From a virus, in IMG/VR virus record IMGVR_UViG_3300023175_001759, positions 1 through 39,032 of that record: 39,032 bases of DNA. One strand, 5' to 3'. Positions 1 through 39,032 of the stretch are shown one piece after another. The notes under the pieces are model-generated. The model saw nothing but the letters and a program-made list of their open reading frames with translations, made no database searches and was not told where the DNA came from. Position numbers and translations under genes: made by a program. Position 1 is the stretch's first letter. Each line of letters starts with the position of its first letter.

Positions 1-119
1 GATTCACGTTCTACAACACTGCTGCCTTTGTGCTGTGCTATTTCGCCAATGCTTGCGTATACAGGTGTGCTTAATAATAAAGCACTAATCAGACTGCGTA
101 ATATCAACGTCATGACCAT
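1..119 (-). CDS. secreted protein of unknown function, 3' end outside window
   Basis: This open frame begins inside the end of the curlin-repeat gene and runs off the left edge. The start is ATG at 119 or, six bases on, ATG at 113, with AGGTGATG just upstream. The first 24 or so residues form a clear signal peptide: a basic N-terminus, a hydrophobic core rich in Leu/Ile/Ser, and a cleavage-like VYA-S. The mature part starts SIGEIAQHKGSSVVERE, which faintly recalls the opening of FecR-type domains (glycine, then a short strand, then V.R). That resemblance is a guess. Translational coupling with the curlin-like gene suggests the product is exported with it. Only about 40 codons are visible, so the function stays open. 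Confidence 0.6.
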   Translation of the reverse strand, partial: MVMTLILRSLISALLLSTPVYASIGEIAQHKGSSVVERE

Positions 120-819
120 CACCTGAGAATGTAGCATCTACAGTGTTGTCGTTTACACCACTTTGTTTAATATAGTAGTTGCTGCCGCCGCCGGTGATGT
201 CTAATGTTACGCTGTGTCCTGTCGTACCATCACCATCTTGATCTATCTCAACTAGCACACCGCCTTGTCCTGATGTATATGTCGTTGTAGAATCTGATGA
301 TGTTGCTGTGCTTAGTGTAGCACTGTTATCAATTGTAACATTTACCACAGCACTTGTTCCATCTACGTCTGTTATCAATACGTTTCCATCGCCATCAATT
401 GTGAAATCTACTTGAGCAGCATCAGCATCTGCTGTTTCGCCAATTTGCAGCACAAACTCATTACTGTCACCTGTTGTTGTAATATTCAGTGTTACATTTT
501 CACAGTTAACACCTGAAGTAGCATCACACTTTAAATCCACTGTGTTGCTGTTGCCTGTAAACTGCCATGTACCTGTATAAGTGTTGCCCTTGATCACAGC
601 ATCAATCACGTTGCTATCACCAGTTTGCGTAATACTAAACGTCATATCATCGCCGTCTAGAGTTACATCTGTTGTTGAATCACCAAACTCATTTCCTGAT
701 CCGTCTTGGGTAATATCCAAATCTAGTGTGTCACCAATTTGTGTGATGTAAATCTCGTTTGCGTATGCTGCACTTGCGAGAACCAATGACAGGATTCCCC
801 CGTATAGTATTGCCCTCAT
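85..819 (-). CDS. curlin-repeat secreted protein (CsgA/CsgB-like)
   Basis: A 244-residue exported protein. Residues 1-20 are a signal peptide ending SAAYA-N. The rest is low in Lys/Arg, rich in Asp, Thr, Gly and Asn, and built of imperfect repeats of about 20-25 residues of the form I.Q.GD.N.I, for example IYITQIGDTLDLDITQDGSG, then FSITQTGDSNVIDA, TTTGDSNEF and YYIKQSGVNDNTVDA. This matches the curlin pattern of spaced Gln, Gly and Asn that stacks into a beta-solenoid amyloid. Two Cys residues near 98 and 105 may form a disulfide. The CsgF and CsgG genes lie close by, so the likely role is the amyloid subunit exported through that pore. It has a strong SD (GGAGGTG) and its own late promoter. 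It could instead be a non-amyloid adhesin with the same repeat. Confidence 0.75.
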   Translation of the reverse strand: MRAILYGGILSLVLASAAYANEIYITQIGDTLDLDITQDGSGNEFGDSTTDVTLDGDDMTFSITQTGDSNVIDAVIKGNTYTGTWQFTGNSNTVDLKCDATSGVNCENVTLNITTTGDSNEFVLQIGETADADAAQVDFTIDGDGNVLITDVDGTSAVVNVTIDNSATLSTATSSDSTTTYTSGQGGVLVEIDQDGDGTTGHSVTLDITGGGSNYYIKQSGVNDNTVDATFSGDGHDVDITQSD

Positions 820-833
820 ATTTTTTCACCTCC

Positions 834-843
834 GGCTTTCGCC
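834..843 (-). other. GNRA-type hairpin in the leader of the curlin-like gene
   Basis: On the minus strand the leader contains GGCGAAAGCC, a 3 bp stem capped by a GAAA tetraloop, between the late promoter and the SD (GGAGG). It would lie near the 5' end of the transcript and could protect it or tune ribosome access. It is short, so chance is possible. Confidence 0.35.
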
Positions 844-848
844 ATACG

Positions 849-856
849 TATTTATA
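849..856 (-). promoter_or_regulatory. T4-type late promoter for the curlin-like gene
   Basis: The minus strand reads TATAAATA exactly, 29 bases before the ATG at 819. TATAAATA is the T4 late promoter -10 element, read by phage sigma gp55 with the sliding clamp. It is divergent from a plus-strand copy about 20 bases away. Confidence 0.7.
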
Positions 857-870
857 ACAGATAATTGTTT

Positions 871-878
871 TATAAATA
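871..878 (+). promoter_or_regulatory. T4-type late promoter for the Fis-like gene
   Basis: Exact TATAAATA on the plus strand, 45 bases before the start of the only plus-strand gene. Back-to-back with the 849-856 box, so the curlin-like gene and the regulator would both be late genes. Confidence 0.6.
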
Positions 879-923
879 CAAAGGTATTTAGTGTAAATAT
901 TTTTACAGTAAAGCGAGCATATA

Positions 924-1196
924 ATGAATATAAATACAATTATGAAAACATTAGAAAATGGACAAAAAATACATGAAGAACAACAAGCGTTCTGGGACAC
1001 GTTTGACGAGATATGGCCCACAGAAGAAAGACATGTTGAAGATAGATGCTTACATGAAGAAGTTGATGATTTTATAATAGATAAAATTGCCGCAGCACTA
1101 AAAGAGTGTAATCATAACAGAACTCATACTGCTGATAAACTTGGAATTAAAAGAGAAACACTTTTGGCTAAGATGAAGAAGTATTGTTTGGCTTAA
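924..1196 (+). CDS. Fis-family helix-turn-helix DNA-binding protein
   Basis: A 90-residue protein and the only convincing plus-strand gene. Residues 45-90 match the Fis/NtrC C-terminal HTH domain: a first helix IDKIAAALKECNHNR, then THTADKLGIKRETLLAKMKKY, following the family pattern N.t.AA..LGi.R.tL..Km. The first 45 residues are acidic and unlike E. coli Fis, with no sign of a sigma54 ATPase domain. It probably binds DNA as a dimer and may regulate nearby or host genes. The start at 924 has only a weak SD; ATG at 942 is an alternative. The 3' end overlaps the convergent csgG gene by about 29 bases. Its position beside the curli-like genes suggests, but does not prove, that it controls them. 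Confidence 0.75.
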   Translation: MNINTIMKTLENGQKIHEEQQAFWDTFDEIWPTEERHVEDRCLHEEVDDFIIDKIAAALKECNHNRTHTADKLGIKRETLLAKMKKYCLA

Positions 1197-1971
1197 ACTT
1201 CCACAGGTGTAATGCTTCACCTTGATAAACTAATTCTATTACTGCTGCCTCTATAGCCGCTCTTACTGCATAGTTTGTTGCTTCATTTACAGTATAACCT
1301 GTTTCAATTTCTAGTGCTTCTGTACCTAGATCTAAAAATTTAAAAACATTACCACCTTGTCTAAAACTTGCTATAGATTTTTGTGCAGCGACACTTACTA
1401 GAACACGGCCTGTGCTAACACTTACTAAACGCATAGAAACTGTAACAGTATCAACTCTGTATTCAGTTGCAGTTCCTACACCTAAATACATAGCACCGTT
1501 GCCACCTGTTTCTATATTACTATCATATCCAATAATGCCACCTTCCAATAATATACCTGCAAATTTCATTGCTGCTAATGGAGTAGGATTATCTTTTTCG
1601 TAGTTCTCTCTAGTATTGCGAATTAGTTGACGTTCTTTAATAACATGATCCATACCGCCACGCTCTACAACTTCAAACCAACTGCCATCGCCTGCTTGCA
1701 GAAGTGCATCTATTACCCATGCTTCTGCACCTTGAGTGACAGCACTGCTTAAATTTGCTACATTGTCTGCTGGTTTACGCTGTCCTGTTTTATCGTTAAA
1801 TTCATAAACACCGATTGTCATTTTAGGTCCATTTATAGGTGGCAAGTCATTAAGTTCTTGCACCATTGGATTTTCTTGGACCACAGGACCTTGTTGTAAA
1901 CTTTTCGGCAGGTTACCTTTTGCAGCACACCCTGTCAGGATCAAACTTGCTATTAATACTAAGTACTTCAA
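1168..1971 (-). CDS. csgG: CsgG-like curli secretion channel lipoprotein
   Basis: A 267-residue protein, close to the 277 of E. coli CsgG, the nonameric outer-membrane channel that exports curli subunits. The lipobox LILTGC puts the lipidated Cys at residue 15. Clear family stretches follow: PKMTIGVYEFNDKTGQRKP, AVTQGAEAWVIDAL, FEVVERGGMDHVIKERQLIR, then ILLEGGIIGYDSNIETGGNG, RVDTVTVSMRLVSVSTGRVL and GYTVNEATNYAVRAAIEAAV. The barrel hairpins and periplasmic vestibule therefore look intact. In the eyelet loop, where E. coli CsgG has a Tyr and an Asn-Phe pair that set the pore width, this protein reads KPADNVANLSSAV, so the Phe is Leu and the Tyr is not kept. It overlaps csgF by 4 bases (coupled translation). 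Confidence 0.93.
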   Translation of the reverse strand: MKYLVLIASLILTGCAAKGNLPKSLQQGPVVQENPMVQELNDLPPINGPKMTIGVYEFNDKTGQRKPADNVANLSSAVTQGAEAWVIDALLQAGDGSWFEVVERGGMDHVIKERQLIRNTRENYEKDNPTPLAAMKFAGILLEGGIIGYDSNIETGGNGAMYLGVGTATEYRVDTVTVSMRLVSVSTGRVLVSVAAQKSIASFRQGGNVFKFLDLGTEALEIETGYTVNEATNYAVRAAIEAAVIELVYQGEALHLWKFKPNNTSSS

Positions 1972-2444
1972 AAATTGAATTCTCCCGGGCCCGGTATTGT
2001 GATTTCTGTATAACCGTCAGGGCCATCTACAATAAGCGTAATACTTCCTGTTGTTTCGTCCTTTGTCCACGTAATTTCAGCACCTTCTACTTCTGTGGTA
2101 CCTGAATTAGCACACGCTGGTTGATCTTCATCTCCACATGCTGCAAACATATTATCTACAAGTTGTTTAGAAAGTGTGGCATATATACGTGATTCTAAGT
2201 TACGAATAAACTTATTAAGGACTGTGTTTTCAAGTTCACGCTCAATACGTTCCGCTTCTCGTTTTGCTTCGTCTTCTATGTCTTTTTTTCTATTGAAAGT
2301 AAGTTGTTCAAGGCTCAACATGTGAGAACTATAACCTTGTCCGCTGAACGCTGGTGATTTAAAACTATGTACTAAATCTGCACCTGTAATACCAGGCTTA
2401 GTTAAAAAAAATAAAGATATTATTATTAGTAGAAAGTAACGCAT
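1968..2444 (-). CDS. csgF: CsgF-like curli assembly factor
   Basis: A 158-residue exported protein. The signal peptide covers about residues 1-21. The mature start ADLVHSFKSPAFSGQG matches the N-terminus of CsgF (F...NP.FGG), the segment that plugs into the CsgG channel and forms its second constriction. After it comes a charged helix (residues 50-75, rich in Glu/Lys/Arg), then NKFIRNLESRIYATLSKQLVDNMF, and a C-terminal beta region ending in Phe, as in the family. E. coli CsgF is 138 residues. Its role is to hold the curlin nucleator at the cell surface. It overlaps csgG by 4 bases. No csgE or second curlin gene is visible in this window, though they could lie to the left. Confidence 0.88.
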   Translation of the reverse strand: MRYFLLIIISLFFLTKPGITGADLVHSFKSPAFSGQGYSSHMLSLEQLTFNRKKDIEDEAKREAERIERELENTVLNKFIRNLESRIYATLSKQLVDNMFAACGDEDQPACANSGTTEVEGAEITWTKDETTGSITLIVDGPDGYTEITIPGPGEFNF

Positions 2445-2455
2445 AACATTACTAT

Positions 2456-3427
2456 TTAGCCTGTGCTGACTTGTATTCCTAAATCACGCATCTGTCTACT
2501 CTTAGGATTGTAAACTACACCTTTTGAAGTTTGTTTGACAAAATCATGTAACTGTTCGCCACTTATAATGTACTGATATTGCGAAACACCTATAATTAGA
2601 ATGCCATCATGCCCTGCTGCTGCTTTATAATCATCAAACATTGCTTGGTTCCATGCCATTCTAAATTTATCAGTTCCAAATGTACTTTCTATTTCACTAC
2701 GTTTGCCGTTAAACCATGCTTGGTTTACTGCTTGTGCAAATTCTGCTGTAGGGAAATCTTCAGGCAGGGGCTGGCTTGCTGCAACTACACTAACTGATTT
2801 ACCTTCGTATGGTGTACCTGCTAGTGCTTGAGCCATAGGCGTAATATCTAGTTTATGTCTATCATTATAGATACGTCCGCCTCCGGATGTAAGACTTTTG
2901 CCGCCGCCTTTAATTTCAATTTTCTTGTTATCGATAATAAGATCGCCGCCTTCGTTTTCGCCTACATAGCGGACGTTTTGACTCATTATAGCAAGAGCAG
3001 CTTCTGCTGGACCTGCATCACTCTTAGAGAAATTTTGTCTTGTAAGGTTAACGAAAAGTTTTTCAGGAATTCCGTCTGCAATTGCATCTAGTAAAGGTGC
3101 AGGTCCTTTCATACCGGTCGCTGGAATAAGTGCATTAATATTAATAAACTCTTCTCCATCGTTCCATCTTTCAACAAAATCTTTTACTTCATTAGTTGTA
3201 CCTAGATCGGGAATAGTTTTTACAAGATATGCAATTTCTTCTGCACCGATATCAGGATCTTCATGTGCTTTAATATAGTTTTCGATACGTGAGCCAATTT
3301 GTGGTCCCACAATCAACTTGTAAGTTTTGTCAAATAAAGGATCGTCTGCACGTTTTTTTGATAATGCTCTTATAACTCTATCTTTTTTCTGCTGGTCTGT
3401 GACTTCTTTTATTTCTCTATAGCGCAT
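2456..3427 (-). CDS. putative PD-(D/E)XK nuclease-like phage protein
   Basis: A 323-residue protein I do not recognise by name. The centre carries a nuclease-like signature: GPAEAALAIMSQ (Glu142), then GGDLIIDNKKIEIKGGG with Asp162, Glu171 and Lys173. This is the D-x(n)-E-x-K arrangement of the restriction-endonuclease fold, in a strand-turn-strand context. The N-terminal 100 residues are helical and charged and may bind DNA. It has a good SD (CAGGAG), and a GATAAATA late box lies upstream. It would be expressed late, so packaging, host DNA breakdown or exclusion are possible roles. Non-enzymatic use of the fold cannot be excluded. Confidence 0.6.
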   Translation of the reverse strand: MRYREIKEVTDQQKKDRVIRALSKKRADDPLFDKTYKLIVGPQIGSRIENYIKAHEDPDIGAEEIAYLVKTIPDLGTTNEVKDFVERWNDGEEFININALIPATGMKGPAPLLDAIADGIPEKLFVNLTRQNFSKSDAGPAEAALAIMSQNVRYVGENEGGDLIIDNKKIEIKGGGKSLTSGGGRIYNDRHKLDITPMAQALAGTPYEGKSVSVVAASQPLPEDFPTAEFAQAVNQAWFNGKRSEIESTFGTDKFRMAWNQAMFDDYKAAAGHDGILIIGVSQYQYIISGEQLHDFVKQTSKGVVYNPKSRQMRDLGIQVSTG

Positions 3428-3446
3428 AATAAAACTCCTGATACAA

Positions 3447-3454
3447 TATTTATC
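3447..3454 (-). promoter_or_regulatory. late promoter variant GATAAATA
   Basis: The minus strand reads GATAAATA 20 bases before the ATG of the nuclease-like gene. It differs from the T4 late consensus only in the first base and sits at the stop of the bilin reductase gene. Confidence 0.45.
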
Positions 3455-4136
3455 TCACATCAGGAAACAACATGTCTTTGCAAAACTTGTCAACGTCTTC
3501 TTCAGGTAAGCCAAGTGATTTCATTACAGCAGGAGTGTGTGGATTTTTACGCTGATTTTCGCAGTAATGATTTTGAGATGCTAGTACTAAATCTCTGTTT
3601 CCGTTTCCTGTAAAATCTCCAATTTCCATCATGTATGCTTCAAGGTTGCTCAATGCCTTTTTAATAATAGCATCTGCTTCTTCTTCTGTCTTAACGTTAC
3701 CTGCTGCTAACATTTTATCTGTAAAAATAGCCTGAGCCCATTCTGGTAGTTCTCTTTGTTTGCTAGGTATAATATCTTCAACACTCATATAATAACCTTC
3801 AATCATAGGATGATTAGGATCACTACTTGGCGAAAAATCATGGAACGCTCCTGTCATTTTAGTCTTACCTGCAATGACATCAAAGCCATAAATCGGTCCA
3901 TCATTGTTTAACACAGGAAACACACATACATGCATCATCCAAAGTCCTTTTGACTCTCTTGCATCTACAACATCAATGTGCGCACGACGAACAGCATCAT
4001 TAGCCCATACACGATTAATCCAACCATCTCTGTTGAAATATTCTAATCCATCTTCTTGTATTTCTTTTGCATTGCTGTCAAATATTTCAATAATCCTATT
4101 TTGACAGTCAATTAACTTTTCCCAAATCATGCTCAT
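3450..4136 (-). CDS. pcyX: ferredoxin-dependent bilin reductase, PcyX-like
   Basis: A 228-residue member of the HY2/PcyA family, which reduces biliverdin IXa with electrons from ferredoxin. The core is plain: AHIDVVDARESKGLWMMHVC, FPVLNNDGPIYGFDVIAG, then GAFHDFSPSS. By position, His69 and Asp86 match His88 and Asp105 of Synechocystis PcyA. PcyA's Glu76, needed for exovinyl reduction, is Asp here (Asp55). As I recall the literature, that change together with linkage to heme oxygenase marks PcyX, a viral enzyme that makes phycoerythrobilin in one four-electron step. At 228 residues it is slightly shorter than cyanobacterial PcyA. It starts in a 4-base overlap with the heme oxygenase gene, so the two are translationally coupled. 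PebS is the alternative call. Confidence 0.85.
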   Translation of the reverse strand: MSMIWEKLIDCQNRIIEIFDSNAKEIQEDGLEYFNRDGWINRVWANDAVRRAHIDVVDARESKGLWMMHVCVFPVLNNDGPIYGFDVIAGKTKMTGAFHDFSPSSDPNHPMIEGYYMSVEDIIPSKQRELPEWAQAIFTDKMLAAGNVKTEEEADAIIKKALSNLEAYMMEIGDFTGNGNRDLVLASQNHYCENQRKNPHTPAVMKSLGLPEEDVDKFCKDMLFPDVR

Positions 4137-4669
4137 TGATCTAACTCCTCAAATAGTTGCATAGCAAATTCAAAGCATCTATTTGCTTCGTCTGCCATTC
4201 CGTCGTGTAAACGTTCTCTTACTGTTTCTTTTAATTTTTCTACATTTGCAAACTGGTACATGTATCCAGATCCAGGATTGCGTTTTTTAATCATTTGTCC
4301 GCCATACATATCTCCAAAATGTCTTACATACAAATGTGCTAGAACTTCATCTTGTTCTGTCATACTCATAACATATTGAGTGTAGTCAGCAATTACAGGA
4401 CATAATAAACTAGCATCTCTTTGGATATCATATTCTTCTTCTAGTTCTTCCATGTCTGCTCTAATGTTTGCTGCTCGTGCGATGCCTTCTATGCCTTCAA
4501 GTACATTAAGTTCTTTTGCTTTTGTTTCTAAAACAGAGTATAAACAAAATTGATTGTAAATGTACTTGTGATACTCGTGTGGTTCCATGCCTTTTAGCAA
4601 TTTACGAGCATGTTCTGTGCGTTCTGCTTTTTGGTGATTTTCCCAAGTAAGTTCTTTAAGTTTGGACAA
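4133..4669 (-). CDS. hemO: biliverdin-forming heme oxygenase
   Basis: A 178-residue heme oxygenase that opens heme to biliverdin IXa, CO and Fe2+. The proximal heme ligand is His12 in LTWENHQKAERTEH. The distal helix reads HLYVRHFGDMYGGQMIKK, with the flexible Gly pair (G119, G123-G124) and Asp120 that orders the water network. Length is slightly below the roughly 200-240 of cyanobacterial Ho1. It lies immediately before the PcyX-like reductase and supplies its substrate. Its start overlaps the preceding gene by 14 bases. Iron release from heme could be a second benefit. No heme uptake gene is visible here. Confidence 0.92.
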   Translation of the reverse strand: MSKLKELTWENHQKAERTEHARKLLKGMEPHEYHKYIYNQFCLYSVLETKAKELNVLEGIEGIARAANIRADMEELEEEYDIQRDASLLCPVIADYTQYVMSMTEQDEVLAHLYVRHFGDMYGGQMIKKRNPGSGYMYQFANVEKLKETVRERLHDGMADEANRCFEFAMQLFEELDQ

Positions 4670-5600
4670 AGTGCTTTGCTTTCGTTATTGTATTTTTGAC
4701 CCAGTCAATATGTTGTATTTCTTCTGGAATGTAAGTGTAATTATCTACTAATGATTTTACAATTTCTCTATTGTGAATTATTTTTTCTTTAGATTCATTG
4801 TAAATTACATTTTGCTCCATATCTACCACTGTAGACATTTGTTCTACATACATCTTACATCTTGTCTCTAAATCATCTATAGTATCAAAACTATAATCTA
4901 TATATTCGTCATATAACTCAAAGCCTAAATTTTTTATGTAATTTGTATTATATCCTACACAGCCTAGTGTAACAGGAATTTTAAATTGATATGTACCTCT
5001 ATAGAATTTTTCTGTTACAAAAGGTATAAAATGACTGCTCTCGGTCACAAAGTCCCAGAAAGAATTTTTATAGGCTTTAGGCAATACTGAATGATCCAAA
5101 TGATGACTCATCATATCTCTATTGATAGGTAAACCTGTATGATATTTCCAGTCATAGTTAGCATTTTGAGGCAAGATAAAACTCAATGATACACCAGGCA
5201 TTTGATGTAGTCCATTCTTTACTATTTCTTCAATCGAAATGCATCTATGTAAATGGGGTTGACAATTTAAACAAATAATTTTGTTTGAAAACTTTTTTGG
5301 CATTTTAATACGTTTTGTGCTGCCATCTAAGAATTGAGATGCGCACCAAAATGTAGGCCAATATAATAAATTTACGTTATCTTTTAATCCTAATTTTTTT
5401 ACTCGTTTTGCAACAGTCTCAGATTCAAAACAGCCTAGCACCCAATTAATTTTTACATCATATTGTTTTATTGTTTCTATAAACTTTTTGGGAGCCCACG
5501 GCTCCCATTCTTGTGGCCAAAGTAATGTAATTTCTTTTAAGTTGTTCTTTCGGATGGATTTTACAATAGTTTTAAATTCATTTTCCATATAGAAAATCAT
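4656..5600 (-). CDS. glycosyltransferase-like protein of unknown specificity
   Basis: A 314-residue soluble protein. The C-terminal half has FIPFVTEKFYRGTYQFKIPV, then GFELYDEYIDYSFDTIDD, an arrangement seen in exostosin-like glycosyltransferases (TEK, a Pro turn, then GF..F..Y.D). The same pattern occurs in the gene at 29154-30119, so the two are probable distant paralogues in this genome. The N-terminal half contains LLWPQEWEPWAPKKFIE and INWVLGCFESETVAKRV, consistent with an alpha/beta fold. It has a 4-base overlap with clpS and leads into heme oxygenase. It might modify phage or host glycans. I cannot name the donor or acceptor. Confidence 0.5.
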   Translation of the reverse strand: MIFYMENEFKTIVKSIRKNNLKEITLLWPQEWEPWAPKKFIETIKQYDVKINWVLGCFESETVAKRVKKLGLKDNVNLLYWPTFWCASQFLDGSTKRIKMPKKFSNKIICLNCQPHLHRCISIEEIVKNGLHQMPGVSLSFILPQNANYDWKYHTGLPINRDMMSHHLDHSVLPKAYKNSFWDFVTESSHFIPFVTEKFYRGTYQFKIPVTLGCVGYNTNYIKNLGFELYDEYIDYSFDTIDDLETRCKMYVEQMSTVVDMEQNVIYNESKEKIIHNREIVKSLVDNYTYIPEEIQHIDWVKNTITKAKHFVQT

Positions 5601-5914
5601 GAATCTAGTTCTTCTACCCTTACTCTTAAAGGAAAGCCATTTTCTCTAGAAACACCTGTCGCTTCCAATGCTTTTTGTTCTGCAATCTCAAAACTATAAA
5701 TTCCTACAATGCCCGATCCTTCTTCATGTATTTGCAGTGTAATATTGTGTGCTTGATCTTCTGAATGTTTAAAAACTTCAACAAGCAAACTTACAACAAA
5801 GTCCATAGGAGTCTGGTCATCATTTAGAAATACAACTTTGTATTGACCAGGTTCTTTATATTCGATTTTGATTTTTTCATCAATTTTGATATCTTCTAAA
5901 ATATTAGTCATCAT
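5597..5914 (-). CDS. clpS: ClpS adaptor for the Clp protease
   Basis: A 105-residue ClpS-family protein, the usual length. The core YKVVFLNDDQTPMDFVVSLL holds the NDD.TPM.FV motif that forms the N-degron pocket, followed by EDQAHNITLQIHEEGSGIVG and a final strand NGFPLRVRVEEL. The roughly 22-residue N-terminal extension is the part that enters the Clp ATPase. ClpS delivers N-degron proteins to ClpAP and blocks ClpAP from taking ssrA-tagged ones. A phage copy could redirect host proteolysis. It has a strong SD (AGGAGG), lies downstream of hsp20 by 38 bases and overlaps the next gene by 4. Confidence 0.93.
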   Translation of the reverse strand: MMTNILEDIKIDEKIKIEYKEPGQYKVVFLNDDQTPMDFVVSLLVEVFKHSEDQAHNITLQIHEEGSGIVGIYSFEIAEQKALEATGVSRENGFPLRVRVEELDS

Positions 5915-5952
5915 ACCTCCTAAAATGGGGGGATGTTACTCCCCCCAAACCC

Positions 5953-6399
5953 TTAGCCTTCAATAGTTCCAACTTCACGGATACTAATTTTCTTTGGTTT
6001 TTGTGCTTCTGGTACTTCACGTACTAGATGAATATTTAACATTCCTAGTTCTAAAGTAGCATTAGCAACTTCTACATGCTCTGCAAGTGTAAACTGTCTG
6101 CGGAAGTTACGCCCGCCAATTCCTTTATGAAGATAGTTTACTTCCTCATCACCTTTTGGAGCAGTACCTTCTACAGTCATTACATTCTTTTCTACTGTAA
6201 TGTCTAAGTTGTCCATACCAAATCCTGCGACTGCAATACTAATCATATATTCGTCTTCGTTGATTTGTGCAATGTTGTAAGGTGGATACCCGTTTGATTT
6301 GCTGTTTGCAAAATCTCGTGTCATTTCATTAAAGATTCTATCAAATCCAATAGTTGCACGATGTAGATGGGGTAAGTCTAGTGTTGTTAATCTTGTCAT
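5953..6399 (-). CDS. small heat-shock protein Hsp20
   Basis: A 148-residue alpha-crystallin chaperone of the IbpA type. The N-terminus contains GFDRIFNEM; the crystallin domain runs from about residue 35 (YPPYNIAQINEDEYMISIAV) through NVMTVEGTAP and GIGGRNFRRQFTL to LELGMLNIHL; and the C-terminal anchor KKISIREV provides the I-x-I motif. It holds unfolding proteins in an oligomer. Small Hsp20s are common in T4-like marine phages and may help virion assembly. Its leader carries both a sigma70-like and a T4-late promoter, so expression through most of infection is likely. SD AAGGAG. Confidence 0.95.
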   Translation of the reverse strand: MTRLTTLDLPHLHRATIGFDRIFNEMTRDFANSKSNGYPPYNIAQINEDEYMISIAVAGFGMDNLDITVEKNVMTVEGTAPKGDEEVNYLHKGIGGRNFRRQFTLAEHVEVANATLELGMLNIHLVREVPEAQKPKKISIREVGTIEG

Positions 6400-6430
6400 T
6401 TCATTTCTCCTTATTAAGCAAGATATGTTA

Positions 6431-6450
6431 TGTGCCCTTTTCGGCGCACA
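6431..6450 (-). other. leader hairpin upstream of hsp20
   Basis: TGTGC and GCACA pair across a short inner CC/GG stem with one bulged base. The hairpin begins just below the TATAAATA box, so it would sit at the 5' end of the mRNA. Possible transcript stabiliser. Confidence 0.4.
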
Positions 6451-6453
6451 TTT

Positions 6454-6484
6454 TATTTATACATTATTTATAAATTTTTGTCAA
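6454..6484 (-). promoter_or_regulatory. overlapping early (sigma70) and late (T4-type) promoter of hsp20
   Basis: The minus strand has TTGACA (6479-6484), a 17-base spacer, then TATAAATA (6454-6461). The first six bases of that box serve as a good -10 (TATAAA) and the whole box is the exact T4 late element. A second exact TATAAATA lies at 6465-6472 within the spacer. Confidence 0.7.
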
Positions 6485-6494
6485 GTCCTATCTA

Positions 6495-7247
6495 TCATTT
6501 AATATAATGTAAAGGAACGTTTTTTTCCTTTGTGCTTTTAGGACCAAACTTAAAAACTTTTCTGTCTTTTAATATTCTTCTATCTGTAGATGCATAATCT
6601 AATACTGTATTTTCTCTTAGATTTTTTTCTTTTTTAGTAGCAACAAGATATTCTAAATCTGTAGTTTCATACCATTCTAATGAAGTATCTGGATATCCTA
6701 TACCAACTGCCAGTGAAGGACAAAAGTCTATGCCTTTAGATAACTGTAGGACATCTTTCCAGTCTTGTTCTTCTTTATCATTATAGTAAAGATTTTGGCA
6801 AAAACCTGTCTTCAATCCTAACATGTTGGCTGCAAGCACCAATTGTCCTGAACTGATACCAATACTTCGTTCTGCTGCTAGATCCATCCTGTCTTCAAAA
6901 CCAATACTGACTACATTTGACGTAACATTGCCATGGGAGTCGCCGTGTATATCAGTTTGTGTCGTATATCCATAAATGAAAAGAGCCGGTGCTCCCATTT
7001 GAGTATTACGCATAGCACTATTATAGTCATATGCATGAAATCCCCAAACAAAATCGTCGTAAATATCTTTTAAAATATCTTTATTAGTTACGACTGCTAA
7101 TGCAAAATGAACTTCATTTTGTTTAGAAGGTGCATTTATTGCTATTTCTATTAATCCATTAATTGTTTCTTCGTCAATATTTTGAGATGTCCAATTACGC
7201 TGGCACCTCCTACTTACATGCATTGCTTCTATTAACTTTTTTATCAT
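6495..7247 (-). CDS. nitroreductase-family flavoprotein
   Basis: A 250-residue protein of the FMN-dependent nitroreductase fold. Typical pieces are the N-terminal [19 protein letters not shown] (the arginine-rich phosphate-binding start), [18 protein letters not shown], a [20 protein letters not shown] helix that packs on FMN, and the closing [17 protein letters not shown]. The substrate cannot be read from sequence; quinones, flavins or nitro compounds are typical. It overlaps GMP reductase by 4 bases and is the last gene before the hsp20 promoter. A second nitroreductase-fold protein lies between nrdB and nrdA. Confidence 0.8.
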
Positions 7248-8467
7248 TTGCCTATTGTACTCGATTCATACACCGAATTGTGTGTTTGTGTGCAACGAAT
7301 AAATGTTGCACATTTACTTAGTTGTTTGAGTTTCATTGCACCTGCATAGGTACATGTACTACGCACACCTCCTAGAATTTCCTGCACTGTTCTAGCCACA
7401 GGACCTCTGTAAGGTACCAACACTGTGCGTCCTTCTGATGAACGATAATCTTTAAGTCCACCAAAATGCTTATCGTTTGCACTTTCACTACTCATACCGT
7501 AGAATTGTACGAATTTCTTTTTTTCAAAAACAGGCTGCATAGGAGGATCAAATTCTCCCTTTTCAACTGCTTCGAGTGCTTTTTGTCTTTCTTCTTCCGG
7601 CATGTCTTGCGGAAAGGGTTGCATCTTTGCTTCCATAGTTTGATATGTTTTGGTTATTATTTCGCCACCGCCTTCATTGTGCCCAGCAAGCATGCCACCA
7701 AGCATAACAAAATCTGCACCGGCAGCAAAGGCCTTAGCGACATCTCCAGGGCAAGTACACCCACCGTCAGCAATAATGTGACCCCCAAGTCCATGGGCGG
7801 CATCTGCACATTCGATAACTGCCGATAACTGCGGATATCCAACACCAGTTTGTATGCGAGTAGTGCAAACACTCCCGGGACCAATGCCCACTTTAACAAT
7901 ATCGGCTCCACTTAGAATTAACTCCTCTGTCATTTCTCTTGTAACAACATTGCCAGCAATAATTACTAGATCTGGAAATTCTTCTCTTACTTTGCGAACA
8001 TGTGCTGCAAAGTGGTCGCTATAACCATTAGCAATATCCATACATACATATTTAAGTCTATAATCACATTCTTTCTTAACTTGAATAAGTTTGTTGTAAT
8101 CACTGTCACTTGTGCCTATGCTCATAGCAACATTTTCTGTACGTTCTAAACCGTCCCCGTCTAAGTCTTCACCGTTAAAGTACACAATAAGTTCTTCTGC
8201 GCTGTAAGTCTTTACAAGACAAGTAAACATCTCACCTTCGGCAAGTTTATCTGCCATACGCATAGTACCAACACCGTCCATGTTGCTTGCCATAATAGGA
8301 ATACCAATATAATGTTCATGGATTGCATGATCAGGATAACCTGGTTTGTAATTTCTAAACTGAAACTTACGATTAAGTTTAACTTGCTTACGACTATGTA
8401 AGGTACTACGCTTTGGACGAATGAGCACATCTTTATAATCAAGTTTTAAATCTTCTTCTAAACGCAT
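7244..8467 (-). CDS. guaC: GMP reductase (GuaC/IMPDH family)
   Basis: A 407-residue enzyme converting GMP to IMP and ammonia with NADPH. The loop [20 protein letters not shown] carries the catalytic Cys201. [28 protein letters not shown] and [17 protein letters not shown] are family blocks, and [20 protein letters not shown] followed by [21 protein letters not shown] favours GuaC over IMPDH, as does the lack of CBS domains. E. coli GuaC is 347 residues; the extra length includes about 40 residues near 280-320 ([19 protein letters not shown]), just before the FYGMSS block. It sits 4 bases after bS21 in the same unit. Rebalancing purines for phage DNA synthesis is the likely role. Confidence 0.9.
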
Positions 8468-8470
8468 TTA

Positions 8471-8719
8471 TCAATAACCCATTTCTAACTTACGTTTTGC
8501 TTCATTTTTCTTATAACGTCTAATTGCTGCTTCTTTTGATTTACGGCGTTTAGTGCCTTTTGATTCGTAGAATTCACGTTTACGAAGTTCTTGAAGAATA
8601 CCGTCTTCTGCAACTTTCTTCTTAAATCTGCGAAGTGCTTTGTTAACATCGTTATTGTGTACTTCCACATATAATCCGCGGAACTCGTTGTCCCCACGGC
8701 GTCTCATTTTATTAGCCAT
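8471..8719 (-). CDS. rpsU: ribosomal protein bS21
   Basis: An 82-residue basic protein matching bS21: [36 protein letters not shown] and a Lys/Arg-rich tail [20 protein letters not shown]. bS21 sits near the mRNA exit and anti-SD region of the 30S subunit and helps initiation. Phage copies, known from pelagiphages, could replace the host protein and bias ribosomes toward phage mRNA. It is the first gene of a unit with its own sigma70-like promoter, pointing to early expression. SD TGGAG. Confidence 0.95.
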
Positions 8720-8738
8720 TAATTACTCCATTTTTTAT

Positions 8739-8767
8739 ATGATAATATCAATTAGAAACTTTGTCAA
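8739..8767 (-). promoter_or_regulatory. sigma70-like promoter for bS21-guaC-nitroreductase
   Basis: TTGACA (8762-8767), 17 bases, then TATCAT (8739-8744) on the minus strand; the ATG is 20 bases below. Perfect -35 and 5/6 -10. Confidence 0.7.
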
Positions 8768-9134
8768 GTAAATTCTTTTCAAACCATGCAAGGTCATAAA
8801 ATCTGTTTTTACTTATGTGATGAAATCCTACTCTATCTTCTTGTAGTGTATAATATGTATTTGGTTGTGCAATTAAATGTGATACAAAATTTGTAGTTAA
8901 CAAATCTAAATTGTCAACATCAATTATTGTTAAGTCTACCATTTTGCATAGTCTTAAAAACCAAGCAGGTTCTTCTTCTGTTCCTACATAAAGGTATATA
9001 TTCACAGGAATATCAATTCTTCTTAAAATGTCCTGCAAATCTGTACGAAGATTTTGACTTGGACAAATTAAAAGAATACTATAACAGTCGTTAGAAATAA
9101 CATCAGGTGTGGTAATAATAGTTACGTCACTCAT
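8748..9134 (-). CDS. conserved-type phage protein of unknown function
   Basis: A 128-residue protein without a recognised domain. It alternates hydrophobic strands and helices (YSILLICPSQNLRTDLQDIL, then VNIYLYVGTEEEPAWFL and VDLTIIDVDNLDLLT), which looks like a small alpha/beta fold resembling a receiver or Rossmann-like half. A C-terminal helix follows. The start overlaps the large coiled-coil membrane protein gene by 8 bases, so it is probably co-made with it. Its 3' end covers the -35 region of the bS21 promoter. Confidence 0.7.
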   Translation of the reverse strand: MSDVTIITTPDVISNDCYSILLICPSQNLRTDLQDILRRIDIPVNIYLYVGTEEEPAWFLRLCKMVDLTIIDVDNLDLLTTNFVSHLIAQPNTYYTLQEDRVGFHHISKNRFYDLAWFEKNLLDKVSN

Positions 9135-11310
9135 TGTCTTTTATACGCTGCCAAATTGAATTTGCACTTTGTTCCTCATTTTGAGTGTAAGATTGCTCCC
9201 AAGGAAGTTCATCAATCTTACCTTTTATATATTGGTCTTTCCAAAATTTAATTGTCTGATCTGGATGAAGTTTTTTCCATTCTTGTTTGCTATTTTGATA
9301 ACCTAGATCAGTTTCTAGTAATGCTAGTCTTTCAGTTCTTTTTTTTTGAATTACTGCTTCTGTATCTTTTTTAGATTCAGTGCTTTCATTATTAGTTTCA
9401 TCTTCTTTTGCTTCAGGCTCTAATTCTATTGGTGTCGTTTCTTCTTCGGCCACAACCACTCTTTCGGAAGAGTCTCTTCCCGAATCGGTGGCTCCAGTGG
9501 TATGTTCGCTAATAGTTGTTTCAACTTCTCCTCCGCTGTCAACTTTAAATCCCTTATTTGCTACCATGCGCTCTGCCCTAGCACGATCGTAGTCTTTCCA
9601 ATATTGCTTATCGTTTGGTTTTTGTTTTCTGTGAAATTCAAAAGTGTATTGGCTTGCGATTAGCAATAAAACGGCAAGCGGATCAAATACAAAAATAATT
9701 GTGATGATAACCCAACGCACTGCCTCTTCTAATACATCTCTGTCTGCGTCTTCATAGATAAATTCTGCAATGTATTTGATAGGACCTACTTCTGCTTCTA
9801 GCTTTCTGTACTCTGCCTCTATGGCATATTTTTGTTCAGTCATTTCATCAATCAATGCATTTGCATCTCGAATACGCTGTGTCTGTTCGTCAATAATAGC
9901 ATCTATGTCTGCACCACCATCGACTCTAATTCTATCTCTTAACCTCTGTATTAAATCGTTACTTGCAGCAATTTGTGCATCTGCACCTTCACGAAGTTGT
10001 TTAATTGTATCTCGTGCTGCATTAATACGAGGATCATCTGCTTGACGCAAGGCAGTGATTTGCTCTTGTGCTGTTTGCCTTGCGCTCCTATTAGCAGGAA
10101 TATCTGTGTTTAAAACTGTATCAATCTTATTCTGTATATCTTGTTTAGCAGTTTTACTATCTTCAATTGCACTTGCTCTTATACTATCAATTGCATCTAA
10201 TAAGTTTTGCTTACGTGTGTTAATACTATCTGTCTGTGTTCCACGCAAATCTTTAACTAGATCTGTCAAACGATTTCTTTCGTTATCTAGTGTTTGAGTT
10301 GCTTGTGCTCTTAAATCTGTTTCTTGTGACTGTAATTGTGCAATGCGATCTTGTTGTGCTTCTACCCATGCAGTTAATGCACGTCTAGTATTACCGCCGA
10401 ACACTCCATCATCTGTTACACCAATGACTGCTTGTCCTTCACGAATTTTATCACGCTCTGTACTTTGTAATTTATTCGTTGTTACAACAATAGATTCTTC
10501 TATTGCTGCAATTCTAGTTTTTAAACTTTCAATTGCACTTGTGTCAATTTCTAAATTAGAAATACGTTGTTCATATTCATTTGCTTGTGTGTTGATTCGT
10601 TCCAAATCTTCATCTAATTGTGCTATTTGGTCAATATATGGCTGTACTTGTTCTTCAATACTAGCAACACTTGTACCTTCAATTTCACTTCTTAAATCTG
10701 AAACAACACTGTTAAGTCTTGTTAACTCAGTATCAAGACTTTTTATTTCATCTTCATAAACAGCAACTCTATCTTCTAATATAGTAAGTTGTGTCTGTAT
10801 AATAGCATTCTGTTCATCTATGGCAGGTTGAATTCTTTGATAAGCACTGTCTATACGTTCTTGTTCTTTATCAATTTGAGATTGAATGTCTGCATTTTGA
10901 TTGCCTGTGCTTTCCTCTGCTTTCTGTATCTTTTGTTCAGCACGAACAACTAGCGATTCTTGTCTTGCAATTTCAGTTTCTAGTCTTTCTACTTGTTCTA
11001 CACTTTCAATACTTGCACTTGTTTGTTCGATATGTGCTTTTGACAAGAAGCCAAAAATACCCATACTAGTAATAAACATAAGAACAACAACTGCAAGAGC
11101 AAGATAGGTCCTGAGCCACCACTTTGCTTGTGACCAATACCTATGTAGCCAAACCGCTGTAACCAGTTTGCCAATTTCAAGTGCACCGCCCATTACCATA
11201 ATAGGTATAGCGGCAGCCGCAAATATTGCGACTAACCCTGCGATGCTATAATAAATTGCTACTGCTGAAATTGCTAGTGCAGTAAAAAATACTAAAAAAC
11301 CTAATGCCAT
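9127..11310 (-). CDS. large membrane-anchored coiled-coil protein
   Basis: A 727-residue protein. The N-terminus has about three membrane segments (residues 5-25, 27-48 and 68-90). A very long coiled coil of Glu/Gln/Arg/Ala-rich heptads fills about 95-520, broken at about 295-315 by GVTDDGVFGGNTRRALTAW, which resembles the peptidoglycan-binding fold motif (DG.fG..T..Al..w). Another membrane segment lies at about 528-555 (IITIIFVFDPLAVLLLIAS), then an acidic, disordered tail of about 165 residues. The layout suggests a protein spanning the inner membrane with a long stalk, perhaps touching the cell wall. It lies directly after the SleB-type hydrolase (adjacent, no gap), so a role in lysis or envelope control is possible. 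Function unknown. Confidence 0.75.
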   Translation of the reverse strand: MALGFLVFFTALAISAVAIYYSIAGLVAIFAAAAIPIMVMGGALEIGKLVTAVWLHRYWSQAKWWLRTYLALAVVVLMFITSMGIFGFLSKAHIEQTSASIESVEQVERLETEIARQESLVVRAEQKIQKAEESTGNQNADIQSQIDKEQERIDSAYQRIQPAIDEQNAIIQTQLTILEDRVAVYEDEIKSLDTELTRLNSVVSDLRSEIEGTSVASIEEQVQPYIDQIAQLDEDLERINTQANEYEQRISNLEIDTSAIESLKTRIAAIEESIVVTTNKLQSTERDKIREGQAVIGVTDDGVFGGNTRRALTAWVEAQQDRIAQLQSQETDLRAQATQTLDNERNRLTDLVKDLRGTQTDSINTRKQNLLDAIDSIRASAIEDSKTAKQDIQNKIDTVLNTDIPANRSARQTAQEQITALRQADDPRINAARDTIKQLREGADAQIAASNDLIQRLRDRIRVDGGADIDAIIDEQTQRIRDANALIDEMTEQKYAIEAEYRKLEAEVGPIKYIAEFIYEDADRDVLEEAVRWVIITIIFVFDPLAVLLLIASQYTFEFHRKQKPNDKQYWKDYDRARAERMVANKGFKVDSGGEVETTISEHTTGATDSGRDSSERVVVAEEETTPIELEPEAKEDETNNESTESKKDTEAVIQKKRTERLALLETDLGYQNSKQEWKKLHPDQTIKFWKDQYIKGKIDELPWEQSYTQNEEQSANSIWQRIKDNE

Positions 11311-11832
11311 CTATTCCCACCTATAAAAAATATGCACACCAATCCTTCCTACTAATTGTAAATCTTTTGCCCATCTAGGACTAACATACTTGGCATGATA
11401 GTGGGTAGCGCCTTCGGTAATACCTCTGTGCTTTCTATCCCAAATCATAAACCATGCAATTTGTTGTGCGTTTATCCAAGCATTTCGATCTTGGGGTTCG
11501 TCGCTTTTTCCATCACAATACCAACTGAATTGACATGCGTCACGAACCATAACCATTTGGTTTGGATCTTTCCATGAAGGCTTTTGTTTTCCTTGTTTAA
11601 CGACTTCGCAAATTGTGTTTGGATAACGTGTATCTTCAACACGATTCATCACAACATCTGCAACTGCTACTTGGTCTGCGTAATTACTTCCCCTTGATTC
11701 ATAATATATATTTAGTGCAAGACAATACTCTTGCGGATGTACTTCTTCGCTGTATAACTCTGTTTTTTCTGTTGTTGCGTGTACACTTGTTGTAAGCATA
11801 ACCGCAATTAAGCCTAAGATTACTCGTTTCAT
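11311..11832 (-). CDS. SleB-type cell wall hydrolase (Hydrolase_2), exported
   Basis: A 173-residue protein with a signal peptide (residues 1-19, ending SVHA). The domain starts at EYCLALNIYYESRGSNYADQ and continues AVADVVMNRV, CQFSWYCDGK, ATHYHAKYVSPRWAK and the final IFYRWE. Glu45 in YESRG is the expected catalytic acid of this lytic-transglycosylase-like family, first known from spore cortex lysis enzyme SleB. In a phage it most likely cuts peptidoglycan at lysis, reaching the wall by the Sec route. Several small membrane proteins nearby could serve as holins. Confidence 0.85.
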   Translation of the reverse strand: MKRVILGLIAVMLTTSVHATTEKTELYSEEVHPQEYCLALNIYYESRGSNYADQVAVADVVMNRVEDTRYPNTICEVVKQGKQKPSWKDPNQMVMVRDACQFSWYCDGKSDEPQDRNAWINAQQIAWFMIWDRKHRGITEGATHYHAKYVSPRWAKDLQLVGRIGVHIFYRWE

Positions 11833-11884
11833 TTTTGCCTCGTTATATATTTAAGTGGTTTTTTGCATGTTTTTTATGCGTAGA

Positions 11885-12247
11885 TTAGTTTCTACGCATT
11901 TGTGCTATATCTTTAGCATCATCTTTCTTATCTGCAAACACAGGAACCATATTGCTCTTATGCATTGTTGCAACACCTAACAATGTACGCTCGCCTGAAT
12001 ATACATTGCGTTCTTTTTGTGGTGCATGTCCGTCAATACGATCACTAGTTGGAACTGTGTTAGCACTTGGATTACTATAGTCTGGCATTGCATAACGGTA
12101 GTCTGAACCTTTGCCAGTATAGCCCATAGACGCAAGCCATGTTTCATGCTCTGCTTGCGCACGTTGTAGTCTTTTGTTTTTAGATTTTTTCTGCTTACGA
12201 TTGTACTTGGTGGTGGTCATATAAGGACCTACAAGATGCATCGACAT
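11885..12247 (-). CDS. small basic phage protein of unknown function
   Basis: A 120-residue protein. The N-terminus is strongly basic (KYNRKQKKSKNKRLQRAQAE), followed by a polar, Pro/Ser/Thr-rich region and DGHAPQKERNVYSGERTLLG. No known domain was recognised. It has a clean SD (TAGGAG), with a sigma70-like promoter about 32 bases upstream, so it is probably an early product. It may bind nucleic acid. Confidence 0.7.
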   Translation of the reverse strand: MSMHLVGPYMTTTKYNRKQKKSKNKRLQRAQAEHETWLASMGYTGKGSDYRYAMPDYSNPSANTVPTSDRIDGHAPQKERNVYSGERTLLGVATMHKSNMVPVFADKKDDAKDIAQMRRN

Positions 12248-12278
12248 AATAAACTCCTAGTTGTGTTACTACTTGTTT

Positions 12279-12306
12279 AATATAGCATCTTAAAATTATT
12301 TGTCAA
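12279..12306 (-). promoter_or_regulatory. sigma70-like promoter
   Basis: TTGACA (12301-12306), a 16-base spacer, then TATATT (12279-12284) on the minus strand, upstream of the 120-residue basic protein. Confidence 0.6.
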
Positions 12307-12862
12307 CCTCTTTAAATCTTACTAATACGCTATTTCTATCATAACCTCTTTGTGCAACACTATGATAGGATATATCACTATTTTCAAATACAGTACAACT
12401 ATTATTAATTAAAGGTAATTCAAGGACTGGCTTGCGTTTTTTATCATGTAATATTGTGCCTCCATCAGGACGGTCTGCTACGCTAAAAAAATATTGAAAT
12501 GTAAAACTTCTTCCTTCGATATGATCCCATAAATCTCTATGTACTCTTTGAAGTTTCATCCATGGTCTGTCCTTTTTAAATACAGGTCCTTGATTATCTT
12601 GTCTAATTAGTGTTTTTGATTTAAATTTTTCCTGTAGTATTGGTGCAATATCTATAGCAAAAAAATCAAACAACTCTCCTTCCAACAAACCTTGCCACAT
12701 ACTCTCATTGTTGTAATTACGCCTTGTCATTTTTTCTTTTTTATATTCTGACTTTATAAGTTTTTGGAATTCTAATGGAAACAGATCCTTAACTACAAAA
12801 TGAAGGAAAGGATCTGTGTTAAACGGTTCCTGTAAAATTTTATCTCTTACATCAACTATCAA
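12296..12862 (-). CDS. 2-oxoglutarate/Fe(II) oxygenase-like protein
   Basis: A 188-residue protein with the layout of phage-borne 2OG-Fe(II) dioxygenases. VHRDLWDH supplies a possible H-x-D pair (His108, Asp110); the distal histidine would be His167 in SYHSVAQRGYDRN; and the Arg176 after it could bind 2-oxoglutarate. The two metal strands are about 57 residues apart, as usual. The start overlaps the SNase gene by 11 bases. Such proteins in cyanophages and pelagiphages have unknown substrates. Two more are found at 18545 and 19042. Confidence 0.6.
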   Translation of the reverse strand: MIVDVRDKILQEPFNTDPFLHFVVKDLFPLEFQKLIKSEYKKEKMTRRNYNNESMWQGLLEGELFDFFAIDIAPILQEKFKSKTLIRQDNQGPVFKKDRPWMKLQRVHRDLWDHIEGRSFTFQYFFSVADRPDGGTILHDKKRKPVLELPLINNSCTVFENSDISYHSVAQRGYDRNSVLVRFKEVDK

Positions 12863-13289
12863 GAACTACAATACCCTCACGTAAAAGCTTTTCTCTGTTG
12901 GCCATGTGTTTCATTGCAATTTCTTCTTTGCTTCCGCCAAAGTATGCTACAGCATGTCCCTCTTCAATAAGTATGTCAGTGGCTCTTCTATCGTCGATAA
13001 GGAAGTCTCCCAAAATTCGTCCGAACTTACCTTTTTTATCTTCTCCGCTTTTATCAATCTCTGTTTTGAGAATTTGAATAGATCCGACTGGCAGTAGTTC
13101 TTTGAGTCTAGATTTGCTTGCGAGTCCAAATGCTTTCTCCACTTTATCTCTTGTTCTAGATTCTGGAGTATCGATACCCATCATTCGTACTCTTTCTTTG
13201 TGCATCCAAACACCAAAACCTAAATCTATATCAATGTCAACAGTATCTCCATCAACTACTCTTAAAATTTTACATTTATATTCATACAT
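12852..13289 (-). CDS. staphylococcal nuclease-like (thermonuclease) protein
   Basis: A 145-residue SNase-domain protein. The OB-fold start YKCKILRVVDGDTVDIDIDL gives the metal-binding Asp residues; ERVRMMGIDTPESRTRD contains Arg35, Asp40 and Glu43; and KFGRILGDF supplies the second catalytic Arg (about 91). All main active-site residues are present. There is no signal peptide, so it acts in the cytoplasm. It probably degrades host nucleic acid or processes phage DNA. It overlaps its neighbours at both ends. Confidence 0.92.
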   Translation of the reverse strand: MYEYKCKILRVVDGDTVDIDIDLGFGVWMHKERVRMMGIDTPESRTRDKVEKAFGLASKSRLKELLPVGSIQILKTEIDKSGEDKKGKFGRILGDFLIDDRRATDILIEEGHAVAYFGGSKEEIAMKHMANREKLLREGIVVLDS

Positions 13290-13614
13290 TATCTGTATTC
13301 CCCCATAATTCCATTATTACTTCTCCAAATGCTTGTCCAAATATCCACATCAGAATTAGCAAGTGGGCCACTATATATAACAACACTGGTATTACAACAA
13401 AACTCACCCAACGTGGTTTGTGTTCCAGCCAGTGTAATAACTGTTTGATCCTGTTCTTAACACCATCCATCAAATACTTTCCTACAACATAACGTATAAT
13501 TCTCATTACAATTAGTATAGGTGAACTCAATACATCAAACAGTATCAAAAATAAATCAACACTGACATCCACTATGGAATCAATATTGAACTTCTTTTTG
13601 ATTTTTTGCCACAT
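13282..13614 (-). CDS. small membrane protein of unknown function
   Basis: A 110-residue protein with a basic N-terminus (MWQKIKKKF) and two or three membrane segments: about residues 18-45 (LFLILFDVLSSPILIVMRII) and 72-98 (SFVVIPVLLYIVAHLLILMW). A charged loop KNRIKQLLHWLEHK separates them. It overlaps the next gene by one base (stop/start). Holin or membrane anchor are possibilities given the wall hydrolase 1.5 kb downstream, but nothing specific proves it. Confidence 0.65.
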   Translation of the reverse strand: MWQKIKKKFNIDSIVDVSVDLFLILFDVLSSPILIVMRIIRYVVGKYLMDGVKNRIKQLLHWLEHKPRWVSFVVIPVLLYIVAHLLILMWIFGQAFGEVIMELWGNTDNV

Positions 13615-13808
13615 CAGTCAGATGAGAACATGCTGATCAGTTCTGGACCAAAACTCCCTGCTGCCCAACCTAGTGCTACAATAGCAATCACACCCATAAC
13701 TAGCCATTTCATTTTGAAATCGTCTACGTCCATGCGTAATGCTACAAGTTCATTTCCAAGGATTCGAACACTTACTTCGAGTTTTCCTTTATCGTCTTGT
13801 TCTGACAT
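13614..13808 (-). CDS. small single-span membrane protein
   Basis: A 64-residue protein. Residues 1-32 are charged and helical (VRILGNELVALRMDVDDFKM), followed by one membrane span KWLVMGVIAIVALGWAAGSF and a short tail. A similar design, charged helix then one span, occurs in the 79-residue protein at 33433. It may pair with the 110-residue membrane protein immediately downstream. Confidence 0.65.
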   Translation of the reverse strand: MSEQDDKGKLEVSVRILGNELVALRMDVDDFKMKWLVMGVIAIVALGWAAGSFGPELISMFSSD

Positions 13809-13835
13809 AATAATGACCCTCTCTTATTATATGTG

Positions 13836-13843
13836 TATTTATT
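13836..13843 (-). promoter_or_regulatory. late promoter variant AATAAATA
   Basis: AATAAATA on the minus strand, 27 bases before the 64-residue membrane protein gene and just after a terminator, a sensible place for a new late transcript. Confidence 0.4.
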
Positions 13844-13853
13844 GTTATAGTCA

Positions 13854-13881
13854 CAAAAAAAGAGCCCGGTGGACTCTTTTT
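13854..13881 (-). terminator. rho-independent terminator after the porin-like gene
   Basis: AGAGTCC-ACC-GGGCTCT on the minus strand (7 bp with one G-U) followed by seven T. An A-run on the other side could make it work in both directions. Confidence 0.85.
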
Positions 13882-13911
13882 AAGCGAACGGCGTATAGCC
13901 TATCCCGTTTA

Positions 13912-14688
13912 TTAGAAACTAAAACTTACACCAACTGTTGGAGTAAGATCTTCTGAATCTAGGTTGTAGTTTGCACCTGCTGTAACTTCAGCACCGCCGA
14001 TTGCATAAACATACTCACCACCTACGTTTTGTAGCGTGTCATCTTGGTCGCCGTTTAGGTATGCTGTGATACCACCTGTTTCAACTGTACCTTCGAAGCC
14101 AATGTTTTCAGCGTCTAGATCATATGAAAAAGCACCGCCTACTAAAATTGAACCTAGTGTAAGACCACTAACACCTGCACCTAGTACAGTGTTTTCTGTG
14201 TCCATATTATAGTCACCTGCTGCTGTTACATCAAGACCTGCTACACCCAATGTGTATGCACCTTGAATGTTGCTGATGTCTGTTACATCTGTTGTCCAGT
14301 CTGTAAAGCCAATTGCAACTTCTGCTGCACCTGCTGTTACTTTGACTGATTCAGTCATTGCTGGTGCTGCTAGTGTGTGGTTGCCTTCTGCATCTGGCAT
14401 AACACCATTGTCGTCACCAATTGCGATTCCAATAGCGTTTACAGTTGTACCAACTGTCCAACTATCAAGGACTACTGAATTTCCATCTGTTGCTGAAAAA
14501 TCTAAATCGATATCTGCTGCACCTGCAACATCAATACCTAAGTCTAGACCCATTGCTCCACCCCAGTCGTCATTAGCGTCTTGGGTAAAATCTAGTTCTA
14601 CTTCACCTGAAATAACTGGTGTTACTTCTTGTGCATAGGCTGATCCTGCAAATAAAAGTGCTACTATAATACTAAATACTTTGCGCAT
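13912..14688 (-). CDS. outer-membrane beta-barrel (porin-like) protein
   Basis: A 258-residue exported protein. The signal peptide spans residues 1-19 (ending SAYA-Q). The rest alternates polar and non-polar residues in short strands separated by Gly/Asp/Asn turns, for example ISGEVELDFTQDANDDWGGA, VGTTVNAIGIAIGDD and TLGSILVGGAFSYDLDAEN. It ends VGVSFSF: a final Phe with alternating aromatics is the signal for insertion by BAM. It is very acidic with few Lys. It resembles small porins of Alphaproteobacteria, but a family name is not certain. It has its own exact late promoter, a leader hairpin and a terminator, so it is likely a strongly made single-gene late transcript. A role in the virion is an alternative. 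Confidence 0.75.
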   Translation of the reverse strand: MRKVFSIIVALLFAGSAYAQEVTPVISGEVELDFTQDANDDWGGAMGLDLGIDVAGAADIDLDFSATDGNSVVLDSWTVGTTVNAIGIAIGDDNGVMPDAEGNHTLAAPAMTESVKVTAGAAEVAIGFTDWTTDVTDISNIQGAYTLGVAGLDVTAAGDYNMDTENTVLGAGVSGLTLGSILVGGAFSYDLDAENIGFEGTVETGGITAYLNGDQDDTLQNVGGEYVYAIGGAEVTAGANYNLDSEDLTPTVGVSFSF

Positions 14689-14722
14689 AATATTTTCCTT
14701 TATTTGTTATGTGTTAAAATAA

Positions 14723-14751
14723 GTGGGCAAGAAGAACCATTTCTTGCCCAC
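14723..14751 (-). other. strong leader hairpin upstream of the porin-like gene
   Basis: An 11-bp perfect stem (GTGGGCAAGAA with TTCTTGCCCAC) and 7-base loop, a few bases below the TATAAATA box. The minus strand continues CTTATTTT, so it might act as a weak terminator, but its place at the mRNA 5' end suits a stabilising or regulatory leader. Confidence 0.7.
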
Positions 14752-14755
14752 GTTT

Positions 14756-14763
14756 TATTTATA
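14756..14763 (-). promoter_or_regulatory. T4-type late promoter for the porin-like gene
   Basis: Exact TATAAATA on the minus strand, 68 bases before the ATG at 14688, with the long hairpin between. Confidence 0.7.
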
Positions 14764-14828
14764 TAAACCTCATGCTGCAACTGCACAATTAGTAAACCAA
14801 TATTTACATTTGTTGCAAATATACAACA

Positions 14829-15047
14829 CTATCCGCCTACATAAATTTTCTTCTTAGGACGATACCAAACTTTTTGTTCGTGTAATCTCCCTAATAAATT
14901 TTGTATGTCTCGCATCTCTTGTTTAAGTTCTGCGTGGTCTTCACCTTGCATCAAACGCAACCCTCTGCGTCCTGCTTTTGCTGTAAGAGCTTTTTCAATT
15001 ATGTCAATGTCTCTTACAGTTAGTTCAAACTTTAGATTTGGTTTCAT
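14829..15047 (-). CDS. small phage protein of unknown function
   Basis: A 72-residue basic, helical protein (TVRDIDIIEKALTAKAGRRG, then ELKQEMRDIQNLLGRLHEQK). Strong SD (GAGGGAG). It overlaps the preceding gene by 23 bases. The helix-turn-helix-like pairing could bind nucleic acid, but no family was recognised. Confidence 0.65.
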   Translation of the reverse strand: MKPNLKFELTVRDIDIIEKALTAKAGRRGLRLMQGEDHAELKQEMRDIQNLLGRLHEQKVWYRPKKKIYVGG

Positions 15048-15273
15048 TCAACATCTCCCTCGTTATTTTGTTTGCTGGCATACAAGCAACTTTAACTATT
15101 GTATCATTAAATCCCGCAACATTTATAACTTCTATAGCAAGTCTGTCGCTGTTAACAGGATCATTTATATAGGCTTTGCATTCGTTCTGTGTTTCAAACG
15201 GCAGAGTCTTTAGTGCAAAAGGTTCTGCTTCCAACATAACGAATACAATAAGCCACTTCATTGTTGTATCCAT
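15025..15273 (-). CDS. small exported or membrane-anchored protein of unknown function
   Basis: An 82-residue protein with a hydrophobic N-terminus (MKWLIVFVMLEAEPFAL) and two Cys (about 29 and 64) that could pair outside the membrane. ATG at 15273 or the fifth codon (15261) could be the start. It overlaps both neighbours. Confidence 0.55.
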   Translation of the reverse strand: MDTTMKWLIVFVMLEAEPFALKTLPFETQNECKAYINDPVNSDRLAIEVINVAGFNDTIVKVACMPANKITREMLNETKSKV

Positions 15274-15386
15274 TTTACTTTTGCATAATGAGCATCTAAG
15301 TAATCTCTGTAGTCAATTGCATCAAGCACATTATCAAACACTTGTGACACTGTCTTGTCTTTAAAATATCCTACAATTTTAATCAT
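15258..15386 (-). CDS. very small protein (42 residues)
   Basis: ATG at 15386, stop at 15258. The product MIKIVGYFKDKTVSQVFDNV... ends VKWIQQ and shows strand-helix character. It overlaps the next gene upstream by 4 bases (ATGA-type) and the next downstream by 16, which is the spacing of real genes in this cluster. No family recognised. Confidence 0.55.
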   Translation of the reverse strand: MIKIVGYFKDKTVSQVFDNVLDAIDYRDYLDAHYAKVKWIQQ

Positions 15387-15577
15387 TTTCTGTCCTTTAA
15401 GATTTTACTCATTACATCTGATGCTGTATGTGTGAAAAATCTAGGAGCAACACTGTGAATGATAAGTGCAGGCACTAACAGTTGTAATTTCACTGCGGTT
15501 TTTAGTGCTACTGCCATATGTTGTAGACCTGTTTCGCCTACTTCATCTAAGTGTGCTTTACATTGTTTACTAAACAT
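15383..15577 (-). CDS. DUF6356-like small membrane protein
   Basis: A 64-residue protein: MFSKQCKAHLDEVGETGLQH, then MAVALKTAVKLQLLVPALII and HSVAPRFFTHTASDVMSKIL. The pattern (H..EVGETY..HM, a hydrophobic span, H...P..F..TAS) matches, from memory, DUF6356, a small alphaproteobacterial and phage family of unknown role. SD AGAGGA. Confidence 0.6.
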   Translation of the reverse strand: MFSKQCKAHLDEVGETGLQHMAVALKTAVKLQLLVPALIIHSVAPRFFTHTASDVMSKILKDRK

Positions 15578-15631
15578 TATGTTCTGTTTCCTCTTAGTGC
15601 ATTGCGGAGGTAATTCTCTGTGCTAATGCTG

Positions 15632-16063
15632 TCATGGTAGTTCTGCCAACAACTTTTTAAGTTTCTTTTTTGACTTGCCTTTTACTTTCGCATCACGGAT
15701 AGCATCTACACCTTCTTGTGTCAGATCGCCTACAACTACAATGGCAATCATACCCATTGACTTGTGTGGTGTGCATTGATACAAGTAGACACCCGGTGTG
15801 TCAAATGTGTATGCGTATTCTTTTGATAGTTTTGATTTCTTTGGTGCTTCCCAACCATCTGGGCCAGCAATAAATTCTACGTTGTGACCCTTTTGTGTTG
15901 GTAGCCAAGTAATGGTGTCACCAACATCAATAGTCGCAATGTCTTGTGAGTACACCATCTTAGCGCCATCGTCACGTTTGTTCAACATATCAATGGTAAT
16001 GTCTTCTGCGTGGGCAGTACCCATGCCAATAGCAATCAAAATTGCCGCTAGTGTAAATCTCAT
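15632..16063 (-). CDS. pseudoazurin (type 1 copper protein)
   Basis: A 143-residue periplasmic cupredoxin. The signal peptide covers residues 1-19 (GTAHA-E). The mature start matches pseudoazurin: DITIDMLNKRDDGAKMVYSQ, and VGDTITWLPTQKGHNVEFI gives His60. The second copper site YQCTPHKSMGM supplies Cys97, His100 and Met105, all four ligands in the correct spacing (C-x2-H-x4-M). A basic C-terminal helix (KVKGKSKKKLKKLLAEL) follows, also typical. Pseudoazurins carry single electrons from the bc1 complex to periplasmic reductases or oxidases. Expression in infection could keep host electron flow going. SD AAGGAT. It overlaps the next gene by 4 bases. Confidence 0.92.
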   Translation of the reverse strand: MRFTLAAILIAIGMGTAHAEDITIDMLNKRDDGAKMVYSQDIATIDVGDTITWLPTQKGHNVEFIAGPDGWEAPKKSKLSKEYAYTFDTPGVYLYQCTPHKSMGMIAIVVVGDLTQEGVDAIRDAKVKGKSKKKLKKLLAELP

Positions 16064-16281
16064 TTTTTATCCTTTACATTAAGATTTGAAGGAGAATATT
16101 GTTCTCCGTTATAACCTGAACCAGTTGCATTAGGTCCAGTTTCCACGCCCGAGTTGCAAGCAAATACAACAACACATAAAAATAGAGCACTCCACAGTGT
16201 AGCACGTTTACTCCAAAGGATAAATCCATCCATTGCTTCTTCGGCTTGCTTTTGTGCTGCTGCTCTTACATCATCACTCAT
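16060..16281 (-). CDS. small single-span membrane protein
   Basis: The ATG at 16281 (MSDDVRAAAQKQAEEAMDGF) is preferred over a GTG at 16296 because it gives an 8-base overlap with the upstream stop. The protein has 73 residues: a helical start, one membrane span WSALFLCVVVFACNSG (a possible lipoprotein-like Cys), then a polar tail rich in Gly/Asn/Ser. It is translated in line with pseudoazurin, so it may help in the same envelope process. Confidence 0.6.
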   Translation of the reverse strand: MSDDVRAAAQKQAEEAMDGFILWSKRATLWSALFLCVVVFACNSGVETGPNATGSGYNGEQYSPSNLNVKDKK

Positions 16282-16633
16282 GCTCACCACCAACACCTCT
16301 GCTGTTGATTACATTGTCTTTTACAAAACGGTTTACAGTTTGTGGACGCTTGTCTGCTTCGTTCATTGTCACTGCTGTGATAAAAACGCCTGCTATCAAA
16401 CTTACGTGGAATATTGCACTAATGCCAAATGCCATATAACTGCCAATCATAATAGCAAATAATCCACTCCAAATAAATGCTAGGCATTGAAATATCATGT
16501 GTGCAACTCTTGGATCTAGTTTACGCAATGGTGAGTTTTCAATAGTCATAAAACTTGACCACATAAGTCCTAGTTCGCTGCGAAGTGAAGTAATAGTTGT
16601 TGCCCAACCAATGGGCTTTGGTTTCTGATTCAT
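16274..16633 (-). CDS. two-span membrane protein of unknown function
   Basis: A 119-residue protein with two or three membrane segments: about residues 46-70 (MIFQCLAFIWSGLFAIMIGS) and 72-92 (FGISAIFHVSLIAGVFITAV). The N-terminal part (SLRSELGLMWSSFMTIENSP) and C-terminus are soluble. SD GGAGAT. First gene below a sigma70-like promoter and upstream of pseudoazurin. A holin-type role cannot be excluded. Confidence 0.65.
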   Translation of the reverse strand: MNQKPKPIGWATTITSLRSELGLMWSSFMTIENSPLRKLDPRVAHMIFQCLAFIWSGLFAIMIGSYMAFGISAIFHVSLIAGVFITAVTMNEADKRPQTVNRFVKDNVINSRGVGGEHE

Positions 16634-16660
16634 ACTAATCTCCGTGTGTCTATGTAATAA

Positions 16661-16689
16661 TATATAGCATGTTTACAGTGTAATGTCAA
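16661..16689 (-). promoter_or_regulatory. sigma70-like promoter for the pseudoazurin unit
   Basis: TTGACA (16684-16689), 17 bases, TATATA (16661-16666) on the minus strand, 28 bases above the start of the 119-residue membrane protein. Perfect -35; the -10 is 4/6 (TATATT two bases on is an alternative). Confidence 0.6.
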
Positions 16690-16718
16690 CCTGACTAGGG
16701 TGTGTTAAATTGTAGCAG

Positions 16719-17069
16719 TTATTCTATATTACGAACTTGCTTTCCACTTTGACACATTTTAACACATAGAGGAGGAGGATTATCACTATTCCATGATTTT
16801 TTACAACAATGATTTTGGTAGTAATCATGATTTACAATATCATATAAATCATGGTAATTTAAGTTGTTCCAATTAGGATCTTGCTCGAAAGCCTTGTTCA
16901 ATGCTTCGTCGGACATTAAAGTGTTATCTTTATCTTTAGGATGTTTATAACTTTCTACCAGGTAATGACAACAAGGCCATAGTTTTCCATCAATATTAAT
17001 TTCCCAATCACGTTGTATATCATCTTCATATTCGTCATAGGTATGGCAATCTATATTATACATATCCAT
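16719..17069 (-). CDS. SPASM-like Cys-rich protein, probable C-terminal half of a radical SAM enzyme
   Basis: A 116-residue protein. INIDGKLWPCCHYL matches the auxiliary iron-sulfur motif of SPASM domains (DG.v.pCC), and further Cys lie in YYQNHCCKKSWNSDNPPPLC followed by KMC. SPASM domains normally form the C-terminal part of radical SAM maturases. Here the frame starts 14 bases inside the upstream radical SAM gene in a shifted frame, at ATGGATATG. Together the two would make about 340 residues, the usual size of a single enzyme. They could be made as two chains, by frameshifting, or be a broken gene. Confidence 0.7.
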   Translation of the reverse strand: MDMYNIDCHTYDEYEDDIQRDWEINIDGKLWPCCHYLVESYKHPKDKDNTLMSDEALNKAFEQDPNWNNLNYHDLYDIVNHDYYQNHCCKKSWNSDNPPPLCVKMCQSGKQVRNIE

Positions 17070-17733
17070 ATTCCTCTAATAATGATGTTGCTTCGTCTAT
17101 TATTAATTCATCACATAACCCTTCGGCAGGATTATCTGTCCTAGTAATTTTGAAAACTAGTTGCTTTTTTTCAAGCTTTAGGTCTTTAGCAATGTTGACT
17201 ACTTCTGGTATTGCTTTGTAGTTCCAATTAAAAAGAATATAATGCCATTCTATCCTGCCGCCGTTTTCATGAAATGCAATCATGTTATCCCATGCTTGTT
17301 GGAACTTTACACCTTTTCTGTATTTCCAATTCATTTCATGATTTATTCCATCAATTCCAAATGCAATAGTTAGATTTCTATTCTTTTTTGCCTGTGCTGC
17401 ATACCATTCCGGTCGGCGTATCCCTCCGTTTGTATTAATTAGAACACCATTTATTAAATTATAGTCAAAAGCAATATCTAAAATTTCGTCTATACGAGGA
17501 TGCATCATAGGATCGCCTAACTCTCCGCATAGTTGTAAATGGCCAAACTGTTGCCATTTATTATAGCCACTGTCTAAAAATTTTTTAAAGTTAGATGGGT
17601 CCATGTGAAATTGATTTTTTGTAATCCAATCAGAAGGAGTACCGTCTTCTTCATTTCTTTGACAGCCTACACAGAAGGCTTGACAATAACTAGAAATAGT
17701 TATATCAAAAGCATTAATTTGTTTTTTTATCAT
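17056..17733 (-). CDS. radical SAM protein (N-terminal catalytic half)
   Basis: A 225-residue protein. SYCQAFCVGCQR gives the C-x3-C-x2-C cluster (Cys17, Cys21, Cys24) that binds the 4Fe-4S and S-adenosylmethionine. LCGELGDPMMHPRIDEIL is the family GGEP-like strand, and LINTNGG and AFGIDGINHEMN continue the partial TIM barrel. The substrate is unknown; relatives act on peptides or in tRNA or cofactor work. The catalytic half ends EEYGYV where the SPASM-like frame begins. Its ATG follows the tmRNA coding piece with no visible SD. Confidence 0.82.
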   Translation of the reverse strand: MIKKQINAFDITISSYCQAFCVGCQRNEEDGTPSDWITKNQFHMDPSNFKKFLDSGYNKWQQFGHLQLCGELGDPMMHPRIDEILDIAFDYNLINGVLINTNGGIRRPEWYAAQAKKNRNLTIAFGIDGINHEMNWKYRKGVKFQQAWDNMIAFHENGGRIEWHYILFNWNYKAIPEVVNIAKDLKLEKKQLVFKITRTDNPAEGLCDELIIDEATSLLEEYGYV

Positions 17734-17734
17734 T

Positions 17735-17962
17735 AAGCATACTATAAGTTATGGCACTTCTGTTGCTAGGCAGTACCCGCCCCCTTAATTATGCTGCTAG
17801 AGCGTAACCAGAAGGTGCAAAGTTATCGTTTGCAGTTGTGTTTTGTAAACTTGCCTACCTGTCGAAACCTGTTTCGCCCCCATCATAAAAACTCTGTGTC
17901 AAAGTGTTTATGGTGGAGGCGCCCGGTACCGCCCCGGGGTCCAAATACGCTTTGTAACGCCT
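17735..17962 (-). ncRNA. ssrA: two-piece (permuted) tmRNA
   Basis: On the minus strand the acceptor piece comes first and ends in encoded CCA at 17911; about 29 bases later the coding piece begins GGGGGCG at 17881. GGGGGCG pairs with CGCCTCC as a 7-bp acceptor stem with a G3-U70 wobble, the alanine identity element. GAAACAGGTTTCGACAGG is the tRNA-like 5' domain. The tag frame (17833 to 17789) reads ANDNFAPSGYALAA then TAA. Downstream CAGAAGTGC can pair with GCACCTTCTG in the tag region. The order acceptor-then-coding is that of alphaproteobacterial permuted ssrA. The outer ends (about 17962 and 17735-17745) are estimates. tmRNA rescues stalled ribosomes and tags the product for Clp proteolysis. 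Confidence 0.93.
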
Positions 17963-17967
17963 ACCTT

Positions 17968-18537
17968 TTATTTATACAGTCTATATTTGATAGTGTCAAC
18001 CACTCTTTTACTTAAAACAATTTCGTAATGGTTTCTATCAATTGTTGTGTATTCTACATCGCCTCTGCAAGTCATTGAATGTCGTGTAACAATACCATCA
18101 TTCTTTCCTGATAACCAAGGAACATCACCTGTTGTAGTAACAATTTGTAACCAAGGAACTTTTATTGAAAGTTTTCTACTGCCTTTTATAAATGCACTGT
18201 GTGGCGTGATATCTCTAAATAATTGATATCCTGGATTTAGTAAACCACCCCAAGTTGCTATCTCGCTGCCATTGAACGGTGTAGCAAGACTTACAACGCC
18301 TTTAATATCAAATTCATTTTGCAAGTAAGTTGCATATACTCCGCCTAAACTATGCGCAATGATACTAAAAGGCCCCTTGTTTTCCCTAATGATTTGTTTC
18401 ATTTCTTGTAGATTTTCTTCAGCAGTTGTTTCTTTATCGTAATTCAGAAAAATAGGATCTTTTACTTTTATTTCTTTTTGAATAAAAGCAAAACTTCTTT
18501 CGCTTGCTGTAGCGCCATGTATGAAAATTGTATTCAT
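17968..18537 (-). CDS. lipase-like alpha/beta hydrolase
   Basis: A 189-residue protein. It opens with the oxyanion strand TIFIHGATASERSFAFI. The nucleophile elbow is FSIIAHSLGGVYATYL with Ser63; NDGIV supplies Asp147 and RNHYEIVLS His170, a full triad. ATPFNGSEIATWGGL is typical of lipase and PGAP1-like members. No signal peptide, so it is cytoplasmic. It could cut host lipids or an ester linkage. Its stop codon abuts the tmRNA late promoter. Confidence 0.8.
   Translation of the reverse strand: MNTIFIHGATASERSFAFIQKEIKVKDPIFLNYDKETTAEENLQEMKQIIRENKGPFSIIAHSLGGVYATYLQNEFDIKGVVSLATPFNGSEIATWGGLLNPGYQLFRDITPHSAFIKGSRKLSIKVPWLQIVTTTGDVPWLSGKNDGIVTRHSMTCRGDVEYTTIDRNHYEIVLSKRVVDTIKYRLYK
17969..17976 (-). 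promoter_or_regulatory. T4-type late promoter for the tmRNA
   Basis: Exact TATAAATA on the minus strand, one base beyond the stop of the hydrolase gene. Transcription would begin close to the expected 5' end of the acceptor piece. Confidence 0.7.
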
Positions 18538-18544
18538 ATATTAT

Positions 18545-19045
18545 TTATAGTGGTTTTTTGCAAACCATTATTATTAATGTACGTCTTTGCTCTATACAAT
18601 CGATAGCATCAAAGTCGTGCCAAGTTTGCTCGCCTCTAAAGAATGCTGTACCACCATTTTTTATATAGGGATTTTGATGAGAAAACTCTGTTTTATTTTT
18701 ATAGATTTTTGTACCTGTGCCTGTGTCTGCTAAACCTAAAACAAAAGTAAAAATCTTTTTAGGATTGTCTGTATGAACTTTATTGTACTGCCAGTCTATA
18801 TCAATATTATCAAATTGTAATTCTAGGTAGTGTCTAGCAAAGTCATACTTTATTATATCAGACAAATCTGCCATAGGTTCTTCTAGCAAATCATGCCACT
18901 TGCCTTCTTTAAAAGGATGCATTGTACGTGCTTCATATCGAGGTAAGTTTTTACTATACTCATTAAATTCATCAAACACATCTTGAGGTAAAAAATTATG
19001 TATGAGATATTGTGTATAAGGGTCTTGTATTTTCTCTACGATCAT
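18545..19045 (-). CDS. 2-oxoglutarate/Fe(II) oxygenase-like protein
   Basis: A 166-residue protein. NKVHTDNPKKIFTFVLGLAD gives H-x-D (His91, Asp93) and a hydrophobic strand; GGTAFFRGEQTWHDFDAIDC gives His143; and QRRTLIIMV supplies an Arg (154) for 2-oxoglutarate. This is the double-stranded beta-helix dioxygenase pattern. It overlaps the next oxygenase-like gene by 4 bases, so the two may act together. Substrate unknown. Confidence 0.7.
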   Translation of the reverse strand: MIVEKIQDPYTQYLIHNFLPQDVFDEFNEYSKNLPRYEARTMHPFKEGKWHDLLEEPMADLSDIIKYDFARHYLELQFDNIDIDWQYNKVHTDNPKKIFTFVLGLADTGTGTKIYKNKTEFSHQNPYIKNGGTAFFRGEQTWHDFDAIDCIEQRRTLIIMVCKKPL

Positions 19046-19581
19046 ACAAGCACACTTTCATCTTGCCAATTATCATTTACATAATTTACAATTATGCTGA
19101 CTCTATCATCTTCCAGAGGATCTAATTTATGCGGTTCATTACCAGTGTTTACAAAAAACCAACCACTGCCTCTTGTAGCTCTTGTTTTTATATTGTTAAA
19201 AGTTGTACTGGTTTCTTGATAATTTAAATATAATTGCAATGTAAAAGTTTTAGCATCGTCGTCGCAGTGATCTTCTAACCAACTGCCTTTAAGATCTTTA
19301 CAAAGTTCAATTCTCAATCTATCAGTTGTATAATCTTTACCTACAGTTTCGCCAAACATTTTTCTTGTTTCGTATGAATCAAAAAACTCTATTACATCCC
19401 AAAAACAAGGATGTTCATAATGATGCATCCAATGCCTTACATTTTTATCTGTGCGTTTACCATTCAACGATCCCCAGGAAAGCACTTCAGATTCGTTGAT
19501 AATGCATCTTATAAGATCATCACTTATAAGGTTTTTAAACTGCCAAATTGTGTAACCTACATTAACTGTGTTTAATATCAA
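19042..19581 (-). CDS. 2-oxoglutarate/Fe(II) oxygenase-like protein
   Basis: A 179-residue protein. WLEDHCDDDAKTFTLQLYLN contains H-x-D (His105, Asp107); SGWFFVNTGNEPHKLDPLED has His151; and DDRVSIIVNYV contributes Arg160. The same fold is expected as in the previous gene but the sequences are distant. It overlaps the next gene upstream by 20 bases. Confidence 0.7.
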   Translation of the reverse strand: MILNTVNVGYTIWQFKNLISDDLIRCIINESEVLSWGSLNGKRTDKNVRHWMHHYEHPCFWDVIEFFDSYETRKMFGETVGKDYTTDRLRIELCKDLKGSWLEDHCDDDAKTFTLQLYLNYQETSTTFNNIKTRATRGSGWFFVNTGNEPHKLDPLEDDRVSIIVNYVNDNWQDESVLV

Positions 19582-20302
19582 TTACTACTCTCCATTCTGT
19601 TCTAAATTTTTGATATATCAATTGATTATCAACATACACTCTTCCTTTTACAACCTTAAATTCTTTTGGAGGATGGTAAAGTGTAGGATCGCCTAGTTCT
19701 TGAGGCCAATCTTCTATTACTTCTTGAATATAACAAAGTCTATCTTTTGTAACCTTTTGTATTCCTCGCGGACACTTTTCGGCAAGATTATCAAAACATA
19801 CATAGTTTAAACCTTTGACACTGAATTCATGTTCCTTAGGGTTACAAAATTTAATGTGCGGAAAACGTTGTTGGATATCTCCTTTGTAGTCTGTAAAAAT
19901 AGTGTACACAGGATAGGGATATACTCTTTGAAAATATAATCTACTATTACCAGGATGACACGCTACTTTCTTGCCAAAGTAGTGTATACACATCGGATGT
20001 GTAATCTTTCCGCCTTTGGCAATATCTTTTCCTATTACTGAAATTGTGTTTGACTTTTCTAGTAAGTCAGCATTGGCTCTAGGATGGTTAGACAGAAATT
20101 TAGGTCCACAACGTTTTGTCATATCACTTACTATTTCTTCTATGTCATCTGAAATGCCACTGTATGGTTTATTTCTAACAAGTCCTACATCTTCAAGCGT
20201 TGATTTTGCTACGTAGGTTTTAGTACCACAGAAATTATCAAAGTCTGTAAATAGTTCTACTAGTTGGTCATATGATTTTAATTTTACGTGTTCATTCAAC
20301 AT
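19562..20302 (-). CDS. phage protein of unknown function
   Basis: A 246-residue soluble protein that I do not recognise. Notable stretches are THPMCIHYFGKKVACHPGNS, RLYFQRVYPYPVYTIFTDYK and NYVCFDNLAEKCPRGIQKVT, with many His, Cys and aromatic residues. The His/Cys set could hold a metal. It overlaps the oxygenase-like gene by 20 bases and the gene before it by 11. Confidence 0.65.
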   Translation of the reverse strand: MLNEHVKLKSYDQLVELFTDFDNFCGTKTYVAKSTLEDVGLVRNKPYSGISDDIEEIVSDMTKRCGPKFLSNHPRANADLLEKSNTISVIGKDIAKGGKITHPMCIHYFGKKVACHPGNSRLYFQRVYPYPVYTIFTDYKGDIQQRFPHIKFCNPKEHEFSVKGLNYVCFDNLAEKCPRGIQKVTKDRLCYIQEVIEDWPQELGDPTLYHPPKEFKVVKGRVYVDNQLIYQKFRTEWRVVIDIKHS

Positions 20303-20618
20303 GACTCTGGACCGTTATATCTAACACTTGTTGTAAACTCATTCCTCGATATTGAGGATTTAATTTTACAACGGCCCCCGGTTCTTCATCTTCATCTCGT
20401 TTATGTAAACCAAAATAAATGGTTAAGTCATCTTCATCAATATCTTCTTGTCTTTTATCTGCTGCCCAAAGTGCTGACATTAGAAGTAAAGATACAGTTA
20501 AAGGTTTTTCATCAATTTTTCGTTTGGTAATATACTCAATGACATTACGTCTTACTTGAGTATAGTAATTGGCTCTTGCTGCCAAATCATTTAGGTATTT
20601 TACGTTTTCTCTATCCAT
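20292..20618 (-). CDS. phage protein of unknown function
   Basis: A 108-residue mostly helical protein (MDRENVKYLNDLAARANYYT, then PLTVSLLLMSALWAADKRQE), with an acidic middle. No known domain. It overlaps the upstream gene by 8 bases. Confidence 0.65.
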   Translation of the reverse strand: MDRENVKYLNDLAARANYYTQVRRNVIEYITKRKIDEKPLTVSLLLMSALWAADKRQEDIDEDDLTIYFGLHKRDEDEEPGAVVKLNPQYRGMSLQQVLDITVQSHVE

Positions 20619-20889
20619 TTTTTACCAGCGGAGAATCAGGATGGAACCAGTACAGAAGACTACCGCCAGCTTCTAATTGTTTCAATAGATCGTCAGTTCT
20701 GTAAAACGTAGGAGTGTGTCCGTGCATGTGTACTTCCCAATTATCACTACCGCCTTCGTTAAACACATAACCAGGCTTAGATCTTCTGAATCGGATAAAT
20801 TTATAATCTAAAGTTTCCCCATCATATTCTGTAGGGTGTACATTATACTCTGCTAATAATAGCAATCTTAAATCTTCTACGGTATCCAT
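20611..20889 (-). CDS. small phage protein of unknown function
   Basis: A 92-residue protein with helical N-terminus and aromatic-rich strands (WEVHMHGHTPTFYRTDDLL, SLLYWFHPDSP). No known domain. SD TAGGAG, with a late-type AATAAATA 17 bases above. Confidence 0.65.
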   Translation of the reverse strand: MDTVEDLRLLLLAEYNVHPTEYDGETLDYKFIRFRRSKPGYVFNEGGSDNWEVHMHGHTPTFYRTDDLLKQLEAGGSLLYWFHPDSPLVKNG

Positions 20890-20905
20890 TTATATCTCCT
20901 ACATG

Positions 20906-20913
20906 TATTTATT
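20906..20913 (-). promoter_or_regulatory. late promoter variant AATAAATA
   Basis: AATAAATA on the minus strand, 16 bases above the 92-residue gene and overlapping the stop codon of the 59-residue gene. Confidence 0.4.
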
Positions 20914-21091
20914 ACATTTCCATTTTCTTATCTTGGATTTGTTTACGTCTTTGAGGTATAAGAGCCTTTAATTCATTTAATGCTTGCCGTGCTCTGACAG
21001 CACTGACTTTAACGCCTTCGTGTTCAAATTTTTCTGATTCTCTAATATAGGTTGTGAATAGGGCTTTTAGTTCATCATGTAAGTCAGTCAT
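20912..21091 (-). CDS. small helical phage protein (59 residues)
   Basis: ATG at 21091, TAA ending at 20912. The product starts MTDLHDELKALFTTYIRESE, continues VKVSAVRARQALNELKALIP and ends with QRRKQIQDKKMEM. Such a strongly helical, basic-ended protein resembles small conserved T4-like phage proteins. It lies between the PAAR gene (13 bases) and the 92-residue gene. Confidence 0.65.
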   Translation of the reverse strand: MTDLHDELKALFTTYIRESEKFEHEGVKVSAVRARQALNELKALIPQRRKQIQDKKMEM

Positions 21092-21104
21092 TAATCACCA
21101 CTTA

Positions 21105-21437
21105 TTATTCTGCGTATACAGTTGAAGCCGAACTTGTGATTTTTCCGCCGCTGCAATTTACAGTTTCGTTAATTCTTGTTACTAGTGCGCCTTCAGCATA
21201 AACAGTGCCGTTTGCAGTTGAAACAGAACCTGTGTGAGGCAAACACACAATTGTTGTTCCACCCATGCCATCTGGTACCGGAGTTGGAACATCGTGCGAA
21301 ACGGTTGGATCACCTTTTCTGGCTATAAGTAATCCCTCAGCGTAAACAGTACTTTGACTTACGTTGAGTGTAGTCGTAGTGTCGCAAGAATGACCTGTTG
21401 TACAAGTATCTGTTTTTCTTGCAACCAATGTCGTCAT
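21105..21437 (-). CDS. PAAR-like baseplate spike tip protein
   Basis: A 110-residue protein made of PAAR-type repeats: LVARKTDTCTTGHSCDTTTT, GLLIARKGDPTVSHDVPTPV, then ALVTRINETVNC. The repeated A.GD....H pattern and Cys/His residues that could hold one metal ion fit the sharp tip of a contractile tail spike (T4 gp5.4 role). It should be part of the virion. One-base overlap with the following gene. Confidence 0.8.
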   Translation of the reverse strand: MTTLVARKTDTCTTGHSCDTTTTLNVSQSTVYAEGLLIARKGDPTVSHDVPTPVPDGMGGTTIVCLPHTGSVSTANGTVYAEGALVTRINETVNCSGGKITSSASTVYAE

Positions 21438-21727
21438 TATACCATTTGTACTCCGGTTGTACTTGTAATATACTGCTTGGCCATTTCTGTATCAGTTTTG
21501 GCAACAAACAGAATACTATGTTTATTTAACCTAATATCTGCACCTTGAGGTACAGTGAAAGCATATGGACCTAGTCCAATACCTTGTTGTGTTGCCATTA
21601 GAGCAAGAGGTTTTTGAATTGTAAGTGTTGTATCATTTTCTTCTACAAAACGTCCGACAATTTCATCACCGCTAGTAATTTTTACAGTAATAGTGTCGTG
21701 TTTTTTATATGGTGCTTCAATTAACAT
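21437..21727 (-). CDS. small phage protein, possibly Sm-like fold
   Basis: A 96-residue protein. HDTITVKITSGDEIVGRFVE with DTTLTIQKPLALM resembles the first strands of Sm/Hfq-like barrels (KI..G..v.G......d..i.l), but this is a weak pattern. It lies between the PAAR and glutaredoxin genes with one-base overlaps on both sides. Confidence 0.65.
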   Translation of the reverse strand: MLIEAPYKKHDTITVKITSGDEIVGRFVEENDTTLTIQKPLALMATQQGIGLGPYAFTVPQGADIRLNKHSILFVAKTDTEMAKQYITSTTGVQMV

Positions 21728-21978
21728 TATAATGTGTATCCTGTTCCGTTATAGCCTGTGTCTTCAATATATTTTACAAATTGCTCGTAGCCTCCTACTT
21801 TAAGGCCGTTTACAACAATCTGTGGAAATGTACGTGCTTCTGGAAACTCTGTTAGAACTTCTTCTCTATCAAAGTCTTTACCCAGTTCTCTGTATTCAAA
21901 CATATAATTGTATTTTTCGCATATTGCCTTTGCTTTTAAGCATGATGGACATGCTGGTTTACCCCAAATGTATATCAT
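21727..21978 (-). CDS. glutaredoxin
   Basis: An 83-residue thioredoxin-fold protein. The active site is CPSC (Cys10, Cys13) after YIWGKPA, followed by the cis-Pro turn TFPQIVVNG and KVGGYEQFVKYI (the GG.d motif). Usual glutaredoxin length. It overlaps nrdB by 4 bases and would supply electrons to the ribonucleotide reductase. Confidence 0.92.
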   Translation of the reverse strand: MIYIWGKPACPSCLKAKAICEKYNYMFEYRELGKDFDREEVLTEFPEARTFPQIVVNGLKVGGYEQFVKYIEDTGYNGTGYTL

Positions 21979-23102
21979 AGCGAAAATCCTTTGAATGTAT
22001 CTTCTGTTACATCTTGTTTTGTACCACCGTTGATGTAACTTGTGATTTCTGTTTCTTGTGGAGCAACTTGAACGTCTGCACCACTAATCCACTTCTGTGT
22101 CCAAGGTAGCGGGTTTGTTTTAATTGTGTAAGGTGACTTCAACGCAACGTTTGTCATTCTGCGTGTGCAAATAAATTCAATGTAGTCGCTTAGTAGTTGT
22201 GTGTTAAGTCCAATCATTGAACCATCTTTAAACAAATATTCTGCCCATGCTTTTTCTTGATCAACTGCGTCTACAAACATCTGAATGCATTCTTCTTCTG
22301 TTTCTTCTGCAATTTTAGCAAAGTCAGGATCATCTTTTTTAAGGATCTTTAACAACATTTGTGTGCTTGCTAGGTGCAGGTTCTCATCACGTGCGATTAG
22401 TTTAATGATCTTGGCATTGCCTTCCATCTTCTTAAGTTCAGCAAATGCCCAACTACATGCAAATGATACATAGAAACGCACACCTTCAAGGATGTTCACG
22501 CTCATCAATGTAAGCCACAAACTTTTCTTTAATTCGTAAAGATCTACCACAACCTTTTTACCATTTACTGTATGTGTGCCTTCACCCAACAAGTTGTAAT
22601 ACATACTTGTTTCAATCAGTTCATCATAATACTTTGAAATGTCGCCGGCGCAATCAACAATCTCTTCGATGTTCATTAATTCATCAAAAATCTTACTTGG
22701 ATTGCTGTAAACATTACGGATGATATGTGTATATGAACGTGAGTGAATAGTTTCTGAAAAGGTCCATGTTTGGATCCAGTTTTCTAACTCCGGTAAGGAT
22801 ACAATCGGAGCAAATGCTTCTACTGGTGCTCTCCCTTGTACTGAGTCTAATAGAATTTGGCGTTTTAGATTTGAAGTAAAGATATGCTGTTCAAAGTCAG
22901 TCAAGCCTTTGAAGTCTTTTGCATCTTTATAGATATCAACTTCTTCCGGACGCCAAAAGAAACCCAACTGTTTATCTGTAAGATTATCAAATTGTTTATA
23001 CTTCAACGTGTCGTACCGTTGAATAGTTGGGCCGCCTGTAGGATCTAAAAATGCTAGAACCTGTGTATGGTCGGCACGGTTAGTTGTGTCAAAAACGCTC
23101 AT
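21975..23102 (-). CDS. nrdB: class Ia ribonucleotide reductase, beta subunit
   Basis: A 375-residue radical-generating subunit. WTFSETIHSRSYTHIIRN holds iron ligands Glu117 and His120 and the radical Tyr124 (equivalents of E. coli E115, H118 and Y122). ARDENLHLASTQMLLK gives the second Glu/His pair, and EIVDCAGDISKYYDELIE is a further family block. The C-terminus DTFKGFSL is the tail that binds NrdA. All key residues are present. It has its own near-perfect sigma70 promoter, so nrdB-grx are likely early. SD AAGGAT. Confidence 0.97.
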   Translation of the reverse strand: MSVFDTTNRADHTQVLAFLDPTGGPTIQRYDTLKYKQFDNLTDKQLGFFWRPEEVDIYKDAKDFKGLTDFEQHIFTSNLKRQILLDSVQGRAPVEAFAPIVSLPELENWIQTWTFSETIHSRSYTHIIRNVYSNPSKIFDELMNIEEIVDCAGDISKYYDELIETSMYYNLLGEGTHTVNGKKVVVDLYELKKSLWLTLMSVNILEGVRFYVSFACSWAFAELKKMEGNAKIIKLIARDENLHLASTQMLLKILKKDDPDFAKIAEETEEECIQMFVDAVDQEKAWAEYLFKDGSMIGLNTQLLSDYIEFICTRRMTNVALKSPYTIKTNPLPWTQKWISGADVQVAPQETEITSYINGGTKQDVTEDTFKGFSL

Positions 23103-23123
23103 GTCTGTCTATCCTTTTTTATT

Positions 23124-23151
23124 ATTATAACGATTTTAGGTTATTTGTCAA
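23124..23151 (-). promoter_or_regulatory. sigma70 promoter for nrdB-glutaredoxin
   Basis: TTGACA (23146-23151), 16 bases, TATAAT (23124-23129) on the minus strand. Both hexamers match the consensus exactly. The ATG is 22 bases below. Confidence 0.8.
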
Positions 23152-23152
23152 C

Positions 23153-23794
23153 CTATACTTTAATTATCTCTAAAGGTTTGGATTGTTTCTCGAGAGAGTA
23201 AAATTTTTTCTTATGAACTGGGTGTTGCCTTGGATTTAATCTTTTATTGGGATGTCCTATCCCGATTGCCATCATAGGATTGAATTTTTTATTAGTATAT
23301 CCATATAATAAATCTGCTAATCCTTGGTGATCTAAACAAATACAATTACCTGTTCTTAGACCAATTCTATTTGCTTCAAAGTTTATAATACCTGTAATTG
23401 TTCCTATAGCGATGTTTTTGAATTGTTCATATTCTTCATCATCATTCCAATACTTGCGCTTATCTGTAGCAGTATTTTGGCATAGGATTGCAACACATGG
23501 AGCATCTAACTGCGGATTACCTAAAAATACTGCTTTAGGATCAGTTTGTTCTTTAAAAAACTCGTTGTACTCTCTTACATGTGTTTGTTCATCAGGGTGA
23601 CCTGATAGGCTATAAATATTTTTTATTAAATCTTTATTTTTAGTAAAGATCACTTTTACAAAATTATAGCCATCTTTCATGTTTGCCCATTTTATACACT
23701 CTGCAAGATAATCTATAAAATGATCTGAAACTTCAGCATCATCGAAATTACGATGACAGATTTTCATATGCTTAATGTTTTCTAAATCACGCAT
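23153..23794 (-). CDS. nitroreductase-fold flavoprotein
   Basis: A 213-residue protein. KICHRNFDDAEVSDHFIDYL, then IGTITGIINFEANRIGLRTG (the FMN-contact helix), then MMAIGIGHPNKRLNPRQHPV follow the nitroreductase plan, similar to the gene at 6495. The central loop is longer and the Arg-rich start is reduced. It lies between nrdA and nrdB and overlaps nrdA by 13 bases. A redox role tied to deoxynucleotide supply is possible but unproved. Confidence 0.65.
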   Translation of the reverse strand: MRDLENIKHMKICHRNFDDAEVSDHFIDYLAECIKWANMKDGYNFVKVIFTKNKDLIKNIYSLSGHPDEQTHVREYNEFFKEQTDPKAVFLGNPQLDAPCVAILCQNTATDKRKYWNDDEEYEQFKNIAIGTITGIINFEANRIGLRTGNCICLDHQGLADLLYGYTNKKFNPMMAIGIGHPNKRLNPRQHPVHKKKFYSLEKQSKPLEIIKV

Positions 23795-26097
23795 GTCTCA
23801 CAGTACTCGTCATCTTCAACTAAGGTATAACCGTTTGCATCTGGTTCTTCTTGTTCTACAACAAGTTTGGAAATATCTAACTCTCCCTGCCCATCATTTG
23901 TATTGAAATAGTAAAGTTGTTTGCCGCCATACTTGTAAAACATAAGCATATGTTGTAGCATTGTTGACATAGGAATCTTTTCATCTTCGTAGAACACAGG
24001 GTTATAACTTGTGTTAACTGAAATACCTTGATCAATATACTTTTGTAGCACTGCCATAATTTTTAAATAGCCTTCTGGTGACTGTTGATCCCATAGTAAA
24101 TCATACTTGTTCTTGAGACGCTTGAACTCTGGTACAACCTGTTTCAACACACCATGCTTTGATTGTTTTACACTAATATAGGCACGTGGTGGTTCAATGC
24201 CGTTTGTAGCATTTGCAATCTGCGCACTTGTTTCCGAAGGCATTAGAGCCATTAGTGTTGAGTTTCGAATGCCAGTATCTTTTAGTTGCTTACGCAATCC
24301 TTTCCAATCCATACGCTCTTTGTGTTTCACTAGATCGTCTACATCTTTTTTGTATGTTTGGTTAGGTGTAATACCCTGTCCGTATTTTGTTTCTGGTGTG
24401 CCAGGACATGCACCCTGTTCTGCTGCAATATCAGCACTGGCTTTGATTAGATAGTAACTCCATGCTTCTGCATATTCATCTACTAGTGCAAGTCCGTCGC
24501 TGTCAATGTCTTGGTAGTTGAGCCCATTTTTTGCAAGCCAGTAAGCAAAGTTAATAATACCAACACCTAGCGGACGGCGTTTTTCTGTTGAAAGTTGTGC
24601 AGCAATAATTGGATAGTTTTGATAGCTTAATAGTGCATCTAAACCACGCACTGCCAACGTACAAGCCTTTTCAAAGTCTGCTGGTGTGCGCACGTTGCCC
24701 CAATTGATTGCACTCAATGTGCATAGGCTGATTTCACCTTCTGGATCGTTTAAATCCTTTAGCGGCTTAGTTGGCAAGTCAATTTCTGCACACAGGTTAC
24801 TCTGTCTAATAGGTGCAACGTCTGGCAAGAATGAGCCGTGGTCATTTGCATTGTCTACGTTTTGTAGGTAGATACGTCCAGTGCTTTTGCGCTCCTCCAT
24901 AAACAATGCAAAAAGTGTAGAAGCAGGAATAGTTTTCTTACGTAGTCTTGTATTTCTTTCTGCTGTTTCATATAGTTCACGGAACTTGTCTTGGTCCGCA
25001 AAGAACGCATCGTATAAGCCTGGTACATCACTAGGCGAGAATAGTGTAATGTCACCGCCACTGACAAGTCTTTCATACATTAGTTTGTTAAACTGCACAC
25101 CATAGTCCATATGACGCACACGATTTTCTTCTGTGCCTTTGTTGTTTTTTAGTACAAGTAACTCTTCTACTTCTAAATGCCAAATTGGATAATAGATTGT
25201 TGCTGCTCCGCCACGCACGCCACCTTGTGAGCATGACTTTGTTGCTGCTTGGAACATTTTGTAGAATGGAATAATACCTGTGTGATATGCATCACCTTTA
25301 CGTATTGGGCTGCCAATAGCACGGATACTACCGCCTCCGATGCCAATGCCTGCTTTTTGACTTACATACTTAACAATACTACTACTGGTAGCATTAATGC
25401 TATCGAGACTGTCATCAGTTTCAATGAGTACACAACTTGAGAACTGTCTTTGGGGAGTGCGGACACCAGCCATAACAGGAGTAGGCAAACTGATATCGTG
25501 TAAACTAATAGCATCATAATAATCCTTTACCCATTTTAATCTTGTTTCTTTTGGATAGTTAGCGAACAAACTTGCTGCAATAAGAACATAACACATTTGT
25601 GGTGTTTCAAAAATTTCACCAGTCACTCTGTTTTGGCAAAGATATTTGCCACGTAACTGTTCCATAGCAACATATGTTAAGTTTTCATCACGCTCGTGTT
25701 TTACAAAGTTTTCAATCTTTTTCCATTCTTCATCGTCATACGTTCCAAGCAATTCAGGATCATAAAATCCTGCTTCTGTATTACGCTCTACTAATTCAAC
25801 CACTGTGCATGGCTCATAGCCTCCGTATACTTCTTTGCGAAGATGATAGTTAATCAATCTACCACCAACATATTGGTAGTTCGGTGTTTCTTCTGAAATA
25901 AGATCTGCTGCTGCTTTGATAAGTGTTTCTTGAATCTCACTTGTCTTCATACCATTAAAAAATTGGATTTGACTTTTGATTTCTACCTCGCTCGGACTAA
26001 CACCTGTTGTATCTTTACATGCATTAAAAACAACCTTATGTAGTTTTTCAATGTCTAGTGGTTCTTTTCGTCCGTCTCGCTTGGTAACTTGAATCAT
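23782..26097 (-). CDS. nrdA: class Ia ribonucleotide reductase, alpha subunit
   Basis: ATG at 26097 is preferred because AAAGGAAAAG lies just upstream; an in-frame ATG at 26127 would add ten residues. The protein has 771 residues. It opens with an ATP-cone (MIQVTKRDGRKEPLDIEKL), so it can be switched by ATP/dATP. TPQRQFSSCVLIETDDS carries the first redox Cys (about 222), SNLCAEIDLPT the catalytic N-x-C-x-E, and the tail EYCETCVI the C-terminal Cys pair. The enzyme makes deoxynucleotides from nucleotides together with NrdB. Confidence 0.97.
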   Translation of the reverse strand: MIQVTKRDGRKEPLDIEKLHKVVFNACKDTTGVSPSEVEIKSQIQFFNGMKTSEIQETLIKAAADLISEETPNYQYVGGRLINYHLRKEVYGGYEPCTVVELVERNTEAGFYDPELLGTYDDEEWKKIENFVKHERDENLTYVAMEQLRGKYLCQNRVTGEIFETPQMCYVLIAASLFANYPKETRLKWVKDYYDAISLHDISLPTPVMAGVRTPQRQFSSCVLIETDDSLDSINATSSSIVKYVSQKAGIGIGGGSIRAIGSPIRKGDAYHTGIIPFYKMFQAATKSCSQGGVRGGAATIYYPIWHLEVEELLVLKNNKGTEENRVRHMDYGVQFNKLMYERLVSGGDITLFSPSDVPGLYDAFFADQDKFRELYETAERNTRLRKKTIPASTLFALFMEERKSTGRIYLQNVDNANDHGSFLPDVAPIRQSNLCAEIDLPTKPLKDLNDPEGEISLCTLSAINWGNVRTPADFEKACTLAVRGLDALLSYQNYPIIAAQLSTEKRRPLGVGIINFAYWLAKNGLNYQDIDSDGLALVDEYAEAWSYYLIKASADIAAEQGACPGTPETKYGQGITPNQTYKKDVDDLVKHKERMDWKGLRKQLKDTGIRNSTLMALMPSETSAQIANATNGIEPPRAYISVKQSKHGVLKQVVPEFKRLKNKYDLLWDQQSPEGYLKIMAVLQKYIDQGISVNTSYNPVFYEDEKIPMSTMLQHMLMFYKYGGKQLYYFNTNDGQGELDISKLVVEQEEPDANGYTLVEDDEYCETCVI

Positions 26098-26149
26098 TAT
26101 CTTTTCCTTTTTAATAAAATGAGGCACCTACAATAATAGTAGATGCCGA

Positions 26150-26575
26150 TTAACGTAATTGTAATAATTGGTATTTATTATCTATGACAAGGTGCTCAGG
26201 TAAACTAGATGCTTTTACTGCTTTGCTTCTATCAAAGCCAATTACAGCATTATCTACAAGAAGCAAGTGCATTAGTTCTGATTTCTCCCTATCAATGCAT
26301 GTATGTATCTCGAATTGCTTCTGGGAAAAACGTTCGGTTAACTGAAGCGTATACGCTTTTCCTAGGATTGTTGCAAACTCGCAATACGAATTTTCATAAA
26401 TTAGTGTCCAGGGATCTGGCCACGTAAAACGATCATATGGATCAATATGTATACTGACTATAGGTGCAGTATTATATAAATTTATTACATCTTGGATTGG
26501 ATCCTTAGCAGTTTCTAAGCCATTTCGAAATGACTTCCAAGCACTGAGCCTATCCTCATATTTTAAATTAAACAT
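26150..26575 (-). CDS. phage protein of unknown function
   Basis: A 141-residue protein (LSAWKSFRNGLETAKDPIQD, IVSIHIDPYDRFTWPDPWTL, then LQLTERFSQKQFEIHTCIDR). Resembles conserved T4-like cyanophage proteins of unknown role. One-base overlap with the tail spike gene, so a virion-linked job is likely. Confidence 0.65.
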   Translation of the reverse strand: MFNLKYEDRLSAWKSFRNGLETAKDPIQDVINLYNTAPIVSIHIDPYDRFTWPDPWTLIYENSYCEFATILGKAYTLQLTERFSQKQFEIHTCIDREKSELMHLLLVDNAVIGFDRSKAVKASSLPEHLVIDNKYQLLQLR

Positions 26576-28203
26576 TAAGACCTATAGTTTACTGTATATA
26601 CAAAATTATCGTTCGCTACTGGGATTGTGTTTTTTAAAGTAATATGGATAGTGTCATCTGTGCCATCGCTGTTGTTATCAACAACAGATGCTGCCCATGT
26701 AAATGCTGTGTTATATAAAGCCGGTCCTGTATGTGTATACACATCGCTTAACTGTGGTGCTGCTAAACTTGAGTTGTTAACAATCGAAAGGGTGCCTTCT
26801 CTTTGGATACCTTGTCCGGTTTCTGTATAAAGGTATTCAACTTCAATAACACCATTTTCAATTAAAGGAACTTTAAGCATTTCTTTAGGAACGCTTTGTT
26901 CACCAATTTCAAATTGGTTGGTAAATTTTCCTACTACTTTAGTTTGACCATCTACTTCAGGATAGTATACAGAGTCAATAAAGAAGAAGCCTCCATCTGG
27001 ATTGTTAGGAAGTAACTTACCTGTTCTGTCAAAGAAGTCTGTTTCACTAACGTTTGTGTTACTTGAAAGTGCAATCACTGGACTTACTGTGCCGTCTGTT
27101 GTATCACCAAGATTTGTACCTACTTCGAAAAACTTATTATCTCTAGATACGTTGTATTCTCCGTGTACAATTTTTATACCTTCACGCTTTATCTGATCAA
27201 ATTTACAATTTGAGATAGTGCTGAATCGTGGACCATAGTTACTACCAGGAGTACCTAAACTCATAGCCTCACCAAATGCCATCGCAACATCTCCATATAC
27301 AAATTCACAATCTTTCCATGTATTATCTCTAATATCATGATCACTATACACGTGATATTCGAAACTGTCAATCATTATATTGTCAAACATATTGCCGATA
27401 CAAGTTACAGTATCGCTATCAGCATTCATTTCGATTGCCTTTTGATTTCCTACTGCTGATACTGTCCACTTGCCTGTCATCTTAAGATTTTTAAATTCTC
27501 CAAATGCACAGTTATTCAAGAATAGGATTCTTCCTGTTTCGCCTTGGTGCTCTAGATGCATATCACTTATACCAATAAATCTACACTGTTGTGGATTTAT
27601 AGCATTGTAAGGCTCTGGACTATCTACAGGAATGACACCATTGCCTGTATAATTACTGCTGACTGTCGTAAACATTGGAGTGTTTGCTTTAGTCATTGTA
27701 ATCTTTGTATTTTCTACGCCTGCGCCTATTAACTGTACAAACGGTGGAATAGGAATTGTAGATTCAATAGCATAATTTCCTGCAGGAAAATACAATTTAT
27801 ATCTTAACGCACGGTCTGTAAGTCCGTTTAAAAACAAAGCATCAATAGCTTGAATTAATTTTGTTGTAACATTTGTTCCATCGCCTATAACACCAAAGTC
27901 TGCTACAGAAACAAAGTCATCTAATTTATCTTGTAAACTTCTTTCGTAAGGAGCACTTGTTCCCCAAATAGAACTTGTCTTTTTAAAACTATATGAGTCA
28001 GTAAAGTCAAATATATCGTCATTGGCGGTTAGTATTTGTGTATTACCTACTGCCGGTGCACCTTCTGATACTGCTCCGTTACCAATGTATAATTTTTGTG
28101 TATCGATTGCCCAACCAATTTCACCTGATGCGAGTTGTGGGATACCTGTTGTACCTTCACGCCCTCTACGGTTTTGAATTCTTGAAATTTGAATAACAGC
28201 CAC
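26575..28203 (-). CDS. tail spike/fibre with pectate-lyase-like beta-helix
   Basis: A 542-residue protein starting at GTG (28203) after AAGGAG. Residues 1-50 (VIQISRIQNRRGREGTTGIP, GEIGWAIDTQKLYIGNG) are the tail-attachment domain of many marine phage fibres. Residues about 95-400 form a right-handed beta-helix of pectate-lyase-3 type, starting DFVSVADFGVIGDGTNVTT and LYFPAGNYAIESTIPIP. The C-terminal 130 residues are beta-rich. It would bind or cut host surface glycans and set host range. Confidence 0.88.
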   Translation of the reverse strand: MAVIQISRIQNRRGREGTTGIPQLASGEIGWAIDTQKLYIGNGAVSEGAPAVGNTQILTANDDIFDFTDSYSFKKTSSIWGTSAPYERSLQDKLDDFVSVADFGVIGDGTNVTTKLIQAIDALFLNGLTDRALRYKLYFPAGNYAIESTIPIPPFVQLIGAGVENTKITMTKANTPMFTTVSSNYTGNGVIPVDSPEPYNAINPQQCRFIGISDMHLEHQGETGRILFLNNCAFGEFKNLKMTGKWTVSAVGNQKAIEMNADSDTVTCIGNMFDNIMIDSFEYHVYSDHDIRDNTWKDCEFVYGDVAMAFGEAMSLGTPGSNYGPRFSTISNCKFDQIKREGIKIVHGEYNVSRDNKFFEVGTNLGDTTDGTVSPVIALSSNTNVSETDFFDRTGKLLPNNPDGGFFFIDSVYYPEVDGQTKVVGKFTNQFEIGEQSVPKEMLKVPLIENGVIEVEYLYTETGQGIQREGTLSIVNNSSLAAPQLSDVYTHTGPALYNTAFTWAASVVDNNSDGTDDTIHITLKNTIPVANDNFVYTVNYRS

Positions 28204-28234
28204 TCGTCTTACTCCTTGCTAAATGTATTTAGCC

Positions 28235-28414
28235 TCATACCTTGACGAAGTAAGTCATAGGATACCAATCATTCTCAGTGGTAATAGGTGTTGTAACAGC
28301 AACAAAACACTTGCCAGTGTCGCCGTCATTACGCACTTCTAAAATTGTTCCTCTATAAGTTGAGTACGGTCCTTCAACAAATTCTACGGTATCGCCTACC
28401 CTATATTCTTCCAT
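28235..28414 (-). CDS. small KOW-like beta protein (59 residues)
   Basis: ATG at 28414, TGA at 28235, with SD AAGGAG. The start MEEYRVGDTVEFVEGPYSTY followed by RGTILEV resembles the KOW turn of NusG-like or ribosomal proteins (G..V....GpF....G.I). The rest is strand-rich. It may bind RNA or act in transcription. Fills an otherwise empty stretch between the tail spike and the exonuclease. Confidence 0.7.
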   Translation of the reverse strand: MEEYRVGDTVEFVEGPYSTYRGTILEVRNDGDTGKCFVAVTTPITTENDWYPMTYFVKV

Positions 28415-28432
28415 GATTTTCTCCTTGTATCG

Positions 28433-28440
28433 TATTTATG
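28433..28440 (-). promoter_or_regulatory. late promoter variant CATAAATA
   Basis: CATAAATA on the minus strand, 18 bases above the KOW-like gene and overlapping the end of the exonuclease gene. Confidence 0.45.
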
Positions 28441-29116
28441 CGTGTTTTTCGTAATATGCATAAACTCTGTTCCACCATTCTTGTTCCCATTCTGCAAACT
28501 CATCTGGCCATAAATCAAACTGTTGATACTCTCCTGCACGACTGCACATAAAGATATGTCCTTCACGTATGTCTGTGCCATGCACTTCGTTATGTGCAAT
28601 AGCGTAGGCAGTAAGTTGTAGGAAATAATCTTCAACCCATTCTAGTTTCTTAGGTTTATTAGTTTGCTTGAAGTCCATTATACATGGATTGCCTTTGTAT
28701 ACACCTACAAGGTCAGTTGTACCTGCATACATTTGTGGCACATAAAGCGGAACTTCGCTACCCCATATTTCATCTACATCATCCATTGCATGTACTTTAA
28801 TTGTAGTTGCCATCATGTGTGCTTGTTGTGCATATGGATTGCTGCCTGCACTAGGCCATTCGCCTGTGTCAATATAATCTTCAAGATACTTGTGCATACG
28901 GGTACCAACACCTGCTGCTTCTGTAACTATCTCTTGTGCTTTCTTTTCACCTACACGCCTCTTCCAAGCAATAAGATGTGTTTTATCTTTGGTTTCGCCT
29001 AGAATAGTTGTGACACTTGCTACCGGTGGTCCGCCTGGGGTTTCGTACCTGCGCTTGCCATTTACTTCTACTCGTTTTAGTTTATTGTATTTGTATTTTT
29101 CTAATATTAAGGACAT
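28436..29116 (-). CDS. RecB/Cas4-like PD-(D/E)XK exonuclease
   Basis: A 226-residue nuclease. The catalytic motifs appear in order: GVGTRMHKYLEDY (His75), AGTTDLVGVY (Asp135), NPCIMDFKQTN (Asp148, Lys150) and FLQLTAYAIAH (Gln167, Tyr171). This is the complete RecB-family set. It probably trims DNA ends in replication or recombination. A sigma70-like promoter lies so close above that its mRNA may have almost no leader, and no SD is visible. Confidence 0.85.
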   Translation of the reverse strand: MSLILEKYKYNKLKRVEVNGKRRYETPGGPPVASVTTILGETKDKTHLIAWKRRVGEKKAQEIVTEAAGVGTRMHKYLEDYIDTGEWPSAGSNPYAQQAHMMATTIKVHAMDDVDEIWGSEVPLYVPQMYAGTTDLVGVYKGNPCIMDFKQTNKPKKLEWVEDYFLQLTAYAIAHNEVHGTDIREGHIFMCSRAGEYQQFDLWPDEFAEWEQEWWNRVYAYYEKHA

Positions 29117-29122
29117 AACATT

Positions 29123-29151
29123 TTTATAACATATAATAGTAGATTAGTCAA
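29123..29151 (-). promoter_or_regulatory. sigma70-like promoter for the exonuclease
   Basis: TTGACT (29146-29151), 17 bases, TATAAA (29123-29128) on the minus strand. The start codon at 29116 is only seven bases below the -10. Confidence 0.55.
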
Positions 29152-29153
29152 TA

Positions 29154-30119
29154 TTATTCTGTTGCATGATATAAAGTAACAATTTCTTTGATAGGACGAT
29201 CCTTGAATAACGATTGATGTCTTTTTGCTAAACTAACAAAAAGATTGTAATTATGATTTACTATATCAGTAAAATCTTGTGTGGCAAATAATTCTTTTGC
29301 AAATTTGATTCTTTCAATAATTTTATCCATATTACTTGCAAATGTTATATAAGGATATGGCAAGTATTTTTCAAATGTTTTAAATCCTAAACTTTCTAAC
29401 AACTCATTTGAGCCGTTGCCGGCAATTAAAACAAACGGACTACGATTAGCAATTGGCCACCATGTTTTTTCTGTTATGATAGGAACAGAATGACACCACG
29501 TTTCTGCAACTATTTCAAAATCAGTTTGTTTATATAATTTTTTATTTCTCCTACCCATAGAACTAAAACTACCGTTTTTGTCAAACGCTTTCTTCATATC
29601 TCTTATAGGAGCAGTTTTATCTGCAAATCTAAAAAATTTTTTATCAACTTTAAATTCTGGAGGAGCATCTAAATGTTCGCCATTGAAACTCCAAAGATTA
29701 CCTTGAAGTAAACAATTTTCATGTAATTGGCGTGCAACAGGATATCTATTGTCTTTCCAAACTTTACCCATTAAAAATAAAAACTTTTTATGTCCATAAG
29801 AGTATGGTGCTGGCTTACCATTATAATCATAAACATACATCAAACAAGCAGGAATTATTCTTACTTCATCCCATAGTGAAAAATCAGTAGACTTTTTTCC
29901 ACAAGGATGCAAAGGATGATACCAAGAATTAACAATCAAAATATTTTTATATTTTGGGTATTTTTCTTTTGCTAAGGATGCAAATTTATTGAAGTCTATG
30001 TCATAAACTTCTCTAGTTGCATTCCAATAGATTTTATCATCTTGGACTTCTAATTCAAAATTACCATCTGAATATTGTAGTATTTCTAAATCTACTACAC
30101 TACTTTTGAACTGGAGCAT
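29154..30119 (-). CDS. glycosyltransferase-like protein
   Basis: A 321-residue protein. SVPIITEKTWWPIANRSPFV, then NELLESLGFKTFEKYLPYPY follows the exostosin-like glycosyltransferase C-terminal plan, shared with the gene at 4656. The N-terminal half contains YKNILIVNSWYHPLHPCGKK, FSLWDEVRIIPACLMYVYDY and HKKFLFLMGKVWKDNRYPVA. No membrane segment. Sugar and target unknown. Confidence 0.55.
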   Translation of the reverse strand: MLQFKSSVVDLEILQYSDGNFELEVQDDKIYWNATREVYDIDFNKFASLAKEKYPKYKNILIVNSWYHPLHPCGKKSTDFSLWDEVRIIPACLMYVYDYNGKPAPYSYGHKKFLFLMGKVWKDNRYPVARQLHENCLLQGNLWSFNGEHLDAPPEFKVDKKFFRFADKTAPIRDMKKAFDKNGSFSSMGRRNKKLYKQTDFEIVAETWCHSVPIITEKTWWPIANRSPFVLIAGNGSNELLESLGFKTFEKYLPYPYITFASNMDKIIERIKFAKELFATQDFTDIVNHNYNLFVSLAKRHQSLFKDRPIKEIVTLYHATE

Positions 30120-30412
30120 TAATCAAAGTCGCCTACCTTTGTTGCCCTCTTTGCCATTTTAGAAACAGTGTCTTTTTCTTTACGCTTCTTTTGCGGTAAA
30201 TCATCTGTTTCACTTGTTTTGAATTCAATAATGTCCCTACTAGGATCTACATTTTTTATAGCATCATCAATTCTAGGATCTTCTTTCATTGCCCTCATAA
30301 GAACATCACCGTTGAATTGAGTCTCGCCTGCATTGCGCATCAAACGATCCATTTGTGAAATACTAATTTGTGACACATCTTTATCTCGTAAGATATTAAT
30401 CACACGATACAT
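30119..30412 (-). CDS. small phage protein of unknown function
   Basis: A 97-residue helical protein with a Lys-rich tail (QKKRKEKDTVSKMAKRATK). It sits in a run of virion-type genes. One-base overlap with the glycosyltransferase-like gene. Confidence 0.6.
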   Translation of the reverse strand: MYRVINILRDKDVSQISISQMDRLMRNAGETQFNGDVLMRAMKEDPRIDDAIKNVDPSRDIIEFKTSETDDLPQKKRKEKDTVSKMAKRATKVGDFD

Positions 30413-30435
30413 GTTACCAGTGTCAATATTTTCAC

Positions 30436-31245
30436 TTACTTTTTTTTTGAAAGTGTTTGAGCAATTTTACGTGGATTAACAGATTCTTTTTTTACTTTTT
30501 TAGTAATGCGTTCAATGCTTTCACGCTTTTCACGACCTGCGTCTTCTTCACCGCCTGCTGCTGCTGCGTCTGCTCCGAACTGATCGTCTGAACCTTCTGC
30601 ATCACCATCTAAGTCTGGCATGTCGTCCATGTCTGCTGTTGGTTCCATTTCTGGTTCCATGTCCATGTCGTCATCGCCCATCATGTCAGTTGGTTCTGCT
30701 TCACCTGTAAGTTGACCAACACCACCTGTCAATGCAGCACGAGTTGACTCTAATGCACCATACAATTCATCCAGTGCTGGCTTAACTGTTTGTGTAAAGG
30801 TTTCTGCTGCTTCTGTACCCATTTCATCACGAATTGCATCTGCAAGTTCTAGCATTGATTCTGACTGCATCTCTGCTGTGTCTTCCATCCAACCTGTAAC
30901 TCTATCAACCATGTCTTTGGCTGCCATTACTAGTTCTGCTTCGTCTTCTGCACCTTCAGTAACTGCTACTGCTTCTTCCATTTCTTCAATGTCACCACGC
31001 TCTGATAATTCTGCATTTAGAACATCAAGCATCATTCTTGATTTTTGGTATTCATCACTTTCGATAACTTTACTAAAACTTTCACTCATTTCAACTTGTG
31101 ATAGTTTTGTACGGATTCTGTTACGAACATCCTGTAGTTGTTCTAAAGTAAATTGCTCTAGATTAATTTTTTTACCAAATCTCTTTCCTAGAGACTCGTT
31201 TAAACTTTTTGCTGTGATAGGTGTAGCGAACTCTTTTATCTGCAT
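30436..31245 (-). CDS. acidic, scaffold-like phage protein
   Basis: A 269-residue protein. The N-terminus (MQIKEFATPITAKSLNESLG, then LEQFTLEQLQDVRNRIRTKL) is like other T4-like marine virion proteins. The middle is helical and acidic. Residues about 185-232 are almost all Asp, Glu, Met, Gly and Ala (DDDMDMEPEMEPTADMDDMP). The tail is basic (ERITKKVKKESVNPRKIAQT). This acidic-then-basic layout resembles head scaffold or core proteins. It has a late box in its leader. Confidence 0.65.
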   Translation of the reverse strand: MQIKEFATPITAKSLNESLGKRFGKKINLEQFTLEQLQDVRNRIRTKLSQVEMSESFSKVIESDEYQKSRMMLDVLNAELSERGDIEEMEEAVAVTEGAEDEAELVMAAKDMVDRVTGWMEDTAEMQSESMLELADAIRDEMGTEAAETFTQTVKPALDELYGALESTRAALTGGVGQLTGEAEPTDMMGDDDMDMEPEMEPTADMDDMPDLDGDAEGSDDQFGADAAAAGGEEDAGREKRESIERITKKVKKESVNPRKIAQTLSKKK

Positions 31246-31274
31246 TATTCTCTTCCTAATGGGTTTGTTATAGT

Positions 31275-31282
31275 TATTTATC
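31275..31282 (-). promoter_or_regulatory. late promoter variant GATAAATA
   Basis: GATAAATA on the minus strand, 29 bases above the acidic scaffold-like gene. Confidence 0.45.
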
Positions 31283-31709
31283 TAATTTGTGATAATATTA
31301 CTTGATCTAGAAGTCTAGTTGCTTGGTCAATTCTATCCTGTGCATCGTCTCTTCTGATTTCTAAATTATTACGTTTGTCATCATTTTCGGTAGATGCAAT
31401 AACCGCATCATAAAAACAGCAATCGTTGGTAAACTTTTCTATAATACTATCTTGTTGTTTAATAGTATATGTTTGCGATTTGTTTAAATGTGCATAAGAT
31501 AATGCAATACCTGCAATTTTAGAAAATACAACATCTACAGTTGTGTTTTTACGTGTATCAATTATCACATGTCCATGACGCCTACTAGGACGCATCATAT
31601 AGTGACCTACACGAATTTTGTCGCCTTTTTTATAAGGTGCGACTACTTCCTTTGTCTTTTTATCAACAATTTCTTGAAGTTCAGTGAGTGCTTGGGCCAG
31701 AGTTTTCAT
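31278..31709 (-). CDS. phage protein of unknown function
   Basis: A 143-residue protein. GDKIRVGHYMMRPSRRHGHV is a basic strand pair that could bind nucleic acid; the C-terminus is helical (RNNLEIRRDDAQDRIDQATR). No known domain. It overlaps the 73-residue gene by 29 bases. Confidence 0.6.
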   Translation of the reverse strand: MKTLAQALTELQEIVDKKTKEVVAPYKKGDKIRVGHYMMRPSRRHGHVIIDTRKNTTVDVVFSKIAGIALSYAHLNKSQTYTIKQQDSIIEKFTNDCCFYDAVIASTENDDKRNNLEIRRDDAQDRIDQATRLLDQVILSQIR

Positions 31710-31902
31710 TTGGTTTTACCACCATCATACCTTTATAATTAACTCTTGTTAAGAGACTTTTCTTAACTAGATTTTCAGCAACGAATCTTTCTCGTTCTGT
31801 TAAGTTATCAATATAACAAGGACTATTGATTTTGTCAAGAAGATTTTGTTCTTCATTTGTGACAAAAATATCAAAGTCTGTTATAAGGTCGTTCATCTTC
31901 AT
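31681..31902 (-). CDS. small phage protein of unknown function
   Basis: A 73-residue protein (NDLITDFDIFVTNEEQNLLD, then NLTERERFVAENLVKKSLLT). The second helix pair could be a small winged-helix-like element. It overlaps the genes on both sides. Confidence 0.6.
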   Translation of the reverse strand: MKMNDLITDFDIFVTNEEQNLLDKINSPCYIDNLTERERFVAENLVKKSLLTRVNYKGMMVVKPNENSGPSTH

Positions 31903-32327
31903 ACTGAAATTGATCTCTTAACATCTGCTTTTTTATATGTTACACTATTAGGTTGTGATGGTGACTTTGTACCCTCTGGATTTTCTAATTCTACTTCGTC
32001 ACCTTTGACTGCTTTTACTTTAAACTCTGTAGGGCCACCTGCTTGCCCTGTTGGTAATTTCACTGATTTACCTGGTTGTAGTAATTTATCCTTTGCAGCA
32101 TCTATTGCTGATGCTGCTGCTGTTCCAGTTGCTCCAACTGCTTTTCCGACGCCCTGTGCTGCTGCGCCTACACCTTTTGCTAGGCCGCCTACTGCTTTTC
32201 CAATACCGCCCACTGCGCTTGCTGCGCCTCCTACTGCTTTTGCTGCACCTACTGCTAGTGGAACTGCCAATAGAGGCAGAATTTCGTCTAATTGTTCTTC
32301 TTCTTTTATAAACTCTTCTGCTCTCAT
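31899..32327 (-). CDS. Ala/Gly-rich phage protein, possibly membrane-active
   Basis: A 142-residue protein. The N-terminal MRAEEFIKEEEQLDEILPLL is followed by about 65 residues of Ala/Gly/Val repeats (AVGAAKAVGGAASAVGGIGK, then further AVG turns), like membrane-inserting or tail tape-type segments. A small beta domain ends the protein (EFKVKAVKGDEVELENPEGT). Possibly injected with DNA. Role unproved. Confidence 0.6.
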   Translation of the reverse strand: MRAEEFIKEEEQLDEILPLLAVPLAVGAAKAVGGAASAVGGIGKAVGGLAKGVGAAAQGVGKAVGATGTAAASAIDAAKDKLLQPGKSVKLPTGQAGGPTEFKVKAVKGDEVELENPEGTKSPSQPNSVTYKKADVKRSISV

Positions 32328-32644
32328 CTTCTTCTCTTTGTTTTAAGTCCTTTTCTATACTTTGGACGTAACTTATTTAACCTCGTTATCTTATTTGCAG
32401 TAGGACGTCTGACTGTGTGATAACGTCTAATACTTTGACTACGTGCCCGTGTGCGTCTAGTCTTCTTTGCAGTAATGCTCTTTTTACCACTTACTGGTGT
32501 TGAACAAGTGCTAGCTTTAGCAACTACTCGACCACGCTTGGGGCCACTTGTACATCTATAACGCCTTACCATTGTGCCTTTAGGACCACGTCCCCAAGTA
32601 GCACGAAAGTTTTCACCTATGTCTATGACTTCTGCTACTATCAT
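32324..32644 (-). CDS. basic Cys-pair phage protein, paralogue of its neighbour
   Basis: A 106-residue, very basic protein. ATWGRGPKGTMVRRYRCTSG, then GRVVAKASTCSTPV matches the C-terminus of the next gene (WGRTGKKVVRKYRC...GRIVSK...C..P). The two Cys could bind a metal. A long Arg/Lys tail follows. Nucleic acid binding within the virion is plausible. A 4-base overlap on both sides. Confidence 0.65.
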   Translation of the reverse strand: MIVAEVIDIGENFRATWGRGPKGTMVRRYRCTSGPKRGRVVAKASTCSTPVSGKKSITAKKTRRTRARSQSIRRYHTVRRPTANKITRLNKLRPKYRKGLKTKRRR

Positions 32645-33420
32645 CTTCTTTTATTCAACTGTTTTAATCTTCTACTTGCAGGGTTGACACGCTTGGTTCT
32701 TTTTGCTTTACGTGTCATTTTTGCACCAATTGCCTTTTTTAGTCTTTTGAATCTTGCACTTTGTTTAAAGTTGAGTGGTGCAAAACATTGACTCATTTTG
32801 CTAACAATCCTGCCGTGTCTTCTGCCCCCAGAGCATCTATACTTGCGGACAACTTTTTTACCAGTACGTCCCCATACCTGCTTTTCATCAAGCGATTCTT
32901 CTTTTGCTTTTTCTAGTTCTTCTTGTCCCTTATCAGATTTAATCCAATCATAAATCCATCTGCTCATTTTGTACATTGTGTAGATAGCCAAAAGTCCTAA
33001 ACCTAAACCTACAAGTATTTTAAATGCTCTTAATCCGACAAGGGCTATTAACCATTCAATAACATCTTCAATAATATCTCCTGCTCTGCGTAAGGTTCTA
33101 CCTAAACCTTTAGGACTTTTTGGTTCTTTAGGTGATCTACTATCTAGATAGGCTTGAATTTCTTCTGCTGGAATATCATATTGTTGTCTAGGTAAAGTCA
33201 TTCCTGTAGGAATATCAATATTTTGTTCTATATCTTTTTGAAAATCTAAATCAATATCAGGAAATTTTATTTCTGCCTGCTCAAGTGCTTTGCTAGTAAT
33301 ATATGCTGCAAGAGCAGTGCCGCCTGCTATTAAAAGTTGATTTAGAATAGGAGCCAACGGAATAGCAATTGCTACTTCATCTATTTTTTGTTTTTCTGAT
33401 ATGAGGTCTCTTACTAACAT
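32641..33420 (-). CDS. membrane protein with basic Cys-pair C-terminal domain
   Basis: A 259-residue protein. It has a hydrophobic N-terminus (about 15-45), a polar linker with Pro/Lys repeats, a membrane span at about 128-155 (LVGLRAFKILVGLGLGLLAI), and the basic Cys-pair domain (residues 183-259) shared with its neighbour. The shared domain points to a duplication. A late-type box stands only five bases above the ATG, and a more distant one is at 33747. Confidence 0.6.
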   Translation of the reverse strand: MLVRDLISEKQKIDEVAIAIPLAPILNQLLIAGGTALAAYITSKALEQAEIKFPDIDLDFQKDIEQNIDIPTGMTLPRQQYDIPAEEIQAYLDSRSPKEPKSPKGLGRTLRRAGDIIEDVIEWLIALVGLRAFKILVGLGLGLLAIYTMYKMSRWIYDWIKSDKGQEELEKAKEESLDEKQVWGRTGKKVVRKYRCSGGRRHGRIVSKMSQCFAPLNFKQSARFKRLKKAIGAKMTRKAKRTKRVNPASRRLKQLNKRR

Positions 33421-33424
33421 GTAG

Positions 33425-33432
33425 TATTTATG
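33425..33432 (-). promoter_or_regulatory. late-type box CATAAATA next to the start codon
   Basis: CATAAATA lies 5 bases before the ATG at 33420. Too close for a normal leader; either a leaderless mRNA or a chance match. Confidence 0.25.
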
Positions 33433-33672
33433 CTATAATTGCATTATAATTACGACAATTGTGGATAGTAATCCTGCTACAATAGTTCCTGCTGCACCGA
33501 TAATAACTTTGGTTAAACTATTTTGTCCTGCTTGCATTTGATCTGAAATGTCATCTAGTTTGTTTTCAACAGTAGTTAATCTTTTATCCATTTGCTCGTA
33601 GCGGAGGGCGCACAGATCAACATGTGCTTCTAATGATTCTTTTTCTAATGATGTTGATGCGAGAGTTGACAT
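33433..33672 (-). CDS. small coiled-coil protein with C-terminal membrane span
   Basis: A 79-residue protein: a coiled coil (LRYEQMDKRLTTVENKLDDI) and then one C-terminal span TKVIIGAAGTIVAGLLSTIV. Common in tailed phages near lysis or tail genes. Exact role unknown. Confidence 0.65.
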   Translation of the reverse strand: MSTLASTSLEKESLEAHVDLCALRYEQMDKRLTTVENKLDDISDQMQAGQNSLTKVIIGAAGTIVAGLLSTIVVIIMQL

Positions 33673-33745
33673 CCTTTTTTATTCCTTATAAGTAAACTCG
33701 AAGTTGGCCTTAATTGTGTAGATGCCTAAGTGTTTCACACTAATA

Positions 33746-34132
33746 TTATTTATCTCTTACAACAAAAGTATTTCTATCTGCACTTCCATTAGTCAAAAAT
33801 GCAGAAACCGTGAAATTATTAGTTTCTTCTAAATCAGTTATTATTGGAACTAAATCAAAATCGTTGATTAAATCATCTAATGGAAATTCATTTTCATATT
33901 CAAATTCCACTTGCCATACCCTATGCATACCTTTTACATTTTTTCCAAAGTCTAGGTTGTCTGTTTCTATTTCTGATACAGTAGGTTCATCGTTTACGAT
34001 GGCATTTGCTCTTAAACTTGCTGTTTGAATTACTGTAAGATAATTTTGCTGTTGCTTATATTCGTAAGGATCATCGCCCTTACGTGCATCTGTTCTAGTT
34101 ATATCAACAAGGGTATATAAACTACATCTCAT
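33746..34132 (-). CDS. virion-type phage protein of unknown function
   Basis: A 128-residue protein (SLYTLVDITRTDARKGDDPY, then KGMHRVWQVEFEYENEFPLD). It resembles conserved T4-like marine phage proteins of unknown structure. It ends at a late-type box (GATAAATA at 33747-33754) that could serve the gene at 33433. Confidence 0.6.
   Translation of the reverse strand: MRCSLYTLVDITRTDARKGDDPYEYKQQQNYLTVIQTASLRANAIVNDEPTVSEIETDNLDFGKNVKGMHRVWQVEFEYENEFPLDDLINDFDLVPIITDLEETNNFTVSAFLTNGSADRNTFVVRDK
33747..33754 (-). promoter_or_regulatory. late promoter variant GATAAATA
   Basis: GATAAATA on the minus strand, 75 bases above the 79-residue coiled-coil gene and at the stop of the 128-residue gene. 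Confidence 0.4.
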
Positions 34133-34148
34133 GTTAATACTTATTCCA

Positions 34149-34179
34149 TAAAAAAAGGGTCCACAAAATTGTGAACCCT
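34149..34179 (-). terminator. rho-independent terminator after the 127-residue gene
   Basis: Minus strand: AGGGTTCACAA, TT loop, TTGTGGACCCT (11 bp with one G-U), then seven T. Ends the single-gene unit at 34202-34585. Confidence 0.9.
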
Positions 34180-34201
34180 CTGGTTAGCCCTATTGTGCTT
34201 A

Positions 34202-34585
34202 TTAAGCGATAGAAGCACCTGATGCTGTGATTGCTGCGATTGTTGATGTTCCGCCTGTTGCGTCATCAATTGCTGCTTCTGCTGCACCCCATGAACCGTC
34301 AGCAGCACCTGCTGTTGAACCGTCGTTTGCTGAGTTGTCGTTGCATACAAACACAACGTTGCTTGATGCTGGTGTACCTACACCATATAGTTCTGCAAAA
34401 CCTTCTAGTGCTGCAATTGCTTTATGAAATGTGCTGTTTGCTGCTGTGTATGAAGTTTCGATACCTGTTAGTGTGATTTTGTAAAAACCTAGTGCTGGTG
34501 TGCCGTGGTCGAAACCAACTTCTGTTGTTCTTGCGTTAGCGCCAACTGTTGTTGAGCCAACTGATACTGAATATACGTCTGCCAT
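34202..34585 (-). CDS. probable virion protein, small and Ala/Ser/Thr-rich
   Basis: A 127-residue protein rich in Ala, Gly, Ser and Thr, low in charge (VSVGSTTVGANARTTEVGFD, then a C-terminal TSTIAAITASGASIA). No known domain. SD AAGGAG, a leader hairpin and a strong terminator mark it as a single, abundant transcript, as for a decoration or tail-fibre accessory protein. Confidence 0.65.
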   Translation of the reverse strand: MADVYSVSVGSTTVGANARTTEVGFDHGTPALGFYKITLTGIETSYTAANSTFHKAIAALEGFAELYGVGTPASSNVVFVCNDNSANDGSTAGAADGSWGAAEAAIDDATGGTSTIAAITASGASIA

Positions 34586-34615
34586 TTTAATCTCCTTAAA
34601 ATTTACTCTATGGCT

Positions 34616-34634
34616 GTCCCACGCTCAGTGGAAC
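34616..34634 (-). other. leader hairpin upstream of the 127-residue gene
   Basis: GTTCCAC-TGAGC-GTGGGAC on the minus strand: 7 bp with one G-U, 5-base loop, about 30 bases above the ATG. Similar in place to the hsp20 and porin-like leaders. Confidence 0.5.
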
Positions 34635-34694
34635 TCTTATATTGTATTTACCATTTAGGAAAAATTATAGGGGTTTATGGCTGAAAAACGAAGT

Positions 34695-35783
34695 TTAATC
34701 AGGTCTCCAACGGTGTCTAGGTACTAATTTAACTTTACCAGTAACGTATCCTTCGCCGCCCTTTTCAGCACCAGTCATTTGTTTAATATCAGCAGGCGCA
34801 TCATCTAATTGATCAATAATATGATTCTTTACTGCTGCAACTTTATTCAATAACGCAAAGATTGCAGGTAAACTTTTAGGACTTTGCTTGTGTTTTTCAT
34901 ATATCTTTACTTGTTTTGGTTGACTAACTTTACTTGTTTTCAACCAATTAAAAAATCCATCTACATTAATTTGATCTAGTTTTTGTGCTTTTACAGTTTG
35001 GTTACTAAATGTATAGATAATATTTTTAAGATCTGATAAACCTTGTTGTGGCTCTAGAAAACTATCAATAAATTTTGCATTGGCTTTTGCCATTTGTCTA
35101 ATTTCATTTGTTTCTTTTGTATCTACTTTAGGTGTATGTGGCACATATGTTTGTGCAAATGCAACAAGATCATTTGTTTGTATGCCTTTGACATCATCTA
35201 AAGGTTGTCCTACTTTTGCACCAAAACTATCATATTTGCCATGTAATGCAACGCCTACTTTACTATTTGCAATACGTTTACCAATTTCACTGTTAGGATC
35301 TACACTGTAAGTAACCTTGTTAGGAGTAAATTCAATTCCTGCTCTGCCCTTTGTTGCCGGCTTTCTTGGTGTGTAGAGCAAGTCTCCGTAAACATATCCT
35401 TCAAAGTCCTTCGGAAATCCCGCTTCAATAATTTTAAATAGATCTGACATCTCCGCAGCAAAATCTTTCCTCCATGGTTCTTGTTCGGCACCTTTGCCTG
35501 TGTTCATAATAAACTGTGCTAAATCATTAGCATCAGTACTCATGTTTTTGCCCCAACCGTTTTTACCAGTAAGTACGAAAGTACCGTCAGGCTCGCGGCC
35601 AAAATATACAGTTGGATTGCCGTCCCATTTAATAGCAACTTTGCCTTGTCCTTGACCTAGTTGATCTAATGTGTCAGCAGCTTTCATTGCACCTGCTGCA
35701 CCATCAAAAAACACAAGATCTTCGAGGTGATTATATTCCCTACCTTGCTGTGCTTCTACTAAACGAAACTCTTTATATCTCAC
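34695..35783 (-). CDS. ligase-like nucleotidyltransferase (DUF6267-like)
   Basis: A 362-residue protein. AIKWDGNPTVYFGR contains K-x-D-G (Lys52, Asp54, Gly55), the motif I Lys used by ATP-grasp-unrelated DNA/RNA ligases for covalent nucleotide binding. TGKNGWGKN and DFEGYVYGDLLY (Glu127) resemble motifs III/IV. The C-terminal half is helical and ends KGGEGYVTGKVKLVPRHRW. I recall a T4-like marine family (DUF6267) with this design. Whether it ligates or is inactive is not clear. It overlaps the nucleotidyltransferase gene by 4 bases. Confidence 0.6.
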   Translation of the reverse strand: MRYKEFRLVEAQQGREYNHLEDLVFFDGAAGAMKAADTLDQLGQGQGKVAIKWDGNPTVYFGREPDGTFVLTGKNGWGKNMSTDANDLAQFIMNTGKGAEQEPWRKDFAAEMSDLFKIIEAGFPKDFEGYVYGDLLYTPRKPATKGRAGIEFTPNKVTYSVDPNSEIGKRIANSKVGVALHGKYDSFGAKVGQPLDDVKGIQTNDLVAFAQTYVPHTPKVDTKETNEIRQMAKANAKFIDSFLEPQQGLSDLKNIIYTFSNQTVKAQKLDQINVDGFFNWLKTSKVSQPKQVKIYEKHKQSPKSLPAIFALLNKVAAVKNHIIDQLDDAPADIKQMTGAEKGGEGYVTGKVKLVPRHRWRPD

Positions 35784-36577
35784 TGAATAAGTTCCTTAAT
35801 TCTTTTTAGGTGTTTATCTGATAAACTTTCATTAGGTAGGCCTTTGCCTTCTTTTTCCATTGTATCTAGCCAAGGACCGACTAGTGTGTCAAAATTTGGA
35901 TCTTTCCTTATGAATGCAATTATACTTTCAACAGTGTGAGTATCTTTTTCTGTTGCACCTTTTCCAAGAAGCAATTCTGCAATGTCGTTCCAATTGTTGC
36001 CAATAACTTTATCACCTTGGGCTGGATCAACTACGCCAAACTTTGGACTAAATTTATATCCTCTGCCTCGTGCGATACTAGACAAAAGTATTGCTCTATC
36101 TTTACCACTGTAGGCTGCTGTGCCTCCACGCTTTGATCCACGCTGGAAATCTGGATCTTGTGTAAACATAAAGTCTGTTTGAACATATCCTTCGCCACCC
36201 TGAATAGGCATACGAAAGTGTACTTGGTCTCCAGCATTATGTATCCAGCCGCTTGTAAACTTACGACCTTGATTCATTATTTCATTGTCTGGAATACCTT
36301 GCTTCTTGCACCATGCAGTAAGTTTTGCAATTAACTCGTCTTTGCTTATCTTGTTTAGGTCAGTGTTTAGATCTAAGTCTCCTGATGAGTTCTTTTCAAA
36401 AGAGCCATCTGGATCTGTTTTCTTACCTGTTGTGCCTAACAAGTCGTCGTCGACAAACTCTAAACCTGTAATCTTTTCGATAGCATCAACAGTGGGTCTT
36501 ACTGCTGATGTAGGAATACGCTGTGTGAGCGGACCTTCTTCTGTTTTAAAAACATTTCCGCCTTCTTTAAGAATCAT
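35780..36577 (-). CDS. polymerase-beta-like nucleotidyltransferase
   Basis: A 265-residue protein. DPDGSFEKNSSGDLDLNTDL has the hG-S...D-x-D pattern (Gly58-Ser59, Asp67, Asp69) of the Pol-beta nucleotidyltransferase fold; HFRMPIQGGEGYVQTDFMF supplies a possible third acidic strand. The rest is helical. Substrate unknown: RNA ends, small alarmones or proteins are all possible. Directly coupled (4 bp overlap) to the ligase-like gene. Confidence 0.6.
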   Translation of the reverse strand: MILKEGGNVFKTEEGPLTQRIPTSAVRPTVDAIEKITGLEFVDDDLLGTTGKKTDPDGSFEKNSSGDLDLNTDLNKISKDELIAKLTAWCKKQGIPDNEIMNQGRKFTSGWIHNAGDQVHFRMPIQGGEGYVQTDFMFTQDPDFQRGSKRGGTAAYSGKDRAILLSSIARGRGYKFSPKFGVVDPAQGDKVIGNNWNDIAELLLGKGATEKDTHTVESIIAFIRKDPNFDTLVGPWLDTMEKEGKGLPNESLSDKHLKRIKELIQ

Positions 36578-36827
36578 TTTTTTGTGACTCCTTGATTTTT
36601 TCTACTCCTGTGGAAAATTTTCTAGGATTAGAATTTCGTATACTATTAAGGAATCTGCGCTCCAAGTCAAGTGCTTGATCTTGTGGATAGGTGTCGTAAA
36701 TTTTTCCTAAAAGATTGATTGCACTTTCAATGATGCTAGTACCCGTAGTTTGAATAAACTCGTTACTATTATCTTTGCGATGTATATTATTAAGTTCTTC
36801 AAGTATGCTTCTTGTTCTTTTTCTCAT
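36567..36827 (-). CDS. small phage protein of unknown function
   Basis: An 86-residue helical protein (MRKRTRSILEELNNIHRKDN, then SIIESAINLLGKIYDTYPQD). It overlaps the nucleotidyltransferase gene by 11 bases and heads that unit. Confidence 0.6.
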   Translation of the reverse strand: MRKRTRSILEELNNIHRKDNSNEFIQTTGTSIIESAINLLGKIYDTYPQDQALDLERRFLNSIRNSNPRKFSTGVEKIKESQKNDS

Positions 36828-36870
36828 TGGTTCAATTCCCTGATATTATATTTAGCATATTGAAAGAAAG

Positions 36871-36891
36871 AGGGGCTTACCGTTGGCCCCT
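36871..36891 (-). terminator. possible terminator hairpin after the dehydrogenase gene
   Basis: AGGGGC and GCCCCT form a 6-bp stem with a 9-base loop; the tail on the minus strand is CTTTCTTTC, an imperfect U-tract. Confidence 0.5.
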
Positions 36892-36922
36892 GCGTGTTTA
36901 TTACGTAACAACCCGGACTGTA

Positions 36923-37669
36923 TCAGTCATTCCTAAATGTGTTATTGTAATCTACTGCTTCTTGCAGTATCGATAAATCTACTCCTGCAGATTTTGCAGT
37001 AGTAAGTATAGCCGCTGTATCTTTTGGAAAACAATGTCCTCCGAACCCCCTATCCTGTGTAATATTTGTATGACTTTCGCCAATGCGCTCGTCATGTGTA
37101 ATCTCTTTCCTAACAGGTTCATAATCAATATCAAGCTTTTGACACATGTCAAATATTTGATTGAAAAATGCAACTTTTGCAGCAAGAAAACTATTACGGA
37201 AATATTTAACTAGTATAAGTTGTTCTACATCTAACACTCTAATGTTAATATTACCTAATGCATCTAGGAAAAGAGTTTGCCAATCATAATAACCATTGCC
37301 TCCTATAAGAATAGTATCACATTTTTTAAAATCTTCTAGTGCCGATGCTGCTCTCAAAAACTCAGGTGAAAAACTAATTTGTTTATCAGGATACAGTTCT
37401 TGTATTGTATTCCATCCTTCTAAACTAATTGTGCTTTTAATAAGAATAGGTACGTCTGGAGCATTGCGTAACACATCTAAAACATTGCTTATATCACAAC
37501 TGCCGTCGTCTGCTTCTGGAGTCGACACACAAATTATCAACATATCAGCATGTCGCAAGTCACCATAGTGTTGTTTAGCAGGGTCACTTATAATAATAGT
37601 ATGCGATTCCCTAAAAACACTTTCGTGTGCTTGTCCTACAAAGCCGTAACCTGCAATTCCTATCTTCAT
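36923..37669 (-). CDS. short UDP-sugar dehydrogenase family protein
   Basis: A 248-residue protein. The Rossmann start MKIGIAGYGFVGQAHESVF gives GxGxxG; FSPEFLRAASALEDF, VKYFRNSFLAAKVAFFNQI and FGGHCFPKDTAAI (catalytic Cys213) are family blocks. The usual enzyme has about 390-430 residues; the C-terminal UDP-binding domain is missing. It may be a truncated enzyme, act on a different substrate, or form a complex. It overlaps the zinc-finger gene by 4 bases. Confidence 0.8.
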   Translation of the reverse strand: MKIGIAGYGFVGQAHESVFRESHTIIISDPAKQHYGDLRHADMLIICVSTPEADDGSCDISNVLDVLRNAPDVPILIKSTISLEGWNTIQELYPDKQISFSPEFLRAASALEDFKKCDTILIGGNGYYDWQTLFLDALGNINIRVLDVEQLILVKYFRNSFLAAKVAFFNQIFDMCQKLDIDYEPVRKEITHDERIGESHTNITQDRGFGGHCFPKDTAAILTTAKSAGVDLSILQEAVDYNNTFRND

Positions 37670-37836
37670 TCGTTTTCTTTTCTAGCAAATAATATGTCAC
37701 AATAACCACACACTACATAGCCATCGTGCGGCACTTTGTAATATGTAAGCGGATGATCGTTATTTTCACCAGAACACTTTGCAGTGTCACCATCTACATA
37801 TACAATACGTTGTTCGTAACCTTCTACTCTATTCAT
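37666..37836 (-). CDS. CHCC-type zinc-finger protein (56 residues)
   Basis: ATG at 37836, TGA at 37666. IVYVDGDTAKCSGENNDHPL, then VVCGYCDILFARK: C....HP....C..C follows the zf-CHCC pattern known in the NDUFS6 complex I subunit and small alphaproteobacterial proteins. The ligands would be Cys22, His28, and the CxxC pair. It overlaps its neighbours by 4 bases at both ends. Supports an alphaproteobacterial connection. Confidence 0.75.
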   Translation of the reverse strand: MNRVEGYEQRIVYVDGDTAKCSGENNDHPLTYYKVPHDGYVVCGYCDILFARKENE

Positions 37837-38069
37837 CGTTTACCTAATGCTTTGAGCATCATCTCCTGGTCGTGTTTCTTAAGATATTCTTCTTCTGTAC
37901 TACCATAGTCGCCGCATTTGTCTAGTTCTTTTTGTATAAAAAATAAAACTTCATATAAATCTCTTTTACATCCCCAAGTTACATATCCGTCCATTCTAGG
38001 ATCAGTTGCAGCCCAAGTAATCTTGCCTATGGTTCTACAGATATCTCTTATATTCCAATCTTGTATCAT
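37833..38069 (-). CDS. small phage protein of unknown function
   Basis: A 78-residue helical protein (MIQDWNIRDICRTIGKITWA, then DGYVTWGCKRDLYEVLFFIQ). First gene below a full-consensus sigma70 promoter; the ATG lies about six bases below the -10, so the mRNA may be almost leaderless. No known domain. Confidence 0.65.
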   Translation of the reverse strand: MIQDWNIRDICRTIGKITWAATDPRMDGYVTWGCKRDLYEVLFFIQKELDKCGDYGSTEEEYLKKHDQEMMLKALGKR

Positions 38070-38074
38070 AAGCC

Positions 38075-38103
38075 ATTATAACAGGCCCCGAAGGGCCTGT
38101 CAA
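38075..38103 (-). promoter_or_regulatory. consensus sigma70 promoter with inverted repeat in its spacer
   Basis: TTGACA (38098-38103), 17 bases, TATAAT (38075-38080): perfect in both hexamers and spacing. The spacer is part of an 8-bp inverted repeat (ACAGGCCC-cgaa-GGGCCTGT in plus-strand reading, 38081-38100) that would give a UUCG-capped hairpin in minus-strand RNA. Confidence 0.85.
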
Positions 38104-38111
38104 GTGTTTTT

Positions 38112-39032
38112 TTACAGTCCGCTTGGTAGAATAATGTAATGTATAGCAAGGACTAGTGCAACTGAAGCACCTAAGCCTACCATCATCTTACCAAAGTCTT
38201 TTGCTACTAGTGGAAACACACTCTTTGTTTTCTTCTTACCAAAGTATGTTGCCATAGCCAACTCACGTCCTGCTAACAAGCCTACGAACACCCATGTTGT
38301 ACTCATTGGAATGTCATTTAGTTCCTTAAAGAAGTACAAGCACAACCAATAGAACAAGTCAATCAGTGTTGCTGATCTAACATATCTTGTATTGTGTTTT
38401 TCTAATACAATCTTTTGGATACGTCCGCCACGCTCTCTAAACATAAAGAACAATCCAGCGACAAACACAATGCTGATAAACACCATTAGGTCCACAGGCA
38501 CTTGTCTTGGTAAGAACACTGCGATGTTTGCTACATCATGTGATAACCAAGTAAACCATAAACCACCTGTGGCCACCCATTGTGCTATGCGCCAAAACTT
38601 TTTGTTGCCTTCGCTTACTGGTTGTGTTTCATCATACCATTTGCCAAAGTATTTGTGTATTGCAAACCATACCGCATATGCAAATGCGGCTGCTACACCA
38701 TAACCCATAATAGATTTCATAAGCATCTTCTCTAGTACAAAGGTACTAGCAAACACTGACAACACCAGGAAACTTGTGCTAACTGGCACACCCATTCGTG
38801 TTAGCAACACCAGTATAGCAGGTGCGGCTGCGTGATACCATTGTACTTCTTGGAATGGTATTTTGTTTAGGCGTCCATAACTGATGTCACCTCCGTTCAT
38901 ATACCATCCATACCAGAGTGTATATAATAAAACAGCCGAAGCGGCTGCCCATAGTACTTTGTAGTTGAATCGCTCATTGTTTGATGCCATCCAAGTACCG
39001 AGCGTTTGTACTGAATCGTTTGCTATAACTGC
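38112..39032 (-). CDS. PiT-family phosphate transporter, 5' end outside window
   Basis: A membrane protein open at the right edge. An ATG at 38990 exists, but the frame continues upstream with AVIANDSVQTLGTW, the N-terminal PiT signature (aNDs.q.lGt), so the gene is longer. Two characteristic repeats follow: GVPVSTSFLVLSVFA and, near the end, DIPMSTTWVFVGLLAG. SHDVANIAVFLPR resembles the second signature. At least eight hydrophobic spans are visible. PiT proteins import inorganic phosphate with Na+ or H+. Marine phage DNA synthesis is phosphate-hungry, which gives a reason to carry it. Confidence 0.85.
   Translation of the reverse strand, partial: AVIANDSVQTLGTWMASNNERFNYKVLWAAASAVLLYTLWYGWYMNGGDISYGRLNKIPFQEVQWYHAAAPAILVLLTRMGVPVSTSFLVLSVFASTFVLEKMLMKSIMGYGVAAAFAYAVWFAIHKYFGKWYDETQPVSEGNKKFWRIAQWVATGGLWFTWLSHDVANIAVFLPRQVPVDLMVFISIVFVAGLFFMFRERGGRIQKIVLEKHNTRYVRSATLIDLFYWLCLYFFKELNDIPMSTTWVFVGLLAGRELAMATYFGKKKTKSVFPLVAKDFGKMMVGLGASVALVLAIHYIILPSGL

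What the first reader, a model, noticed from the sequence alone, without database searches (positions are those of the whole stretch)
17735..17976. Permuted two-piece tmRNA driven by a T4-type late promoter
The acceptor piece, intervening loop and coding piece are all clear, with tag ANDNFAPSGYALAA. An exact TATAAATA sits just upstream, so phage sigma would make it late in infection. A phage-made tmRNA could free ribosomes on degraded host mRNA and feed tagged products to Clp.
Basis: partly seen in the sequence, partly recalled or inferred. Interest (0 to 1): 0.85.

Follow-up and report, generated by a model that had tools for sequence, protein, structure and literature searches.

The report
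Phage tmRNA with a two-way promoter
A large bacteriophage carries its own two-piece ribosome-rescue RNA, and many related phage genes start from a promoter that looks readable both by the host's enzyme early in infection and by a phage factor late, suggesting the RNA is wanted throughout infection.

Summary
The tmRNA is real: minus strand 17747-18003, Rfam alpha_tmRNA, 84.6 bits. Stems covary across 127 tmRNAs, with a G3-U70 wobble. Phage two-piece tmRNAs are known (Melnitz, PMC9004378).

"Late promoter" is half the story. TATAAATA has TTGACA, a sigma-70 -35 box, exactly 17 nt upstream. Of 120 viral loci with this T arm, 68 have the fused form, 9 TATAAATA alone, 23 a sigma-70-like site, 20 neither. 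Away from tmRNAs in those loci, 4 of 154 TATAAATA sites have such a -35. Against late use: no gp55 was found in this phage's fragments, and two gp55-bearing relatives show little TATAAATA upstream of other genes. Host ssrA promoters could not be checked. Overlapping early/late promoters were proposed for RB49 (PMC2984593).

The window's tmRNA belongs to a compact subtype without PK1, the pseudoknot E. coli tagging needs; close relatives carry a PK1-like insert at the same locus (by eye). The same phage's longer contig encodes ClpP. SmpB was found in 0 of 23 records.

A new variant of a known kind; expression and function are untested.

The parts
17994..17999 (-). -35 hexamer TTGACA, 17 nt upstream of TATAAATA
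   Evidence: read; recurring spacing
17969..17976 (-). TATAAATA: T4-type late octamer and, as TATAAA, a sigma-70 -10 element (5 of 6); overlaps the last codons and stop (TAT AAA TAA) of the upstream hydrolase gene
17959..17964 (-). GUAGGC, 5' strand of the proposed P2 at the start of the acceptor piece; predicted transcription start falls here (inference from T4 spacing -13 to -6, PMC1524935 passage)
   Evidence: pairs 6 of 6, two of them G-U, with GUUUAC of the coding piece
17911..17964 (-). acceptor piece: P2 5' strand, T arm, acceptor 3' strand CGCCUCC, ACCA end
17882..17910 (-). intervening loop, 29 nt, expected to be removed
17747..17881 (-). coding piece: acceptor 5' strand GGGGGCG (17881-17875) with G3-U70 wobble, tag reading frame, 3' hairpin; no PK1
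   Evidence: the 3' limit is the end of the Rfam match
17789..17833 (-). tag reading frame, ANDNFAPSGYALAA and stop
17753..17777 (-). 3' hairpin GGUACU/AGUGCC; its loop (GCCU) can pair with GGGC upstream as a pseudoknot
   Evidence: compensatory types in relatives
17968..18537 (-). alpha/beta-hydrolase-like ORF (UPF0227, 23.6 bits, cut-off 21) whose 3' end holds the promoter
17056..17733 (-). radical SAM ORF directly downstream; no terminator-like site listed between
6454..6484 (-). second TTGACA-17-TATAAATA in the window, before the Hsp20 gene (5953-6399)

Best explanation
This is a functional-looking permuted (two-piece) tmRNA gene of a large T4-superfamily phage, probably infecting an alphaproteobacterium. 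Its transcript starts at one place from a fused promoter: host RNA polymerase with sigma-70 reads TTGACA-17-TATAAA early, and later polymerase with a gp55-type phage sigma reads the same TATAAATA, as proposed for the overlapping promoters of RB49. Host tRNA-processing enzymes remove the loop; the two pieces stay paired by the acceptor stem and P2. Host AlaRS charges it (G3-U70), host SmpB delivers it to ribosomes stalled on broken mRNA, and the nascent chain gets a tag ending in ALAA, which sends it to Clp proteases, possibly including the phage's own ClpP. The likely gain is that ribosomes keep being freed throughout infection while host and phage mRNA is being cut. Shown: sequence, stem covariation, recurring promoter elements, a ClpP gene on the same phage. 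Inferred: host, use of both sigmas, processing, charging, tagging, benefit.
For: tmRNA identity. Across 127 distinct tmRNAs the acceptor stem pairs 7 of 7 in 126, in 14 sequence types; position 3 is G opposite U in 127 of 127; the T stem pairs 5 of 5 in 127 of 127 with 19 types. Tags: 103 of 127 recovered by a script that required an AA ending; independently, ARAGORN gives tags ending LAA or MAA in the 15 of 28 loci where it found a tmRNA (7 of the 28 held only weak family hits). Promoter: of 72 TATAAATA sites just upstream of tmRNAs 54 have TTGACA at exactly 17 nt and 5 match 5 of 6; elsewhere in the same loci 4 of 154 do. Among TTGACA-17-TATAA sites the -10 is TATAAATA in 53 of 55 at tmRNAs and in 3 of 43 elsewhere, where TATAAT prevails (36). 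In 70 fused sequences flanks and spacer are barely alike (mean identity 0.32 and 0.37; 45 flank clusters). In Melnitz 23 of 25 TATAAATA sites lack a -35 of 5 or more matches, many of them before structural genes, TTGACA-type sites precede several replication genes, and the tmRNA has both elements. The four gp55-bearing records with tmRNA (Melnitz, G047, G051, G053) all have the fused form, two with 5 of 6 at -35. In the window's longer contig G001 TATAAATA is the most frequent of 56 same-composition octamers upstream of ORFs: 9, others mean 1.6, max 4. ClpP. ClpA-like ATPase with IGF at the place of the E. coli IGL in relative G016 (by eye).
Against: 52 of 120 loci lack the fused form (23 sigma-70-like by a lenient score, 9 TATAAATA only, 20 neither), and phages of those classes also have TATAAATA upstream of other genes (20 sense against 4 antisense in the sigma-70 class); in the fused class itself the excess is modest, 24 against 12 over 857 ORFs. 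In the late regions fetched from gp55-bearing G051 and G053, TATAAATA was found upstream of ORFs 0 times (L229), 0 times (L232) and 2 times (L230, also 2 antisense), so the octamer may not be their late promoter although their tmRNAs have it; in G016 it is rank 8 of 56. The loci are related, so the statistics overstate independence. The host's own ssrA promoter could not be examined; the -10 could have come with the gene. No gp55 or T4 portal was found in G001, G016, G025 or G028, all fragments. The tRNA control is weak: 0 of 50 tRNA starts have the fused form, but none has a recognisable sigma-70 site either. SmpB: 0 of 23 records. ClpP in 7 of 23 and the Clp ATPase family in 4 of 23; only Phosso showed both. 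Free co-folding of the two pieces recovered the acceptor stem but not P2 or the T arm and lay about 1.4 sd below shuffles. Expression is untested.
Confidence: 0.58

Rival explanations
1. Early only: an ordinary sigma-70 promoter, perhaps captured with a host ssrA gene, in which TATAAATA is just a -10 variant with no late use. This is close to the published reading for Melnitz.
For: TTGACA at 17 nt is a full -35 box; Melnitz authors call their promoter early; 23 of 120 loci have only a sigma-70-like site; in the fetched parts of G051 and G053, which encode gp55, TATAAATA is rare upstream of other genes.
Against: Other TTGACA-17-TATAA promoters in the same loci read TATAAT, not TATAAATA (36 to 3); TATAAATA lacks the last T of TATAAT; 9 loci keep TATAAATA without a -35. 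At the same hydrolase end in L011 and L014, where no tmRNA follows, TTGACA is followed at 17 nt by TATAAT (by eye).
Confidence: 0.25
2. Late only: gp55 polymerase makes the tmRNA late, and TTGACA is chance or protein coding.
For: Exact octamer; structural genes in Melnitz carry it; the -35 lies in the hydrolase coding end.
Against: TTGACA at exactly 17 nt recurs at 54 of 72 sites with unlike flanks, and a hydrolase homologue was detected near the tmRNA in only 4 of 121 loci; T4 late promoters have no -35 (PMC2988020 passage).
Confidence: 0.08
3. The RNA is not a working tmRNA but a decoy or relic that interferes with the host's own, as reported for the tagless form of phage DS6A (PMC11915505 passage).
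For: The window form lacks PK1, which E. coli tagging needs (PMC3968760 passage); ARAGORN finds no gene in the window.
Against: Acceptor stem and T arm covary over the whole set, and the compact group keeps its stems and the tag frame; drift would be expected to break these.
Confidence: 0.08

Closest known systems
Methylophilales phage Melnitz ssrA (PMC9004378; MZ577097.1)
   Same: Phage permuted tmRNA, placed by its authors with alphaproteobacterial ones, in a T4-like phage; the same TTGACA-17-TATAAATA upstream
   Different: Longer stretch between TCGAC and tag; authors describe an early promoter and a glutamine riboswitch, which Rfam did not find at E up to 10 around the window gene; other gene neighbours (late coactivator, PhoH)
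Alphaproteobacterial two-piece tmRNA (Rfam RF01849)
   Same: Order of pieces, acceptor stem, GGCGGUA T loop, tag start, 3' hairpin
   Different: PK1 segment deleted in the window's compact subtype
Sinorhizobium jumbo phages Phosso and AP-J-162
   Same: Large phages with tmRNA and Clp genes (AP-J-162 also Hsp20: PMC11242549 passages; Phosso); the G016 polymerase is nearest Phosso among phage records
   Different: The Phosso tmRNA region has other annotated neighbours and its upstream lacks the exact fused octamer (by eye)
Overlapping early/late promoters of phage RB49 (PMC2984593 passage)
   Same: Early and late promoters overlapping at one gene
   Different: There proposed for middle-mode genes; here at a small RNA gene

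Membership tests
permuted (two-piece) tmRNA | tRNA-like half encoded upstream of the tag half, ending in CCA, with intervening loop | tested here: met
permuted (two-piece) tmRNA | score above curated cut-off of the family model | tested here: met
   84.6 vs 50 and 81.7 vs 47 bits
permuted (two-piece) tmRNA | acceptor stem between the pieces with G3-U70 (alanine identity, recalled) | tested here: met
   window 7 of 7; 126 of 127 fully paired and 127 of 127 G3-U70 over the set
permuted (two-piece) tmRNA | tag frame ending in a Clp-type degron (xAA) | tested here: met
   ANDNFAPSGYALAA; relatives
alpha-type tmRNA | PK1-like element between TCGAC and tag | tested here: not met
   27-nt gap; segment deleted against the model. 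It is filed as a variant of the permuted form, not as a standard alpha-type molecule
permuted (two-piece) tmRNA | processed into two mature RNAs | not testable with these tools
   needs RNA from infected cells
T4-type late promoter | TATAAATA at -13 to -6 | tested here: inconclusive
   octamer present; the start site, and so the position, is only predicted
T4-type late promoter | no -35 element | tested here: not met
   TTGACA at 17 nt; so not a pure late promoter
T4-type late promoter | phage encodes gp55 | tested here: inconclusive
   not found in G001, G016, G025, G028 fragments; found in Melnitz, G047, G051, G053 (4 of 48 records)
sigma-70 promoter | TTGACA, 16-18 nt, TATAAT | tested here: inconclusive
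   -35 perfect, spacing 17, -10 is TATAAA (5 of 6, last T missing)

The most novel reading that the evidence does not exclude
Large T4-superfamily phages run their own trans-translation arm through the whole infection: a tmRNA from one start site used by host sigma-70 and then by the phage sigma, in some trimmed to a PK1-less core that still tags proteins, with phage ClpP or a phage Clp ATPase taking the tagged products, while only SmpB is borrowed.
Probability: 0.28. Interest if true: 0.72.

Novelty: new variant of a known kind. Interest (0 to 1): 0.52.

Why it matters
Why phages carry tmRNA is open. The compact form is a natural test of whether PK1 is needed: closely related phages carry the tmRNA with and without it at the same place. 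A ClpP gene on the same phage suggests a link between tagging and phage-run proteolysis.

Tried and rejected
Late-only promoter: rejected as sufficient because of the recurring TTGACA at 17 nt. Protein coding as the reason for TTGACA: the 9 distinct hydrolase ends that abut a tmRNA all read GTT GAC A and TAT AAA TA(A/G); of 16 distinct ends without one none reads TAT AAA TAR, but 3 hold GTTGACA (L018, L011, L014; in the last two out of frame and followed at 17 nt by TATAAT); GAC is only 33-35% of Asp codons in G001 and G016; 1 end cut by its contig was not classed. The promoter also stands where no hydrolase was detected. A general stable-RNA promoter: 0 of 50 tRNA starts, a weak control since no sigma-70 site was seen there either. 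Fused form limited to T4-superfamily phages and sigma-70 form to others: not supported; 118 of 120 loci over all classes have hits to the reference records. A glutamine riboswitch as in Melnitz: none at E up to 10 in 16600-19100. Bacterial donor by tag pattern: one match in the genome contigs, L221, whose neighbours (Hsp20-like, clamp-loader-like and clamp-like ORFs, judged by eye from translations, not searched) look phage-like; the pattern was strict. Co-folding of the two pieces: uninformative (the forced pairs were evidently not applied). Loss of P2 in the compact form: considered, then set aside.

Full report
What is there. The window is a 39-kb linear virus fragment. On the minus strand Rfam finds an alphaproteobacterial permuted tmRNA at 18003-17747 (84.6 bits against a cut-off of 50) and the general permuted model at 17961-17789 (81.7 against 47). 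The acceptor piece comes first, then a 29-nt loop, then the coding piece with tag ANDNFAPSGYALAA. ARAGORN finds nothing.

Is it a working design? Among 127 distinct tmRNAs the acceptor stem is fully paired in 126, in 14 sequence types; the exception, L065, lies near a contig end and may be a chimera or a recombinant. G3-U70, an alanine identity element (recalled), is kept in 127 of 127; U70 was largely fixed by the search pattern, while position 3 could have been A. T stems pair 5 of 5 in 127 of 127, in 19 types. A script recovered 103 tags ending in xAA, but it required an AA ending and sometimes took an earlier in-frame start (for the window too). ARAGORN independently reported tags ending LAA or MAA where it found a tmRNA, 15 of the 28 loci given, 7 of which held only weak family hits. 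This argues for selection on a working molecule.

The compact subtype. In 21 of 127 the gap from TCGAC to the tag is under 40 nt (window 27); in 84 of the other 106 it is 60-69. A PK1-like core motif was seen in 3 of the 21 and 84 of the 106, and the alpha model's PK1 stretch is deleted in the window. 17 of the 21 have, at the expected places, GUARRY in the acceptor piece (or GUGGAC) and GUYUAC in the coding piece, a proposed P2. The expressions used force most of those pairs; the free position behaves as a pair should (A with U in 5, G with C in 3, G with U in 9). A review states that E. coli tagging needs PK1, although a hairpin can replace it (PMC3968760, passages). A helix between GGGY and RCCU around the 3' hairpin shows compensatory types (GGGU/ACCU 33, GGGC/GCCU 13, GAGC/GCUU 2, GAGU/ACUU 1, others 3, no partner 12, of 64 examined; the search was permissive). 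L061 and L063, from phages whose hydrolase is 96% and radical SAM protein 91% identical to the window's, have a similar tag and 3' end but a PK1-like insert (by eye). ARAGORN found 3 of 16 compact and 71 of 97 other tmRNAs; 14 of the 127 were left out of that count for want of downstream sequence.

The promoter. TATAAATA lies at 17976-17969 and TTGACA at 17999-17994, 17 nt apart. The 120 loci give 111 distinct upstreams; 73 have TATAAATA within 110 nt: 54 of these with TTGACA at 17, 5 with 5 of 6 at 17, 4 with TTGACA at 18, 1 at 16, 9 with none; 38 lack the octamer. With a tighter position window, and counting all 120 loci, the classes are fused 68, TATAAATA only 9, sigma-70-like 23 (score of 9 of 12 at 17 nt, lenient), neither 20. 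Internal controls: 59 of 72 tmRNA-linked octamers have a -35 of 5 or 6 matches at 17, against 4 of 154 elsewhere in the same loci; one of those 4 (L198) precedes another tmRNA-like sequence by eye. TTGACA-17-TATAA sites read TATAAATA in 53 of 55 at tmRNAs and 3 of 43 elsewhere. Fisher tests give 2e-36 and 2e-21 but treat related loci as independent. In 70 sequences chosen for having both elements, flanks fall into 45 groups and spacer identity averages 0.37, so the elements look held while their surroundings drift. Melnitz shows the contrast in one genome: 25 octamers, 23 without a -35 of 5 or more matches, many before structural genes but some before others; TTGACA-type sites before several replication genes (the loose pattern also hits inside structural genes); both elements at the tmRNA. 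Its authors called sigma-70 hits early and searched TATAAAT for late promoters separately, and report the tmRNA downstream of an early promoter. Overlapping early and late promoters were proposed for RB49, and both types before some S-PM2 genes (PMC2984593, passages), so the device is known; I did not find it reported for tmRNA in searches, of which I saw listings and passages of the papers named here; the library covers open-access papers only.

Against the late half. TATAAATA is top of 56 same-composition octamers upstream of ORFs in G001 (9), Melnitz (18), G028 (12) and one fetched part of G047 (8), but eighth in G016 (6) and rare in the fetched parts of G051 (0) and G053 (0 and 2), although both encode gp55 and have the octamer at their tmRNA. 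In the 68 fused loci the excess upstream of other ORFs is 24 sense to 12 antisense.

In the window the promoter sits in the end of the hydrolase gene, whose last codons TAT AAA TAA hold the octamer. The T4 late octamer lies at -13 to -6 (PMC1524935 passage), which places the start at the first bases of P2: one start could serve both sigmas without 5' trimming (inference).

The phage. The contig G001 (79.6 kb) contains the window at 99.94% identity. Relative G016 (172 kb) has a polymerase nearest Sinorhizobium phage Phosso and Agrobacterium phage Atu_ph07, so the window is probably part of a jumbo T4-superfamily phage (inference). gp55 and the T4 portal were each found in 4 of 48 records, not in G001, G016, G025 or G028; a local iterative search gave the same for G001, G016 and G028. 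G028 does carry gp33.

Clp. G001 encodes ClpP (256 bits); its best PDB match is a ClpP chain and the Ser, His and Asp of the triad (positions recalled) are in place. ClpP occurs in 7 of 23 records searched, a Clp ATPase family (phrog_4871) in 4 of 23, both in Phosso only; SmpB in none of 23. The G016 ATPase is nearest ClpA in the PDB. Most records are fragments. A jumbo relative with tmRNA, six Clp ORFs and Hsp20 has been described (PMC11242549, passages), and huge phages with tmRNA and SmpB are reported (PMC7162821, passages).

Judgement. The tmRNA is near certain as a gene of this kind (about 0.97). A promoter meant for both early and late use is more likely than not (about 0.6-0.65). Whether the RNA tags proteins and feeds phage ClpP is plausible but untested.

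Noticed in passing
window 6454-6484 minus, before Hsp20 (5953-6399): The Hsp20 gene has the same fused TTGACA-17-TATAAATA, with a second TATAAATA 11 nt upstream.
   Followed up: partly
L098 10260-10446 (G001 about 70260-70446): A third exact fused promoter precedes a short stretch with a possible 19-aa ORF and, by eye, a terminator-like hairpin, before a tRNA group; nature unknown.
   Followed up: partly
L007/L008 (L067/L065): Same acceptor piece and nearly the same loop but different coding pieces; in L065 the acceptor stem no longer pairs fully. Recombination or an assembly chimera near a contig end.
   Followed up: partly
L061, L063, L062 (L016) versus window: The T loop is canonical TTCRANT in some phages and GGCRGTA in others at the same locus, suggesting tmRNA pieces are swapped.
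   Followed up: no
L011, L014 at the hydrolase end: No tmRNA follows; there TTGACA is followed at 17 nt by TATAAT, an ordinary early-type promoter for the next gene.
   Followed up: no
window 8471-8719 and 85-819: bS21 ribosomal protein homologue (tblastn with the Melnitz protein) and a curlin-repeat protein; TATAAATA stands just before the curlin ORF.
   Followed up: no
L221 (NHBR02000136.1, labelled Muricauda MAG): Contig filed under a bacterium carries a permuted tmRNA next to an Hsp20-like ORF and looks like phage DNA by eye.
   Followed up: partly
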